Shown here: piece after piece, positions 1 through 64,000 of the stretch | Layout of the letters: every line of letters begins with the position of its first letter | Position numbering within the stretch: position 1 is the stretch's first letter | Origin: Candidatus Bandiella woodruffii | Lineage (GTDB): Bacteria > Pseudomonadota > Alphaproteobacteria > Rickettsiales > Midichloriaceae | DNA: 64,000 nt | Assembly (NCBI RefSeq): GCF_034359465.1 | Contig: NZ_CP110820.1 | Span: 736,501-800,500, forward strand | Reading direction: 5' to 3' | Position numbers and translations under genes: made by a program | Notes under the pieces: model-generated | What the model saw: only the letters and a program-made list of their open reading frames with translations | Told to the model about the DNA's origin: nothing | Databases searched by the model: none

Positions 1-922
1 CTTCAGCTTTAGTTGGATGGACGTTCACATCCACAAATTGAGGATCTATATCTAAATATATCGCTACTTGTGGGAATCTATTATGTGGGATTAAATTTCG
101 GTATGCAGCTCTTATTGCGATTGATAAAACCTTATCTCTTACGATTCTTTTGTTGATAAAAACATGTTGATTCACCGATGTTGCTGAATTAAAGGTTGGG
201 ATTGATACGTACCCATAAACTTTTATTTCATCACATTCATGTGAAAATTTCACAGTATTCTCAATGAAAGTTTTGCCTAAGATATCCTCAATCCTCGAGG
301 TTAGCTCTAGGATAGAGCCTATTTGGCTTTTGGTTTCTATAATCTTTTTTTCGTTAGCAATCAACCTAAAGCTTATGTCTTCCCTTGAGAGGGCAAGTTT
401 ATTTACCAGTTCTATACATGCACTTGTTTCGCTCGCTTCTGATTTCAGAAATTTCAGTCTTGCTGGTGTTGTAAAAAATAAATCACGTATTTCTATGCGA
501 GTGCCAGTCAATTGAGATGCTGGTTTAATCTGTGATTTTTGGCCTCCTGATACATTTATTTCCCAAGCGTCATTTGCGCCCCGAGCTTTACTTATTATCT
601 TCATTTTACTGACAGATGCAATTGAAGGTAGTGCCTCGCCACGAAAGCCCAAAAATTGAATATTGTTTATATCATCTTCATTTAGCTTTGATGTGGCATG
701 CCGTTCTAACGCAATTTCTAGTTCCTCTCTCCCAATTCCGATCCCGTTATCTATGACTGATATGAAATTTCTACCACCCCTGTTTATTTCAATAGATATT
801 TCTGAGGACTGGGCGTCTATAGAATTTTCTGTTAATTCTTTTACTATGGATAAAGGTCTATCAATAACTTCTCCAGCGGCAATCTTGTTGATTGTGTTGA
901 TTGATAGAACACGTATTGTCAT
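1..922 (-). CDS. mutL: DNA mismatch repair protein MutL (3' end beyond window)
   Basis: GHKL-type ATPase that couples MutS mismatch recognition to downstream repair. I translated the minus strand from the ATG at 920-922; about 307 codons stay open to the window edge. Visible motifs are an ELTENSIDA-like ATP-binding box, DNGIGIG, the signature GFRGEALPSI near residue 90, LFFTTPARLKF, and DVNVHPTKAE just before the edge. These are the N-terminal ATPase and transducer regions; the C-terminal dimerisation domain is outside. It starts 17 bases after the plsY stop and is probably the last visible gene of the rpmI-rplT-pheS-plsY-mutL run. Start choice is secure because the MutL N-terminus aligns immediately. 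Confidence 0.95.
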   Translation of the reverse strand, partial: MTIRVLSINTINKIAAGEVIDRPLSIVKELTENSIDAQSSEISIEINRGGRNFISVIDNGIGIGREELEIALERHATSKLNEDDINNIQFLGFRGEALPSIASVSKMKIISKARGANDAWEINVSGGQKSQIKPASQLTGTRIEIRDLFFTTPARLKFLKSEASETSACIELVNKLALSREDISFRLIANEKKIIETKSQIGSILELTSRIEDILGKTFIENTVKFSHECDEIKVYGYVSIPTFNSATSVNQHVFINKRIVRDKVLSIAIRAAYRNLIPHNRFPQVAIYLDIDPQFVDVNVHPTKAE

Positions 923-939
923 AGAAAAACCTTAGTAAA

Positions 940-1527
940 CTATTGTTTAGGAATTTTATTTTCCTTGCCAGCACATAACCTCATTATGTTATCTTTATGC
1001 CTAAATATAATTAAAATCAAACTAATTACTAAGAATATTAGATTTGTACCGTCAGTGATCATAATGCACTCAATAAATACTGAGGTGCCTAAAGAAACCA
1101 ATGCTGCTAAAGATGATATCCTTGAGACCTTAAAAACAAGTATCCAAAGCAATAATGAAAAACCGCCTAATATCGGGTTGATTCCCAAAATTACACCAAA
1201 AGCAGTAGCTACGCCTTTGCCTCCTTCAAACTTCAACCATATGGGGAAAATATGCCCCACAATACAAATAAACCCATAAAACGTTAGATATTGTTCGTTG
1301 AACGCATTTGCAAGCAGAATAACGCAAAGCCCTTTCGCCATGTCTATTAGCAAAGTTAAGCCTCCAAGCAGCTTTCCTCCAGCTCTAAAGGCATTAGTGG
1401 CACCTATGTTGCCAGACCCTTGTTTTCTTAAGTCGCCCTTGCCTAAAACCTTGCTTAAAAGTACCCCAGACGGAATACTGCCTAATAGATACGATGCAAT
1501 TGTTAGAAAAAAATTAATAGAATCCAT
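940..1527 (-). CDS. plsY: Glycerol-3-phosphate acyltransferase PlsY
   Basis: Inner-membrane enzyme that transfers an acyl group from acyl-phosphate to sn-glycerol 3-phosphate, the first step of phosphatidic acid synthesis. The 195-residue hydrophobic protein is of family length. It shows the three PlsY cytoplasmic motifs: GSIPSGVLLSK near residue 17, GSGNIGATNAFR near 38-49, and EGGKGVATAFG near 104. Its ATG overlaps the pheS stop by one base (TAATG), so it is translationally coupled to pheS. No obvious defects. Confidence 0.95.
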   Translation of the reverse strand: MDSINFFLTIASYLLGSIPSGVLLSKVLGKGDLRKQGSGNIGATNAFRAGGKLLGGLTLLIDMAKGLCVILLANAFNEQYLTFYGFICIVGHIFPIWLKFEGGKGVATAFGVILGINPILGGFSLLLWILVFKVSRISSLAALVSLGTSVFIECIMITDGTNLIFLVISLILIIFRHKDNIMRLCAGKENKIPKQ

Positions 1528-2555
1528 TAAAATCCATAATGATTAAGCCATCTAACATCCCCTTCGAAGCAACTTCTTAAATCCGGGATATTGTATTTTA
1601 GCATTGCCAACCTTTCTATGCCAATACCAAAGGCAAATCCTTGATATTTCTCTGGATCGATTCCTACATTATGTAGCACTCTTTTGTTCACCATCCCAGA
1701 ACCTAAAATTTCAAGCCAATCATTACCCGTCCCAATTTTAATCTCACCCTTTATGCTACGGTCACACCTAATGTCAACCTCAAAGGATGGTTCAGTGAAT
1801 GGAAAATAGCTAGCTCTGAATCGCATCGCGATATTGTCAGTTTTAAAAAACAACCGAAGGAATGTCTCAAGGCATGCATGTAAATCTTGCACACTAGACT
1901 TCTCATCAACAACCAAACATTCAACTTGGTGAAACATCGGGGTGTGAGTTGCATCGTAGTCTGATCTGTAAACTTTGCCTGTTGAGAATATTCTAAGCGG
2001 CGGTTTATTCTCCATCATATGGCGAACCTGCACTGTAGACGTATGAGTCCGTAAAAGGAGTTTATCTTCCTCTAAATAGAATGTATCATGCATCTGTCTT
2101 GCAGGGTGGTTTTCTGAAATGTTGAGCGCGGAAAAATTGTTCCATTCGTTATCTATCTCAGGACCTGCAACATGCTCAAATCCCATAGACCTAAATATAT
2201 CCTTGATAAGCCTTATAGTATGAGTTATGGGGTGTATTCTACCCCTCTTATAGCCTCTACCAGGCAGCGTTACATCTATGCATTCTTGACGAAGCTTAAA
2301 GTCCAGAGCTTCATCTGCAAGCCTTGTCTGAACCTCTTCCAGCTCTTTGATAACCAGCTGCTTCACTTCGTTGATTTTTTGCCCAAACTCCTTTTTTATC
2401 TCATTTGGAAGCGCTGCTATTTTTTTAGCTTCGATCGTAATAAGACCATTTTTTCCCAAAAACTTAACACGTATATCTTCAACAATTTTACAATTTTCAG
2501 CGCCACTTATTGTGACCTTGAATTGTTTGTAGATTGAATCTATGTTACCTAGCAT
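1527..2555 (-). CDS. pheS: Phenylalanine--tRNA ligase alpha subunit
   Basis: Catalytic alpha subunit of the (alpha-beta)2 class II synthetase that charges tRNA-Phe. The 342-residue protein has an N-terminal coiled-coil region (about 1-85) followed by the class II core, with HPITHT near 108, the FRSMGF stretch and motif 3 FGIGIERLAMLKY near the C-terminus. It sits 5 bases downstream of rplT and overlaps plsY by one base. The partner gene pheT is not adjacent as in many bacteria but lies about 9 kb away at 11501-13882, with mobile elements between. Confidence 0.96.
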   Translation of the reverse strand: MLGNIDSIYKQFKVTISGAENCKIVEDIRVKFLGKNGLITIEAKKIAALPNEIKKEFGQKINEVKQLVIKELEEVQTRLADEALDFKLRQECIDVTLPGRGYKRGRIHPITHTIRLIKDIFRSMGFEHVAGPEIDNEWNNFSALNISENHPARQMHDTFYLEEDKLLLRTHTSTVQVRHMMENKPPLRIFSTGKVYRSDYDATHTPMFHQVECLVVDEKSSVQDLHACLETFLRLFFKTDNIAMRFRASYFPFTEPSFEVDIRCDRSIKGEIKIGTGNDWLEILGSGMVNKRVLHNVGIDPEKYQGFAFGIGIERLAMLKYNIPDLRSCFEGDVRWLNHYGF

Positions 2556-2560
2556 ATTAG

Positions 2561-2929
2561 TTAGCTAGCACTCTTTTCCAATGCTTTTTTCGCTTTGTTC
2601 AGTATCTCTGTAAAAGCTTCTGGGTTATGAATTGCAATTTCAGATAACATCTTTCTGTTAAGACCAATTCCACAAAGCTTTATTCCATTAATAAACTGTG
2701 AATAAGCCAAACCTTGTTCTCTTGCAGCAGCATTTATCCTTTGTATCCAAAGTCCTCTAAAGTCTCTTTTCTTAGCTCTTCTATCGCGATAAGCGTATTG
2801 AAGACCTTTCTCTACTTTCTCTATTGCAACTCTGAAACAAGTACTTGCTCTACCACGATAGCCTTTAGCTAATTTTAGAATTTTTTTATGACGAGCTCTC
2901 GCTGTAACACCGCGTTTTATTCTTGACAT
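2561..2929 (-). CDS. rplT: 50S ribosomal protein L20
   Basis: Primary 23S rRNA-binding protein needed for 50S assembly. The 122-residue basic protein begins [16 protein letters not shown] and contains the L20 signatures [22 protein letters not shown] and YSQFINGIK. It lies 19 bases after rpmI, the standard rpmI-rplT pair, and is followed by pheS. In other bacteria L20 represses its own operon at the rpmI leader; whether that holds here cannot be judged from sequence alone. Confidence 0.97.
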
Positions 2930-2948
2930 CTCTTACCTCCCACAACAA

Positions 2949-3149
2949 TTAAAAAGCATACGGCATGTAGTCTGGCACTCTCTTTGCCTCTACCTCAGGC
3001 AGAATACACATACCCCTTTGGTTTCTAAGTTGGCGTTTACTACGCTTTCTCATGTTGTGTTGTTTATTGGCTTGTGGGGCCATAACATGTCCATTAGCAG
3101 TAATTTTAAAGCGTTTTTTTGCGCTTGATTTTGTTTTCATTTTAGGCAT
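2949..3149 (-). CDS. rpmI: 50S ribosomal protein L35
   Basis: Small basic large-subunit protein of 66 residues, beginning [15 protein letters not shown], the invariant L35 N-terminus. A GGAG ribosome-binding sequence precedes the ATG by about five bases. It is the first gene of the operon; a candidate promoter lies about 80 bases upstream and the intervening leader contains a short GC-rich hairpin (near 3172-3190). Confidence 0.95.
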
Positions 3150-3409
3150 TTGTCTCCATAATATTATTATTTTTATGCCACAAAGGCATGCCGTTTAATA
3201 AGCCCTTGCCGCTATAGTAATTGTCTGGATAATATGAGAGAATCCAACGAATATCAAGCTCTTTTTTGGTTTCAACAAAATAATATATTGCAATCATTGG
3301 CAAGTTATTTTACGCTGGGCGCTGAGTGGCGAGAATAGAAAATTTTCGGAAGAACAAAAAATTTGTAAAAAAGTGTGGGTGGCTTTATGAAAAAAGTGGT
3401 TGATGTTTT
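3150..3409. other. Intergenic region without identifiable gene
   Basis: Apart from the candidate rpmI promoter, only short open frames are present and none resembles a known protein. The right edge runs into an IS1-type fragment. Confidence 0.5.
3229..3257 (-). promoter_or_regulatory. Candidate sigma70 promoter of the rpmI operon
   Basis: On the minus strand the sequence reads TTGATA, 17 bases, TATTAT, a good match to -35/-10 boxes with ideal spacing. Transcription would begin near 3220, leaving a leader of about 70 nt before rpmI. AT-rich DNA produces such matches by chance. Confidence 0.45.
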
Positions 3410-3448
3410 GGGAGTGTTGCCATAAGATAGATAAGATGCTAAAATGAA
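3410..3448 (+). mobile_element. IS1-type left-end fragment (39 bp)
   Basis: Begins with GGGAGTGTTGCCATAAGATA, the same left end as at 28181, and is cut off abruptly by the IS6 copy at 3449. Only the outermost 39 bases survive, showing that the IS6 element landed in or recombined with an older IS1-type copy. Confidence 0.75.
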
Positions 3449-4280
3449 GGCTCTGTCGCATCTGTAATATGATGCAAAAACTTTCAAATTATTTGTATAT
3501 TTTTCCATTAAGCAGTTAGTGAAAGAAATTTATCAAAGTCAGAATTATAATTGTCATTGTCAGCAAGTTGTCCTTTTTTAATCATGTGCAAGAGCTCTAT
3601 TCCTGCAATAGTCCTGGCGGCACTTCTAAAGGATTTGAAACCAAGCATCGGTCTAGTTCGTTTCTTTACAAATCTGTGATCGCCTTCTATCCTATTGTTT
3701 AGATATTTGTTATGCCTAATTTCTATTTGGTCTTCTTTAGATAATGGCTTATTGATCGAATTCAAAGCAGAAGTATTAGAGCCACTTTTATCTATATTAA
3801 CCTTTATAGGCTGGCCACTAGATTTAATTGCTTTCCTGAAAAACGCTTTAGCTGCCCTTTTATCTCTTTTTGCTCTTAGCATAAAATCTATGGTATCCCC
3901 GTATTTATCAACTGCTCTATACAAATAGACCCATTTACCTTTAACCTTGATATATGTCTCGTCCATTCTCCAGCTGCCGTTGACTGGCTTTTTTCTTTTT
4001 CTGAATCTTCCTTCAAGTATTGGCATAAACTTTACTACCCATCTTTGTAGAGTGGCGTGATCTATGTTGAGTCCTCTCAACCCGCCTATCTCTTCTATCT
4101 CTCTGTAACTTAAAGAATATCTTCCTTTCATATACAGCGATACCATAATGATTTCTGCGCCATATTCATGGTTCTTAAAATACTTCATTAATTTTGGGTC
4201 TACTTTAAACATTATTACCAGCAACTATTTCTTTCAGAATATCAAAAATTCTTATGTGTTTCAACAGATGCGACAGAACC
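3449..4280 (-). mobile_element. IS6-family element, copy 1, complete (832 bp)
   Basis: Complete element bounded by inverted ends GGCTCTGTCGCATCTG (left) and GGTTCTGTCGCATCTG (read inward from the right). It holds one intact transposase. The 8-base flanks (aaaatgaa and acattttg) do not match, so no target duplication remains. It is the reference copy for the other 13 occurrences in this window. Confidence 0.93.
3508..4224 (-). CDS. IS6-family transposase (copy 1, intact)
   Basis: DDE transposase. The 238-codon frame opens with TTG; the ATG five codons in (4212) is an equally likely start. A helix-turn-helix region (about residues 36-64, [10 protein letters not shown]...HATLQRWV) precedes the catalytic core with D88 (WRMDETY), D145 (VNIDKSG) and E180 (NNRIEGDHR), a 34-residue D-E spacing typical of IS6. 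The protein is identical in copies at 40037-40753 and 51240-51956, implying recent spread. Confidence 0.93.
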   Translation of the reverse strand: MLVIMFKVDPKLMKYFKNHEYGAEIIMVSLYMKGRYSLSYREIEEIGGLRGLNIDHATLQRWVVKFMPILEGRFRKRKKPVNGSWRMDETYIKVKGKWVYLYRAVDKYGDTIDFMLRAKRDKRAAKAFFRKAIKSSGQPIKVNIDKSGSNTSALNSINKPLSKEDQIEIRHNKYLNNRIEGDHRFVKKRTRPMLGFKSFRSAARTIAGIELLHMIKKGQLADNDNYNSDFDKFLSLTA

Positions 4281-4387
4281 ACATTTTGAGGATAACAATA
4301 ATTTCCTAAGTGAGCAGAGCAATTTTATATCTATCTTTGGCTAACACTCTGATAATACGTTTGTGCTAAAAAATTGACATTGCTTTG

Positions 4388-4416
4388 TTGATTTGTGCTC
4401 CTTTTATTACTATATC
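4388..4416 (+). promoter_or_regulatory. Candidate htpG promoter
   Basis: TTGATT, 17 bases, TATATC, placed 35 bases upstream of the htpG ATG. No sigma32-like CTTGAA/CCCAT pattern was seen although htpG is often heat-induced. Weak call in AT-rich DNA. Confidence 0.35.
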
Positions 4417-4450
4417 TTAAAAAAGGTTTATAAAGTATCACTAGAAAATC

Positions 4451-6331
4451 ATGGAAAACAGTAAACAAATAAAAAAATTTGATGCCGAAGTTGGTAAAGT
4501 TTTAAACTTAATGATCAACTCCATATACACTAACAAAGATATTTTTTTGAGGGAATTGGTTTCCAATGCATCTGACGCGTGTGATAAATTGAGGTATCAA
4601 GCCATAAATGACCCCAAACTCATGGAAAGTGTTGGTGAGTTTAAAATTGTGGTCCAAATAGACCGGAAAGAACAGAGCATCAGCATATCAGATAATGGCA
4701 TAGGGATGAATAAGGAGGAACTTATAAGTAGCTTAGGTACAATAGCAAGCTCTGGAACTCAAAAGTTTGTTGAGCAATTTGCTAATAATGATAAAAAAGC
4801 TGATTTACAATTGATAGGGCAATTTGGGGTTGGGTTTTACTCTGCATTTATGGTTGCGGATTCGGTTGAGGTTATAAGCAAGAAAGCCGGGGAAAAAAAC
4901 GCTTATCTTTGGGCATCAGATGGTAAGGGAGAATATTCAATAGAAAAGTACAGTGGGTTACACGCAAGCGGGACAAGAATCACATTAAAAATCAAGGAAT
5001 CTGAAACTGAGTTTTTAGAACCTTATAGACTGCGCCATATAATACATACCTACTCTGATCATATAGAATTTCCAATTGAGCTTATTGACGATGAAGGCAA
5101 AAGCGAGGTGGTTAACAAAGCTGCTGCAATATGGATGAGAAACCCTTCAGAAGTCACACAAGAGCAATATGAAGAGTTCTTTAAGCATGCTTCGCACTCT
5201 CCTGGCAAGCCTTGGATGACTTTACACAATAAAGTTGAGGGAGCTGTGGAATATACTAATTTATTATTTATCCCTGAAAGCAAGCCATTCGATCTTTTCC
5301 ATCCAGATAGAAAAACTCGGGTAAAACTATACATAAAACGTGTGTTTATATCAGAGGAAGGTAATGATTTGATACCACCATACTTAAGATTTTTAAGGGG
5401 TGTGATAGACTCGCAAGATTTACCGTTAAATATCAGTAGGGAAACTTTGCAGCACAATCAGGTTGTACGAAAAATAAAAAAATCCATCGTCAAAAAAGTG
5501 CTAAGTAGTCTTAAAACTAAAGCTGACAAAGAACCGGAAGAATATGCAAAATTCTGGAATAATTTCAGCGAAGTGGTTAAGGAAGGGCTATGCGAAAGCA
5601 CTTTGGAGGAAAAAGAACAACTGCTGGAAATTTGCAGGTTCCACTCCACCAACTCTCAAGAAACTACTGTTAGTCTTGATGATTATTTATCCAGAATGGT
5701 AGAAGGACAAAAGGAAATATATTTCCTCAATGGCGATAACATCAATGCACTAAGGGCTAATCCTCAATTAGAGGGGTTTAAGAAAAAAGGGATAGAAGTT
5801 CTCTTGCTGAAAGATCATGTTGATAACTTTTGGGTAAATATAGTACATAAATATAAAGATATGGACTTTAAATCCGTTACCAGTGAGAATATCGATCTAG
5901 ATAAAGTGAAGGATAGTGACTCTAAAAAAGAAGGGGAAGAAGAAAAGGGAAAAATTGAATATCCCGAATTGTTGCAGTTCATCAAAGATGTTTTAAAAGA
6001 CAAGGTAAGGGATGTTGTGGTCTCTTCTAAGTTGGTTGATAGTCCCGCATGTATTTCAATGCCAGAAGGTTCTATGAACCCCAGAATGGAAAGATTTTTA
6101 ATAGATCAAAGGCAACTTCACTCTAAATCTGCCAGAATATTGGAAATCAATCCAAACCATGCAATTTTCAAAAAAATCAATGGTTCGCTATCAAATGGTG
6201 AAGAATTGCAACTAAACTCTAATTTGGTAGATGTGATATATACTCAGGCTTGCTTAATAGAGGGGGATTCAGTTGACAACCTGAGTGACTTTGCATCTAA
6301 GCTTAATTCTATATTAGCAAAAATTGTATGA
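4451..6331 (+). CDS. htpG: Molecular chaperone HtpG (Hsp90)
   Basis: Cytosolic ATP-dependent Hsp90 chaperone. The 626-residue protein is family length, with the GHKL nucleotide-binding domain at the N-terminus (NASDACDKLRYQ, DNGIGMNKEEL, GQFGVGFYSAFMV), the middle domain (LPLNISRETLQ near 325) and a C-terminal dimerisation domain. A lysine/glutamate-rich linker lies near residues 490-505. Its TGA overlaps the ftsY ATG as ATGA, so the two genes form a coupled unit, an unusual pairing of a chaperone with the signal-recognition receptor. Confidence 0.97.
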   Translation: MENSKQIKKFDAEVGKVLNLMINSIYTNKDIFLRELVSNASDACDKLRYQAINDPKLMESVGEFKIVVQIDRKEQSISISDNGIGMNKEELISSLGTIASSGTQKFVEQFANNDKKADLQLIGQFGVGFYSAFMVADSVEVISKKAGEKNAYLWASDGKGEYSIEKYSGLHASGTRITLKIKESETEFLEPYRLRHIIHTYSDHIEFPIELIDDEGKSEVVNKAAAIWMRNPSEVTQEQYEEFFKHASHSPGKPWMTLHNKVEGAVEYTNLLFIPESKPFDLFHPDRKTRVKLYIKRVFISEEGNDLIPPYLRFLRGVIDSQDLPLNISRETLQHNQVVRKIKKSIVKKVLSSLKTKADKEPEEYAKFWNNFSEVVKEGLCESTLEEKEQLLEICRFHSTNSQETTVSLDDYLSRMVEGQKEIYFLNGDNINALRANPQLEGFKKKGIEVLLLKDHVDNFWVNIVHKYKDMDFKSVTSENIDLDKVKDSDSKKEGEEEKGKIEYPELLQFIKDVLKDKVRDVVVSSKLVDSPACISMPEGSMNPRMERFLIDQRQLHSKSARILEINPNHAIFKKINGSLSNGEELQLNSNLVDVIYTQACLIEGDSVDNLSDFASKLNSILAKIV

Positions 6332-7239
6332 GGCAGTGGCTTGACAGGCTAAAAACTGGTTTAAGCAAAACATCTGCCAATCTCAACGTTAATTTAAAGA
6401 GAGCTTTCTCTTTAAATAAACCCAGGCAAGAAGTTTTGGATGAATTGGAGGAAGCATTAATATTAAGTGACTTAGGGGTTGAGTGCAGCTCACAAATTAT
6501 CGGAAGATTGGCAAAAAAGAATTTTGAGCAAACGATAACGAAAGAAATAGTTGTGGAATGCGTTGTTCAGCATATATGCGAGATATTAACTCCATATACC
6601 AAAACGCTGACCATACCAGATTCAAGTTCTCCTTACACAATATTATTTTCTGGTATAAACGGTAGCGGTAAAACCACGTCACTAGGGAAGATAGCACATC
6701 AATTAAGAAAGTCTGGCAAAAAAGTCCTTATCGCTGCAGCTGATACTTTTAGAGCATCGGCGAAAGAACAGTTAGAAATATGGGCGCATAGATCTGAGAG
6801 TGACATTATATCTGGGGATGCTAATTCTGATCCTGCAAGTATAGCGTATAAGGCGTTGGTAAAAGCTAAGCAAGAGCGATACGATGTGTTATTAATAGAT
6901 ACTGCGGGTAGAATGCATAATAAGGCAAGCCTGATGGCAGAGTTGCAAAAGATCAGTAAAGTTTTGCAAAAGATAGACAATTCTGCCCCCAACCTAAATC
7001 TATTAGTACTAGATGCAACAGTAGGACAAACAACGCTCCAGCAAGTGGAAATTTTTAAAAGCATAACTAACATAAATGGCATTGTGCTAACAAAGTTGGA
7101 TGGCACATCAAAAGCAGGTGTAATAGTACCTATAGTCCAAAATTTTAAGATACCTATATATTATATAGGTATTGGGGAGGAAATTGATGATCTAAGCTCG
7201 TTTTCTGCAGAAGAATTTGCCAGAGCTCTTGTAATTTGA
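6328..7239 (+). CDS. ftsY: Signal recognition particle receptor FtsY
   Basis: SRP-GTPase that docks ribosome-SRP complexes at the membrane translocon. The 303-residue protein is the short form: the acidic A domain is almost absent and the N domain starts directly. Motifs are G1 GINGSGKTTSLGKIA near 108, DTFRASAKEQLE, DTAGRMHNKASLMAEL, TKLDGTSKAG and the closing GIGEEIDDLSSFSAEEFARAL. It overlaps htpG by four bases. Short FtsY proteins are common in alphaproteobacterial endosymbionts. Confidence 0.96.
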   Translation: MRQWLDRLKTGLSKTSANLNVNLKRAFSLNKPRQEVLDELEEALILSDLGVECSSQIIGRLAKKNFEQTITKEIVVECVVQHICEILTPYTKTLTIPDSSSPYTILFSGINGSGKTTSLGKIAHQLRKSGKKVLIAAADTFRASAKEQLEIWAHRSESDIISGDANSDPASIAYKALVKAKQERYDVLLIDTAGRMHNKASLMAELQKISKVLQKIDNSAPNLNLLVLDATVGQTTLQQVEIFKSITNINGIVLTKLDGTSKAGVIVPIVQNFKIPIYYIGIGEEIDDLSSFSAEEFARALVI

Positions 7240-7307
7240 GCTTCAAGAGGAAAAAATGCAGGGTATGAAGTGCCCCCAAAAACTATAACGCAATAGCTTT
7301 AATTTTA

Positions 7308-7354
7308 GGGAGCGTTGAAAGATAAAATAAGGATAAATGTGATGGTTTGATTTA
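7308..7354 (+). mobile_element. Solo left end of the second IS5-type element (47 bp)
   Basis: These 47 bases, starting GGGAGCGTTGAAAGATAAAA, are identical to 9856-9902, the left end of the larger IS5-type element. The match stops exactly where the IS427-like copy begins (7355). Either the IS inserted into an older copy that was then deleted, or two elements recombined. Confidence 0.75.
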
Positions 7355-8188
7355 GATAGTGTCGTCATGAGATTTGTGGTATAATATGAAAGAAAAGATA
7401 AATCAGGAGTAAAAATGGATTTAGGGCTACATAGGCATGATATAACAGATAATATGTGGGATTTGATAAAGGATCATTTGCCAGGAAGGGAGGGTACGTG
7501 GGGAGGTTTGGCACATAATAACAGAAGATTCATTAACGCAGTATTTTGGATATTAAGAACAGGTTCTCCCTGGAGAGATTTGCCTTCAGAATATGGAGGA
7601 TGGAAAAATACACATAAAAGATTTTGCAGATGGAGAGACAAAAGGATATGGGAGGCTTTATTGGAGATATTTGTGAAAGAACCTGATATGGAATGGTTAA
7701 TGATAGACGCAAGTCATAGTAAAGTGCATCCACATGCTTCAGGTGCAAAAGGCGGCAATCAAGATATGAGTCGTACAAAAGGGGGCTCAATACAAAGATT
7801 CACCTTGCCGTGGATTCACATGGTATGCCACTCAAAGTTATTGTCACAAAAGGCTCAGAAGCTGATTGCAAGCAGGCTGTTAATCTTATTGAAGAGATGA
7901 AAGCTGAGTACTTACTAGCCGACAGAGGGTACGATGTTAATTACATAATTGACCATGCCCAAGAATTGGGCATGAGAGTTGTTATTCCTCCTAAAAAGAA
8001 CAGAATCACCCAGAGAAAATACAATAAAGATTTATATAAAATAAGGCATATTGTAGAAAACACCTTTCTTCATCTTAAAAGATGGAGGGGAATTGCAACC
8101 AGATATGCTAAAAATTCAGCTTCTTTCCTTGCCGCAATTCAGATTAGATGTTTATCTCTTTGGCTTAAAATCTCATGACGACATTATC
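7355..8188 (+). mobile_element. IS5-family (IS427-group-like) element, copy A (834 bp)
   Basis: Bounded by near-perfect inverted repeats beginning GATAGTGTCGTCATGAGATT (left) and GATAATGTCGTCATGAGATT (right, read inward). TA precedes and follows the element, matching the 2-base TA duplication that can be proven at the second copy (28457-29283). However, the left flank is the end of another IS and the right flank is nuclease coding sequence, so the flanks may have been exchanged. Confidence 0.88.
7415..8178 (+). CDS. IS5-family transposase, two overlapping frames
   Basis: Reading begins MDLGLHRHDITDNMWDLIKD and continues to about 7785, where the frame must move by -1 to continue as LNTKIHLAVDSHGMPLK... 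to the stop at 8178. The first frame alone ends at 7900. The switch lies at an AAAAGGGGG run (7777-7785). The second copy has two bases fewer here and reads straight through, so this copy may need -1 slippage, as known for many IS427-group elements, or may be mutated. Catalytic region: MIDASHSKVH, LADRGYD, and IVENTFLHLKRWRGIATRY. Confidence 0.82.
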
Positions 8189-8597
8189 TAGAGTTGTTGA
8201 TGGCGACACAATAGTATTGAATAATGAAAAGATTAGGCTAAAAGGAATTGATGCACCTGAATCAAAGCAGTGGTGCTGGTATATTGGAGATCATAAAGAA
8301 AAGATATCATATAAATGCGGAGTTGAATCAGCGAAATATCTAAGCAAGCTTATTGAGGGGGGAGAGAGGATAGAATGCACAAATGAAGGTAAAGATTTAT
8401 ATGGGAGAACGCTATCTTACTGTTATGTAGGTATAACAAATATAAATAGGGATATGGTTTATAAAGGCTGGGCAGTTGGATATGGCGAGTTTAAAGTAGA
8501 GGAATTGATAGCGATGTATAATAAAGCTGGGATTTGGAGAGGTGATTTTGAAATGCCATCTGAGTGGAGAAAAAAAAGAAAAAAGAGGAGGCGATAA
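8175..8597 (+). pseudogene. Thermonuclease (SNase-like) domain protein, 5' end replaced by IS sequence
   Basis: Staphylococcal-nuclease fold, expected to cleave DNA/RNA with calcium. The domain begins VVDGDTIVLNNEKIRLKGIDAPES and retains the active-site R, D and E (RLKGIDAPE) and the later arginine (LYGRTLSY). Homologues normally have a signal peptide or membrane anchor before this point; here the ATG and first five codons (MTTLS) come from the inverted repeat of the IS ending at 8188. The frame is therefore an IS-nuclease fusion lacking its original N-terminus. The lysine/arginine-rich tail (RKKRKKRRR) is unusual. It could still be translated as a small cytosolic nuclease. Confidence 0.8.
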
Positions 8598-8772
8598 TAA
8601 GCATAGGGGAGAGGTATAGTTGGTAGGGTATAGAGTTGGTATGGGAGTGGGGTCGTTTAAGGATTGGCTGAGTATATTTAGTTTAAAGGTGTAGAGTTAG
8701 CTAGTGGTTGAGTTTTGGGTATATTTGTCAACGAGAGCCAAAGCGTATCCCGTTAGTAAAATTTTGGCATTG

Positions 8773-9469
8773 CTAAACAAATATAGTGTCAAAGAAGGAA
8801 TGGATATACACAGATAATTCAGCCATATCAGCAGCTTTGGAATAAGCCTTGGTTTTTCGATTGTATCTCTTGATAAAGTCTCTGAGAGATCTATTTTTGG
8901 GCCTCAATATTATAGGTGTGCTTTTTACTTTGTATCAAAAGATCATTTGGGATAACTCTTGCATATACTTTGTAATTGTCAGTACAAATAATATCTGGCT
9001 TAAACAAAGAAACCTTCTGCTACAGCTTTTTTAAAGTTTTGACACCACCAGAGCCAACTTCACAGGCAATGATTCTTTTTCTGGCACCAGAGTAAGTAAG
9101 CCATATCCATAGTTTTCTCTTTTTTTGGACGTAATGCCATAATTCGTCCATCTCTACAACCTCTAAATCCTTGCTGCTTTGAACCCCACTATCTAGCACT
9201 GTATCTTTGATAAACTTTCCTATGTTTTTTATCCAGTATAATACAATGACATTATTAGCTCCTATTACTTCAGCTATACTCCTTAAGCTAAGGCCTTTTT
9301 TAAATAACGTGATTGCCACAATTTTTTGTTTTACGCTATACTTCTCTATTCTGTCATTTATTGTAAAATGACAGCCGCAACTTTTACATTTATACCTTTG
9401 TTTCCCGTTCACTTTCCCAGATCTGTAATAATTACTTTCTCTGCATTTGCAACATATTATTTCTGACAT
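8773..9469 (-). pseudogene. IS1-family transposase, broken by a stop and a frameshift
   Basis: Begins MSEIICCKCRESNYYRSG with a CxxC...CxxC zinc finger (QRYKCKSCGCHF) and HTH, then DDE residues (EMDELWHYV). The first open frame ends at 9020 at a TAG that looks like a TGG change (KKL-stop-QKVSLFKPDIICTDNYKVY). A second break near 8900, at an A-run, shifts into the C-terminal NRSLRDFIKRYNRKTKAYSK typical of the family. Two independent lesions mean this copy is dead. I could not identify its inverted repeats. Confidence 0.8.
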
Positions 9470-9527
9470 ATACTAACCTTATTTGTATTAGTATTATTGT
9501 ACATATCATAGCAGCTTTCTCAATTGT

Positions 9528-9866
9528 ATGCTATGTTTGCTTAGCAATACAGAATATAATGAGGCAATAGAGGAAAGGTTAGATGCAATATTTGATTCCT
9601 TCGATCTAAATAACAATGTTAGAGAAGAAGAGGATTTAGTTAATATACTTAAGTTTTGCAAGGATTTTAATCTTAATATCAAATCACAAACTGATGAGGA
9701 GTTATTAGACGCCATAGAGATAATAAATGAGCTAATAAAAGTTCATAGTTGTAAAGCCATAGTAGAAATAACGCTAAAAGAATTAATTAAAATTAAACTG
9801 GTATACCAGACATTTGGTAAAGGATTAGCAGATTTAAATTTGAATAATATAGAAAGGGAGCGTTGA
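9528..9866 (+). pseudogene. Hypothetical protein, 3' end cut by an IS5-type element
   Basis: An acidic, helical-looking frame of 112 codons rich in Glu, Leu and Ile. I do not recognise it. The last codons (ERER-stop) already lie inside the IS end that begins at 9856, so the natural C-terminus is lost. The start is also uncertain: the frame appears open a little upstream of the ATG at 9528 and no clear ribosome-binding site is seen. It may be the middle piece of a larger accessory gene. Confidence 0.45.
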
Positions 9867-11055
9867 AAGATAAAATAAGGATAAATGTGATGGTTTGATT
9901 TAAGGAAGTTTGGACCATGGTCTAAAAAAATTAACAAAAAACTGGTTTCCCCAAGAATTCAAAAGATTTCTTTGAGGTGGGATATGGTAATTTTTAGCTT
10001 TTTATTGATTCTGCGAAGCGTGATTTTATGAGCTTAGGCAGTAAGAACCGTTAAACGTTTTAAATTAAAGCAGATAGCATTCATAAATTCAGCAAACTGA
10101 TTTTTGGCAATTCCTATGTATCGCAATCGTTTATTATCTTGAGAAAACACCCTCTCAAACGGAGCCCTTATGGAAGTATAGTATCGATCAAGGTCAAAAT
10201 TCTTTTGCTTCATATTGTTTTTCTTGATGGCGCAAAAATGAATACCTCTGCTTTTAGCTGCATTCTTTGCTGGTGCAACACAATACCCTTTGTCAGCATA
10301 AACTGCTCCACTATTTGGTAAAACATGCGCAACTCCCTTTGCATCGGTAACATTAGCAGGCGTTATAGCAACCTTGTTGATCATTCCGGATTGAATATCT
10401 ACGCTTACATGTTTTTCTTATAGCCATACCAAAATTTACTACCACCCTTGCACCCTATTTTGGCTTGTTTATCATGTGCGACTTTAGGCAAGACTTCGTT
10501 GTTAAGTTTTTCATATTTTTGTTTTCTGGCTTCATCCCGCTCTTCCCATAAATTAGCTTTGGAGATCAAGTGACTTGCATCAACAAAAGTAAATACCTCG
10601 CTCATATATCCTTGAGATTTTAGTTGATCTCTAAAAATGGCAAAGATTTTTGATAACAAATTTGTTCCTATCTTTGAGCGGATTCTACTAAAAACGCTAT
10701 AATCAGGTGTGGCTTCGGTTAAATCAAAATCACAAAACCACTTGGCTGCAACACTGTCACTCAAATATCTTTCTAGTTCACGATCTGACAAATCTTCCAT
10801 AAACTGTAACAACAAGCATTTAAATAAACGTAAAACACCATATCCCTTATAATTAGCAGGAGATTCAATTCCCTTCAGCTCTTGCTCTGCTGCCCCAAAA
10901 TTAAACAGCTCCTTAAATTTGCGATATTGATGCTCACTACCAACCAATTGATCCAAACATACCATTATTATTTGATGCGCTGATGACATTTTTCTCTTCT
11001 TTATTCTGTAATCCACTCCACTATACCTTTCTTTATTCCATCTTGCAACACTCCC
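9856..11055 (-). mobile_element. Second IS5-type element (about 1200 bp)
   Basis: Ends are imperfect inverted repeats: GGGAGCGTTGAAAGATAAAA on the left and GGGAGTGTTGCAAGATGGAA read inward from the right. It contains one transposase in two frames on the minus strand. Flanking bases do not show a clear duplication. A solo left end is at 7308-7354 and a right-end fragment with transposase N-terminus at 30009-30274. Confidence 0.8.
10034..11016 (-). pseudogene. IS5-family transposase, frameshifted
   Basis: First frame (10405-11016) begins MDYRIKKRKMSSAHQIIMVC and carries the N-terminal domain (YRKFKELF, LSDRELERYLSDSVAAKWFC) and first catalytic region FTFVDASHLIS, ending just after WYGYKKN. The second frame (10034-10384) supplies INKVAITPANVTDAKG, VYADKGYCV and the Y-R-E-K region YYTSIRAPFERVFSQDNKRLRY. 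The join is at an A5 run (near 10415); removing two A's would give the usual YGYKKHVSVD. Probably inactive, unless frameshifting rescues it. Confidence 0.8.
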
Positions 11056-11232
11056 TTTTAGTATACCTCTCGTAAATCAAGAGTTGATGAAATTTATAAA
11101 CGACAGAGAACTTGGAAAAGAGCGAGGAATACGAGTGATGAGCATGAGGAACGTACAAAAGTACGTGACGAAATGCGAAGTCCGAAGTATGACGACGCCA
11201 ATTTTTCAAGTTATCGGAGTATACACTGAGCG
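11056..11232 (+). repeat. Intergenic repeat, copy A
   Basis: About 175 bp from AGTATACCTCTCGTAAATCA to CAAGTTATCGGAGTATACAC. It aligns along its length with 18606-18853 and, inverted, with 37804-37977 and 30402-30560. Contains the conserved segment reading M-T-T-P-I-F-Q-V-I-G-V-Y outward (rightward). The IS5-type element abuts it directly on the left. Confidence 0.75.
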
Positions 11233-11500
11233 GACACAAAGTGTGGTAAACCCACATGAGCAACGAGCGAAGTGGTAACAAATTTAAAGCTATCGAGCTA
11301 TAGACAGAAAAAAGACAAATCTGAGAGAGTTTTGGGGAGCATTTTACTACCTTGGATTATCTTGCCAACTTTTTTCACCAGTCCCCTGAACAGATCCCAC
11401 TGCATAATATAAAAATCGACCTCTAGTGATAAAATTTACCCCCTTTTTCAGAAAACTCACATCAGAACACAAATTAAATTCATGACTTTTGACGGAGGGA
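11233..11500. other. Intergenic region, no gene seen
   Basis: Lies between the intergenic repeat and the pheT stop codon. No convincing frame, RNA or repeat was recognised. Confidence 0.5.
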
Positions 11501-13882
11501 CTATTTTCCTCTTAATTCTCCATTCAGCTTCTCTTTTATAACATGAACAACCATTTTTGAGATATTTTCAATATCCTCCTCAACTAAAGTTTTTGTTTTT
11601 GGTTGTAGCCTAATACTGAAAGCCACTGATTTCTTTGATGAACTTGAATTTTTATCTTTATAAACGTCAAATATACTCACCTTGTCAATAATATCGATTT
11701 TCAGCGATTTCACAGCCTTAATAACTTCCATACTTTCTACATCATCATCAATAAAAAAAGCAAAATCTCTATTTACACTTTGAAACTCTGATAAAGATAG
11801 TGATGTACGTTTATCCAAATTTTTTTGGGGTAATTTATCACAAAATAATTCCATACAATTAATACAGTCGCTCATGTTGAATTGTCCTGCTACCTTCGGG
11901 TGCAGTTCTCCAACGTAAGCGATCAATTGTTTTCCTATATAGATAGAAGCAGATTTCCCAGGGTGATAATATGACGGAGCTGCTTTCTTCATTAGCAAGT
12001 TGTCTTCAGATATGTTAATCTCTCTAAGCAGTGCATATAAATCATCTTTTACATCGTAGAAGTCAAACTTGCGTTGTCTTGAAAGAACACCATTTTGTGT
12101 AGCATCGCCAATTCTAACAACAGCCAAACAATTTTCTTCATTTCCATGGAAAATTTTACCTATCTCGAAAAAGGAAAAGTCTCTTAAACCCCTAGCCATA
12201 TTATTTCTTATAACTTGTAGAAGCCCTGGAATAATGCTACACCTCATCACTGCCAGTTCCTGGCTGATTGGATTAACAAGTTTTTTCAATTGCCCATCTG
12301 TAAACAACTTCGCATGATCTTGATTGATGAATGACCATGAAATGGCTTCGTCAACCCCCCTGGCAACTAAGACATCTCTGAATAATTCGTTAAATTCAAC
12401 CCCTTTTACTTTCAAAGCTTGTATACTATAGGAGTAGTCATGCGCAATTTTATTGTCCGCATTTATTCCTTGCAACCTAATTATTTCTTCGGCTATGTCA
12501 GCGTTATCTATGATATCGCCTTGTCTCCAGGTTGGTATAACAATTGAATCACCAACCTGTGTAAAGCCTAGTTTTTGCAGGATGTCGTTCGCTTTTTTTT
12601 GATCAACTTTGATACCCAAAAGCTTTTCTATTTCAGTATAATTAAGTTGGATTTTGTCGATATAATCGATTGGAGATCCATATGCGCGAAGAGAGCCAGC
12701 CACTTGACCACCGCAAGACTTTCTAATTAAATCAACAATGTAGTACATAAAAGCACTGGTACTTGCATAGTCCACCCTTCTTTCAAACCTAAATGAAGAC
12801 TCTGTCTTAATATGCAGGATCCTGGTGGATTTAGCTACTTCATCTGGGTGAAAATTGGCAACTTCTATAACAACGTTTTTCGTGTTTTGATCCACCTTGC
12901 TACTGCTGCCTCCTATGACTCCCGCAATCGCTAATATCTTTTGATCATCAGCTATTACCAATATCCCATCTGGCAAAACGTAATCTTTTTCTTCAAGCGA
13001 TGTAAATTTTTCCCCCTCCCTGGAGAATCTAACCAAGATATCGCCCTCTATCTTATCCGCATCATAGATATGATTTGGCCTGCCATACTCGTACATCGAG
13101 AAGTTTGAGATATAGATTAATGGAGTATGGGATTTGATCCCCAACAACCTAAATATTGACGTTATATTTTTGTTCGTATCCAAAGTGTTATCAACACCCT
13201 TGATGTAACAGAATGCTATTTCTTGGCATGCAGCTTTGTCCTTGATATCAACATTAAATGGTATTGTCGCACCATGTTCAAAATCAAAAGTACCACCATC
13301 AAATGGCAATGCTACCAGCTCTCCTATTCCTGCAGCTGCAACATCACGCGCTATCCCACGGACTGATGCACAATCTCCACGATTTGGTGTGATGTTTATG
13401 TCGATCAGTTTATCATTCAGCCCTGTAAACTCCGCAAAATCCATGCCAACTGACTGGCTAGATGCTATGATTTCCATAATGCCATCAGAATCATCTTTAG
13501 TGAGTGCTAATTCAAATTCAGAACATAGCATACCATGGCTCTCAACATCACGTATTTTACATGCTTTGATAATCATTCCGTTTTGAGGTATAACACAGCC
13601 CACAGGTGCTAAAACCACCTTTATCCCAGCCCTTGCGTTTTTAGCGCCGCAAACAATTTGTAAATGTTCCTTACCGTTATCCACTATACAAACCCTAAGT
13701 GCATCAGCGTTTGGGTGTTGTTTGGCTTCTATTATTTCGGCTATCAAAAATTGAGAATAAATTTTTTCTTTGTCCACTACTTCTTCCACCTCTAAACCTA
13801 TACTAGAGAGAGTTTGAGCCAACAATTCGCACCCCATATTAATTTTCACATGTGCATTAAGCCATTTACGGGTAAACTTCAT
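11501..13882 (-). CDS. pheT: Phenylalanine--tRNA ligase beta subunit
   Basis: Beta subunit of PheRS, carrying editing and tRNA-binding modules. The 793-residue protein begins MKFTRKWLNAHV and shows the OB-fold tRNA-binding domain (HPNADALRVCIVDNGKEHLQIVCGAKNARAG, residues about 56-90), the B3/B4 editing region, the B5 domain and the C-terminal ferredoxin-fold anticodon-binding domain (FQSVNRDFAFFIDDDV). Full length. It follows clpX by 19 bases and closes the tig-clpP-clpX-pheT run, away from pheS. Confidence 0.96.
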   Translation of the reverse strand: MKFTRKWLNAHVKINMGCELLAQTLSSIGLEVEEVVDKEKIYSQFLIAEIIEAKQHPNADALRVCIVDNGKEHLQIVCGAKNARAGIKVVLAPVGCVIPQNGMIIKACKIRDVESHGMLCSEFELALTKDDSDGIMEIIASSQSVGMDFAEFTGLNDKLIDINITPNRGDCASVRGIARDVAAAGIGELVALPFDGGTFDFEHGATIPFNVDIKDKAACQEIAFCYIKGVDNTLDTNKNITSIFRLLGIKSHTPLIYISNFSMYEYGRPNHIYDADKIEGDILVRFSREGEKFTSLEEKDYVLPDGILVIADDQKILAIAGVIGGSSSKVDQNTKNVVIEVANFHPDEVAKSTRILHIKTESSFRFERRVDYASTSAFMYYIVDLIRKSCGGQVAGSLRAYGSPIDYIDKIQLNYTEIEKLLGIKVDQKKANDILQKLGFTQVGDSIVIPTWRQGDIIDNADIAEEIIRLQGINADNKIAHDYSYSIQALKVKGVEFNELFRDVLVARGVDEAISWSFINQDHAKLFTDGQLKKLVNPISQELAVMRCSIIPGLLQVIRNNMARGLRDFSFFEIGKIFHGNEENCLAVVRIGDATQNGVLSRQRKFDFYDVKDDLYALLREINISEDNLLMKKAAPSYYHPGKSASIYIGKQLIAYVGELHPKVAGQFNMSDCINCMELFCDKLPQKNLDKRTSLSLSEFQSVNRDFAFFIDDDVESMEVIKAVKSLKIDIIDKVSIFDVYKDKNSSSSKKSVAFSIRLQPKTKTLVEEDIENISKMVVHVIKEKLNGELRGK

Positions 13883-13901
13883 ACAAAATACTCAAAATAG
13901 T

Positions 13902-15167
13902 TTATTTGTTTTTTGCAGCTTGGGTGGCTGTTTTATATATAATCTTAGGAGCAGCGTGTGATTTGACAACATCGGCACTGATTAAAATTTGTTCGATCCC
14001 GGTTTTATTAGGAAAATCAAACATTATGTCCAATAAAACACTCTCCAAAATCGCTCTTAGCCCTCTGGCTCCAGTTTTTCTTTTAACAGCAATTGCAGCG
14101 ATTGCTTTCATTGCTTCATCTTCTATCACCAAGTCGATATCATTGGATTCAAACAATTTTTGATATTGCTGAACCAAAGAGTTTTTTGGTTCCTTTAAAA
14201 CTCTAACAAGCATTTCTTCTGTAAGATCATCAACCGTAACAACTTGTGGCAACCTTCCTATAAGCTCTGGGATCAAGCCGTACTTTACCAAATCTTCTGG
14301 CTCAACCTTTTTCATTATTTCTGAGAATCTTATATCTGAATACTTTTCTTTAATTGGCGCTTCAAAGCCTATTGCCCCCCCTTTTTCTCTTTGCATAATT
14401 ATTTTTTCTAACCCGCTGAAAGCGCCGCTGCAAATAAACAATATGTTAGCGGTATTGACTTGCAACAATTCCTGTTGAGGATGTTTTCTACCACCTTGGG
14501 GAGCAACGGACGCAATAGTTCCCTCCATCAATTTTAACAGAGCTTGTTGGACACCTTCACCGGATACATCCCTTGTAATTGATGGACTCTCTGATTTCCT
14601 TGATATTTTATCAATCTCATCGATATATATGATACCTCTTTGGGCTTTTTCAACATCGTAATCGGAGGCCTGAAGCAATCTTGCCAATATGCTCTCAACG
14701 TCTTCCCCAACATATCCAGCTTCTGTTAAAGTAGTTGCGTCTGCTATTGCAAAGGGGACATCTAAAAACTTCGCAAGTGTTTGTGCAAGCAAGGTTTTTC
14801 CACATCCTGTTGGACCGAGCATTAAAATATTAGATTTCGCAATTTCAACATCTTTATATTTGGTGCTGGCTTTTTTTTCGAACCGCTTATAGTGGTTGTA
14901 TATGGATACCGCCAAAACTTTCTTGGCTTGCTGCTGCCCAATTACATATGAATCGAGGATTTCATACATTTTTTTTGGTATAAGGTCTTTTTTAATGGGT
15001 AAGGTTTCTACATCCACGCCCTGGGAGTCGTTATTAATTGCCTCTGCACACAACGTAACACACTCATCACAGATGTAAACAGACATGCCTGAAAGAAGCT
15101 TTTTTACCTCGGTTTGACTCTTCCCACAAAAAGAACAGTGTAATATTGTTCCAGTTTCGTTAGTCAT
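13902..15167 (-). CDS. clpX: ATP-dependent Clp protease ATP-binding subunit ClpX
   Basis: AAA+ unfoldase that feeds substrates to ClpP. The 421-residue protein has the N-terminal zinc finger (CSFC near 11-14, CDEC near 33-36), Walker A GPTGCGKT near 118, Walker [10 protein letters not shown], and the sensor GARGLRAI. It overlaps clpP by eight bases and so is coupled to it. Complete. Confidence 0.97.
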
Positions 15168-15771
15168 TCTTACTTTTTTGCTTATTGTTGACTCTTTTAT
15201 CTATCACTTTATCGATGATACCATATTCTTTTGCTTTTTCAGAAGACATAAAGTTGTCTCTATCTACATCTTTTTCAATTTTACTGAGCTTTTGCCCAGT
15301 GTGACTCGCCAAAATTGCATTGAGCTTATCCCTGAGCTGTAGGATTTCTTTTGCATGTATCTCGATATCTGATGCCTGCCCACGATATCCCCCTAAAGGT
15401 TGGTGGATCATAATTCTTGAATTTGGGAGGGCATATCTTTTCCCAGCCGCCCCTGCTGCGAGTAGAAACGCTCCCATAGAACATGCTTGTCCAGCACAAA
15501 TTGTAGATACTTCCGGCTGTATATACTGCATGGTATCATATATGGCAAATCCTGCAGTGACAACTCCCCCAGGAGAATTAATATACATAAATACCTCTTT
15601 GTTAGGATCTTCGGCTTCTAAAAAAAGTAACTGAGCAACCACTACAGAAGCCATGTTATCTTCTATTTGCCCATTAACAAATATAATTCTATCCTTTAAT
15701 AGACGGGAAAATATATCAAAAGCCCTCTCGCTTTTGGCAGTTTGCTCAATAACAACGGGTATATACGCCAT
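15160..15771 (-). CDS. clpP: ATP-dependent Clp protease proteolytic subunit ClpP
   Basis: Serine protease forming the tetradecameric chamber. The 203-residue protein contains catalytic Ser in [11 protein letters not shown], His in [10 protein letters not shown] and Asp in [10 protein letters not shown]. Lies between tig and clpX in the classical tig-clpP-clpX order. No defect visible. Confidence 0.97.
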
Positions 15772-15797
15772 AAATTCTTCAGAAAAAGTCTAATGTT

Positions 15798-17117
15798 TTA
15801 TTTATTCTGTTTCATAAAATCGATGAATTCTTCCGACGTCATATCTTTATTCTTGATTGTTACTTTAGATAAAATTACATCCAATGCCTTTTCTTCTAGT
15901 ATTGGTCCTCTGATTTTTTCTAAATTTTCAGAATTTCTGTAAAACTCCAAAATTTTATGCTTAAGCTGAGGGTTCTGATTGGCTTGTATCTCTATTATAT
16001 TTTGAAGTTCTTCATCACTAACATTCACTTGGTTTCTTCTGGACACATCTGCCAACACCAAACCTAGTTTCACTCTTCTTTTGGAAATCTTTTTGTATTC
16101 TGCTAAAAGATCCTCTTCCGTCCTGTTCTTAAGATTTTCATCTGTCTCTTTATTCTTTTCTACTTCTTTCCATATAATATCAAAATCTTGTTCTACCATT
16201 TTGTTAGGCAACTCAAAATCATACTTCGCATCGATCTGATCGAACAGTTCCTTTTTCATCATTGTTCTTATTGCGTGCATAGAATCCATGTTCAATTTCT
16301 GCTTAATCAGCTCGTCAAGCCTTGCTTCGCTCTCTAAGCCCAATTTTTTTAGCATCTCCGCATCAACTTCTTGGATTGGCTCAAGCTCCATAATCTGGTT
16401 GACTTTTACCTTGAACACAGCTGTTTTTGACGCTAAATCTTCTTGCGGATAGTCTTTTGGGAAGATCAGTTCAAACGATTTCTCTTCACCAACTTTGCAA
16501 CCGACCAATTGCTTTTCAAAGTCTTCCAAGAAATAACCTTCTCCTAAAACCAAATCCATGTCTGTGCTTGAATTTCCGTCAAAATCTTTGCCATCAACTT
16601 GGCCATGGAAATCAATATTTACCTTATCCCCCATCTTAGCCGCATAATCGTCTTTGGTTTTTGCGTACTTTCTAAATTCTCTCAACAGCACATCTTTTGT
16701 TTTTTTTATTTCATCATCAGATATATTGATGTTGATTTTTTCGATTTCAAATTCTTCCCATTTTATTTCCGGTAATTCTGGTAAAACCTCAAAGCTTACT
16801 TTTATACAAAGTCCATTTTCCTCATCAAAAGACTCTATCTCTACGTTTGGTTTTGATGAAGGGTTAAGATTTTTTGACTCTATTAGTTCTCCTATGGAAG
16901 ACGAAACATGCTCTTGTATTTGTCTTCCAGTTTCTTCTTTACCCACCTTTTGGCGCACTATACTTAATGGAACTTTACCTTCTCTAAAACCAGGCATCCT
17001 AAAAGTTTTTGCAGCTTCTGCCACACGCTCTTCAACTTTTTCATTTATTTGGTGGAAAGGGATTGTAACCTTATACTCTTTAAAAAACCTTTCGTTCTTG
17101 ATCTCTTGTATCTGCAT
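15798..17117 (-). CDS. tig: Trigger factor
   Basis: Ribosome-associated chaperone and prolyl isomerase. The 439-residue protein has the N-terminal ribosome-binding signature FRMPGFREGKVPLSIV (about residues 38-53; canonical GFRxGKxP), a central FKBP-type domain (about 150-250) and a long helical C-terminal domain. Starts the tig-clpP-clpX-pheT set, 26 bases before clpP. Confidence 0.95.
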   Translation of the reverse strand: MQIQEIKNERFFKEYKVTIPFHQINEKVEERVAEAAKTFRMPGFREGKVPLSIVRQKVGKEETGRQIQEHVSSSIGELIESKNLNPSSKPNVEIESFDEENGLCIKVSFEVLPELPEIKWEEFEIEKININISDDEIKKTKDVLLREFRKYAKTKDDYAAKMGDKVNIDFHGQVDGKDFDGNSSTDMDLVLGEGYFLEDFEKQLVGCKVGEEKSFELIFPKDYPQEDLASKTAVFKVKVNQIMELEPIQEVDAEMLKKLGLESEARLDELIKQKLNMDSMHAIRTMMKKELFDQIDAKYDFELPNKMVEQDFDIIWKEVEKNKETDENLKNRTEEDLLAEYKKISKRRVKLGLVLADVSRRNQVNVSDEELQNIIEIQANQNPQLKHKILEFYRNSENLEKIRGPILEEKALDVILSKVTIKNKDMTSEEFIDFMKQNK

Positions 17118-17311
17118 GTGCGTTACGAATTAACATTGATTTAACATTGGAATCTAGCAGATTTTTCGTTGGTGTTCAATGATAATTTCAAAGCTGTTGT
17201 CTATAAAGTACAGTTCTTGGTTTACTATATATGCATAATTATAGTACTTGCAATCTATTTCAAGCAGATATAGAATGCCGCCGAATAAGGGATGCTATAA
17301 AAATCTATAAC

Positions 17312-18598
17312 ATGACAAATAAAAAGAGAGTACACCAGCAGCTTTATTTTTGGTTATTGCTTGCTATTGTTGCGGGAGGTTTGTGCGGCTACTTTGCCCC
17401 AGATTTTGCTACGAAATTACAGCCAATTTACCAAGGATTCATAAAGTTAATCAAAGCATTTATCGCCCCTGTTATTTTCTGCTCAATTATCTCAGGATTT
17501 GTCTCAGGACTTGACCATTTTGGTGATAAACCAAAGATTGGTATGTTAAGTTTAAAAACAATAGTATATTTCGAAGTAATGGCATTTATATCCCTGCTAC
17601 TTGGCATATTTGCAGCGGACATACTGAAACCAGGAGTCGGATTGAATATTGACCCCAGGATATTAGATACCTCAATCAATGATAAAATAATATCTCCAGT
17701 AGCTGATGCCAAATTTGATATTGTAGATTTTCTGCTTCATATCATACCTGATTCAGTAGTTGGTGCCTTTGTGAACAACAACTTTTTGCAAGTGTTGCTG
17801 GTCGCGGTGTTATTTGGTATTGCTCTTAATGCGTTAGGCAAAAAAGCCAAGCCTTTGTCTGATATTATTGTTATCACAAATCATACACTGTTTAAGCTAA
17901 TAAAAATGATAGTGAAATTAGCCCCTATAGCGGCGTTTGGATCAGTTGCTTTTACCATAGGAAAATATGGTGTGGCCGTATTTGCCAACCTATTTGGGAT
18001 GATATTAGCTCTTTATCTAACGTCAGCTTTTTTTATTCTGATAATTTTAGGGGGTATATGCTGGCTGTACGGTATAAACTACATCAGATTCATCAAGTAT
18101 ATAGGCCCTGACATACTTTTAGTGTTCAGTGCAAGCTCTTCAGAAGTGGGGCTACCAAGCCTTATCAAAAAGCTGGAAGATTTAGGATGTACAGAAAAAA
18201 CAACCTCTATAGTTGTATCTTCTGGTTACTCATTTAATTTAGATGGCACAAATATATATATCACGATGGCAGTGCTATTCCTTGCTCAAGCCCTAAACAT
18301 CGACCTTTCGTGGTATGATAAATTAATCTTATTTTCAATAGCGATGATAACAGGTAAAGGCGCTGCCGGCGTTACTGGCAGTGGCTTCATAACATTGGCT
18401 TCGACGTTAACCCTATTTCCAATAATACCACTATCTGGATTGGCATTGATACTTGCAATTGATCAACTGGCATCCATATGTAGGGCGATAACAAACTATA
18501 TTGGCAATGGTGTTGCGGTGTTGATAGTATCGATATGGACAAAAGAGATAGATGGAAAAAAAATTAACCAAGCCCTGGCTTCTATAGAGGCGGATTAA
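17312..18598 (+). CDS. Dicarboxylate/amino acid:cation symporter
   Basis: DAACS (GltP/DctA-type) secondary transporter importing glutamate, aspartate or dicarboxylates with protons or sodium. The frame is open from 17231, but the family N-terminus (basic residues then the first membrane helix) fits the ATG at 17312 (MTNKKRVHQQLYFW), giving 428 residues. Visible hallmarks are a serine-rich re-entrant loop (VFSASSSEVGLPSLI), the NLDGT motif and GKGAAGVTGSGF. In this genome it sits divergently from tig. Substrate cannot be told from sequence, although the large glutamate dehydrogenase here makes glutamate plausible. Confidence 0.9.
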   Translation: MTNKKRVHQQLYFWLLLAIVAGGLCGYFAPDFATKLQPIYQGFIKLIKAFIAPVIFCSIISGFVSGLDHFGDKPKIGMLSLKTIVYFEVMAFISLLLGIFAADILKPGVGLNIDPRILDTSINDKIISPVADAKFDIVDFLLHIIPDSVVGAFVNNNFLQVLLVAVLFGIALNALGKKAKPLSDIIVITNHTLFKLIKMIVKLAPIAAFGSVAFTIGKYGVAVFANLFGMILALYLTSAFFILIILGGICWLYGINYIRFIKYIGPDILLVFSASSSEVGLPSLIKKLEDLGCTEKTTSIVVSSGYSFNLDGTNIYITMAVLFLAQALNIDLSWYDKLILFSIAMITGKGAAGVTGSGFITLASTLTLFPIIPLSGLALILAIDQLASICRAITNYIGNGVAVLIVSIWTKEIDGKKINQALASIEAD

Positions 18599-18605
18599 TC
18601 AGAGC

Positions 18606-18853
18606 TCTGATATAACTCTAGTAAATCAAGAGGTTTGGCGAATTTATAGACGACAAAGTACTTGGAAAAAAGCGAGGAATACGAGTGATGAGCATGAGGG
18701 ACGCACTATTTGTTATTTGTATACTCAAAGTATTTTAAGAATTGGCAAGGAATTGAGTGCCGAGCGTGAGGAGCGTACAAAATTACGTGATAAAATGTGA
18801 AGTCCGAAGTATTTTGAGGCCAATTTTCCAAGTTATCGGAGTATATATATGCA
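18606..18853 (+). repeat. Intergenic repeat, copy B (longest)
   Basis: Fills the gap between the convergent symporter and PAP2 genes. Matches copy A over both halves but carries about 70 extra bases in the middle (near 18700-18770) containing a second, partly duplicated GAGTG/GAGCGTGAGGA segment. The terminal coding-like segment reads R-P-I-F-Q-V-I-G-V-Y without the methionine (ATG to TTG). Confidence 0.7.
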
Positions 18854-18892
18854 GCCAAAGTAATGTGAAAATATCGTATAAAATTTTTAAAA

Positions 18893-19549
18893 TTAGTCTT
18901 GATTTGGTTTCAATGTCATCAACAGTATTGACATAACAATCGTCATAAAACACGCAGAGAATATAACGTCACTTAAAAAATGTTTTCCTTGGGCAATTCT
19001 GGTCGCCATAAATAACATGGTAGAACAGGTTGATAATATAACAAATCTTCTTCTCCCCCTTGTTAGCTGCATTGCATATGCTACCAATACCATTCCAAGA
19101 GAAGTGTGGAACGAAACAAATGAACAATCGGATTTACATTGGTTGGAGACCTCAAATGCACGTGTAAATTCAAGTTCCCCACCAAACTGTTGGATTTGAT
19201 AAGGTCTCGCTCTGCCAAAATATGGTTTTATAATTCCCTGTACTAAAAGCATAGAGCCCAACAGAAAGACTGCGATTACAAAAATCTCCTTCTTGTATAG
19301 TTTAATACTATACGAGCGTGTTTTAAAGAATTTTTTGAGAATTACTATGCCGCTATAAGACAATACCAAAAAAGCAAATAGAAATGCGGAATTTGCTATT
19401 ATAGCTAAAAAGATATTTTTTTGTAAAAAAAATGTATTCGCAGATTCCGAAAAAAACAACCGTGATGAATATATATCAATTTCTGCTTTATAAACAAATA
19501 AACTAGCTAAAAAAAATGTTATTAGTATCAAATAAATCAGCTTTTTCAT
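18893..19549 (-). CDS. PAP2-superfamily membrane phosphatase
   Basis: Polytopic type 2 phosphatidic-acid phosphatase. The three active-site motifs are present: KPYFGRARP (KxxxxxxRP), SFVSFHTS (PSGH-equivalent with the catalytic His) and TRIAQGKHFLSDV (SRxxxxxHxxxD). Six or so hydrophobic segments surround them in 218 residues. Candidate substrates are undecaprenyl-PP, lipid A or phosphatidylglycerol phosphate; the sequence does not decide. It overlaps ccmE by four bases and is thus likely co-transcribed with rpoZ-ccmD-ccmE. Confidence 0.87.
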   Translation of the reverse strand: MKKLIYLILITFFLASLFVYKAEIDIYSSRLFFSESANTFFLQKNIFLAIIANSAFLFAFLVLSYSGIVILKKFFKTRSYSIKLYKKEIFVIAVFLLGSMLLVQGIIKPYFGRARPYQIQQFGGELEFTRAFEVSNQCKSDCSFVSFHTSLGMVLVAYAMQLTRGRRRFVILSTCSTMLFMATRIAQGKHFLSDVIFSACFMTIVMSILLMTLKPNQD

Positions 19550-19965
19550 CGCACCTCGTTTTTTGTTTTTGGTATATAGTTTTCATCATGTTTTGCCAGC
19601 AGTTCTTTAGCTTCAAACACGTGATTTTCTCCTAACTTTCCATAAACAACCACTTCTTGCCCCTCTTTAAATAGACTTGGTATAATACCTTTATATGTTA
19701 CTTTGATTTGTTGTTTATTATCGTAGATAACAAATGTGGTGATTTTTGAGTCAACCATATAACTTATACTACCATTTTGCACTTTGCCTCCAAGCCTGAC
19801 TGCGCTGCCAATTTGATTGGTGCTTATTATTTCTGAAGGGGTAGTATATAAGAATATGTTGTTGCTAAAAACCCAAAGCAATAAATACACACCGAGTGCG
19901 CCAAGAAATATAAAAACTGATATTAATATAGCTCTTTGTCTGGTATATTTATTTTTATAAAGCAT
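19546..19965 (-). CDS. ccmE: Cytochrome c maturation heme chaperone CcmE
   Basis: Membrane-anchored periplasmic heme chaperone that receives heme from CcmABCD and passes it to CcmF/H. The 139-residue protein has one N-terminal membrane helix (residues about 11-33), an OB-like beta barrel and the heme-binding HxxxY site (AKHDENYIPK). Its start lies inside ccmD (43-base overlap). The product would serve cytochrome c1, whose gene is at 23282-24052. Confidence 0.95.
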   Translation of the reverse strand: MLYKNKYTRQRAILISVFIFLGALGVYLLLWVFSNNIFLYTTPSEIISTNQIGSAVRLGGKVQNGSISYMVDSKITTFVIYDNKQQIKVTYKGIIPSLFKEGQEVVVYGKLGENHVFEAKELLAKHDENYIPKTKNEVR

Positions 19966-20090
19966 TTCTTTGTGTTAAGCCTGTTATTTGCTATAACGAA
20001 CCTGATTGCAACAAAGAGCATAAAGAGAAACGTGGTCACAAAAAAAACAACATAAGCTGTAAATACATAGTAATCAAATGTGTTTTGCAT
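19923..20090 (-). CDS. ccmD: Heme exporter protein CcmD (small membrane protein)
   Basis: A 55-codon frame reading MQNTFDYYVFTAYVVFFV and onward, with one membrane helix (about residues 12-35) followed by a basic tail, as in CcmD. It starts immediately after the rpoZ stop codon and overlaps ccmE by 43 bases, the position expected for ccmD. CcmD stabilises the CcmABC-holoCcmE complex. The call rests on size, topology, N-terminal aromatic pattern and neighbour; primary sequence of CcmD is poorly conserved. Confidence 0.72.
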   Translation of the reverse strand: MQNTFDYYVFTAYVVFFVTTFLFMLFVAIRFVIANNRLNTKKCFIKINIPDKELY

Positions 20091-20474
20091 TCACTCTTCG
20101 CTAATCTCTTCGTCTTGGTATAACTGGTCAGTTTGGATATGAGCTGGTTCTTTAAAAGATTCGATTTCCTCAACTATTGCTTGGTCCATCTCCTCTTCAT
20201 CCACTTGTGTTCTTGTTGCACGCACGTGTTCGGCATCTTCGTCCAGAGAGGATTTCCTTATAATAGAGTTTTTTAACGATTCAATATTTAACTGATTCGC
20301 TGCAATCTCTCTTAACGCTATTATTGCGTCTTTATCCTTTTTAATCTTGGGATTATCGTTGATAACTGGCACAGCGCCATGATTTAGCTCTTTCCCTCTT
20401 TGAGCTGCAACAACCACAAGCTCAAATCTATTTTGAACATATTTTATGCAATCTTCTACTGTAATTCTTGCCAT
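20091..20474 (-). CDS. rpoZ: DNA-directed RNA polymerase omega subunit
   Basis: Small subunit that binds beta-prime and aids RNAP assembly. Begins MARITVEDCIKYVQNRFELVVVAAQRGKEL, the omega signature, followed by DKDAIIALREIAA. At 127 residues it has an acidic C-terminal extension (DEEEMDQAIVEEIESF), common in Rickettsiales. It sits 14 bases after rplI and just before ccmD. Confidence 0.94.
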   Translation of the reverse strand: MARITVEDCIKYVQNRFELVVVAAQRGKELNHGAVPVINDNPKIKKDKDAIIALREIAANQLNIESLKNSIIRKSSLDEDAEHVRATRTQVDEEEMDQAIVEEIESFKEPAHIQTDQLYQDEEISEE

Positions 20475-20488
20475 AGCCTACATTATAT

Positions 20489-21100
20489 TTATATTTTTTC
20501 AGCAGCTTGTTCAACTTCATCTTTTTTATTTGCTGCTGCTTTTTTTGCGGTTTTTACAGACTCTTCAGATTTTTCACTGGATTGCTGAGCTGTATCACTC
20601 TTACTAAGATTGCTTGCCTCTTTTTCTTTTTGCAACTCGTTCTTAGCTTCTTCCTGCGACCTAGCAACAATTATTCTTATTTTTGCTTCAACATCCGCAT
20701 GCAACTCAATACTCACATGATGAAACCCAATTTCCTTAATCTTATTGTGCAAAGTAATGCTTTCCACATTAATTTTTATGTCAAAGTTGGATGCTAGTAT
20801 GTTTGCAATGTCTCTATTGGTTACAGACCCATATAGTCTGCCATCATCTCCAGCTTGTCTAACAACAGCGAATGTTTTTCCGTCAATTTTCTGCAAATCA
20901 AGCAAAGCTTCTTTTCTTTTTTCTATATTTGCTTTTTCTATCAGCTCCTTTTGTGCCTCAAATTTCGCTTTGTTTGACGCAGTAACACGTAAAGCCTTGT
21001 TTCTGATCAGTAAATAATTGCGAGCATAGCCATCTTTAACTTGCACCACATCCCCTATATTTCCTAACTTCTTTATTTTTTCTAAAAGTATTATTTCCAT
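20489..21100 (-). CDS. rplI: 50S ribosomal protein L9
   Basis: Binds 23S rRNA domain V through its N-domain (MEIILLEKIKKLGNIGDVVQVKDGYARNYLL, the L9 signature). The protein is 203 residues, about 50 longer than standard L9; the extra length is a charged, alanine/lysine/glutamate-rich tail from about residue 150, predicted disordered or helical. Follows rpsR and rpsF in the usual order. Confidence 0.95.
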   Translation of the reverse strand: MEIILLEKIKKLGNIGDVVQVKDGYARNYLLIRNKALRVTASNKAKFEAQKELIEKANIEKRKEALLDLQKIDGKTFAVVRQAGDDGRLYGSVTNRDIANILASNFDIKINVESITLHNKIKEIGFHHVSIELHADVEAKIRIIVARSQEEAKNELQKEKEASNLSKSDTAQQSSEKSEESVKTAKKAAANKKDEVEQAAEKI

Positions 21101-21117
21101 AAAAGCTCCTCGCTTAA

Positions 21118-21375
21118 TTATAAAACAGTATAAGGCAGTAATGCCAAGTGTCTTGCAACTTTTATAGCATTTTTCAGCTTCCTTTGTTTGTTTGCAGACA
21201 CGTTAGTAATCCTAGGGGGCATGATTTTTCCCTTCTCCGAAATATATTTTTTGCATAACTCGATGTTTTTGTAGTTGATTAAATCATCGCTAACATCTGC
21301 TAAAGGGCATTTTTGTACATGTTTTACAGCAACGCTTCTATTAAACAATAAGGTGTTTGGTATTAGATTTTCCAT
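21118..21375 (-). CDS. rpsR: 30S ribosomal protein S18
   Basis: The 85-residue protein has the S18 core: IDYKN-like [36 protein letters not shown]. It pairs with S6 on the 30S platform. Seven bases after rpsF and 17 before rplI. Confidence 0.95.
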
Positions 21376-21382
21376 TTCTCAA

Positions 21383-21721
21383 TTATTTTTCAGTTTCGCT
21401 TGGGGTTTGCATCATCAACGAAGGTTTTTCGTCAATTCTGTCCACACGGATTGTCAAAAATTTAATTACATCTTCACTGATCTTAAAGTCATTTTCGACT
21501 TTGGTGATAGTTTCCGGCGTTGCTTTTAGGCCAAAAAATATGTAGTGTCCTTTTTTATTCTTTTTAATTTCATAGGCCAAACTTCTTAAGCCCCAATATT
21601 CTTTTTTTATAACTTGACCACCTGTTTTTTCTACCACACCTTTATATTTTTCAGAAAGCTTGTGCACATCTTGGGCCGGCAGGTCTTGTCTTATTATGAA
21701 AGTACATTCATAAAATCTCAT
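21383..21721 (-). CDS. rpsF: 30S ribosomal protein S6
   Basis: The 112-residue protein begins MRFYECTFIIRQDL and contains the S6 features YWGLRSLAYEIKKNKKGHYIF and the VRVDRI-like ending. First gene of rpsF-rpsR-rplI, which continues into rpoZ. Confidence 0.95.
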   Translation of the reverse strand: MRFYECTFIIRQDLPAQDVHKLSEKYKGVVEKTGGQVIKKEYWGLRSLAYEIKKNKKGHYIFFGLKATPETITKVENDFKISEDVIKFLTIRVDRIDEKPSLMMQTPSETEK

Positions 21722-21794
21722 TTATACTCCGTCAGTATTGTATTTTAAAGTTCATAAATATTGCATAAAAGCAACCAAACTGCAAGCTTAATAA

Positions 21795-23279
21795 TCAACT
21801 TGAAGATAAAATTCTCCCCAAAATTAGTCCAATCAACAGAAATAAGCCAGCAACAATAACCAAAACATGATGTTTGAACGGAGAATGTTGTTTTTGCATT
21901 CCACTTCCTGTGATGCTGTTATCGATAACATGTTTTATCTTATTAATAAATTGATTCTTTTGGTAGTTCAATTTAGCCAACTTCCACCTTGCGCCTAAAT
22001 TCTTCTTGGCCCAACTTTGAATCCAAGGGCTTGCTAAATTCCACATATTAATCTTAGGGTTGAGATAATGACCAGTACCTTCAATGGTCAATATTGTTTT
22101 GTGAAGCAATAAAAGTTCTGGATGAATCGTTACTGAAAAATCTCTACTAATCTCAAACAGGTGTTTTAACAATTTTGATAGGGATATTTCCTCCAAGGAC
22201 TTGCCAACAATCGGTTCCCCAATGCTTATGCATGCAAGTTCAAACTTATACTCAGATTGACCTTTGGGGACGAAGCCGGTTTGGAAGTGGATTTCTTTTA
22301 TCTTGGTGTAGTCCTTATTCAAAAAACCATAAACCACTTCTGCTACGAAAGTTTTTAATTCGTAGTCTAAATAACAAACGATTCCAAAATCAACCATGGC
22401 AATGTCGCCATTTTGTTTGATAATAATGTTGCCAGGATGAATGTCTGCATGGAAGAATCCATCTCTACATGCCTGATTAAAGAAAATAACAGCTAATTTC
22501 TCTATTATCAAGTTCAGATCTAAATTTGCCCCTATGAGTTTATCCCTCTGATTAATAGGTATCCCATCTATCCATTCGGAGGTTAGAATATTTTTACTTG
22601 TCAACTGCCAGTATATTTTTGGGATATGTAAGTTCATGTCCCTTTTGCAGTTTTCTTTGATTTTTTCGGCGGCAGCTCCCTCAAGTCTTAAGTCCAGTTC
22701 AATCTCGGAGGACTTTTTAAGCGTCTCCAAGGCTTCATTTATTTTGATTCTTTTCTTTTTCTTTACAAATAAATTAACCAGGTGGGAGAAGGTTTTAATT
22801 ACCCTTAGGTTATCCATATATGCCTTTGATATTTTAGGGCGCAGGATTTTTACTGCAACCGGAACCCCATCCTTAGTGATGGCTTTGTGAACTTGGGCTA
22901 TAGATGCGGCCGCAACACTTTCTTGGTCAAAAGAAAGGAACATGTCTTCTATATTGGCGCCAAACTCAGATTTAAAAATTTTTTCAACCGTTTGGATGGC
23001 AAAGGATGGCAACTTATCTTGTAAACTAAGCATAGAGTTTGCGATGTCTGCCCCTAATAAGTCTCCTCTGGTTGACAAAATTTGCCCTAGCTTTATAAAT
23101 GCTGGGCCTAATTTTGGCAAAATAATAACCAATTTTTTACCTATACTAGTTTTAATCTTAGACCTTTCTGTTGGCTCTTTTACTACGAACATAGGGATTA
23201 TGCTGAATACCAGGCCATATCTTACACATAAGAATAGTAGTTTTATGAGGAAAAATATCAACTTTAAGCAAGATCGCAT
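21795..23279 (-). CDS. ubiB: UbiB-family atypical kinase (ubiquinone biosynthesis)
   Basis: ABC1/ADCK-type protein required for ubiquinone synthesis, with ATPase rather than protein-kinase activity in studied members. In 494 residues it shows the KxGQ motif (KLGQILSTRGD), the alanine-rich loop AAASIAQVHKA, VAVKILRP, catalytic HADIHPGNIIIK and MVDFG, and two C-terminal hydrophobic helices (HHVLVIVAGLFLLIG...). It starts just after the petC stop, linking quinone synthesis with the bc1 complex. Confidence 0.94.
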   Translation of the reverse strand: MRSCLKLIFFLIKLLFLCVRYGLVFSIIPMFVVKEPTERSKIKTSIGKKLVIILPKLGPAFIKLGQILSTRGDLLGADIANSMLSLQDKLPSFAIQTVEKIFKSEFGANIEDMFLSFDQESVAAASIAQVHKAITKDGVPVAVKILRPKISKAYMDNLRVIKTFSHLVNLFVKKKKRIKINEALETLKKSSEIELDLRLEGAAAEKIKENCKRDMNLHIPKIYWQLTSKNILTSEWIDGIPINQRDKLIGANLDLNLIIEKLAVIFFNQACRDGFFHADIHPGNIIIKQNGDIAMVDFGIVCYLDYELKTFVAEVVYGFLNKDYTKIKEIHFQTGFVPKGQSEYKFELACISIGEPIVGKSLEEISLSKLLKHLFEISRDFSVTIHPELLLLHKTILTIEGTGHYLNPKINMWNLASPWIQSWAKKNLGARWKLAKLNYQKNQFINKIKHVIDNSITGSGMQKQHSPFKHHVLVIVAGLFLLIGLILGRILSSS

Positions 23280-23281
23280 GG

Positions 23282-24052
23282 CTACTTAACTTTTTTCCAA
23301 ATTCTTTTCATTGCTATGTAAAACAATACGGTGAAGATGGATAAAAATATCAAAACCTTTATGCCTAGAGACTTAGACTCCTCCATCTCAGGCTCTGCCG
23401 TCCACTGCAAAAAATTGGTCACATCTTTTGCCATAGCATCGATGGTGGATTTTGTGCCGTCATCATATTCAACTTGCCCTTCTGTGGTAAGTGGAGGTGG
23501 CATAGCTAATTGATCTCCTCCTGCTATAAAATATGGGTTATAGTACATATTTTCTCCAAGATTGAACCCAGAAGGCGGGGTTGTATATCCAGTCAATAAC
23601 GAGTACACGTAATTTTCACCATCTGGCCTTGCCTTTGTTATCAAAGATAAATCAGGAGGGTACGCACCATTGTTAGATGCTCTTGCTGCTTTTTCATTGG
23701 CATAGGGGCCAGGAATGTAATCCGATGGAGTCGCTGGTCTATCAAACATTTCCCCTTCATCATTCGGACCATCTTTTACAGTATATTCGGAAGCCAAAGA
23801 TTTTATTTCATCTTCGTTAAATCCAATCTCACTTAGGTTTCTAAAAGCAATTCTCTTGACAGAATGGCATGCAGAGCATACTTCCTTGTACACTTTAAAT
23901 CCTCTTTGGATTGACTGTCTATCAAATTTCCCAGTTACTCCACTGAATGACCATTGCATTTTTTTCGGTGGGTTAGCTTCATCCGAACTATGTGCTTGAT
24001 GCACTATAAGGGCAATCAAACAGACAAACAATAATGCTAATATCTTTTTCAT
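23282..24052 (-). CDS. petC: Cytochrome c1 of the bc1 complex
   Basis: Heme-bearing subunit of ubiquinol-cytochrome c reductase. The 256-residue precursor has an N-terminal signal/anchor (residues 1-22), the heme-attachment site VCSACHSV near residue 60, a candidate axial Met in QLAMPPPLT and a C-terminal membrane anchor (IKVLIFLSIFTVLFYIAM). The Rieske and cytochrome b genes that usually precede it are missing; an IS6 element starts 67 bases upstream of its ATG. Confidence 0.95.
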   Translation of the reverse strand: MKKILALLFVCLIALIVHQAHSSDEANPPKKMQWSFSGVTGKFDRQSIQRGFKVYKEVCSACHSVKRIAFRNLSEIGFNEDEIKSLASEYTVKDGPNDEGEMFDRPATPSDYIPGPYANEKAARASNNGAYPPDLSLITKARPDGENYVYSLLTGYTTPPSGFNLGENMYYNPYFIAGGDQLAMPPPLTTEGQVEYDDGTKSTIDAMAKDVTNFLQWTAEPEMEESKSLGIKVLIFLSIFTVLFYIAMKRIWKKVK

Positions 24053-24119
24053 TTACTTTATATTTTTGAAGTACTTTTGCATTTCTATAACAAAAACTAA
24101 GCTCTAACAAGTTTTTGTT

Positions 24120-24949
24120 GGCTCTGTCGCATCTGTAATATGATGCAAAAACTTTCAAATTATTTGTATATTTTTCCATTAAGCAGTTAGTGAAAGAAAT
24201 TTATCAAAGTCAGAATTATAATTGTCATTGTCAGCAAGTTGTCCTTTTTTAATCATGTGCAAGAGCTCTATTCCTGCAATAGTCCTGGCGGCACTTCTAA
24301 AGGATTTGAAACCAAGCATCGGTCTAGTTCGTTTCTTTACAAATCTGTGATCGCCTTCTATCCTATTGTTTAGATATTTGTTATGCCTAATTTCTATTTG
24401 GTCTTCTTTAGATAATGGCTTATTGATCGAATTCAAAGCAGAAGTATTAGAGCCACTTTTATCTATATTAACCTTTATAGGCTGGCCACTAGATTTAATT
24501 GCTTTCCTGAAAAACGCTTTAGCTGCCCTTTTATCTCTTTTTGCTCTTAGCATAAAATCTATGGTATCCCCGTATTTATCAACTGCTCTATACAAATAGA
24601 CCCATTTACCTTTAACCTTGATATATGTCTCGTCCATTCTCCAGCTGCCGTTGACTGGCTTTTTTTTTTCTGAATCTTCCTTCAAGTATTGGCATAAACT
24701 TTACTACCCATCTTTGTAGAGTGGCGTGATCTATGTTGAGTCCTCTCAACCCGCCTATCTCTTCTATCTCTCTGTAACTTAAAGAATATCTTCCTTTCAT
24801 ATACAGCGATACCATAATGATTTCTGCGCCATATTCATGGTTCTTAAAATACTTCATTAATTTTGGGTCTACTTTAAACATTATTACCAGCAACTATTTC
24901 TTTCAGAATATCAAAAATTCTTATGTGTTTCAACAGATGCGACAGAACC
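24120..24949 (-). mobile_element. IS6-family element, copy 2 (830 bp, frameshifted)
   Basis: Both ends intact. Its transposase is split into 24612-24893 and 24179-24685 by a two-base deletion in the run corresponding to lysine/arginine codons after GRFRK (near 24660-24671). Flanking 8-mers (tttttgtt, ttttttac) do not match. Inserted directly upstream of petC. Confidence 0.9.
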
Positions 24950-25054
24950 TTTTTTACACTCTGTATTCATATTTCTATTTTCTTTGTTGCTCGCTATATT
25001 CATTTTAGCATCTTATCTATATTCATTTTAGCATCTTATCTATCTTATGGCAAC
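24950..25054 (-). mobile_element. IS1-type left-end fragment with internal duplication
   Basis: Inverse orientation of the sequence at 28181-28260, starting where IS6 copy 2 ends. A segment including ATTCATTTTAGCATCTTATC is present twice in tandem (near 24997-25045), and the outermost bases ACTCCC are missing. A decayed relic. Confidence 0.7.
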
Positions 25055-25082
25055 CAGTAAAAACTTTTTCTAAATCCCAGTT

Positions 25083-25407
25083 CCTCATCATGAATGAAAT
25101 TTTTAAGAATCCCCATCGCCTCTTTGATCTCAAGACGCATTTTTTTATCATTAATGTTATCATAACCAGTAAAAACTTTTTCTAAATCGTACACGTATTG
25201 AGTTTTTTTCATCTACCTGTATGATTGGCAAAAAATACAGTGCTCCTCATCATGAATGAAATTTTTAAGAATCCCCATCGCCTCTTTGATCTCAAGACGC
25301 ATTTTTTTATCATTAATGTTATCATAACCAGTAAAAACTTTTTCTAAATCGTACACGTATTGAGTTTTTTCATCTACCTGTATGATTGGAAAATACAGTG
25401 ACTCTCT
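25083..25407. repeat. Tandem duplication, two 162-163 bp units
   Basis: Unit 1 (25083-25244) and unit 2 (25245-25407) are nearly identical, both starting CCTCATCATGAATGAAATTT; the flank after unit 2 again begins CCTCAT, so a six-base microhomology bounds the duplication. The length equals 54 codons. A third 26-base piece (AACCAGTAAAAACTTTTTCT...) lies at 25053-25078. Confidence 0.88.
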
Positions 25408-25548
25408 CCTCATATTATCTCCTTCGTTCGCTCTATACTGCTCGTATACCTCACTATTGCCATAATAAATTGGAATAAAATTATTTCCAAAGTTTTCCTT
25501 ACTATCGAATAAGTTAAGCAGAGCCACGTAGGTAAAAAAGTTTTTCAT
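25213..25548 (-). CDS. Hypothetical protein altered by tandem duplication
   Basis: Start chosen at the ATG 25546-25548 because a strong GGAGGTG ribosome-binding site lies seven bases before it; an upstream in-frame ATG (25614) lacks one. The product (111 residues) begins MKNFFTYVALLNLFDSKENF and is acidic with no recognised domain. The last nine codons come from a frameshifted second duplication unit, so the original C-terminus is probably altered. Confidence 0.5.
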   Translation of the reverse strand: MKNFFTYVALLNLFDSKENFGNNFIPIYYGNSEVYEQYRANEGDNMRRESLYFPIIQVDEKTQYVYDLEKVFTGYDNINDKKMRLEIKEAMGILKNFIHDEEHCIFCQSYR

Positions 25549-25653
25549 AAGACAACACCTCCACATTGCAAAATACTGCATCACAGGATAAAATGCCTTG
25601 CAATGTTTTGTCAATACTTATCTTTCCTCAATAGAGGTAAGTTTTGATTGCTA

Positions 25654-25681
25654 TTGAAAATTAACAAATTTACTCTACAAT
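25654..25681 (+). promoter_or_regulatory. Promoter of tRNA-Leu
   Basis: TTGAAA, 16 bases, TACAAT, with the -10 box ending 11 bases before the tRNA 5' end. Spacing and position fit a sigma70 promoter. Confidence 0.6.
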
Positions 25682-25691
25682 ATTGGATTCC

Positions 25692-25780
25692 GCGGTCGTG
25701 GTGGAATTGGTAGACACGCAACGTTGAGGTCGTTGTTCTCTGTTAAGGGATTGAAAGTTCGAGTCTTTTCGACCGCACCA
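25692..25780 (+). tRNA. tRNA-Leu (anticodon GAG)
   Basis: Acceptor GCGGTCG pairs with CGACCGC followed by A and encoded CCA. D arm GGTGGAATTGGTAGACACGC, anticodon stem AACG/CGTT with loop TTGAGGT giving anticodon GAG, a long variable arm typical of leucine tRNAs, and T arm with GTTCGAGTC. It stands alone between a hypothetical gene and the dNTPase gene. Confidence 0.95.
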
Positions 25781-25868
25781 GTCATGGGCCATATTTTTTA
25801 TGGTGCACTGTGCAAAGTAGTGATGAATTCAGAGCTATCAAACGACAAATAATTTTTGGCAAAGAGAG

Positions 25869-27014
25869 TTAATAATCATGTAAGTCAAAAACCCTTCTAT
25901 GCTCGTCAACAGCAAATCTATCAGTCATCCCTGCTATATAATCTGTAATTATGGTTGCAAGGTTGGCCTCATTTTTTAGGTCAGTTTTTTGTTGCCAATC
26001 TTGAGGGAGGTTTACTGGATAATTCATGAAATATGTAAAAAGATCCTGTATAATTTTGCAAGCCTTGTAATTCACCCTGTTGATTGGGAAATTTCTATAA
26101 ACCTTGTCAAATAAAAACTTTTTAAGCTCGATCAACTGGATTTTTACGGGGTCTGAGAAACTGACTATCACCTCATTCGCATCCACTACCTGCTTAGCCT
26201 CTGTAATATCCAAGCTTTTAAGATTACTTTTTGTTTGATGTAGTAAATTTTCTACCAAAAATTTACCAAACTCTCGCAATACCTCTATTTTAAAAACTTC
26301 CTTTTCCACATCTTTGTACTCCGAATATACTTTGTCATATACATTTTTAAACATCTCTATCTGGCAAAAATCGCGCATTTTTACAAATCCCGCTCTTACT
26401 CCATCGTCAATATCGTGTTTGGAATAAGCTATATCATCTGCTAATGATGCAATTTGAGCCTCTAAAAAAGCATTACCAGAAAGTTTTATTGGAATGCCGT
26501 CAAGAATATCTTTTAATTGATTGTAGTACTTACTTTCCTGATTAATCGGACCGTTGTGTTTCAAGATTCCATCTAGCGCTTCTAATGTCAAATTAAGACC
26601 ATTAAACTTCGGAAATTGTTTCTCAAGTTGTGTTACGATTCTAACCACTTGCACATTATGATCAAAACCACCGAACTTAAGTGATACTTCGTTTAGTGCA
26701 CGTTCTCCAGCATGCCCAAACGGTGGGTGCCCCAAGTCGTGTGATAAAGCAATCACCTCAGCCAGCTCTTCGTTCGCCCTCAATTGCTTTGCGATATAAA
26801 CAGCAATTTGCCCAACCTCAAGCGAATGCGTCAGTCTGGTTCTGTAGTGATCACCGATGTAATTGATAAATACTTGTGTTTTATACTCCAGCCTTCTAAA
26901 AGCTTTCGAGTTGATAATTCTAAACTTATCTTCAAGAAAATCATACTCCATGTCTTCACAGTAGACCCTGCCAGATGACTTAAAAAGTCCTAAAGAATAA
27001 TTTTTCTTATACAT
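25869..27014 (-). CDS. dGTPase-like HD-domain triphosphohydrolase
   Basis: Deoxynucleoside triphosphate triphosphohydrolase-like protein that would cleave dNTPs to nucleoside and triphosphate. In 381 residues, the metal-binding HD motif is seen as RLTHSLEVGQIA and ALSHDLGHPPFGHAGE (residues about 55-110), followed by SLADDIAYSKHDIDDG. Fits the alphaproteobacterial short Dgt type 2 group. Ends 88 bases from tRNA-Leu and is followed upstream by tRNA-His. Confidence 0.9.
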   Translation of the reverse strand: MYKKNYSLGLFKSSGRVYCEDMEYDFLEDKFRIINSKAFRRLEYKTQVFINYIGDHYRTRLTHSLEVGQIAVYIAKQLRANEELAEVIALSHDLGHPPFGHAGERALNEVSLKFGGFDHNVQVVRIVTQLEKQFPKFNGLNLTLEALDGILKHNGPINQESKYYNQLKDILDGIPIKLSGNAFLEAQIASLADDIAYSKHDIDDGVRAGFVKMRDFCQIEMFKNVYDKVYSEYKDVEKEVFKIEVLREFGKFLVENLLHQTKSNLKSLDITEAKQVVDANEVIVSFSDPVKIQLIELKKFLFDKVYRNFPINRVNYKACKIIQDLFTYFMNYPVNLPQDWQQKTDLKNEANLATIITDYIAGMTDRFAVDEHRRVFDLHDY

Positions 27015-27024
27015 ATTAAAACAA

Positions 27025-27102
27025 TGGGGCGAGCAACGGAACTCGAATCCGCGACCTCAAGTGCCACAAACTTGCGCTCTAACCAACTGAGCTATGCCCG
27101 CC
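27025..27102 (-). tRNA. tRNA-His (anticodon GTG)
   Basis: Minus-strand cloverleaf with the histidine-specific extra G at position -1 pairing with C73, an eight-base-pair acceptor, encoded CCA, and anticodon stem CAAGT/ACTTG enclosing loop TTGTGGC. T arm contains GATTCGAGTTCC-type loop. Confidence 0.95.
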
Positions 27103-27200
27103 ATAAATTAACATCAATAGATATAACTAAATTCACACAAAATCAACAACTTCCTTTTTTAATTATCCGTGGTATGGAATGCTACTCAATAGCTGGTGTG

Positions 27201-28030
27201 GGCTCTGTCGCATCTGTAATATGATGCAAAAACTTTCAAATTATTTGTATATTTTTCCATTAAGCAGTTAGTGAAAGAAATTTATCAAAGTCAGAATTAT
27301 AATTGTCATTGTCAGCAAGTTGTCCTTTTTAATCATGTGCAAGAGCTCTATTCCTGCAATAGTCCTGGCGGCACTTCTAAAGGATTTGAAACCAAGCATC
27401 GGTCTAGTTCGTTTCTTTACAAATCTGTGATCGCCTTCTATCCTATTGTTTAGATATTTGTTATGCCTAATTTCTATTTGGTCTTCTTTAGATAATGGCT
27501 TATTGATCGAATCTCAAAGCAGAAGTATTAGAGCCACTTTTATCTATATTAACCTTTATAGGCTGGCCACTAGATTTAATTGCTTTCCTGAAAAACGCTT
27601 AGCTGCCCTTTTATCTCTTTTTGCTCTTAGCATAAAATCTATGGTATCCCCGTATTTATCAACTGCTCTATACAAATAGACCCATTTACCTTTAACCTTG
27701 ATATATGTCTCGTCCATTCTCCAGCTGCCGTTGACTGGCTTTTTCTTTTTCTGAATCTTCCTTCAAGTATTGGCATAAACTTTACTACCCATCTTTGTAG
27801 AGTGGCGTGATCTATGTTGAGTCCTCTCAACCCGCCTATCTCTTCTATCTCTCTGTAACTTAAAGAATATCTTCCTTTCATATACAGCGATACCATAATG
27901 ATTTCTGCGCCATATTCATGGTTCTTAAAATACTTCATTAATTTTGGGTCTACTTTAAACATTATTACCAGCAACTATTTCTTTCAGAATATCAAAAATT
28001 CTTATGTGTTTCAACAGATGCGACAGAACT
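27201..28030 (-). mobile_element. IS6-family element, copy 3 (dead)
   Basis: Same ends except the last base of the right repeat (GAACT for GAACC). At least four single-base indels relative to copy 1, in the T-run near 27326, the GAATTC site near 27512, near 27599 and the run near 27741, destroy the transposase frame. Follows tRNA-His by about 100 bases. Confidence 0.9.
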
Positions 28031-28180
28031 GCCAATGGCCATGACATAGCAAACAATTCATTGAGGTTTGGAACTTTGCTCCAAACCCATTTTAGGTCAT
28101 CACTCAAACCACTTCCACGATATGCACAATAAGCAAGGCAAGTGCTCAAATACTTCAATGCACGTATATAATTCATATAA
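28031..28180 (-). other. Unidentified 150-bp remnant between two IS pieces
   Basis: Open on the minus strand in two frames (one contains YLSTCLAYCAYRGSGLSDDL). No family recognised. Bounded on both sides by mobile-element ends, so probably a scrap of an accessory gene. Confidence 0.3.
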
Positions 28181-28351
28181 GGGAGTGTTGCCATAAGATA
28201 GATAAGATGCTAAAATGAATATAGCGAGCAACAAAGAAAATAGAAATATGAATACAGAGTGTAAAAATGCAGTAGCAGTAAATACGTTAAGAATGGTAAT
28301 ATTAGGGGTATGCAAAGGTATAAATGCAAAGAGTGTGGATGTAATTTTACA
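28181..28351 (+). mobile_element. IS1-type element 5' fragment
   Basis: Starts with the end GGGAGTGTTGCCATAAGATA and encodes the zinc-finger start of an IS1-like transposase (KYVKNGNIRGMQRYKCKECG), one base out of frame with its ATG-E-C-K-N start near 28247. Cut at 28351 by IS6 copy 4. Confidence 0.8.
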
Positions 28352-28456
28352 GGTTCTGTCGCATCTGTTGAAACACATAAGAATTTTTGATATTCTGAAA
28401 GAAATAGTTGCTGGTAATAATGTTTAAAGTAGACCCAAAATTAATGAAGTATTTTA

Positions 28457-29283
28457 GATAGTGTCGTCATGAGATTTGTGGTATAATATGAAAGAAAAGA
28501 CAAATCAGGAGTAAAATGGATTTAGGGCTACATAGGCATGATATAACAGATAATATGTGGGATTTGATAAAGGATCATTTGCCAGGAAGGGAAGGTACGT
28601 GGGGAGGTTTGGCACATAATAACAGAAGATTCATTAACGCAGTATTTTGGATATTAAGAACAGGTTCTCCCTGGAGAGATTTGCCTTCAGAATATGGAGG
28701 ATGGAAAAATACACATAAAAGATTTTGCAGATGGAGAGACAAAAGGATATGGGAGGCTTTATTGGAGATATTTGTGAAAGAACCTGATATGGAATGGTTA
28801 ATGATAGACGCAAGTCATAGTAAAGTGCATCCACATGCTTCAGGTGCAAAAGGCGGCAATCAAGATATGAGTCGTACAAAGGGGCTCAATACAAAGATTC
28901 ACCTTGCCGTGGATTCACATGGTATGCCACTCAAAGTTATTGTCACAAAAGGCTCAGAAGCTGATTGCAAGCAGGCTGTTAATCTTATTGAAGAGATGAA
29001 AGCTGAGTACTTACTAGCCGACAGAGGGTACGATGCTAATTACATAACTGACCATGCCCAAGAATTGGGCATGAGATTGTTATTCCTCCTAAAAGAACAG
29101 AATCACCCAGAGAAAATACGATAAAGATTTATACAAAATAAGGCATATTGTAGAAAACACCTTTCTTCATCTTAAAAGATGGAGGGGAATTGCAACCAGA
29201 TATGCTAAAATTCAGCTTCTTTCTTGCCGCAATTCAGATTAGATGCTTATCTCTTTGGCTTAAAATCTCATGACGACATTATC
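28457..29283 (+). mobile_element. IS5-family (IS427-like) element, copy B, inside IS6 copy 4
   Basis: Same inverted repeats as 7355-8188. The insertion duplicated TA (28455-28456 and 29284-29285), proven by comparison with the uninterrupted IS6. Its transposase frame 28516-29124 reads through the frameshift site present in copy A but is broken by a deletion near 29074 and others near 29211-29225. Confidence 0.93.
28516..29124 (+). pseudogene. IS5-family transposase, C-terminus lost by frameshift
   Basis: 202 codons from MDLGLHRHDI to a premature stop after RLLFLLKEQNHPEKIR. Compared with copy A, two bases fewer at the AAAGGGG run (near 28880) fuse the two frames, but a later deletion (ATGAGATTG for ATGAGAGTTG) removes the catalytic glutamate region. 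Confidence 0.85.
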
Positions 29284-30008
29284 TAAGAACCATGAATATG
29301 GCGCAGAAATCATTATGGTATCGCTGTATATGAAAGGAAGATATTCTTTAAGTTACAGAGAGATAGAAGAGATAGGCGGGTTGAGAGGACTCAACATAGA
29401 TCACGCCACTCTACAAAGATGGGTAGTAAAGTTTATGCCAATACTTGAAGGAAGATTCAGAAAAAGAAAAAAGCCAGTCAACGGCAGCTGGAGAATGGAC
29501 GAGACATATATCAAGGTTAAAGGTAAATGGGTCTATTTGTATAGAGCAGTTGATAAATACGGGGATACCATAGATTTTATGCTAAGAGCAAAAAGAGATA
29601 AAAGGGCAGCTAAAGCGTTTTTCAGGAAAGCAATTAAATCTAGTGCCAGCCTATAAAGGTTAATATAGATAAAAGTGGCTCTAATACTTGCTTTGAATTC
29701 GATCAATAAGCCATTATCTAAAGAAGACCAAATAGAAATTAGGCATAACAAATATCTAAACAATAGGATAGAAGGCGATCACAGATTTGTAAAGAAACGA
29801 ACTAGACCGATGCTTGGTTTCAAATCCTTTAGAAGTGCCGCCAGGACTATTGCAGGAATAGAGCTCTGCACATGATTAAAAAAGGACAACTTGCTGACAA
29901 TGACAATTATAATTCTGACTTTGATAAATTTCTTTCACTAACTGCTTAATGGAAAAATATACAAATAATTTGAAAGTTTTTGCATCATATTACAGATGCG
30001 ACAGAGCC

Positions 30009-30274
30009 CAAATCTTCCATAAACTGTAACAACAAGCATTTAAATAAACGTAAAACACCATATCCCTTATAATTAGCAGGAGATTCAATTCCCTTCAGCT
30101 CTTGCTCTACTGCCCCAAAATTAAACAGCTCCTTAAATTTGCGATATTGATGCTCACTACCAACCAATTGATCCAAACATACCATTATTATTTGATGCGC
30201 TGATGACATTTTTCTCTTCTTTATTCTGTAATCCACTCCACTATACCTTTCTTTATTCCATCTTGCAACACTCC
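30009..30274 (-). mobile_element. Right-end fragment of the second IS5-type element
   Basis: Matches 10790-11055 (transposase start MDYRIKKRKMSSAHQI through FMEDL and the terminal repeat). Truncated at 30008 by IS6 copy 4. One visible amino-acid difference from the long copy (GAVEQE for GAAEQE). Confidence 0.88.
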
Positions 30275-30275
30275 C

Positions 30276-30380
30276 ACGATAAAAACAAGCGCAGATTCCT
30301 GGTAAAGCACGTAGACGATTCAGTGTTCGCCGAAATGGAAATATCGGATTTGAAAGAAGTGTTAAGCTATTTAGGTTGAT
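30276..30380 (+). pseudogene. C-terminal remnant, possibly of a VirB4/TraC-type ATPase
   Basis: A frame with no start reads DKNKRRFLVKHVDDSVFAEM and ends EISDLKEVLSYLG-stop. The pattern F-x-x-K-x-x-x-D-S-V-x-x-E-M resembles the very end of VirB4-like conjugation ATPases as I remember them. Begins right at an IS end, so the rest of the gene is gone. Family assignment is tentative. Confidence 0.3.
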
Positions 30381-30401
30381 TAGACGTCCCTAGCCTTTTG
30401 A

Positions 30402-30560
30402 AGGTATACTCTCCATCTTTTAAAAGTTGGTATCGTCATTTTTGCGTTCTCGCATTTCGTCACTTACTATTTGTACGCTTCTTCACATTTGTCACTCATA
30501 TCCCCTGCTCTTTTCAAAGTTATCTGTCTTCTATAAATCCACCAATTCTTAATTTGACTT
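30402..30560 (-). repeat. Intergenic repeat, copy E
   Basis: Inverted relative to copy A and more diverged. Carries the short frame M-T-I-P-T-F-K-R-W-R-V-Y reading towards lower coordinates. Its other end overlaps the last seven codons of ygfZ (S-T-P-K-S-N-stop). Confidence 0.6.
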
Positions 30561-31328
30561 GGGTGTAGAATTATTTTTGATCAACGCGAGGGCTGTTTTG
30601 TTGTATTTTTTTAATATTAGCCCCACTTTTTTTGAGTCTTGAAAAAGCTCCCTGTCTTTGATTACAAAGTTTTGCAAAGAAATGTTAGAAAGCTGTTTTT
30701 TATTTGTGCCTCTGTAATTCATTCTGGCTGTAACTTCTTGTCCGATGTAACAGCCTTTTTGAAAGCTTATGGCATTTAACTTGTCCATACCAAGCTCCAG
30801 CGCCCAAAACTCACCAGGCATGAAGTCTACCCCGAATTCTGGGACTAAAAATACCAATCTCTTCTCTTCATATAACCCTAATAAATCGCTATTCATTGTA
30901 AAAGTAGTCAGTTCTGACGTATTAGCTGTATATCCCCTAAAGCCTAAATTTATGTTTCTGGGATCGGGATAAAAGCTTTGGGTTAGTCTATCGTTGCTAA
31001 TGTAAACGCTGATTTCTGGCTGAAGCGCAATATCAATATTTGAATGCAGCTTATGCATGTACAACCTCTTAATGATTTCTTCTGCATAAGCCTTGTTGCA
31101 ATCTAAACAAATGTCTCCTTGTAACTTAAAGACAAAAAAGTCGTACAACACTTTTCCTTGAGGTGACAGAAGAAGGCTATATTGTAACTCATCAGGTTTT
31201 AGTTTCTCAATGTCATTTGATAGCAGGTTTTGTAAAAACTTATTCTGATCTCTGCCAGATAGTTTTATTATGCCCCTATGTTTTAAATCGCTGTATACTC
31301 CGCTAACTTGCAAAGTTGGTGTCCTCAT
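30549..31328 (-). CDS. ygfZ: YgfZ/GcvT-domain folate-binding protein
   Basis: Folate-dependent protein that supports repair or assembly of certain Fe-S enzymes. The 259-residue product has RGIIKLSGRDQNKFLQNLLSND near residue 18 and the diagnostic motif KGCYIGQEVTARMNYRG near 190. The usual YgfZ N-terminus would start close to the YSDLKHRGI segment; the first 12 codons (MRTPTLQVSGVY) instead match the intergenic repeat reading frame, and no other ATG is available between. The end of the gene likewise lies in a second repeat copy. Both ends appear to have been supplied by repeats. Confidence 0.88.
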   Translation of the reverse strand: MRTPTLQVSGVYSDLKHRGIIKLSGRDQNKFLQNLLSNDIEKLKPDELQYSLLLSPQGKVLYDFFVFKLQGDICLDCNKAYAEEIIKRLYMHKLHSNIDIALQPEISVYISNDRLTQSFYPDPRNINLGFRGYTANTSELTTFTMNSDLLGLYEEKRLVFLVPEFGVDFMPGEFWALELGMDKLNAISFQKGCYIGQEVTARMNYRGTNKKQLSNISLQNFVIKDRELFQDSKKVGLILKKYNKTALALIKNNSTPKSN

Positions 31329-31420
31329 TTTTTCGCCCTCGAATTCATTTTATATTTCTTTTTACATTAATCATATCCTGCACTCAATTCCTTGCCACTT
31401 ATTCATATGGACTATCATAA
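31290..31420 (-). repeat. Intergenic repeat, copy F
   Basis: Diverged, inverted copy. TGTATACTCCGCTAACTTGC at its left end corresponds to the end of copies A-C; it provides the start codon of ygfZ. Shares the CACTCAATTCCTTG segment with the middle of copy B. Confidence 0.6.
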
Positions 31421-31519
31421 CGTTGTTTGTGCAATAATAATACTTGAAAATATAGTCATCACTTATTATTTATAAGGGGGTAACTATTTTTCAATCTAAA
31501 ATTAATTGTAATTGAGCGC

Positions 31520-32065
31520 GTGATAAAAGGAATGATTATAAAACCTATAGTCCTAGTTGGTATGATGGGAAGTGGCAAAAGCACAGTGGGGAAAAAATTG
31601 GCGAGAAAACTTAACCTTCAATTCTATGATAGTGATAAAGTGTTGGAGGAAAGAGAAGGGCTGAATATTGTGGATATTCATGAATTTATGGGACCTAAAT
31701 ATTTTCAACAGATAGAAGAAGAAACAATTAAAGAAATCATCGACTACGGTACGGTTATTCTCTCCACAGGTGGCAGCAGTTTTATGAATGAGAATATAAG
31801 GCAGATGATAAAGGAAAAGGCAGTTTCTGTATGGCTAGATGTGGATTGTGAAACGATATATGAAAGAGTTTCTAGAAGAAATACAAGACCTGAGCTAATG
31901 GCAATAGGAAATAAGAAGGAATTGCTAATGAAGATGATAGAAGAAAGAAGGCCGATTTTTGAGTCGGCAGATATTAAGGTGGAGAGCGCGTTGGAAGCTC
32001 ATCATTTGGTTGAAACAATCGCCAAAAGAATAGAAAAATATTTCGCAGAAGATGGTTCCCAATAA
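31520..32065 (+). CDS. aroK: Shikimate kinase
   Basis: Phosphorylates shikimate with ATP in the chorismate pathway. P-loop GMMGSGKSTVG near residue 14, substrate-binding D-S-D (FYDSDKVLE), glycine-rich STGGSSF and the RxxRP lid (SRRNTRPEL). 181 residues if the GTG at 31520 is used; an ATG at 31532 is an alternative. It overlaps the ribA start by 14 bases. Confidence 0.92.
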   Translation: MIKGMIIKPIVLVGMMGSGKSTVGKKLARKLNLQFYDSDKVLEEREGLNIVDIHEFMGPKYFQQIEEETIKEIIDYGTVILSTGGSSFMNENIRQMIKEKAVSVWLDVDCETIYERVSRRNTRPELMAIGNKKELLMKMIEERRPIFESADIKVESALEAHHLVETIAKRIEKYFAEDGSQ

Positions 32066-33172
32066 ATCATTGATGTTTGATTCGCGAGACATCTCTCTTA
32101 TAAACGTTGCTAGGGTTATGTCGGATATCAAACTTGGGATACCAATTGTTTTACAGACCCAACACGGTGAGGGCAGAATTCTAGTGGTTCCAGTAGAAAG
32201 AATTAATATTTCACTTTTTGACAAGTTAAAATCACTTTTTTCAAACCTAAGTTTAATAATCACAGAACAGAGAATGGATTTCCTGCATCTGGGCAAAAGG
32301 GAGGAAAAATCAATTGTAAGAATATAAGTTATAATAATTTGCTAAAGCTTGTGTTTTGCTTAAATAGCGTTGCAGAAGATAATCTACTGATTGCTCCGAA
32401 AACAAGTCTGGAAGAGAAATCTTTGTCTCTTTTGAAGTTGGGGGAACTTATCCAAGCTGCAATTACAGTTATTCTTGGGCCAGATGATAAAGTTAGTTTT
32501 CCAGTGAACAGTTTAGACGCAGACGATGTAGAAAACTATTTGAAGCATATACAAGATGAGGAGCTTAAAGAAATATGCGAAGCAGAGATCCATTTGAAAC
32601 TAGCCAAAGGTAAGATCAAAGCTTTTAGATCAGAGTTTGGTAAAGACCATTATGCAGTGATTATTTATCCAAAAGAAAAAAATACCATTGGTTTCACACC
32701 ACTTGTCAGGGTTCATTCTTCATGCTTCACAGGTGATATATTAGCGAGTATAAAGTGTGATTGCTTTGATCAATTACAAAGTGCAATCAAAATTATGAGC
32801 GAACAGGATGGAGGAGTAATAATTTACTTAAACCAAGAGGGACGTGGGATAGGTTTAACAAACAAGATCAGGGTGTATCAAGCTCAATCTTTGGGGCTGG
32901 ACACCGTTGAAGCGAATGAGGCCATTGGTCTTCAAGAGGATGCAAGAAATTTTACCACCGCCGCAAAAATTTTAAAATTACTTAATATACGCACAATAAA
33001 ATTGCTTTCCAACAATCCAGCCAAAAGCGATGATTTAACAAAAGATGGGATAATTGTGAGTGAGATTGTGTCACACCAATTTTTAAACGCAGAAGTGAAG
33101 AAATATTATCAAACTAAGGTAGATAAATTAAAGCATAAGATTGATCTCAGCACAGAACAAAAAAGTATGTAG
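32052..33172 (+). pseudogene. ribA: GTP cyclohydrolase II (RibA) with an apparent frameshift
   Basis: Converts GTP to the first pyrimidine of riboflavin synthesis. Two frames are needed: 32052-32327 gives the N-terminal domain (INVARVMSDIKLGIPIVLQ) and 32339-33172, without a good start (TTG only), gives the catalytic domain with the zinc site (HSSCFTGD, KCDCFDQL) and NQEGRGIGLTN. The frames join if one base changes in the A5 run at 32305-32309. All catalytic residues are intact, so a truncated functional enzyme, slippage, or a sequencing error is possible. Confidence 0.85.
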
Positions 33173-33208
33173 TTTCTCCATCAAAACTAACGGGACAGAG
33201 GTAATAAG

Positions 33209-33282
33209 ATGGTTAAGAAGAGAAAAAGAATTGAAAAATCAGTAAGTAGTAATTTTAGTAAAAAACCTTGTGGATTTGATAA
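33209..33282 (+). pseudogene. 5' stub of an unknown gene cut by IS6
   Basis: ATG preceded by AGAGG eight bases upstream; 24 codons (MVKKRKRIEKSVSSNFSKKP...) run into the IS6 end at 33283. Basic, otherwise unrecognised. It begins shortly after ribA. Confidence 0.35.
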
Positions 33283-33557
33283 GGCTCTGTCGCATCTGTA
33301 ATATGATGCAAAAACTTTCAAATTATTTGTATATTTTTCCATTAAGCAGTTAGTGAAAGAAATTTATCAAAGTCAGAATTATAATTGTCATTGTCAGCAA
33401 GTTGTCCTTTTTTAATCATGTGCAAGAGCTCTATTCCTGCAATAGTCCTGGCGGCACTTCTAAAGGATTTGAAACCAAGCATCGGTCTAGTTCGTTTCTT
33501 TACAAATCTGTGATCGCCTTCTATCCTATTGTTTAGATATTTGTTATGCCTAATTTC
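33283..33557 (-). mobile_element. IS6 fragment, copy 5 (3' part, 275 bp)
   Basis: Contains the GGCTCTG end and the transposase C-terminus back to codon H171 (tail of the frame 33342-33557). Truncated at CTAATTTC by copy 6. The complementary half, which should begin with an 8-base overlap CTAATTTC, is not in this window. Confidence 0.9.
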
Positions 33558-34387
33558 GGTTCTGTCGCATCTGTTGAAACACATAAGAATTTTTGATATT
33601 CTGAAAGAAATAGTTGCTGGTAATAATGTTTAAAGTAGACCCAAAATTAATGAAGTATTTTAAGAACCATGAATATGGCGCAGAAATCATTATGGTATCG
33701 CTGTATATGAAAGGAAGATATTCTTTAAGTTACAGAGAGATAGAAGAGATAGGCGAGGTTGAGAGGACTCAACATAGATCACGCCACTCTACAAAGATGG
33801 GTAGTAAAGTTTATGCCAATACTTGAAGGAAGATTCAGAAAAAGAAAAAGCCAGTCAACGGCAGCTGGAGAATGGACGAGACATATATCAAGGTTAAAGG
33901 TAAATGGGTCTATTTGTATAGAGCAGTTGATAAATACGGGGATACCATAGATTTTATGCTAAGAGCAAAAAGAGATAAAAGGGCAGCTAAAGCGTTTTCA
34001 GGAAAGCAATTAAATCTAGTGGCCAGCCTATAAAGGTTAATATAGATAAAAGTGGCTCTAATACTTCTGCTTTGAATTCGATCAATAAGCCATTATCTAA
34101 AGAAGACCAAATAGAAATTAGGCATAACAAATATCTAAACAATAGGATAGAAGGCGATCACAGATTTGTAAAGAAACGAACTAGACCGATGCTTGGTTTC
34201 AAATCCTTTAGAAGTGCCGCCAGGACTATTGCAGGAATAGAGCTCTTGCACATGATTAAAAAGGACAACTTGCTGACAATGACAATTATAATTCTGACTT
34301 TGATAAATTTCTTTCACTAACTGCTTAATGGAAAAATATACAAATAATTTGAAAGTTTTTGCATCATATTACAGATGCGACAGAGCC
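33558..34387 (+). mobile_element. IS6-family element, copy 6 (dead)
   Basis: Complete ends, 830 bp. The transposase is split into three frames (33614-33826, 33759-33950, 34072-34320) by indels near 33756, 33846, 33997 and 34260. Directly repeated with copy 7 across the yajC-nuoB block. Confidence 0.9.
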
Positions 34388-34499
34388 GATTTTTTGAGTA
34401 TAACAAAGATAAGGTGAGTTAGTCTGCGCACAGCAACAATGATAACCTATCATAGCAAAATAACCTAATGTGGGAAAACTATACTACTTTAGATAAAAA

Positions 34500-34625
34500 A
34501 TGAAAGATATTAGCTCTGAAATATACAAGAGATTAGAGAAGCTAGAAGTTGAGAATGAGGAGTTGAAAGCGGAGAACAAAGCATTAAGAAGACCACTGCG
34601 TAATATATATACTTCGTTAATTTGA
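34500..34625 (+). CDS. Short coiled-coil frame, probably a gene remnant
   Basis: A 41-codon frame, MKDISSEIYKRLEKLEVENE followed by ELKAENKALRR, is a perfect leucine-zipper-like heptad pattern. Similar zippers open several transposases (for example IS66-type) and small regulators. The frame runs into intergenic repeat D, which supplies its last codons and stop. Not assigned. Confidence 0.3.
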   Translation: MKDISSEIYKRLEKLEVENEELKAENKALRRPLRNIYTSLI

Positions 34626-34675
34626 AAAATTGGCGTAGTCATACTTCGGATTCCGCATAACATTTAGGTATAGTC
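34604..34675 (-). repeat. Intergenic repeat, copy D (partial)
   Basis: About 70 bp, inverted relative to copy A; reads M-T-T-P-I-F-Q-I-N-E-V-Y leftward. Starts three bases after the nuoB stop. Confidence 0.65.
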
Positions 34676-34677
34676 TT

Positions 34678-35232
34678 TCACAAAGATGTAGTTCTTTTTA
34701 TCTTGCGCTGAAGTATCAAAAGGCCGTATAAAAGCGCCTCTGCAGTTGGAGGACATCCTGGCACATATACGTCAACAGGTACTATCCTATCACAACCTCT
34801 AACAACAGAATAAGAATAATGATAGTATCCACCACCATTAGCACAACTTCCCATCGATAAAACCCACCTTGGTTCTGGCATCTGGTCATAAACTTTTCTT
34901 AAAGCCCCAGCCATTTTATTGGTCAGAGTTCCAGCCACTATCATCACATCCGACTGACGTGGACTTGGTCTAAAAAGCATCCCAAACTTATCCATGTCAT
35001 ACCGACTTGAAGCAGTATGCATCATTTCAACTGCGCAACAAGCAAGACCAAACGTCATCGGCCATAATGAACCAGCTCTGGCCCATTTAACTAAATCGTC
35101 TAGCTTTGTAGTCACAAAGCCCTTGTTGTTAACGTCTTGAATAGCGTGTTTCAACAAAGCATCTTGCTCTTCATTTAGCTTGTTAACATCGCACGAATTA
35201 CTTATTCCCATTCTAACGCGCCTTTTTTCCAC
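34678..35232 (-). CDS. nuoB: NADH-quinone oxidoreductase subunit B
   Basis: Peripheral subunit of complex I carrying Fe-S cluster N2. In 184 residues the four cluster cysteines are visible: [10 protein letters not shown] (tandem CC), [16 protein letters not shown] and [14 protein letters not shown]. Its start overlaps nuoA by 31 bases. nuoC, the usual next gene, is absent: repeat D, a small frame and an IS6 copy follow. Confidence 0.96.
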
Positions 35233-35573
35233 TCATAAATGAACCCTATGCCCAACGTAATGATAAAAACAATCATCGACCAAAACCCAAACACACTTAT
35301 ATCCCTTAACTTAATAGCCCAAGGGAACATGAACGCTATTTCCAAGTCAAAAATTATAAACAAAATTGAAACTAAATAAAATCTAACATCAAAGTTACCC
35401 TTAGTGTTGCCGAAATTTTCAAAGCCACATTCATAGGTAGACAGCTTCTCTCTATCGGGTTTTAAATTGTTGACCAAAAAAGGTAGTAATACAAGTAGCA
35501 AAGCCAAAACCAAGCTCAAAACAATAAATACCGAAACAGCTAAATAATTTTCTAAATATTTTTGCAGTTCCAT
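35202..35573 (-). CDS. nuoA: NADH-quinone oxidoreductase subunit A
   Basis: Small three-helix membrane subunit of complex I. The 123-residue protein contains the conserved loop [13 protein letters not shown] and the acidic helix [15 protein letters not shown]. Overlaps nuoB and lies seven bases after fdx. Confidence 0.95.
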
Positions 35574-35580
35574 AGCTTCA

Positions 35581-35907
35581 TCATTCTTTAGTTGGTATTT
35601 TCACTGTTAACCCATCCAAATTATCTTGCATAATTATCTGGCAACTCAGCCTTGAGGTTTTAGTTAAACCAAATGCTAAGTCAAGCATATCCTCCTCTTC
35701 TTCTTTTTTAGGCATTATGTTTTCCAACAAATCATAAAATTGTGGTTCCACAACAACATGACATGTAGCGCAAGACAAAGAGCCGCCGCAAGCCCCCTCA
35801 ATTTCAAAAATATCGTTTTTATGAGCTATTTCCATAACAGAAAGACCGTTTGGTGCTTCTACTTCCCTTACCCTACCGTCATCAAAGATAAAATTAACCT
35901 TTGGCAT
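35581..35907 (-). CDS. fdx: 2Fe-2S ferredoxin (adrenodoxin type)
   Basis: Electron donor for Fe-S cluster assembly or hydroxylases. In 108 residues the pattern C-x5-C-x2-C (ACGGSLSCATC) followed after about 37 residues by SRLSC is complete. Placed between yajC and nuoA, not with an isc operon in this window. Confidence 0.93.
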   Translation of the reverse strand: MPKVNFIFDDGRVREVEAPNGLSVMEIAHKNDIFEIEGACGGSLSCATCHVVVEPQFYDLLENIMPKKEEEEDMLDLAFGLTKTSRLSCQIIMQDNLDGLTVKIPTKE

Positions 35908-35915
35908 CTTTAAAT

Positions 35916-36263
35916 TTAATTTGTTTTTTCAGCATCCATAATCCGAGACACAGTCTCTTTTTTTATTTTCACCTTTACTTCAGGTGCAATTTCAACCAAT
36001 AAAACACCATCTTGCGCTTCCACTTTAGATATAGTGCCGATAATTCCTCCAGCTGTAACTACCTTATCTCCTTTTTTCAAGTTATTCACCATATTTTGAT
36101 GGTCTCTTAGCTTCTTTTGTTGCGGACGAATGACCAAAAAATAAAAAATAACCATAATGATCAGAAGAGGCGCAATATTCTGCAACATCTGCCAAATCGA
36201 ATTCTGTCCTGTTGCCACTGTTTCTGTTGTATCTGCTAACGCTTGTGTTATAAACATATTCAT
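35916..36263 (-). CDS. yajC: Preprotein translocase subunit YajC
   Basis: Single-span accessory of SecDF-SecYEG. In 115 residues there is one membrane helix (IAPLLIIMVIFYFLVIRPQQKK) followed by the YajC core GDKVVTAGGIIGTISKVE. First gene of the yajC-fdx-nuoA-nuoB set; the 240 bases upstream, up to IS6 copy 7, must hold its promoter but show no clear boxes. Confidence 0.93.
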   Translation of the reverse strand: MNMFITQALADTTETVATGQNSIWQMLQNIAPLLIIMVIFYFLVIRPQQKKLRDHQNMVNNLKKGDKVVTAGGIIGTISKVEAQDGVLLVEIAPEVKVKIKKETVSRIMDAEKTN

Positions 36264-36504
36264 TTCTAAATTACGTATTTACGAACATTTCTATATTAAA
36301 AGTGGTGATTTTTCAATATAATTTATTCACAGATTCTTATCCTTACCTGAACAATATGTTAGACTGCGTCTAAATAATAAGATATGCCCCCCATAACTTC
36401 ACGATATAATCTAGCATGTTATCGAGTGTTTATAACTCACCCACGCTTTTATCGGACACTCTAACTTAGTTATTTCCATAATACTCAAATCGTACATTAA
36501 TTTT

Positions 36505-37341
36505 GGTTCTGTCGCATCTGTTGAAACACATAAGAATTTTTGATATTCTGAAAGAAATAGTTGCTGGTAATAATGTTTAAAGTAGACCCAAAATTAATGA
36601 AGTATTTTAAGAACCATGAATATGGCGCAGAAATCATTATGGTATCGCTGTATATGAAAGGAAGATATTCTTTAAGTTACAGAGAGATAGAAGAGATAGG
36701 CGGGTTGAGAGGACTCAACATAGATCACGCCACTCTACAAAGATGGGTAGTAAAGTTTATGCCAATACTTGAAGGAAGATTCAGAAAAAGAAAAAAAAGC
36801 CAGTCAACGGCAGCTGGAGAATGGACGAGACATATATCAAGGTTAAAGGTAAATGGGTCTATTTGTATAGAGCAGTTGATAAATACGGGGATACCATAGA
36901 TTTTATGCTAAGAGCAAAAAAAGAGATAAAAAGGGCAGCTAAAGCGTTTTTCAGGAAAGCAATTAAATCTAGTGGCCAGCCTATAAAGGTTAATATAGAT
37001 AAAAGTGGCTCTAATACTTCTGCTTTGAATTCGATCAATAAGCCATTATCTAAAGAAGACCAAATAGAAATTAGGCATAACAAATATCTAAACAATAGGA
37101 TAGAAGGCGATCACAGATTTGTAAAGAAACGAACTAGACCGATGCTTGGTTTCAAATCCTTTAGAAGTGCCGCCAGGACTATTGCAGGAATAGAGCTCTT
37201 GCACATGATTAAAAAAGGACAACTTGCTGACAATGACAATTATAATTCTGACTTTGATAAATTTCTTTCACTAACTGCTTAATGGAAAAATATACAAATA
37301 ATTTGAAAGTTTTTGCATCATATTACAGATGCGACAGAGCC
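36505..37341 (+). mobile_element. IS6-family element, copy 7 (dead; inversion partner)
   Basis: Complete ends, 837 bp because of insertions in A-runs near 36788-36799 and 36919-36931. Transposase broken into 36561-36899 and 36821-37282. Its right flank GATTTAAT is the reverse complement of the right flank of copy 10 (ATTAAATC), the key to the inversion described in the findings. Confidence 0.92.
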
Positions 37342-37803
37342 GATTTAATTGCTTTCCTGAAAAACGCTTTAGCTGCCCTTTTATCTCTTTTTGCTCTTAG
37401 CATAAAATCTATGGTATCCCCGTATTTATCAACTGCTCTATACAAATAGACCCATTTACCTTTAACCTTGATATATGTCTCGTCCATTCTCCAGCTGCCG
37501 TTGACTGGCTTTTTTCTTTTTCTGAATCTTCCTTCAAGTATTGGCATAAACTTTACTACCCATCTTTGTAGAGTGGCGTGATCTATGTTGAGTCCTCTCA
37601 ACCCGCCTATCTCTTCTATCTCTCTGTAACTTAAAGAATATCTTCCTTTCATATACAGCGATACCATAATGATTTCTGCGCCATATTCATGGTTCTTAAA
37701 ATACTTCATTAATTTTGGGTCTACTTTTTAAACATTATTACCAGCAACTATTTCTTTCAGAATATCAAAAATTCTTATGTGTTTCAACAGATGCGACAGA
37801 ACC
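37342..37803 (-). mobile_element. IS6 fragment, copy 8 (5' part, 462 bp)
   Basis: Holds the GGTTCTG end and the first 130-odd transposase codons (frame 37323-37709, with two extra T's near 37727). It begins at GATTTAAT. Together with 52013-52391 it rebuilds one whole 832-bp element with an exact 8-base overlap. Confidence 0.93.
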
Positions 37804-37977
37804 GTATATATACTCCGAGCACTTGAAAAGTTGGCGTCGTCATACTTCGGATTTCGCATAACGTTTAGGTACATATGTACGTGCCTCATGCTCATCGTTT
37901 GTATTCCTAACTATTTTCCAAGTTCTCTGTCGTTTATAAATTTGTCAATCCTTGATTTACTCTAGAGGTATATGGTG
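37804..37977 (-). repeat. Intergenic repeat, copy C
   Basis: Inverted relative to copy A and close to it in sequence. Carries M-T-T-P-T-F-Q-V-L-G-V-Y reading leftward. Lies between IS6 fragment 8 and the typA promoter. Confidence 0.75.
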
Positions 37978-38014
37978 TATAATTGGTCATGCCGAGGTAA
38001 AAGAAGTATATAGC

Positions 38015-38043
38015 TTGACTAGATCAATTAATTTATATATTAA
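38015..38043 (+). promoter_or_regulatory. Candidate typA promoter
   Basis: TTGACT, 17 bases, TATTAA, 39 bases upstream of the typA start. Good box match and spacing. Confidence 0.5.
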
Positions 38044-38082
38044 TACAACTTCTTTAGACCATTCATAACAATTAGTACAAGT

Positions 38083-39894
38083 ATGTCAGAAATTCGTAAT
38101 ATAGCTATTATCGCACACGTTGACCATGGGAAGACAACTTTGGTTGATAATATGTTAAAACAAAGTGGAACATTTCGCGACAATCAAGATGTTATGGATA
38201 GGATAATGGACTGCAACGATATTGAACGCGAAAGGGGTATTACAATACTTGCAAAGTGCACATCTATGAATTACGAAGGCATTAAATATAATATCATAGA
38301 CACACCAGGGCATGCTGATTTTGGTGGGGAGGTGGAAAGGGTTCTCTCTATGGTAGATGGGGTGATAGTGCTCGTTGATGCTTCCGAAGGGCCGATGCCA
38401 CAAACCAAGTTTGTTGTTTCTAAAGCATTGGCACTTGGTTTGAATCCCATAGTGGTGATTAATAAGGTCGAGAGAGCGGATAGCCGTATTGATGAGGTGC
38501 TTGATGAGGTGTTTGACCTTTTCTTCTCCTTAGATGCGACAGAAGAACAGCTAAACTTTCCTGTATTATATGCCTCAGGAAGGAGCGGTTGGGCTCAAAC
38601 AAGCAATACAACAGGTACTGACTTAAAGCCAATGTTTGAGGTGATGAAAAAGCATGTGAAGGCACCAAAAGTTGATAAGACAGCACCTTTTTCAATGCTT
38701 GCAAGTATTTTAACGGCAGATTCCTATCTTGGGCGAATTTTGATCGGTAAGGTATATTCAGGAAGCGCTAAAGTAGGCGATACGATCAAATCCATTGATT
38801 TGAATGGCAAACTTATTGAGACAACAAAATTGACTAAGTTGTTTGGGTTTAAAGGGATTGAAAAGATACCTATAGAAGTTGCAGAAGCTGGTGATATAGT
38901 TGCAGTTGCAGGGATTGAGAAAACGTCTGTGGCAGACACCATTTGCGATGTAAAAGTTGAAAACCCAATACCATCCACCCCGATTGATCCGCCAACCATG
39001 GCAATTAACATCAGTGTAAATAATTCTCCATTAGCTGGTTTGGAAGGATCTAAGGTAACATCCAGAATGATTTTGGCTAGGCTTGAAAAAGAGGCTGAAA
39101 GTAATATCACCATAACCTTAACGGTGTCTGAAGGCGGTGAAAACTTTGAAATTGGTGGTAGGGGAGAATTACAACTTGGCGTTTTAATAGAAACCATGAG
39201 GCGTGAAGGATTTGAGCTTTCTGTTTCAAGGCCTCGAGTTTTGTTTAAGAAGGATGAATCAGGAAAGACCTTAGAACCGATAGAAGAAGTGGTGATAGAT
39301 GTGGATGAATCTCATAGTGGCGTTGTTATCGAAAAACTCTCTTTGAGAAAAGGGGACTTAAAAGAAATGAAACCATCCAGCGGTGGTAAAGTTAGGCTGA
39401 TTTTCCACGCTCCATCACGTGGGTTAATTGGGTATCAAAACGAATTTCGTAATGATACTAGGGGAACAGGTACTATCAACCGTGTGTTTCATGAATATCA
39501 AGAATTCAAGGGAGAAATTATCTCTCGTCGAAACGGCGTTTTAATCTCCAATTCTAATGGAGAGACTTCTGCTTATGCCTTATGGAATCTGGAAGATCGA
39601 GGGATAATGTTTGTTCCTCCAAAAACAAAGGTATATGAAGGAATGATTATCGGCGAACATAACAGGGACAACGACCTGGAAGTTAACCCAGTTAAAGGAA
39701 AACAGCTGACCAATGTCAGGGCGTCAGGCAGTGATGAAAACATTAAGCTCACACCACATAAAGTAGCAACCCTAGAGGAGATATTGTCATATATTAAAGA
39801 CGACGAACTCATCGAGGTCACTCCTAAAAGCATACGTTTGCGTAAAATGTTTCTTTGTCCTAACGAAAGAAAAAGAGCTTCAAAAAAACAGTAA
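38083..39894 (+). CDS. typA: GTPase TypA/BipA
   Basis: Ribosome-associated translational GTPase implicated in 50S assembly and stress responses. The 603-residue protein has G1 AHVDHGKTT, switch II DTPGHADFGGEVER and NKVERADSR where EF-G-like proteins have NKxD; the BipA C-terminal domain (GRGELQLGVLIETMRREGFEL, then IRLRKMFLCPNERKRASKK) follows. Full length. It sits within the segment inferred to have been inverted. Confidence 0.96.
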   Translation: MSEIRNIAIIAHVDHGKTTLVDNMLKQSGTFRDNQDVMDRIMDCNDIERERGITILAKCTSMNYEGIKYNIIDTPGHADFGGEVERVLSMVDGVIVLVDASEGPMPQTKFVVSKALALGLNPIVVINKVERADSRIDEVLDEVFDLFFSLDATEEQLNFPVLYASGRSGWAQTSNTTGTDLKPMFEVMKKHVKAPKVDKTAPFSMLASILTADSYLGRILIGKVYSGSAKVGDTIKSIDLNGKLIETTKLTKLFGFKGIEKIPIEVAEAGDIVAVAGIEKTSVADTICDVKVENPIPSTPIDPPTMAINISVNNSPLAGLEGSKVTSRMILARLEKEAESNITITLTVSEGGENFEIGGRGELQLGVLIETMRREGFELSVSRPRVLFKKDESGKTLEPIEEVVIDVDESHSGVVIEKLSLRKGDLKEMKPSSGGKVRLIFHAPSRGLIGYQNEFRNDTRGTGTINRVFHEYQEFKGEIISRRNGVLISNSNGETSAYALWNLEDRGIMFVPPKTKVYEGMIIGEHNRDNDLEVNPVKGKQLTNVRASGSDENIKLTPHKVATLEEILSYIKDDELIEVTPKSIRLRKMFLCPNERKRASKKQ

Positions 39895-39980
39895 CTTTGT
39901 AACAATCTAGAATAGTATTTTCTTGATAATTTCACAAGATTATGTATAATGCACAAAAGGGCTCTGTTGCATCATATTAC

Positions 39981-40812
39981 GGTTCTGTCGCATCTGTTGA
40001 AACACATAAGAATTTTTGATATTCTGAAAGAAATAGTTGCTGGTAATAATGTTTAAAGTAGACCCAAAATTAATGAAGTATTTTAAGAACCATGAATATG
40101 GCGCAGAAATCATTATGGTATCGCTGTATATGAAAGGAAGATATTCTTTAAGTTACAGAGAGATAGAAGAGATAGGCGGGTTGAGAGGACTCAACATAGA
40201 TCACGCCACTCTACAAAGATGGGTAGTAAAGTTTATGCCAATACTTGAAGGAAGATTCAGAAAAAGAAAAAAGCCAGTCAACGGCAGCTGGAGAATGGAC
40301 GAGACATATATCAAGGTTAAAGGTAAATGGGTCTATTTGTATAGAGCAGTTGATAAATACGGGGATACCATAGATTTTATGCTAAGAGCAAAAAGAGATA
40401 AAAGGGCAGCTAAAGCGTTTTTCAGGAAAGCAATTAAATCTAGTGGCCAGCCTATAAAGGTTAATATAGATAAAAGTGGCTCTAATACTTCTGCTTTGAA
40501 TTCGATCAATAAGCCATTATCTAAAGAAGACCAAATAGAAATTAGGCATAACAAATATCTAAACAATAGGATAGAAGGCGATCACAGATTTGTAAAGAAA
40601 CGAACTAGACCGATGCTTGGTTTCAAATCCTTTAGAAGTGCCGCCAGGACTATTGCAGGAATAGAGCTCTTGCACATGATTAAAAAAGGACAACTTGCTG
40701 ACAATGACAATTATAATTCTGACTTTGATAAATTTCTTTCACTAACTGCTTAATGGAAAAATATACAAATAATTTGAAAGTTTTTGCATCATATTACAGA
40801 TGCGACAGAGCC
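39981..40812 (+). mobile_element. IS6-family element, copy 9, complete (832 bp)
   Basis: Both ends and transposase intact. A scrap of IS6 end (GGCTCTGTTGCATCATATTA, from 39960) touches it on the left and a 111-bp IS6 tail on the right, so it was inserted into, or recombined with, another copy. Confidence 0.93.
40037..40753 (+). CDS. IS6-family transposase (copy 9, intact)
   Basis: 238 codons, identical in protein sequence to the copy at 3508-4224, with D88, D145 and E180. TTG or the ATG four codons later (40049) may start it. Likely active or recently active. Confidence 0.93.
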   Translation: MLVIMFKVDPKLMKYFKNHEYGAEIIMVSLYMKGRYSLSYREIEEIGGLRGLNIDHATLQRWVVKFMPILEGRFRKRKKPVNGSWRMDETYIKVKGKWVYLYRAVDKYGDTIDFMLRAKRDKRAAKAFFRKAIKSSGQPIKVNIDKSGSNTSALNSINKPLSKEDQIEIRHNKYLNNRIEGDHRFVKKRTRPMLGFKSFRSAARTIAGIELLHMIKKGQLADNDNYNSDFDKFLSLTA

Positions 40813-40923
40813 CAATGACAATTATAATTCTGACTTTGATAAATTTCTTTCACTAACTGCTTAATGGAAAAATATACAAATAATTTGAAAGTTTTTGCAT
40901 CATATTACAGATGCGACAGAGCC
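40813..40923 (+). mobile_element. IS6 tail fragment, copy 9b (111 bp)
   Basis: Repeats the last 111 bases of the element (from CAATGACAATTATAATTCTG to GACAGAGCC) directly after copy 9. It truncates holC. The missing larger part should end in CAATGACA if the two were separated by insertion. Confidence 0.88.
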
Positions 40924-41382
40924 TGCACAGATACCATGTTGCCATGAGCCATCCGATTTCTGCACAAAATGCTTTGCGTTAAGTTCTTCTGTGCATCTGT
41001 TTAAGGAATTCATAAATTCCTGCACGTTAATTGGCTGATTGTTAATGACGAAAATCTTCGTATAACTCTCTAAGTCCTGCTGTAAAACTAATTTTTCGGA
41101 AGTTGCAACCAAAACCCTGTTGTCTGGGTTATTATTTGGTTGTTTGGTTACAAGCAGCACGTCTTGTAGACTTGCATCGCATGCATCGTCTTCTGTTGCG
41201 TGAGGTAAAAAAGACAGTTGCGCAAATGTCCAAAGCAAATTGTCCAACTGCCTCATTTCTTCTTTATTAGCACATAAAATAATAACTTTTCCCTCTTCTT
41301 TTAAAATTTTAGTAACCACTTTTGGGAAGGTTGCGTTGTATAATAAATTTTCTATTTGGTAGAAACTAAAAGTTTTCATCAT
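40900..41382 (-). CDS. holC: DNA polymerase III chi subunit, C-terminus changed by IS6
   Basis: Clamp-loader accessory linking to SSB. Core features: MKTFSFYQIEN start, LLWTF-x-x-L-SFLPHA, ILCANKEEMRQLDNLLWTF, NNNPDNRVLVATSEKL and KIFVINNQ. Start chosen at 41382 (ATGA overlap with the glutamate dehydrogenase stop); 41379 is also possible. The final seven codons (GSVASVI) are IS6 sequence, so the natural end at about codon 153 has been replaced, a small loss for a family of about 150 residues. Confidence 0.8.
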   Translation of the reverse strand: MMKTFSFYQIENLLYNATFPKVVTKILKEEGKVIILCANKEEMRQLDNLLWTFAQLSFLPHATEDDACDASLQDVLLVTKQPNNNPDNRVLVATSEKLVLQQDLESYTKIFVINNQPINVQEFMNSLNRCTEELNAKHFVQKSDGSWQHGICAGSVASVI

Positions 41383-44300
41383 ACGTCGCAAATGCTATCC
41401 AAATGCAATAACTCTTTGAGCTTACTAATAATCACCTGTATTAATAAAAAGCTGTGGCGATAGTCAACTTCCATTAACGCTTTCGTGGTAAAATCATCGA
41501 ATCTCCTCAATTGTTCTTCGTCTTTGATAAAACTTAGGTTTAGAGTTTCCACATTTTTGCCATTTACTGATTGTTTTAACTGAGCAAACACAAGTTTGAT
41601 AGTAAGCTTTCTCAATTCGTCTTCGATATAATCATTAGCAAGCCTTTCAACAGGATACACGTCTTCATGCTTACTAATAAGTTCTAACATTTGGTCAATA
41701 TATAACCGAGACCTGATTTTAAAATACACCCTTGCTATATGTATTATGTCAAGGTTAGTTGACTTATTGATAACGATGATGTCAAAAAGTGAGCTAACTA
41801 AACTGAGGTAAGCAATATTGACAACTTCCTCTTGCGGCAATTCATAACCGTTTATCAAAGTGATGATCTTGCTAACTTGTTTGGAAATAACATTGCCGGA
41901 CAGATACTCATCTTTGCTGAGCCCCGTGATGAGTTTTTGGAATCCTTGGCTGTAAGTTGCTATGTTATCACTAACTTTTGCTGGGTCTAGATAATGCATC
42001 AACATCCAGTTTATCCCTTTTTTTACTATTTTCTGTATGGTTAAAAGCAATTTATATTTGACTTCAGAAGAAACACTAGTAGGTAATTCGCGGATTTTAA
42101 GCCAGGTATCCTTAACACACATACTCTTTATTACAATGTAAAACGCATCAACTATTGCAACTGATTTATATTCTTTTTCTTCTGACAATTGATAAAACGT
42201 AACGCAGCCCAACATATTAACAAAATCATTAGAAATTATGGTTGTAATTATCTCATTGTTCAGTTTATGTGATAATATCGCATTTTTAAAATGTTCTTGC
42301 AGGTACTTGGGAAAGTATGAAAGAAGAATGTCTTGGAAAAATTTGTTTTGCGTAAAATCATAAGAATTCAACATCTTTGCGATGGAATTTTTTGTGTACG
42401 CAATTAAAACTGCAATCTCTGGTCTGGTCAAAGATCTGCCCTCTAAGTCCATCTTCGCGATCTCCTCTTTGGTTGGCAATTTTTCCACCTCTCTTTGCAG
42501 TTCTCCACTTTCTTCAAGATAAGTGATAAGCCAAGCATAGTCTTTGAGTTTGTTGGTGCCAGAAACTTCTATATCAAGCAAAATAGACTGCCTGTGATTA
42601 TCTTTTAATACCAATTCCTCAACGTCTTTGTTTAGTTGTCCCAGTATTTCGTTTCTTCTTTCTAAGGTAATATTGCCAGTTTGTACTTCATGTTGTAGTG
42701 CAATTTTAATATTTACTTCATGATCTGAGCAATCAACACCCGCAGAATTGTCGATGAAATCCGTATTAATCCTTCCGCCATTGTTCGCATATTCTATCCT
42801 ACCTTTTTGTGTGAATCCAAGGTTACCACCTTCTCCCACAACTTTGCATCTTAGCTGTTTGCCAAATATCCTTAGATTGTCATTTTCTTTGTCACCTATG
42901 GCGTTGTCATCCTCAAACTCTCCTTTAACGTACGTTCCTATGCCACCGTTCCACATTAAGTCTACAGGGGCCTTCAGAATCGCAGTGATTAACTGAGCCG
43001 GAGAGAGATGATCTGCAGTTATTCCTAAAGCTTGTTTCACCTCTTGCGAAATTGTTATTTGTTTTACAGACCTATCGTAAACTCCACCACCATGAGAGAT
43101 TAAAGCCTGGTTGTAGTCAGACCACCTCAGCTGTGGGTTGTTAAACAATCTCTCCCTTTCTTTAAAGCTGATTTCTGGGTCTGGGTTAGGATCAAGAAAT
43201 ATGTGGATGTGGTTGAAGGCCGCAAGCAATTGCATCTTACGTGAGAGCAACATACCGTTGCCAAACACATCACCTGACATGTCGCCTATTCCAACTGCGG
43301 TGAACACATCTCGGTCTAAATCCACGCCCATAGCGCTGAAATGATTTTTAACGCAAATCCAACCACCTTTTGCTGTGATACCGATTTTTTTATGGTCGTA
43401 TCCAGCAGAACCACCGGACGCAAAAGCATCTCCAAGCCAAAAATTATATTCTTTGGAAACCGAATTTGCAAAGTCAGAAAACGTTGCCGTTCCTTTATCA
43501 GCTGCAACAACAAGGTAAGGGTCAATGTCGTCATACCGCACAACAACATTTTTTGGATGCACAACCACCTTGTCTATGATGTTATCTGTTATGTCCAAAA
43601 TACCTCTTAAGAAGTTTTTATAACACTCCACACCAACTTTCATTGTTTCCTCTTTTGTATCGGAAGTTTGTTTCACAACAAAACCACCTTTGCAGCCAAG
43701 TGGCACTATCAGGGAATTTTTCGTCATCTGCGCTTTCATGAGGTCAAGCACAACTTTTCTGAAATCCTCAGGCCTGTCCGTCCATCTAATTCCACCTCTT
43801 GCAACCTTTCCTCCACGCAAATGTACTGCTTCAAATTTTGCTGAATACACAAAAGTGTCAACTTCCGGTTTTGGAAGTGGCATGCCCTCAATCTCTCTAG
43901 AACTCATTTTCAATGAGATGAAATCTTTACTCTCCCCGTTTTCTTCAACTATAAAAAAGTTCGTTCTTTTGGTGGCCAATATCAAATTTAAATATGTGCT
44001 TAAAATTTTGTCTTCAACAAAAAAGGAGACATTAGAAAGCTGGGTTTTAATAGTCTTCAGCACCTCATCTTCTTCTTGGCTGTTGTAATCTGAAATTGGG
44101 CTGAACCGAATATTAAATAATTTCACCATGTCGTTTACCAAACTATGGTACTTTACCAAAGTGCTCAAGATATATTCTGTGCTAAATTCAAATCTTATTT
44201 GTCTTAAGTACTTTGCATATGCTCTTAACAGGTTGGCTTCGCGGTAATTGACATCAACATAAAAAATCAAGCTGTTAAATCCATCATTCTCCACTGTGTT

Positions 44301-46148
44301 GTTCCAAATTTTTTCCAACCCCTCTTCCAAGTTGAAACGTAATTTGTCATCAAAAATAAGCTCATTAAACCTTGGTTTTGTCCTGAAATAACTTATGTAC
44401 ACCTTTTGCTGCGTGCCAAAATGGTTGATTACGACTTCAAAAGTTTCCACGTCTATTGTAAAGAACCCAAGATTGTCGATTATAGGGAAAACAGAAGATA
44501 GTGGCAGCTCTGTACCCGCTGAGAAAATTTTTAACTGGATTAATCCCTTCCCACTTTTTGCTGAATTATAAATTTTGAATATAACTTTATTTTTCTCCAA
44601 TGCCTCTTCTATGGCGTCAATATCATGTAAAGACTGTTCTGGCGAAAACCCATTTGTATACTTTGCATTAAAAGCATGTTGATATTTTTTAAACAGCTTA
44701 TCCGCCTCTTTTTTAGAAACTTTATTCTCCAGTGCTTCTTTTAAATTGTCTTCCCAAACATTTACAGCGCTTGCGATTAATTTTTCAATTCTATCCACAC
44801 TATATTGCGGGATTTTCCTTTCTGGCAAGTTAATCGTCAATTGTAACCTGGTAAGCTGCCCTTCACCAATTTTCACATAATACCTTGCAACAAAACCATT
44901 AAATTGGTGACATAATATGTTTTCAATCCTTTCTCTTACTTGCGTGCTGAACTTAGTTTTAGGGATAAAGATTAAGGAACTAATATACCTTTTGTCTTGA
45001 TCTTCCCTTATAAACAATTTCGTCCTTGGGTTGATGGTAAGAGACACGATACCAGCCGCAATGTTAAACAAATCATCTTGGCTGATCTGTAGCAGTTCAC
45101 TTCTTGGAAATTCTTCTAAAGCTGTTACCAATTCTTTTGCGTTATAACTATCCTTCGGGTATCCATACTTATCAATTACATAAGTTATTTTCTCCCTTAT
45201 GAATGGTATATTAAGCACACTCATATAATAAACTTTGGTAACTAAAAATCCATAGAAAACATGCACAAAATCGCAATTGCCGTCCTTATCAAAACTCTTG
45301 ACAGTAAGACACAACATGTAAGATTTTCTATGCACGACTGACTTGAGGTCCGATTTTTTAACGCTGATGACAGATTGTGGTAGTCTGGAGTTTTCAAGTT
45401 GTATCACTTTATTATGATAATTCTTATGGGATAATAAACCTAAGGATTTATTATCTTCGATGGTTATTGTTTTGCTCCCTGTGACTATTCCTCTTAAGGA
45501 TCCTAGGAAAATAAAGTTATCCTCAAGTAAAAAGTTTAAAAAGTTGATATTTTCCTGAGTTACAGCTGAGTTGCTGTGTTTAAGATTTTCGGATAAATTT
45601 TCTATGCAATTTGCCAAAACACCTTTCATCCCACTCCATCCATCAACAGAAAGTCTCACACATTCAAGGGTTTCCGAAATTCTATTCTTTAACGTTTGAT
45701 GAAATTCTTCATCAAACCAATTAGATACATAGAACTGCAATACAACGGTTTTATCATTTTTTATATCTTCCAGTTTATAGTCATGATAATCAATTGAATT
45801 AAAAACTTTGTGAGTTAACAGTTTGATGTCAATATCATAAGACTGCAGCTCGTTTTGAACTGAATCTATTAAAAATGTGATATCCCGACCAATTATGGTG
45901 AGAATCATATAATCCGATTCCTGATCAGAGGTTGAAATGTCAATTATGCACTCTTCCTTGAAGCTGTTTTTTATAATACCATAAGCACGGTTGCACGCAG
46001 CACTTATGATTTTTGGTTGGATGCTGGACAAAGATTCCAAAGATATGTCTTCCAAGAATTTGCTGGTGAATCTTATTACTGCTTGGTCGTTTAAAAAACT
46101 GTTGATAATTTCGATTTGTTTATTGCTGTTAGGATTGTTTCTGTCCAT
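41379..46148 (-). CDS. gdhB: NAD-dependent glutamate dehydrogenase, large (180 kDa) type
   Basis: Deaminates glutamate to 2-oxoglutarate with NAD, feeding the TCA cycle; a central carbon route in Rickettsiales. The 1589-residue protein has an N-terminal regulatory region with ACT-like segments, then the catalytic domain: HLRGGKVARGGIRWTDRPED near 780, VPLGCKGGF, and the dinucleotide-binding region VGIGDMSGDVFGNGML near 950, with a helical C-terminal region. Stop overlaps holC. The symporter at 17312 could supply its substrate. Confidence 0.95.
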   Translation of the reverse strand: MDRNNPNSNKQIEIINSFLNDQAVIRFTSKFLEDISLESLSSIQPKIISAACNRAYGIIKNSFKEECIIDISTSDQESDYMILTIIGRDITFLIDSVQNELQSYDIDIKLLTHKVFNSIDYHDYKLEDIKNDKTVVLQFYVSNWFDEEFHQTLKNRISETLECVRLSVDGWSGMKGVLANCIENLSENLKHSNSAVTQENINFLNFLLEDNFIFLGSLRGIVTGSKTITIEDNKSLGLLSHKNYHNKVIQLENSRLPQSVISVKKSDLKSVVHRKSYMLCLTVKSFDKDGNCDFVHVFYGFLVTKVYYMSVLNIPFIREKITYVIDKYGYPKDSYNAKELVTALEEFPRSELLQISQDDLFNIAAGIVSLTINPRTKLFIREDQDKRYISSLIFIPKTKFSTQVRERIENILCHQFNGFVARYYVKIGEGQLTRLQLTINLPERKIPQYSVDRIEKLIASAVNVWEDNLKEALENKVSKKEADKLFKKYQHAFNAKYTNGFSPEQSLHDIDAIEEALEKNKVIFKIYNSAKSGKGLIQLKIFSAGTELPLSSVFPIIDNLGFFTIDVETFEVVINHFGTQQKVYISYFRTKPRFNELIFDDKLRFNLEEGLEKIWNNTVENDGFNSLIFYVDVNYREANLLRAYAKYLRQIRFEFSTEYILSTLVKYHSLVNDMVKLFNIRFSPISDYNSQEEDEVLKTIKTQLSNVSFFVEDKILSTYLNLILATKRTNFFIVEENGESKDFISLKMSSREIEGMPLPKPEVDTFVYSAKFEAVHLRGGKVARGGIRWTDRPEDFRKVVLDLMKAQMTKNSLIVPLGCKGGFVVKQTSDTKEETMKVGVECYKNFLRGILDITDNIIDKVVVHPKNVVVRYDDIDPYLVVAADKGTATFSDFANSVSKEYNFWLGDAFASGGSAGYDHKKIGITAKGGWICVKNHFSAMGVDLDRDVFTAVGIGDMSGDVFGNGMLLSRKMQLLAAFNHIHIFLDPNPDPEISFKERERLFNNPQLRWSDYNQALISHGGGVYDRSVKQITISQEVKQALGITADHLSPAQLITAILKAPVDLMWNGGIGTYVKGEFEDDNAIGDKENDNLRIFGKQLRCKVVGEGGNLGFTQKGRIEYANNGGRINTDFIDNSAGVDCSDHEVNIKIALQHEVQTGNITLERRNEILGQLNKDVEELVLKDNHRQSILLDIEVSGTNKLKDYAWLITYLEESGELQREVEKLPTKEEIAKMDLEGRSLTRPEIAVLIAYTKNSIAKMLNSYDFTQNKFFQDILLSYFPKYLQEHFKNAILSHKLNNEIITTIISNDFVNMLGCVTFYQLSEEKEYKSVAIVDAFYIVIKSMCVKDTWLKIRELPTSVSSEVKYKLLLTIQKIVKKGINWMLMHYLDPAKVSDNIATYSQGFQKLITGLSKDEYLSGNVISKQVSKIITLINGYELPQEEVVNIAYLSLVSSLFDIIVINKSTNLDIIHIARVYFKIRSRLYIDQMLELISKHEDVYPVERLANDYIEDELRKLTIKLVFAQLKQSVNGKNVETLNLSFIKDEEQLRRFDDFTTKALMEVDYRHSFLLIQVIISKLKELLHLDSICDV

Positions 46149-46340
46149 TATATTTTTTTACACCTAAAATGTATAATCTAATGACCTATACTAGCATAGA
46201 TGATAATTATTTGTACTAATAACTTCAAAAAAATTGCCATCGTAATTATACTGCAGCAATTTTTTTAAATGGGAAAAGTTATGATTCGGCCATTTACAAT
46301 ATGGAGTTGCTATGATATTTTGGTTACGCATGGGTTCCAT

Positions 46341-47192
46341 TTAGGTTTTAAGTATTACCTTGCCAATACTACGGCCAGACTGGATGAACTGGTGTGCCTC
46401 TTTATAATCTTTTAATGAAAATACTTTACTAATCAGAGGAGTGACTTTGCCTTGATTGATATAAGGCAGTAAGTTTTTCACTGCTTGGTCAAGTAATGAT
46501 GCTTTTTCGTCCGGTGTTTTATTCCTCAGTGTGGAGCCAGTGATCGTGAGGTTTTTCATCAGAATTCTTGCAGCATTGACTGTGGAAAGCTTTCCATCCA
46601 TCACTGCGAAAAGAATTAATCTCCCATGTTCATTTAAAATGCTTAGGTTATCCTCAAAATACCTACCACCTAAAATGTCAATTAGTAAATCTACCTTTTC
46701 AGCACTTGCAATTCTGGTTTTAAATTCGTCGAAAGTTGATCTTATGCAGTTGCCATAATTTTTCAGGTAATCCAACTTAGCGACAGCCTTAGCAGTCGTA
46801 TAAACTATCTTTCCATCACAAAGAGCAAATTGCACCATAAAAGAGCCAATCCCACTAGCCCCTCCATGAATTAAAACACTTGTACTCGGTTTAAGACCTC
46901 CAATTTGATATAAATTCAACCATGTGGTTACAATGGCTTCTGGTATGGCTGCAGCTTGTACGAAGTCTATATTATGATCGACCAAAAAAGTCTGTCTTTC
47001 ATCAACCTCCACCATTTCACTATAACCACCGCTAGTTAATAATGCGCACACTTTCTGATTCGTGTCCATACGTATACCAGAAATTTCAAGACCAGGCACA
47101 GCGTTTCCATCAGGTGAGGGATATTTACCTTGTAACTGGAGTATGTCCGCTCTGTTAACGCCAATTGCATGAACTTTGATTTTAACTAACAT
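46341..47192 (-). CDS. Zinc-type-like quinone oxidoreductase (MDR family), short N-terminus
   Basis: NADPH-dependent oxidoreductase of the PIG3/Qor group: VHAIGVNRADILQLQGKYPSP, VPGLEISG, the nucleotide-binding IHGGASGIGSFMVQFA and the ending GRSIGKVIL are all seen. At 283 residues it is about 40 short at the N-terminus compared with the usual 325; the ATG at 47192 falls inside the first beta-strand. Either the beginning was lost or an upstream non-ATG start within the preceding gene is used. Confidence 0.85.
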   Translation of the reverse strand: MLVKIKVHAIGVNRADILQLQGKYPSPDGNAVPGLEISGIRMDTNQKVCALLTSGGYSEMVEVDERQTFLVDHNIDFVQAAAIPEAIVTTWLNLYQIGGLKPSTSVLIHGGASGIGSFMVQFALCDGKIVYTTAKAVAKLDYLKNYGNCIRSTFDEFKTRIASAEKVDLLIDILGGRYFEDNLSILNEHGRLILFAVMDGKLSTVNAARILMKNLTITGSTLRNKTPDEKASLLDQAVKNLLPYINQGKVTPLISKVFSLKDYKEAHQFIQSGRSIGKVILKT

Positions 47193-47209
47193 AGGTTTTA
47201 GGAAAGTAG

Positions 47210-47785
47210 TTACAGACCTTTGCCACCGCCACGTTGCCCCGAAGCCCTTAATTTCTCAACAAAGCTCTCCTTATAAGATTCTAAGTTGTCCAACTCCTTT
47301 TTTTCAAAATGTTTTTCATATTGTGCACCATCATATTCTCTTGCTATAGCGATACCTCTTGTTATTATGTTAGAAACAAAATTTTCCAAGCTAGTCTCCC
47401 CTGCAATTCTTTCTGGGTTTAATATCTTATATGCTTCATATATGATGCGTTGGTAGCGTAATTTCTTTTGCTCTTCCGTAAGTTTTTCCTCTTTTTCTTC
47501 CTCTTGCTTTTTACTTTTATCTTTATCTTTTGATTTTGTAATATTTAATATTTTTTCAAGAAACTCAACCAGAGACGTGTCCATGTTGGGGTTGTTTTGA
47601 TTTAGTAGCAGATACTGGAGCAGCCCTATTAATTGCTCTTTATGCTTTGATAAATTATCAGCTAATGAGAGTCCATTCATTTCCATCTCAACCTGAAGTT
47701 TGCGTGCTATTGCTACTGCATCAGCAAGAACTTCTGGATCTAAATCCTCCACTTTTTTTGTATCATCGCTGCTATATTTCTCCAT
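47210..47785 (-). CDS. Hypothetical protein with charged linker
   Basis: A 191-residue soluble protein with no signal peptide. Residues 1-75 look helical, residues about 83-105 are a Lys/Glu-rich linker (KSKDKDKSKKQEEEKEEK), residues 106-175 are helical again and the tail is glycine-rich (GQRGGGKGL). No recognised family. It lies 17 bases before the quinone oxidoreductase gene and may be co-transcribed with it. Confidence 0.65.
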   Translation of the reverse strand: MEKYSSDDTKKVEDLDPEVLADAVAIARKLQVEMEMNGLSLADNLSKHKEQLIGLLQYLLLNQNNPNMDTSLVEFLEKILNITKSKDKDKSKKQEEEKEEKLTEEQKKLRYQRIIYEAYKILNPERIAGETSLENFVSNIITRGIAIAREYDGAQYEKHFEKKELDNLESYKESFVEKLRASGQRGGGKGL

Positions 47786-47996
47786 TTGTCCTCATAAAGA
47801 ATAATTTCAAACTATTTTATGTTTCATAAAAGTTTAGTTTTAAGCATGGGATATATTGCCATAATATGCCTACTTACGTCTATGATGTCTGCCAGATTAG
47901 CAGCATAATCCTTAAAAGAAGCAGAATAAAGAAATGCTAACCTAATTTTAGTTAATTGCAAACCTAAATATATTTTACTAACTTCAAAAATTAGCC

Positions 47997-50900
47997 TCAA
48001 ATTTTTTTGTTAAATGGGTCAAATCTTTTGCCAATCAACAGCAAACACGGCGTAAAAAATAGCGTTAAAGCTGTGGCAAACGCAAGCCCTCCAGCTATTG
48101 AAGTTGAAAGCTGTCTCCACCACTGGCTTGATGGTGCATCGTAAAAAATGTCTCGGTGAAAAAAATTAATGGTAATACCTAGTATCATAGGTAAAAGGCC
48201 TAAAATAGCAGTTGCTGCTGTCAACAGAATTGGTCTTAATCTCTGAACACCAGCTCTAATGATTGAATCTTCAATATCATGCCCATGCTTTCGCAGGTGT
48301 TGGTAGGTATCTATAAATAATATATTATTGTTCAGCACTATTCCAGACAATGCAATAACGCCAATCCCACACATTACAATACCAAATGGTTGCCAAGTGA
48401 TTATAAGCCCTAAAAGTACTCCAACTGTTGATAGAAACACAGCGCTCATGACTACGATGGTATGGTAAAACGAATTAAACTGTATTAGCATAATCATAAA
48501 CATCATAATAAATGCTAGTGGGAAAGCCTTCGATAAGAAACTTGAAGTTTCATTCTGGTCCTCGCTTTCTCCTTTGAATTGATAGTCTATGCCATCCTCT
48601 ATATTAGCTTCAAGCCATTGATTTAGTTGTTTTATTTTATCGTTAACCAATACCCCTTTTTGAACGTCGGCTTTGACAGCAACTATGCTGTTTCTATCCA
48701 CTCTATTGATTTTACTGACTTTTTCAGCTGCTTTTTTAGTAGCCAAATTTGTCATTGGAATTGGGATATTATCAATATTGGTGATATTCATTTTTTCTAT
48801 CTCTGTAATCTTCCTGCTTTCCGGATTAAGTCTAAGCAATATATCAACTTCGTCGTCTGCGTAATCTGGTCTGAAGCTTGATATCTTTAAGCCATCCCCT
48901 AATAAGCGAAGAGTGTTACCAACTTCTTGCGCAGTTAATTTAAACATTGCGGCTAGCTCCCTATCCACATTCACGACCCAATCAATCCCAGGCGTAGAGT
49001 TGGTGTCTTCAATGTCCTTAAACCCGCCCATTTCTGCCATTGCCATCTTTACTTTTTTTACAAAGGCTGGTACCTTTTTAAAATCACGGGAGGTAAAATT
49101 TATTGTTATTGGTTTCAACTGTGGTGGCCCATCTTTTTGTGCCAAAATTTCCACTTCAACCCCGTCAATCCCATCCACTCTTTTTTGCATATCATCGAAG
49201 ATGGCGTCAGCTTTTCTTCTTATTTTCCAGTCCACCAGCTCTAATTCTATAACCCCAACAGCGTTTTGAGGAATGGAGTCGCTTGTTTCGAAACTACCAC
49301 TTTTGGCATAGAACACCTTAACTTCCGAACTCATATCAAGAATTCTTTTTTCCACTGATTTTGTTATCTTATCTCTTTCCACTTGTGATAAATCCCCACC
49401 CGATTTAATGACTAGCATGGCGTTTTGAGGTTCAATTTTGGGGAAAAACTCCACTCCTGTGCCAAAAATTCCGAAGAAAACATATACTGTGATCAAAACC
49501 CCAAAACCGGAAAAAACAAATGTTTTTGGTTTTTTTAGGACTTTTTGAAGCATATTGTAGTATATCTTTGATAACCCACTTAGGTCTTCTATATTCCCCT
49601 CTTCAGCTGCTTTCATTGAGTTGATCGTGTTGGCATCAAACTCTTTTGGCTTGCCAAATAATGGGCCTAACGATGGTTGAAAAAATAGTGCAAACAACAA
49701 AGAATTTGTAAGTATTATCACAACTGTAATAGGCATATATTTCATGAATTGTCCTATAACTCCAGGCCAAAAAAGCAGCGGTAAGAACACCACAATTTTC
49801 ACAAGAGTGGAGCTTACTATGGGCCAAAACATTCTATCTGCTGAGTGTATAAAAGCTGTTTGTATTTCCATTCCATCAACAATTTTCCTGTCAGCATATT
49901 CACTTACAACAATTGCATCGTCAACTATCATCCCAACAGTCAATATTAAGCTAAATAGAACGACGATATTTAAAGTATAACCAGCGATGCTCATAATTAA
50001 AATTCCAACTAGGAAAGATGATGGGATTGAGAGCGCAATCAATAATGCGGATCTTCCTCCAACAGAAAACACAACAACGATGGTCACCAATATAATTGCA
50101 AGCAAAATTCCATTTTCCAACTCATCCACCATGTCGATGATTTTTTCTGATTCATCCTGCGCATAAATGATATTAAGGTTATTTGGCAAGAACATTTGCT
50201 CTTTTTGGATTATCTCTTTCACAGTTTTGATTGTGGAAATTACGTTGGCCCCAGTTCTTTTACTTACCTCAAGTGCTATAGCAGGTTGGCCGTTAACTCT
50301 TGCGATATATTTTGGGTCTTTGTAAGTTTTTTTGATTGTGGCTATATCCTTTAATTTCACTACCTCACCATTATAGGTGAAAACAGGGAAATTATATAAA
50401 TCATAGACATTTTCTATCGTACTTGGAACTTTTACAGCAAAGGTTCCACCATCGTTTTTTACTTTTCCCACAGCAATGAGGGAATTATTGCTTGCAATTA
50501 TCTGTGAAAGTTTGTTCAAACTCAAGTTATAAGCATCCAGAGTTTCTGGAGTGACTAAAATTTCAACAATATACTTGCGGTCCCCGCTAATTTCTACGTT
50601 TAATACGTCTTGAATGCCTTCAACTTTGTCTTTTAATTTTCGTGCAATGGCAATTAATGTTTCTTCTGGCATGTCTCCAGTAAGTATCACATTGAGGACA
50701 GGCATCAAGCTCAGGTTTATTTCCTGAATGATTGGTTTGTTAGTGTCTTTTGGTAGGTTATGCTCAGCGTCATTAACTTTGGCTCTAATATCATTCAAAG
50801 CCTTGTTACTGTCAAACCCAGCGTTAAATTTAACTATTATTACACCACTTCCTTCATATGCATATGACTTCAGCTCTTTAACACCAGAGACTGATCGTAA

Positions 50901-51113
50901 AACCAGTTCCATAGGTTTTAAGAGCAACTTCTGTGAATCTTCAGGCGATATACCTTGATGTATGATGACAATATAAATCATCGGGATCTTCACATCCGGG
51001 CTGTCTTCCTTTGGTATTGAAAGGTATGCAAAATAACCCCACACAACCATTATTGCTAAAAACAAAATGGTTGCTCTTTTTTTATGCGTGAATGCCTGAA
51101 TTATTTTTTCCAC
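47997..51113 (-). CDS. RND-family efflux transporter permease
   Basis: Proton-driven inner-membrane pump of the AcrB/HAE1 superfamily. In 1038 residues it has the 12-helix, two-large-loop layout with duplicated halves (TM1 near 13-30, loops near 40-330 and 570-870), the TM4 region VVLFSLILTVGMIVDDAIVV with the conserved DD relay pair, and GIVLNNNILFIDT in the second half. The usual membrane-fusion partner is not adjacent; an IS6 copy lies 67 bases upstream, so the operon may have been cut. Substrate unknown. Confidence 0.93.
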   Translation of the reverse strand: MEKIIQAFTHKKRATILFLAIMVVWGYFAYLSIPKEDSPDVKIPMIYIVIIHQGISPEDSQKLLLKPMELVLRSVSGVKELKSYAYEGSGVIIVKFNAGFDSNKALNDIRAKVNDAEHNLPKDTNKPIIQEINLSLMPVLNVILTGDMPEETLIAIARKLKDKVEGIQDVLNVEISGDRKYIVEILVTPETLDAYNLSLNKLSQIIASNNSLIAVGKVKNDGGTFAVKVPSTIENVYDLYNFPVFTYNGEVVKLKDIATIKKTYKDPKYIARVNGQPAIALEVSKRTGANVISTIKTVKEIIQKEQMFLPNNLNIIYAQDESEKIIDMVDELENGILLAIILVTIVVVFSVGGRSALLIALSIPSSFLVGILIMSIAGYTLNIVVLFSLILTVGMIVDDAIVVSEYADRKIVDGMEIQTAFIHSADRMFWPIVSSTLVKIVVFLPLLFWPGVIGQFMKYMPITVVIILTNSLLFALFFQPSLGPLFGKPKEFDANTINSMKAAEEGNIEDLSGLSKIYYNMLQKVLKKPKTFVFSGFGVLITVYVFFGIFGTGVEFFPKIEPQNAMLVIKSGGDLSQVERDKITKSVEKRILDMSSEVKVFYAKSGSFETSDSIPQNAVGVIELELVDWKIRRKADAIFDDMQKRVDGIDGVEVEILAQKDGPPQLKPITINFTSRDFKKVPAFVKKVKMAMAEMGGFKDIEDTNSTPGIDWVVNVDRELAAMFKLTAQEVGNTLRLLGDGLKISSFRPDYADDEVDILLRLNPESRKITEIEKMNITNIDNIPIPMTNLATKKAAEKVSKINRVDRNSIVAVKADVQKGVLVNDKIKQLNQWLEANIEDGIDYQFKGESEDQNETSSFLSKAFPLAFIMMFMIMLIQFNSFYHTIVVMSAVFLSTVGVLLGLIITWQPFGIVMCGIGVIALSGIVLNNNILFIDTYQHLRKHGHDIEDSIIRAGVQRLRPILLTAATAILGLLPMILGITINFFHRDIFYDAPSSQWWRQLSTSIAGGLAFATALTLFFTPCLLLIGKRFDPFNKKI

Positions 51114-51180
51114 AGTAATATATTTTCTTTATTTGTTATTTTTAGGATGAGCGGAAGTTGATTCTATAAGCTCTCTCGTT

Positions 51181-52012
51181 GGCTCTGTCGCATCTGTAAT
51201 ATGATGCAAAAACTTTCAAATTATTTGTATATTTTTCCATTAAGCAGTTAGTGAAAGAAATTTATCAAAGTCAGAATTATAATTGTCATTGTCAGCAAGT
51301 TGTCCTTTTTTAATCATGTGCAAGAGCTCTATTCCTGCAATAGTCCTGGCGGCACTTCTAAAGGATTTGAAACCAAGCATCGGTCTAGTTCGTTTCTTTA
51401 CAAATCTGTGATCGCCTTCTATCCTATTGTTTAGATATTTGTTATGCCTAATTTCTATTTGGTCTTCTTTAGATAATGGCTTATTGATCGAATTCAAAGC
51501 AGAAGTATTAGAGCCACTTTTATCTATATTAACCTTTATAGGCTGGCCACTAGATTTAATTGCTTTCCTGAAAAACGCTTTAGCTGCCCTTTTATCTCTT
51601 TTTGCTCTTAGCATAAAATCTATGGTATCCCCGTATTTATCAACTGCTCTATACAAATAGACCCATTTACCTTTAACCTTGATATATGTCTCGTCCATTC
51701 TCCAGCTGCCGTTGACTGGCTTTTTTCTTTTTCTGAATCTTCCTTCAAGTATTGGCATAAACTTTACTACCCATCTTTGTAGAGTGGCGTGATCTATGTT
51801 GAGTCCTCTCAACCCGCCTATCTCTTCTATCTCTCTGTAACTTAAAGAATATCTTCCTTTCATATACAGCGATACCATAATGATTTCTGCGCCATATTCA
51901 TGGTTCTTAAAATACTTCATTAATTTTGGGTCTACTTTAAACATTATTACCAGCAACTATTTCTTTCAGAATATCAAAAATTCTTATGTGTTTCAACAGA
52001 TGCGACAGAACC
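51181..52012 (-). mobile_element. IS6-family element, copy 10, complete (832 bp)
   Basis: Both ends and transposase intact. On its right it abuts ATTAAATC, the start of IS6 fragment 11, i.e. it sits inside another IS6 copy. Its left flank is the RND upstream region. Confidence 0.94.
51240..51956 (-). CDS. IS6-family transposase (copy 10, intact)
   Basis: Same 238-codon protein as copies 1 and 9. One of the two probable crossover partners in the inversion of 37342-51180. Confidence 0.93.
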   Translation of the reverse strand: MLVIMFKVDPKLMKYFKNHEYGAEIIMVSLYMKGRYSLSYREIEEIGGLRGLNIDHATLQRWVVKFMPILEGRFRKRKKPVNGSWRMDETYIKVKGKWVYLYRAVDKYGDTIDFMLRAKRDKRAAKAFFRKAIKSSGQPIKVNIDKSGSNTSALNSINKPLSKEDQIEIRHNKYLNNRIEGDHRFVKKRTRPMLGFKSFRSAARTIAGIELLHMIKKGQLADNDNYNSDFDKFLSLTA

Positions 52013-52391
52013 ATTAAATCTAGTGGCCAGCCTATAAAGGTTAATATAGATAAAAGTGGCTCTAATACTTCTGCTTTGAATTCGATCAATAAGCCATTAT
52101 CTAAAGAAGACCAAATAGAAATTAGGCATAACAAATATCTAAACAATAGGATAGAAGGCGATCACAGATTTGTAAAGAAACGAACTAGACCGATGCTTGG
52201 TTTCAAATCCTTTAGAAGTGCCGCCAGGACTATTGCAGGAATAGAGCTCTTGCACATGATTAAAAAAGGACAACTTGCTGACAATGACAATTATAATTTG
52301 ACTTTGATAAATTTCTTTCACTAACTGCTTAATGGAAAAATATACAAATAATTTGAAAGTTTTTGCATCATATTACAGATGCGACAGAGCC
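52013..52391 (+). mobile_element. IS6 fragment, copy 11 (3' part, 379 bp)
   Basis: From ATTAAATCTAGTGGCCAGCC to the GAGCC end, with one base lost near 52298. It complements 37342-37803. Confidence 0.93.
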
Positions 52392-52717
52392 GTCTCGTCC
52401 ATTCTCCAGCTGCCGTTGACTGGCTTTTTTCTTTTCTCTGAATCTTCCTTCAAGTATTGGCATAAACTTTACTACCCATCTTTGTAGAGTGGCGTGATCT
52501 ATGTTGAGTCCTCTCAACCCGCCTATCTCTTCTATCTCTCTGTAACTTAAAGAATATCTTCCTTTCATATACAGCGATACCATAATGATTTCTGCGCCAT
52601 ATTCATGGTTCTTAAAATACTTCATTAATTTTGGGTCTACTTTAAACATTATTACCAGCAACTATTTCTTTCAGAATATCAAAAATTCTTATGTGTTTCA
52701 ACAGATGCGACAGAACC
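52392..52717 (-). mobile_element. IS6 fragment, copy 12 (5' part, 326 bp)
   Basis: Starts at GTCTCGTCCATTCTCCAGCT and runs to the GAACC end, holding the transposase start (frame 52368-52661). Placed head-on against fragment 11; its 3' remainder is not in the window. Confidence 0.9.
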
Positions 52718-52754
52718 CAATAGTCTGATCATACAGAACCGCTATGCTTTCAAC

Positions 52755-54065
52755 TTATGGACAAAAGTCTTCCGCATAGGGTTCTTCGCGAGTTGGGATT
52801 TGTAAAGTTTGTGAGGCTTTTCTTTTCTCAAGATAAGCTAATAATATAAAACCAACAGTCGCTATGACTAAACCAACTGGAATTATCGCAAATGTTTTGC
52901 TGAAGCTATCAGCACTATATATAGGGCTGCCAGTCTCGCTAACAGAGACCCCATCCCATAAATGATGAAGCATTTTACCAATTCCTGTATGGAAGAAATA
53001 ACCAAGCAACATCATGGTCATATTAGATATGGCAGAAATAAAGGTGGCATACTTTTCAAGTGAAAGTGCTATAGATTTTGCCACTATATATATCTGGTAT
53101 GCGCAAAAGAAACCGATTACTAAAAACACAGTTTTAAGTATAAAAATGTCATTTATTATACCAGCCAACACTATCCCAAAGCATATTGTCATCAATACAG
53201 AGCTTGTTATGATTAGGGTATAATAGGCTTTAGTTTTTTCAAAGATATAACCCATAACAATTAATCCTAGTGCCATTCCGATATAAACGAATGATGAGAT
53301 ATAACCGGCTTCTTCATTACTTAATTGGTATACAATTCTTAAGTAAGGGCTGCTCCATGCGTCAGCGAACCCTTCCAAGGGACCTATCATTAAACCGCCT
53401 AAAAAGCTTATAACTAACACCGTTTTATTGCTAAATAAATATTTGAAGTCATCTTTAATTGCAATAAGGCTGAACCCTTTCTCTGAACTGGTATTTGGTA
53501 TAACGAGGTAGCTAAAAACTGCCAACACCAAACCACTTATTACCACATAGTGCAATGTTTCTACCCAACCAAGATAAGCAACAAGATTTGCAAGAGGACC
53601 ACTGCCAAACACCGCACCAATTAACCCAAACGTCACCATCCACCCAAGCATTCTTGGGAATTTTTCTTCGCTAAAGCATATGCGAAACATCTTGAATGAT
53701 CCAATCACAGCTCCAGCTGAACCAAAGCCTATTAACAAACGTCCGTATGACGCAACTGCGAAGTTGTCAAGATAAGCAAGAGGTGCGAAGCCAGCAACAG
53801 CTAAAAGTATGCATATTGGTATGACTTTTTTTGCATTGAAATGATCAAGCAGAATCCCTAAGGGAATATGCGCCGCCACGTAACCTACGTAGTATATTCC
53901 TGCAAAACGCCCAATTTCCCCTGCTCCGACATGATATTTGTCCATAATATTCTGCATCACCACATTCGGGATTATTCTTTCGATGAGTTGGTATGCATAA
54001 AACAAAGATAATGCCAACCACGTTGACCATGCCGTTAACAATGATGAGGGGATTTTTGCGTTCAT
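52755..54065 (-). CDS. MFS transporter
   Basis: Twelve-helix major facilitator of 436 residues. The loop 2-3 signature appears as GILLDHFNAKKVIP (GxxxDxxxxKxxx form) and a second-half counterpart as GYIFEKTKAYY. Rickettsiales carry many such carriers for host metabolites; the substrate cannot be predicted. Transcribed divergently from ppa, with about 130 bases between. Confidence 0.87.
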   Translation of the reverse strand: MNAKIPSSLLTAWSTWLALSLFYAYQLIERIIPNVVMQNIMDKYHVGAGEIGRFAGIYYVGYVAAHIPLGILLDHFNAKKVIPICILLAVAGFAPLAYLDNFAVASYGRLLIGFGSAGAVIGSFKMFRICFSEEKFPRMLGWMVTFGLIGAVFGSGPLANLVAYLGWVETLHYVVISGLVLAVFSYLVIPNTSSEKGFSLIAIKDDFKYLFSNKTVLVISFLGGLMIGPLEGFADAWSSPYLRIVYQLSNEEAGYISSFVYIGMALGLIVMGYIFEKTKAYYTLIITSSVLMTICFGIVLAGIINDIFILKTVFLVIGFFCAYQIYIVAKSIALSLEKYATFISAISNMTMMLLGYFFHTGIGKMLHHLWDGVSVSETGSPIYSADSFSKTFAIIPVGLVIATVGFILLAYLEKRKASQTLQIPTREEPYAEDFCP

Positions 54066-54193
54066 AATTTATTTGTATATAGTGTTGAAACCTAACCGAC
54101 TGATTGTAGCTATATTTTTCTTTAGTTCAATTATTTTCTTTACTTTTCGTTAATTAATTGGTAGCCATAAGATAAAATTGAAGTTGCAAGAAC

Positions 54194-54724
54194 ATGAAGT
54201 ACTCAAACATTACAGTAGGCAAAAATGCTCCGCATGAAGTGAATGCGATCATAGAAATTTCGATGAATTCTGGCCCTATCAAATACGAGTTCGACAAAGA
54301 TACTGAAGCACTTGTGGTTGATAGATTCATGAATACCAGTATGCAGTATCCGTGCAACTACGGGTTCATACCACATACATTGTCTGGCGATGGTGATCCT
54401 GCTGATATCTTGGTTTACACTAGTTACCCGATTTTGCCTAAGTCCGTGATATCTGTAAGACCAATAGGGGTTTTGCTGACAGAGGATGAAAAAGGGCAAG
54501 ACGAGAAGATTTTGGCTGTTCCTGGGCACAAGATCGACCCATATTTCTCTAAAATCGAAAATTACACAGATTTACCAGAAGTTTTATTACAGAAAATAGA
54601 ACATTTCTTTAAAAGATATAAAGATTTAGAGAACGGTAAGTGGGTGAATGTGAACGGCTGGAAAGACGCTCAACACGCTTGCAAAGTAGTTCAAATTGCC
54701 ATTGACAATTATAAAAACACCTAA
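54194..54724 (+). CDS. ppa: Inorganic pyrophosphatase
   Basis: Family I soluble PPase that pulls biosynthetic reactions by hydrolysing PPi. The 176-residue protein has IKYEFDKDTEALVVDRF, MQYPCNYGFIPHT and the metal-binding DGDPADILV. Complete; the next gene starts three bases after its stop. Confidence 0.96.
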   Translation: MKYSNITVGKNAPHEVNAIIEISMNSGPIKYEFDKDTEALVVDRFMNTSMQYPCNYGFIPHTLSGDGDPADILVYTSYPILPKSVISVRPIGVLLTEDEKGQDEKILAVPGHKIDPYFSKIENYTDLPEVLLQKIEHFFKRYKDLENGKWVNVNGWKDAQHACKVVQIAIDNYKNT

Positions 54725-54727
54725 GTT

Positions 54728-55429
54728 ATGTCACCATACTGCGTTATTTCTTTTTATAAATTTGTAAACATTGAAGATACTGATGTTCTTAGAGCAAATC
54801 TTCTAAACTTCTGCAACCATAATCGAATAAAGGGAACCATACTTCTTGCCGAAGAGGGCTTGAATTCAACTTTGGCTGGAAGTGAAGAGTCAATTCAAAA
54901 ATTCTGCGCATACTTAAGAAGTTACGATATCTTTTTCGATATTAACTTTAAGAGGAGTACGTCAACAGTCCCCCCTTTTAAAAAGATGAAGGTGAAAATT
55001 AAAAAAGAAATAGTCACATTTGGAGTTGAAAGCTTGGATATATCACAAAGAGGAGAATATTTAGACTCTAAAACATGGGATGAGGTAATAAAACAAGATG
55101 ACACCATTTTAATTGATACACGCAATTATTACGAATACGCAATGGGCACGTTTAAAGGGGCAATCAATCCACGTATTCACAATTTTACGGAGTTGGTAAA
55201 GTGGCTTAATACACATCTTACTGAGCGTGACAAAAAAAAGAAAATTGCAATGTTCTGCACTGGAGGCATCAGATGCGAAAAATCCACAGCCTACTTGAAA
55301 CAACATGGGTTTGAAAATGTCTATCATTTAAAAGATGGAATTATCAAATACATAGAAGATAACAGGGGTAATCCAGCGTCCTCTTGGAATGGTGAGTGTT
55401 TTATTTTTGATGATAGGGTTACCTACTAA
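54728..55429 (+). CDS. trhO: Rhodanese-type tRNA uridine(34) hydroxylase TrhO
   Basis: Oxygen-dependent hydroxylase acting at U34 of tRNAs for (c)mo5U formation. The N-terminal acylphosphatase-like domain includes RIKGTILLAEEGLNSTLAGS and the rhodanese domain the cysteine loop MFCTGGIRCEKSTAYL. At 233 residues it lacks the zinc-ribbon-like C-terminal extension of E. coli YceA, as in other Rickettsiales. Follows ppa. Confidence 0.92.
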   Translation: MSPYCVISFYKFVNIEDTDVLRANLLNFCNHNRIKGTILLAEEGLNSTLAGSEESIQKFCAYLRSYDIFFDINFKRSTSTVPPFKKMKVKIKKEIVTFGVESLDISQRGEYLDSKTWDEVIKQDDTILIDTRNYYEYAMGTFKGAINPRIHNFTELVKWLNTHLTERDKKKKIAMFCTGGIRCEKSTAYLKQHGFENVYHLKDGIIKYIEDNRGNPASSWNGECFIFDDRVTY

Positions 55430-55568
55430 AATCAATGGTCATTACTTCCTAAATTAAAAGTAAGAATTTTGCCTTTTAGTAGCTGCTAATTGATAAATTT
55501 ATATTGAAAGTAAGCTATAATTAACCTATTATCTAACCTGAAATTAATTATATGTTAGTTAACACTTA

Positions 55569-55928
55569 ATGGAGTTGGCCAATTGGGTTTATTGCAGGAT
55601 TTTTGGAAATAAAGTCGCTGTGGATGAATATGGGAATGTTTTTTATGAATCTAAAAAAGCCTCGAGATATTTCGGACGACCAATGAGATGGGTTTATTAT
55701 AATGGGATAGTCGAGCCTACTAAAATTGCTCCCAAGTGGCATGCTTGGTTACACCACCAAAGCAACATAATTCCGTCAGATAAAGATGGTATTTATTCAA
55801 AAGAGAATGACAGAAAAGTTAATTTAACTGGGACAAAATTTGCTTATTATCCACCTGGACATTTTTTAGCAAAATTTTCCAAACCAGTGTCAACAGGCGA
55901 CTATCATGCATGGCGCCCGCCAGAATAA
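55569..55928 (+). CDS. NDUFA12-family complex I accessory protein
   Basis: Supernumerary complex I subunit shared by Alphaproteobacteria and mitochondria. The 119-residue protein contains VAVDEYGNVFYESK, RRWV-like MRWVYYNGIVEPTKIAPKWHAWLHH and ends YHAWRPPE, the NDUFA12 pattern. Typical neighbours mlaD and a DUF2155 gene follow, supporting alphaproteobacterial origin. Confidence 0.93.
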   Translation: MELANWVYCRIFGNKVAVDEYGNVFYESKKASRYFGRPMRWVYYNGIVEPTKIAPKWHAWLHHQSNIIPSDKDGIYSKENDRKVNLTGTKFAYYPPGHFLAKFSKPVSTGDYHAWRPPE

Positions 55929-55955
55929 AATTTAAATTATTTAAACTATTTTATT

Positions 55956-56522
55956 ATGAAGAATATTTTTGAGACAATAGTAGGGTTTTTGGTGCTGTTT
56001 ATCGCCGGAATGTTTACCTATTTTGCTTATCAAAGTAGTGGTGAAAAGCTAGACGTAAACAGTCAATATGCACTTACAGCAAGCTTTGATAACATAGATG
56101 GCATAAAAGTAGGTAGCGAGGTAAAAATCAGCGGCATTACTGTCGGGAAAGTTATATACCAGGAGCTTGATTACGATACATATTCTGCAATTATCAAGAT
56201 AACTTTAGATAAAAAAATAAGAATCCCAGAAGATAGTTCGGCACAAATTATGAGCTCAAGTTTAATAGGAGACAAATATGTCTTAATTGTCCCCGGAACA
56301 GAAGAGAAAATGCTACAAGATGGTGAAACAATCGAGTTTACTCAGTCGTCAATGAATATAGAAGGGGTTATCAGCAAATTTTTGTTTGGATTAAAAGAAG
56401 GGGGGGGATCAAATAATAATGAAAACGAAAATGAAGATGATAATGTAAATAAGAGCAATGATAAAGCAAACGAGCAAAATTATATATTTAATGACTCAGG
56501 AACAGAAAATTCTATCAGTTAA
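55956..56522 (+). CDS. mlaD: MCE-domain lipid transport protein MlaD
   Basis: Periplasmic, membrane-anchored substrate-binding ring protein of the Mla phospholipid pathway. One N-terminal helix (TIVGFLVLFIAGMFTYFAY), then one MCE domain (about 38-125; DGIKVGSEVKISGITVGKV). The C-terminal 45 residues are Asn/Glu/Asp-rich (GGGSNNNENENEDDNVN...), probably disordered. 188 residues. Confidence 0.93.
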   Translation: MKNIFETIVGFLVLFIAGMFTYFAYQSSGEKLDVNSQYALTASFDNIDGIKVGSEVKISGITVGKVIYQELDYDTYSAIIKITLDKKIRIPEDSSAQIMSSSLIGDKYVLIVPGTEEKMLQDGETIEFTQSSMNIEGVISKFLFGLKEGGGSNNNENENEDDNVNKSNDKANEQNYIFNDSGTENSIS

Positions 56523-56553
56523 CTTGATAAAATTTCTGTACAAAATTAAGCCT

Positions 56554-57096
56554 ATGTGTGCATCAAGTATAATGCGCATTTTTTTTCGCTATTTCCCTGC
56601 CATTTCCAATATGTTTGCAATTGTTACATGTACCCTAGTGATTTTTTTCTACGTTATGGGTACATGGACAGCGTCTGCCGAGACTTTTCAAAGCTCACAG
56701 CCGGTCACGTCTTCTTCACCTTTCAGTGCTTTGGATAATAACTTATTACCCTCTGATAAAGATGATCTCCTAATAATAAAACAACCATTGAACTCTACAG
56801 AGATGGAAGAACTCAACAATGCAGTGATACGTTTACTTAATCATGGGACAGGTATAAGTATAGAACGCAAGATAAAAATAGGGGCTGATTACCAGCATTT
56901 AGATGGATTTTCTATTTCTCTTAACAAATGTAAAAAGGAGATGGGATCTGGGCTGAATCCGGTCAGTATGGCATCAATATCCGTTAAAAATAAGGGGGAA
57001 GTTGTTTTTGATGGTTGGATTTATTCCAAAAATTCTTCTATCTCCTTACCTAAAATAGATGATTACTTTATATACTTAACTGAATGCCAGAAATAG
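56554..57096 (+). CDS. DUF2155-domain exported protein
   Basis: Unknown function; in Alphaproteobacteria a DUF2155 gene commonly follows the NDUFA12 gene. The domain is at the C-terminus (LDGFSISLNKCKKEMG ... ASISV ... VVFDGWIYSKNSSISLPKIDDYFIYLTEC), with two conserved cysteines that could form a disulfide. An N-terminal membrane/signal segment (MFAIVTCTLVIFFYVMGTWTASA) points to export. The frame is open from 56458, but starts at 56554 or 56572 avoid a 65-base overlap with mlaD. Confidence 0.82.
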   Translation: MCASSIMRIFFRYFPAISNMFAIVTCTLVIFFYVMGTWTASAETFQSSQPVTSSSPFSALDNNLLPSDKDDLLIIKQPLNSTEMEELNNAVIRLLNHGTGISIERKIKIGADYQHLDGFSISLNKCKKEMGSGLNPVSMASISVKNKGEVVFDGWIYSKNSSISLPKIDDYFIYLTECQK

Positions 57097-57160
57097 TATA
57101 CTCTGATAACTTCAAAAATTGGAAACGTGGCGTAATGAATGCCCAGGCTGCGAGTGGTCC
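57097..57160 (-). repeat. Intergenic repeat, copy G (degenerate)
   Basis: TATACTCTGATAACTTCAAA followed by ATTGG matches the end of copies A-C, then diverges with an insertion. Lies between the convergent DUF2155 and tsaC genes. Confidence 0.45.
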
Positions 57161-57164
57161 AACT

Positions 57165-57818
57165 TTAGCGTGAGCCACGCATCCTGTTTCTCTCTGCAAA
57201 GCTAGCGTTTAAATCATGCTTTGCAATTTTACCTTCTCGCACAACCTTAAGGGCATCATCGTCGATAAACTCCACGATGGTGGATGGTATAAGATTGTTG
57301 CTTTGGTGTTTAATCTCATCCTCTTTGACCACACCGTATACTTTATCTGCAAATTCTTCTAATATACCTTTTGCCGAAATAATGTTGGGCTTTGAGGAGA
57401 AATTAGCGCTCGTTGCAACAATTGGTTTATTAAGGCTTGTGCAGATTTTTTGGATAAGCTCATTATCCGGTATACGTATGGCTAATTTATCGTTATTGGT
57501 TAAATTAGCAGATACGTCACTGTTTTCGATTTTTGTCGCAATAATTGTAAGGGGTCCCGGCCAAAATTCTGCTGCAAATAGCGATTGCTTTGCAGAGAGC
57601 TGCACATAATCCATAGCCATTGTCATATCCGATATAAAGATGGGCAGGGGTTTATTGACATCCCTTTTTTTTATGGAGTAAATACGTTCCACTGCTTGTG
57701 CATTGGTTGCATCACAAGAAATAGCATAAACTGTATCCGTAGGAAGGCATAAGACTTGGCCAGCCTTGAATGCATCAACGATTTTTTCTAGATCACTCTT
57801 ATCAAATATTATGGGCAT
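57165..57818 (-). CDS. tsaC: Threonylcarbamoyl-AMP synthase (YrdC domain)
   Basis: Makes L-threonylcarbamoyladenylate for t6A modification at tRNA A37. The YrdC domain is evident in CLPTDTVYAISCDATNAQAVERIYSIKKRD, FWPGPLTII, ANLTNNDKLAIRIPDN and KPIVATSANFSSKP. At 217 residues it is the short form without the Sua5 C-terminal domain. Ends one base before the UDG gene upstream begins its stop. Confidence 0.93.
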   Translation of the reverse strand: MPIIFDKSDLEKIVDAFKAGQVLCLPTDTVYAISCDATNAQAVERIYSIKKRDVNKPLPIFISDMTMAMDYVQLSAKQSLFAAEFWPGPLTIIATKIENSDVSANLTNNDKLAIRIPDNELIQKICTSLNKPIVATSANFSSKPNIISAKGILEEFADKVYGVVKEDEIKHQSNNLIPSTIVEFIDDDALKVVREGKIAKHDLNASFAERNRMRGSR

Positions 57819-57819
57819 T

Positions 57820-58623
57820 TTATTTATGTAGGATGGATAGGTAGAATTGATTAATTTTCTGTATATCTAGCCACATAACCTTTTTTTGAGAAGGTTGTCG
57901 TAAAAGATAAGAAGGGTGGAAAATCACAAATGTATCTATGGGCGTGCTTAAATAAACATTCTTGTATTTGAAAGTTTGATTTCTTAGAAGATTCATCGGA
58001 GTTTTCGCATCTAATAATGATTCCACAGCAGTACTACCAACAAGAATGATGATTTTTGGGTTAACAAGAGAAACATGTTTCTCCACAAAAGGTCTGCAGA
58101 TTTTAATCTCTTCTGAAGTGGGCCTGCGATTAGCAGGGGGCCGCCAAAAAATCGTGTTGGTAATATAGCACTTGCTCCTGTCTATGTTTATTGCAGCTAA
58201 AATATTGTCAAGTAATTTACCACTTTGCCCGCAAAATGGAATGCCGTATATATCCTCATTGGCTCCAGGCGCTTCTCCTATTAACATAATATCTGACTTT
58301 GGATTGCCATCGGCAAATACTGTGTTGGTTGCCCCTTTTTTTATGTCTAACCCCTCGTATTGTCTTACAGCCTCTCTTAATTCATCGATTGAATTGCAGT
58401 TATCGGCTAATTGGCTTGTAGTTGGGTTTAATGTTGGTGTTTTAGTTGTTTCGGCCTCTTTATGGATATTGCTTTCCTCTTTACCCAGTTGCTCCTTAGC
58501 AGCTGCAAATCCTGCAGGGAACATAGTGTCTGATGATATTTTGCTGTTAGGTGTTTGATGCATAAAACAATCTACACCAGATTCTATATACCACTCTAGT
58601 AAATTTTTTTTATAAGCATCCAC
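57820..58623 (-). CDS. Uracil-DNA glycosylase, family 4/5-like
   Basis: Removes uracil from DNA. Motif A appears as GEAPGANEDIYGIPFCGQSGKLLD, then YITNTIFWRPPANRRPTSEE and motif B-like FVIFHPSYLLR. In 267 residues I do not see the paired N-terminal cysteines that ligate the 4Fe-4S cluster of classical family 4 enzymes, and tryptophan stands in the FWRPP position; only scattered cysteines remain. The cluster may be modified or absent. Substrate preference is therefore uncertain. Confidence 0.87.
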   Translation of the reverse strand: MDAYKKNLLEWYIESGVDCFMHQTPNSKISSDTMFPAGFAAAKEQLGKEESNIHKEAETTKTPTLNPTTSQLADNCNSIDELREAVRQYEGLDIKKGATNTVFADGNPKSDIMLIGEAPGANEDIYGIPFCGQSGKLLDNILAAINIDRSKCYITNTIFWRPPANRRPTSEEIKICRPFVEKHVSLVNPKIIILVGSTAVESLLDAKTPMNLLRNQTFKYKNVYLSTPIDTFVIFHPSYLLRQPSQKKVMWLDIQKINQFYLSILHK

Positions 58624-58644
58624 GTGTTTTTAGGTCCTTTATGT

Positions 58645-61299
58645 TTAAACGATACTTCCGTGGCAATGTTTATATTTCTTTTTCGAACCACATGGGCATG
58701 GTTCATTCCTTGATATTTTTCCAAAAAATTCTTGGTTACTTTGGGTTTTACCGGAAGCATCAGATAAATTACTGCTCAGCATAGACTCTATTTCATTTTT
58801 ATTCTCAATGGTGTTTTGCATTACTTCTGAGTCGTCTAAAGGAGGTAGGGCATGGGAAATTTGCATTTTTACTGCTGTACTGATTATGCTTTCGTCCAGC
58901 TCAAAGAACATATTTTCAAATAGTTTAAATGCCTCAAATTTATATTCATTTAATGGATCCTTTTGTCCATAAGCTCTCAGACTTATGCCAGTTTTCAATC
59001 TGTCCAACTCATGCAGATGTTCTTTCCAAAATTGGTCCAAGGTCATCAGAAAAACCCTTTTTAATGCCTCATTGAAGAGCTCATCTCCACATTCATTTTT
59101 CTTAACCTCAAGTGTTTTTGTAGTCAGCAGGTCTAATTCTGAAGCGACTTCTTCTTTCGTGGTTTTGTTCTCAAAGCTGAATGGGATGTTATAAATCCTA
59201 TGTATCTCATGCAACATTTCCTTTTTCTGCCATTCTTCTTGGTATGACTTGTCTTGGATAAACTGATCAACCAAGCTTTGGTTTAAAGTTAACACTTTTT
59301 CTTTTAAGATGTCATCAAACCTGGTTTCTTTCATGATACTTAGCCTTTGCTTGTACACAACTTTTCTTTGCTCGTTCATCACATCATCAAACTTAAGGAG
59401 ATTTTTCCTAATTTCATAGTTCCTGGCCTCAACCTTGTGCTGAGCCTTCTCCAAAGATTTATTGATCCACGGATGTTCAATCGCTTCGTCATCTTTCAAG
59501 CCTAACTTACCTAAAAAGTTCCCTATTTTTATTGAGCCAAAAATCCTCATCAAATCGTCTTCCAGCGACAGAAAGAATTTGGTTCTACCATTGTCCCCCT
59601 GTCTCCCAGACCTACCCCTTAGTTGATTGTCTATCCTTCTGGATTCGTGTCTTTCTGTTCCTATTACAAACAATCCCCCGGCCCTTAAAACAGATTCCTT
59701 GTCATTACTAACTTGTTCTTTAATCTTCTCAATTTCTTTCTGCGTGATACCCTCACCCATTTTCTTGATTAGCACTTCCTCATTACCACCTAATTTTATG
59801 TCCGTACCGCGTCCAGCCATGTTGGTTGCGATTGTCACCGCACCAACTTGCCCAGCTTGAGCAATAATTTCTGCCTCAGCTTGATGATATTTAGCATTCA
59901 GCACGTTATGTTTTATACCTTCTTTTTTCAGTAGTTTAGAAATCAGTTCAGATTTTTCAATACTAATGGTCCCTATCAAAATAGGTTGCTTATTTGCATG
60001 TGCAGTTTTAATTTCCTGAATGATTGCGTTATATTTTGCTGCTTCAGTTTTATAAATAACATCGTGTTCATCAATTCTTTTAACGGGAATATTAGTTGGA
60101 ATTGGGATGACCTCAAGTTTATAAATACTTAGAAATTCTCCAGCTTCTGTGATTGCAGTACCTGTCATACCTGCTAATTTTGGATACATTCTGAAGTAAT
60201 TCTGAAACGTAATGGAAGCTAAAGTTTGAGTCTCCTCTTGAATCTTTACCTTCTCTTTTGCTTCAATTGCTTGATGCAACCCTTCCGAATATCTTCTTCC
60301 ATCCATAATCCTACCAGTAAACTCATCAATGATAAGTACTTTGCCGCCTTTAACAATGTAATCTGTATCTAATTTGAAAATTTTATGGGCTTTGATTGCT
60401 TGATTCAAATGGTGCACAATGCTCATATTCTCTATGTCGTAAAGGCTGCTATCACTTTTTATCAGTTGTCTTTGCTTAATTAGACTTTCCATATGCTCAC
60501 TGCCTTGATCGGTCAACACCACAGTTTTGCTTTTTTCATCCAATTCATAGTCTTCTTCTCTCAACAAAGGCATAATATCGTTTATTTTGATATATACCTC
60601 AGAGCTATCAGTTGAGGAGCCAGAGATAATTAGTGGAGTTCTTGCTTCATCGATCAAAATGCTGTCCACTTCGTCTATAATTGCAAAATGGAAATCTCTT
60701 TGAACTAGTGCATCGAGATTATGTTTAAGGTTATCGCGTAAGTAGTCAAAACCAAATTCGTTGTTTGTTCCATAGATGATATCACATGCATAAACTTGTT
60801 TCCTCTCTTGCTCCGGAGTGGAATTGGTTAAACAACCAACGCTTAACCCATGAAATTTAAAGATTTTCCCCATCCACTCAGAGTCTCTTTTTGCAAGATA
60901 GTCATTGACAGTTACAACATGAACTCCATTGCCTGATAAAGAGTTCAAATATGCGGGAAGTGATGATACAAGAGTCTTTCCTTCTCCGGTCTTCATCTCA
61001 GCGATCATGCCATAATGAAGTACCAAACCCCCTAAAATCTGGACATCGTAATGACGTTCGTTCAACACTCTTTTGGCAGTCTCCCTAACAACTGCGAATG
61101 CTTCTGTCAAAATTTGATCAAAAGTTTCTCCACCTTTTAATCTCTCTTTGAACTCTTGTGTCTTCGCTTTTAATTCCGCATCAGAGAGCGTTTGTATATT
61201 TTTCTCTAGATTGTTGATTTTTCTGACTATTGGCATTAGTGACCTCAGTATTTTATCACTTCTGCTGCCAAAGATTTTTTTCGCGATATATTTTAACAT
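58645..61299 (-). CDS. secA: Preprotein translocase ATPase SecA
   Basis: Motor of Sec export. The 884-residue protein has Walker A MKTGEGKTLVS near 102, DEVDSILIDEARTPLIISG near 210, the second-domain MAGRGTDIKLGG and GRSGRQGDNG, and the C-terminal zinc/SecB-binding finger NEPCPCGSKKKYKHCHG. Complete. Together with YajC and FtsY it covers part of the export machinery in this window. Confidence 0.97.
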   Translation of the reverse strand: MLKYIAKKIFGSRSDKILRSLMPIVRKINNLEKNIQTLSDAELKAKTQEFKERLKGGETFDQILTEAFAVVRETAKRVLNERHYDVQILGGLVLHYGMIAEMKTGEGKTLVSSLPAYLNSLSGNGVHVVTVNDYLAKRDSEWMGKIFKFHGLSVGCLTNSTPEQERKQVYACDIIYGTNNEFGFDYLRDNLKHNLDALVQRDFHFAIIDEVDSILIDEARTPLIISGSSTDSSEVYIKINDIMPLLREEDYELDEKSKTVVLTDQGSEHMESLIKQRQLIKSDSSLYDIENMSIVHHLNQAIKAHKIFKLDTDYIVKGGKVLIIDEFTGRIMDGRRYSEGLHQAIEAKEKVKIQEETQTLASITFQNYFRMYPKLAGMTGTAITEAGEFLSIYKLEVIPIPTNIPVKRIDEHDVIYKTEAAKYNAIIQEIKTAHANKQPILIGTISIEKSELISKLLKKEGIKHNVLNAKYHQAEAEIIAQAGQVGAVTIATNMAGRGTDIKLGGNEEVLIKKMGEGITQKEIEKIKEQVSNDKESVLRAGGLFVIGTERHESRRIDNQLRGRSGRQGDNGRTKFFLSLEDDLMRIFGSIKIGNFLGKLGLKDDEAIEHPWINKSLEKAQHKVEARNYEIRKNLLKFDDVMNEQRKVVYKQRLSIMKETRFDDILKEKVLTLNQSLVDQFIQDKSYQEEWQKKEMLHEIHRIYNIPFSFENKTTKEEVASELDLLTTKTLEVKKNECGDELFNEALKRVFLMTLDQFWKEHLHELDRLKTGISLRAYGQKDPLNEYKFEAFKLFENMFFELDESIISTAVKMQISHALPPLDDSEVMQNTIENKNEIESMLSSNLSDASGKTQSNQEFFGKISRNEPCPCGSKKKYKHCHGSIV

Positions 61300-61599
61300 T
61301 TTATATATAAATTTTAAGGTGTGTGCATTTTATCAGAATGGGTAAGCATCTCTAAAATTTCAAAAGATTGCAAACTTTAGCATTTTCAACACATTTTGCA
61401 TCCCCGTTTGTCATTCGCAGATTCAGCTTCTAAAATATGTCGAGCATGATAGCATATTTCTCTCAAATTAAAAATATAAAATACAGTAATTCCCGGAGGA
61501 TTTTTTTGAAATAGCAAGTGCCCCATTCCATCATTGGCATACCCCTCTGGGAATTAATGTCTAAAATGTGTTATTCGCATGGTAGAATAACTATACATG
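61300..61599. other. Intergenic region, no gene seen
   Basis: Upstream of secA (minus strand) and ending at the target duplication TATACATG (61592-61599). It must contain the secA promoter, but I could not single one out. Confidence 0.5.
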
Positions 61600-62402
61600 G
61601 GGAGTGTTTTAAAAGGGATAGGAAAGAAGAAAAGAATGTGATATAAGGAGAGGGAAGGAAAAAAGAAAGGGAAAAATGGAGAAAATAGAATGTAAATATT
61701 GCAAAGGGAAAGAGGTATCAAAAAATGGATATGCAAGGAAAAAGCAGAGATACAAATGTAAGAGTTGTAATAAAAACTTTACAGAAGGAGATGGTAGGAA
61801 GAATTGGAAATATGGTAATAAAGAGAGGAGCATGGTGATAAAGATGTATCTAAATAACTGCGGAATTAGGAGGATAGCTCACATATTAAATATCCCGTTA
61901 AGTACAGTATTTTATTGGATCAAACAAGCAGGGAAAGTAGTAGATGAGATGGTGACGAATCAAAAGATAGAGGGAGATAAGAAGCGTATAGAGATATTAG
62001 AGATGGATGAGCTATATACATACGTCAAAAAAAAGAGAATAAAACAAGAATATGGACTGCTGTCGATAGGGACAGATTCAAAACTGTTGCGTTTAAAGTA
62101 GGTTCAGGTGATAAAGAAAATTACGTAGATTTAGCTCGTGAGCTAGGAGAAAAATACCAAATTCGTTATATGTGTACAGATGGGTATGAGGTCTATTGTC
62201 ATTATAAAATTGCTCAAATACATCTGCAGACAAAGTCTGAAACTTGTTTGGTTGAGAGCTTCAATTCCTCCTTAAGGGATATGCTTGCTAGATTAAATCG
62301 CAAGACTAAACGCTTTAGCAAGTGTTCTGAAATGCTAAGATTATCCCTTGTTTTATTTTTTAACAAAGCTTTAGCTCTTTCTATCTATTTATGAACACTC
62401 CC
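61600..62402 (+). mobile_element. IS1-family element with perfect 8-bp target duplication (803 bp)
   Basis: Ends are GGGAGTGTT and its inverse AACACTCCC. TATACATG occurs immediately before (61592-61599) and after (62403-62410). Contains one transposase in two frames. Insertion between secA and rplU, about 22 bases upstream of a TTGACT that may be the rplU -35 box. Confidence 0.93.
61676..62394 (+). CDS. IS1-family transposase, -1 frameshift candidate
   Basis: Begins MEKIECKYCKGKEVSKNGYA with the zinc finger CxxC...CxxC and HTH (RRIAHILNIPLSTVFYWIKQ). The first frame (to 62101) holds EMDELYTYVKKK; the second, one base back, continues RIWTAVDRDRFKTVAFKVGSGD ... YMCTDGYEVY ... SSLRDMLARLNRKTKRFSK. 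The switch coincides with A-AAA-AAG at 62029-62035 in the right phase, the known dnaX-type slippery heptamer. Either programmed slippage makes the full protein or one A was gained. Confidence 0.85.
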
Positions 62403-62423
62403 TATACATGCACTTTATTTTGG

Positions 62424-62452
62424 TTGACTTTTTTTACATAAACAGCTACACA
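62424..62452 (+). promoter_or_regulatory. Candidate rplU-rpmA promoter
   Basis: TTGACT, 17 bases, TACACA, 31 bases before rplU. The -10 is weak; the position just downstream of the IS insertion makes it of interest. Confidence 0.35.
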
Positions 62453-62483
62453 TGGTTTTATCCTTAACTAAGTGTAAATATAA

Positions 62484-62807
62484 ATGCTAGCTATAATAGA
62501 GACAGGTGGTAAACAATACCATGTAAAAACTGGAGATATAATCAAGGCTGAAAAGCTTGAAGCCAAACATGGTGATATGGTTAGTTTTGATAAAGTCCTA
62601 GCTCTTTATCATGCTGAAGGCGGAGCTTCAGTGGTGTTGGGAGAGCCATACGTTAAGTCTGCAGTGGTGAAGGCTGAGGTATTAGAACAGATGAAGGATA
62701 AAAAAGTGATTGTGTTTAAGAAAAAAAGAAGACACAATTACAGACGTAAAAATGGTCACAGACAAAATCTTACAGTATTAAGAATAACAGCAATAGAGGA
62801 TAAATAA
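62484..62807 (+). CDS. rplU: 50S ribosomal protein L21
   Basis: The 107-residue protein begins [20 protein letters not shown] and ends with the basic [22 protein letters not shown], both L21 signatures. Binds 23S rRNA with L20. One base separates its stop from rpmA. Confidence 0.96.
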
Positions 62808-62808
62808 A

Positions 62809-63057
62809 ATGGCAACGAAAAAAGCTGGTGGTAGTTCGAAAAATGGCAGAGATTCGCATAGCAAAAGACTTGGTTTTAAGAAGTTTGGCGGTGAATCTGT
62901 AATAGCGGGTAATATAATTGTGCGTCAACGTGGCACAAGATTCCACCCAGGTTCTAACGTGGGGCTTGGAAAGGATCATACACTTTTTGCCATGGCGGAG
63001 GGCAAAGTATCTTTCTCTTCTGACAAAAGAAATCGTACGATCGTTTCTGTAGTATAG
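62809..63057 (+). CDS. rpmA: 50S ribosomal protein L27
   Basis: The 82-residue protein begins [22 protein letters not shown] and contains [15 protein letters not shown], diagnostic of L27. Its N-terminal tail reaches the peptidyl-transferase centre. Confidence 0.96.
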
Positions 63058-63091
63058 GTTGAGTCTACGTTTCTTTTAGTATTAAGCAAAT

Positions 63092-63168
63092 GGGTCTGTA
63101 GCTCAGGTGGTTAGAGTGCACGCCTGATAAGCGTGAGGTCGGAGGTTCGAGTCCTCCCAGACCCACCA
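63092..63168 (+). tRNA. tRNA-Ile (anticodon GAT)
   Basis: Acceptor GGGTCTG/CAGACCC, discriminator A and encoded CCA. Anticodon stem CACGC/GCGTG with loop CTGATAA, anticodon GAT; T loop TTCGAGT. Not part of an rRNA operon, in line with the dispersed rRNA/tRNA genes of Rickettsiales. Confidence 0.95.
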
Positions 63169-63189
63169 TTCATTCGTAAATTGATAAGG

Positions 63190-63240
63190 GGGGTGAGTAG
63201 CGAGCGTGAGGAGTATATTAAAAAGACGCAGAGTATACAA
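63190..63240 (+). repeat. Intergenic repeat, copy H (degenerate)
   Basis: GAGCGTGAGGA and TTAAAAAGACGCAGAGTATA resemble the end of copy E in the same relative order. It covers the start codon and first 11 codons of the lipoprotein gene. Confidence 0.4.
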
Positions 63241-63332
63241 AACAATACTGATCATAATAGCTATCTGTCTGGTGAGCGGATGTGCTAAAAAGTCCGCAGT
63301 TGATGAGTTGTCAGAGAAAGGCTTTTTTCAGT
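63206..63332 (+). pseudogene. Lipoprotein gene, truncated after 42 codons
   Basis: GTG start 12 bases after a G-rich AAGGGGGGTGAG. The product has a basic n-region (MRSILKRRRVYK), a hydrophobic core (TILIIIAICL) and a lipobox VSGC followed by AKKSAVDELSEKGFF. Cut at 63333 by an IS1-type fragment. An envelope lipoprotein is certain in type, but its family cannot be told. The n-region is derived from intergenic repeat H. Confidence 0.55.
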
Positions 63333-63647
63333 GGGAGTGTTTTAAAAGGGATAGGAAAGAAGAAAAGAATGTGATATAAGGAGAGGGAAGGAAAAAAGAA
63401 AGGGAAAAATGGAGAAAATAGAATGTAAATATTGCAAAGGGAAAGAGGTATCAAAAAATGGATATGCAAGGAAAAAGCAGAGATACAAATGTAAGAGTTG
63501 TAATAAAAACTTTACAGAAGGAGATGGTAGGAAGAATTGGAAATATGGTAATAAAGAGAGGAGCATGGTGATAAAGATGTATCTAAATAACTGCGGAATT
63601 AGGAGGATAGCTCACATATTAAATATCCCGTTAAGTACAGTATTTTA
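63333..63647 (+). mobile_element. IS1-family element 5' fragment (315 bp)
   Basis: Identical as far as I can follow to 61600-61914, from GGGAGTGTT to GTACAGTATTTTA, including the transposase start at 63409. Cut by IS6 copy 13. Confidence 0.92.
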
Positions 63648-64000
63648 GGCTCTGTCGCATCTGTAATATGATGCAAAAACTTTCAAATTATTTGTATATT
63701 TTTCCATTAAGCAGTTAGTGAAAGAAATTTATCAAAGTCAGAATTATAATTGTCATTGTCAGCAAGTTGTCCTTTTTTAATCATGTGCAAGAGCTCTATT
63801 CCTGCAATAGTCCTGGCGGCACTTCTAAAGGATTTGAAACCAAGCATCGGTCTAGTTCGTTTCTTTACAAATCTGTGATCGCCTTCTATCCTATTGTTTA
63901 GATATTTGTTATGCCTAATTTCTATTTGGTCTTCTTTAGATAATGGCTTATTGATCGAATTCAAAGCAGAAGTATTAGAGCCACTTTTATCTATATTAAC
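63648..64000 (-). mobile_element. IS6-family element, copy 13 (runs off the window)
   Basis: Starts with the GGCTCTGTCGCATCTG end and holds the transposase C-terminus (stop at 63707) as far as the edge. No lesion is seen in the visible 353 bases. Confidence 0.92.

Follow-up and report, generated by a model that had tools for sequence, protein, structure and literature searches.

The ygfZ gene of Candidatus Bandiella woodruffii very probably (we put the probability at about 0.87) had its start and its stop taken over by two copies of a palindromic repeat element, through insertion, use of an ATG inside the element and a CAA-to-TAA change. We analysed a window of 64,000 nucleotides, to which all coordinates refer unless they are marked as genome coordinates. 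An earlier note, made from the letters alone, had proposed that ygfZ begins and ends inside two copies of an intergenic repeat. Both matches proved to lie far above shuffled controls, and the stretch concerned (30402-31420) fits two copies, at 30405-30567 and 31294-31416. The repeat family is likewise real, although "intergenic" does not describe it: it is a palindromic element of mobile type that also lies inside genes. The features at ygfZ are:

30405..30567, minus strand: 3' element copy, coding T P K S N and the YgfZ stop
30549..30551, minus strand: TAA stop of ygfZ, at a CAA (Gln) of the element open frame
30549..31328, minus strand: ygfZ open reading frame, 259 aa, with an intact folate-binding YgfZ domain and KGCYIGQE
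31294..31416, minus strand: 5' element copy, degraded, holding the ygfZ start and coding residues 1-10
31326..31328, minus strand: ATG start codon of ygfZ, where the element has its conserved ATG (AAAAATGACGATGCC / AGTATGACGACGCC)
31337..31340, minus strand: GAGG, Shine-Dalgarno-like, 8 nt before ATG 31328
31416..31418, minus strand: ATG directly adjoining the 5' copy on its left, separated from ygfZ by in-frame stops

We searched the genome with a repeat query from window positions 11041-11280 and obtained about 50 matches. Alignment of 29 copies defined a 162-nt element (TATACCTCTAGTAAATCAAG...CAAGTTATCGGAGTATA), and the matches to the ygfZ 3' copy revealed a shorter, 126-nt form (TATACTCAAAGTATTTTAAG...GACGCAGAGTATA). 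The family is thus a genome-wide palindromic repeat with forms of ~162 and ~126 nt and dozens of full-length and fragmentary copies. Within the 221 kb examined, models of the long and short forms picked up 88 copies or fragments, and a covariance model run on the complete genome gave 80 matches; in a few of these it matched the opposite strand of a palindromic copy already counted. The element ends are TATAC...GTATA (also given as TATACCTC/TATACTC), with terminal inverted repeats TATACTC...GAGTATA, and each consensus folds as a single long hairpin (-44 to -45 kcal/mol). Like bacterial miniature elements (MITEs), the family is short, is present in many copies, does not code for a transposase and has terminal inverted repeats, TA ends and a hairpin. 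TATA stands at both flanks of the element, where the element ends and a duplicated target look alike unless an empty site is at hand. Neighbouring copies have a terminal TATA in common (genome C1 817885-817888 and 473319-473322), which suggests that copies inserted into each other's ends at a TA or TATA target. Further copies in the window are:

11062..11223, plus strand: intact 162-nt copy, which served as the query
18611..18726, plus strand: element copy, left part
18725..18845, plus strand: element copy adjoining the 18611..18726 copy
34608..34686, minus strand: element fragment at the nuoB 3' end
37809..37972, minus strand: full-length element copy

The nuoB gene stops at the edge of its element fragment (34608-35232, minus strand). 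A literature search that reached few subscription papers returned no description of the family, and for palindromic repeats in Midichloriaceae it gave a single paper, on Rickettsia felis.

We built the profile models for both flanks of ygfZ without either of the ygfZ copies, so the similarity result is not circular. The 5' copy resembles the 126-nt form in its left part and the 162-nt form at its right end. The short-form model matched it at 31403-31295 with 31.3 bits (E 3.4e-8), compared with a best score of 13.8 bits in 1000 dinucleotide shuffles of this flank. The long-form model alone gave 16.9 bits, and the covariance model recovered the copy at full length (31416-31294) with an E value of only 0.0096 genome-wide. 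In the 3' copy the left half resembles the 162-nt form and the right half the 126-nt form. Here the long-form model gave an nhmmer E value of 2.3e-16, and the short-form model scored 60.0 bits against a best of 6.9 in 1000 dinucleotide shuffles.

Upstream of the ygfZ start, the reading frame is closed by stops at 31373, 31364 and 31352. Between the last of these and the domain the only usable starts are ATG 31328 and TTG 31313, both within the element, and the next ATG, GTG or TTG is at residue 60, inside the YgfZ domain; the earlier statement that no other start lies nearer to the domain is borne out. We infer that translation starts at the element ATG at 31328, with M/RTPTLQVSGVYSDLK as the predicted N-terminal peptide. 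The GAGG motif presumably acts as the ribosome-binding site. The 126-nt consensus reads GAGAGC at this site, and one A-to-G change yields GAGG. One may speculate that the ATG at 31416..31418 is a relic of the ancestral ygfZ start. A promoter scan upstream of ygfZ gave no more matches than shuffled sequences do.

The element enters the 3' end of ygfZ at the third base of S254 (30567). The tail TPKSN(stop)EL aligns codon by codon with the element frame IPLVNQEL, and the stop falls on codon 6 of the element open frame, which is CAA in the consensus and TAA here. The element frame read at the N-terminus of YgfZ is the same as that read at the C-terminus. In all, the element codes residues 1-10 and 255-259 of the protein. 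The note had assigned the first 12 codons to the repeat; the head is indeed in the element frame, although the copy extends only over residues 1-10 and two bases of codon 11. Its description of the other end was accurate, as a second copy of the same orientation contributes five complete codons (T P K S N) and the TAA. No empty site could be reconstructed at the 3' end, as the right flank looks rearranged and has no stop within several codons. On the plus strand at 30280-30379, an open frame ending in FLVKHVDDSVFAEMEISDLKEVLSYLG and a stop resembles the 3' end of a broken gene beside IS remnants, and for this reason the region 3' of ygfZ seems rearranged.

We compared the protein with its homologues. 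YgfZ had a match in 32 of the 34 genomes searched, and the closest relatives (L003, L004 and L005) are 50-54% identical, or 50-53% when measured over the alignment. These begin with M-N-I-N-K-L or similar where residue 10 aligns, five residues before the L15 column. Across 20 relatives the nearest Met precedes this column by a median of 5 and a maximum of 11 residues, compared with 14 here. At the other end, the three closest relatives finish with ...ALALLRVAD or ...ALALIKSE, about five residues earlier than YgfZ here, and extend 3-4 residues beyond the ALAL block, compared with 9 here; this C-terminal comparison rests on three close relatives of one genus because distant homologues have a longer C-terminal part anyway. 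The element was not detected in two of the closest relatives' genomes (G017 and G009), and the third (G020) has one copy elsewhere. Homologues in genomes with no detected copy, such as G017 and G009, thus differ from YgfZ here in their N- and C-terminal residues, contrary to what would be expected if these residues were ancestral. Together with the lack of alternative starts, the absence of the end residues from relatives supports the proposal that the repeat supplied a new start and a new stop, initiation at the ATG being the conditional part of it. The element is patchy in the bacterial family, with copies in 9 of 23 genomes by the covariance model. One relative (G004) has 25-33 copies (e.g. 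C83:2909-3068), many of which match the left and right ends and not the middle, and probably represent another form of the element. A scan of genome contigs with YgfZ returned only distant homologues (best ~26-35% identical). Since all relatives have diverged too far in DNA to reveal an empty site, the insertion junctions at ygfZ were placed from protein alignments.

The assignment to YgfZ is supported by TIGR03317 (74.9 bits, above cut-off), and residues 14-96 correspond to a GCV_T domain. The head reads MRTPTLQVSG and the tail ...STPKSN. An AlphaFold model based on 16 sequences has a mean pLDDT of 87, with values <50 at residues 2-6 and 255-259; its first strand starts at residue 11 and its last ends at 251. 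In this model the element-coded residues coincide with the disordered ends and the fold between them is confident, so that the additions are predicted to be compatible with the fold of the host protein. Judged from its sequence, the open reading frame appears not to be decaying: it retains the KGCYIGQE motif and is about as similar to outgroups as its relatives are.

Three other explanations have to be weighed. The element could lie only in the 5' untranslated region, with initiation downstream at a rare ATA (31271 or 31268) and the head not made. Relatives do have only ~5 residues ahead of the conserved L/R block, and rare ATA codons occur at residues 20-21. However, ATA starts are very rare, and such a start would delete the conserved L15..R18 (R18 is invariant) together with the strand at 11-14, and the GAGG motif stands 8 nt upstream of ATG 31328. 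We regard initiation at ATA as very unlikely. It is slightly less credible again that ygfZ is a pseudogene in early decay, with element-derived ends that happen to form an open frame. Insertion did disrupt the start region and repeats occur throughout the window, but the frame runs for 259 aa free of stops, keeps the KGC..GQE motif, lies about as far from outgroups as its relatives do and has a confidently predicted fold, all of which argues against decay.

That the likeness of the ygfZ ends to the repeat is mere coincidence in AT-rich DNA hardly deserves belief: the weak long-form score of the 5' copy would fit it, but the short-form scores of both copies far exceed those of the shuffles, and the end of the match coincides exactly with the GGAGTATA terminus. 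Takeover of both gene ends by element copies is the reading that we retain. A small, non-autonomous, MITE-like palindromic element would have spread in the genome, probably inserting at TA or TATA, and one copy would have landed at each end of ygfZ, the two sharing orientation and element reading frame. The 5' copy would have displaced or destroyed the old start, leaving translation to begin at the element-conserved ATG, and a GAGG motif that arose inside this copy may help initiation. The old stop would have been lost to the 3' copy, in whose open frame a C-to-T change (CAA to TAA) would have made a new one. The outcome would be a YgfZ with a 10-residue head and a tail of 5-6 residues, both predicted to be disordered and presumably tolerated because they lie outside the YgfZ fold. 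We infer this order of insertion events, as well as the TA target.

The same family occurs in frame in other conserved protein genes. A probable RatA/Coq10-like protein (L220, genome C1 511806-511252) has ~35-38 extra residues (...KELSGRHEERKKECATERDGVKRAMPAFKKRVVY...) at about 75-112, which are missing in 8 of 8 aligned relatives and match the element copy at 840807-840944. Within the copy its frame seems to shift, by which the element stop is avoided. In a probable SufD (L212, genome C1 288379-289632), the tail at 386-417 matches ~20 element copies at 58-73% in translation; the alignment of SufD from G009 ends at residue 383, before this tail. SdhE and LpxB form one open reading frame (L036, genome C1 816377-817873) with a 36-residue tail that is the 126-nt form in frame from its first base to the stop, and the LpxB end YTQSILRIGKELSAEHEERIKVRDEMRERKNDDANF is element frame 0. 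A GltP-like transporter also has an element-coded C-terminal tail, which ends ...YTSDNSKRVRNMSDEHEGV. AtpC, TadA and TsaE stop within a few codons after entry into an antisense copy. The names RatA, SufD and GltP are our reading of the sequences, and those of SdhE, LpxB, AtpC, the TadA-like deaminase, TsaE and NuoB rest on Pfam. Among the copies examined, only at ygfZ does the element clearly supply a start. We rejected an M16 peptidase frame (694894; MTSISS...), a CCDC90-like frame (211089; MHYKAF...) and the GltP-like gene (MKLSF...) as further cases, each having a normal Met downstream of the element.

Elements of this kind are already known, as Rickettsia palindromic elements (RPEs) and as ERIC units at protein termini; what appears to be new is the family described here. 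In-frame RPE insertions occur in proteins of Rickettsia (Ogata 2000, 2002, as summarised in PMC10969869 and PMC2229807). As far as these summaries describe them, RPEs share with our family a length of ~100-160 nt, a palindromic hairpin, many copies, a Rickettsiales host and open frames in frame with conserved proteins (here RatA, SufD, LpxB and YgfZ). The comparison is one of features, and, unlike RPEs, the copies here lie in many cases at protein ends and one supplies the ygfZ start. The comparison with RPEs made in the note thus holds at the level of the family, with the in-frame RatA copy and the SufD, LpxB and GltP-like tails. The ERIC/RU repeat units of enterobacteria are fused to protein ends (Delihas 2007, PMC2759123). 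In that account, RU-1 removed the stop at the 3' end of the amidase ECA3499 and a point mutation in the repeat created another, just as we propose for the 3' end of ygfZ, and RU-2, an N-terminal case, resembles residues 4-35 of WbbJ. These units differ from our family in sequence and host, and no case at both ends of one gene appears in the available part of the source (PMC2759123). RUP and Correia/NEMIS are bacterial MITEs with TA ends (PMC2229807), to which the family is likened by its structure: terminal inverted repeats with TA, a non-autonomous nature and a hairpin.

A wider reading is tentative, and we give it rather less than an even chance: that a palindromic element family of Rickettsiales type, present outside Rickettsia, reshapes the ends of core proteins in general. 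Insertion at TA would often bring copies to stop codons (TAA/TAG) and start regions, the conserved in-frame ATG would offer a ready-made start, and selfish DNA would have overtaken both the start and the stop of ygfZ. To our knowledge, it is chiefly in Rickettsia that palindromic elements have been described in frame within conserved proteins. Automated annotation calls for caution here, since the gene calls at such ends derive from the repeat. The ygfZ gene would be a clean case of a mobile element replacing the start codon of a core gene, and with a second family there is a further genome for asking if insertions of this sort are favoured or only tolerated by chance.
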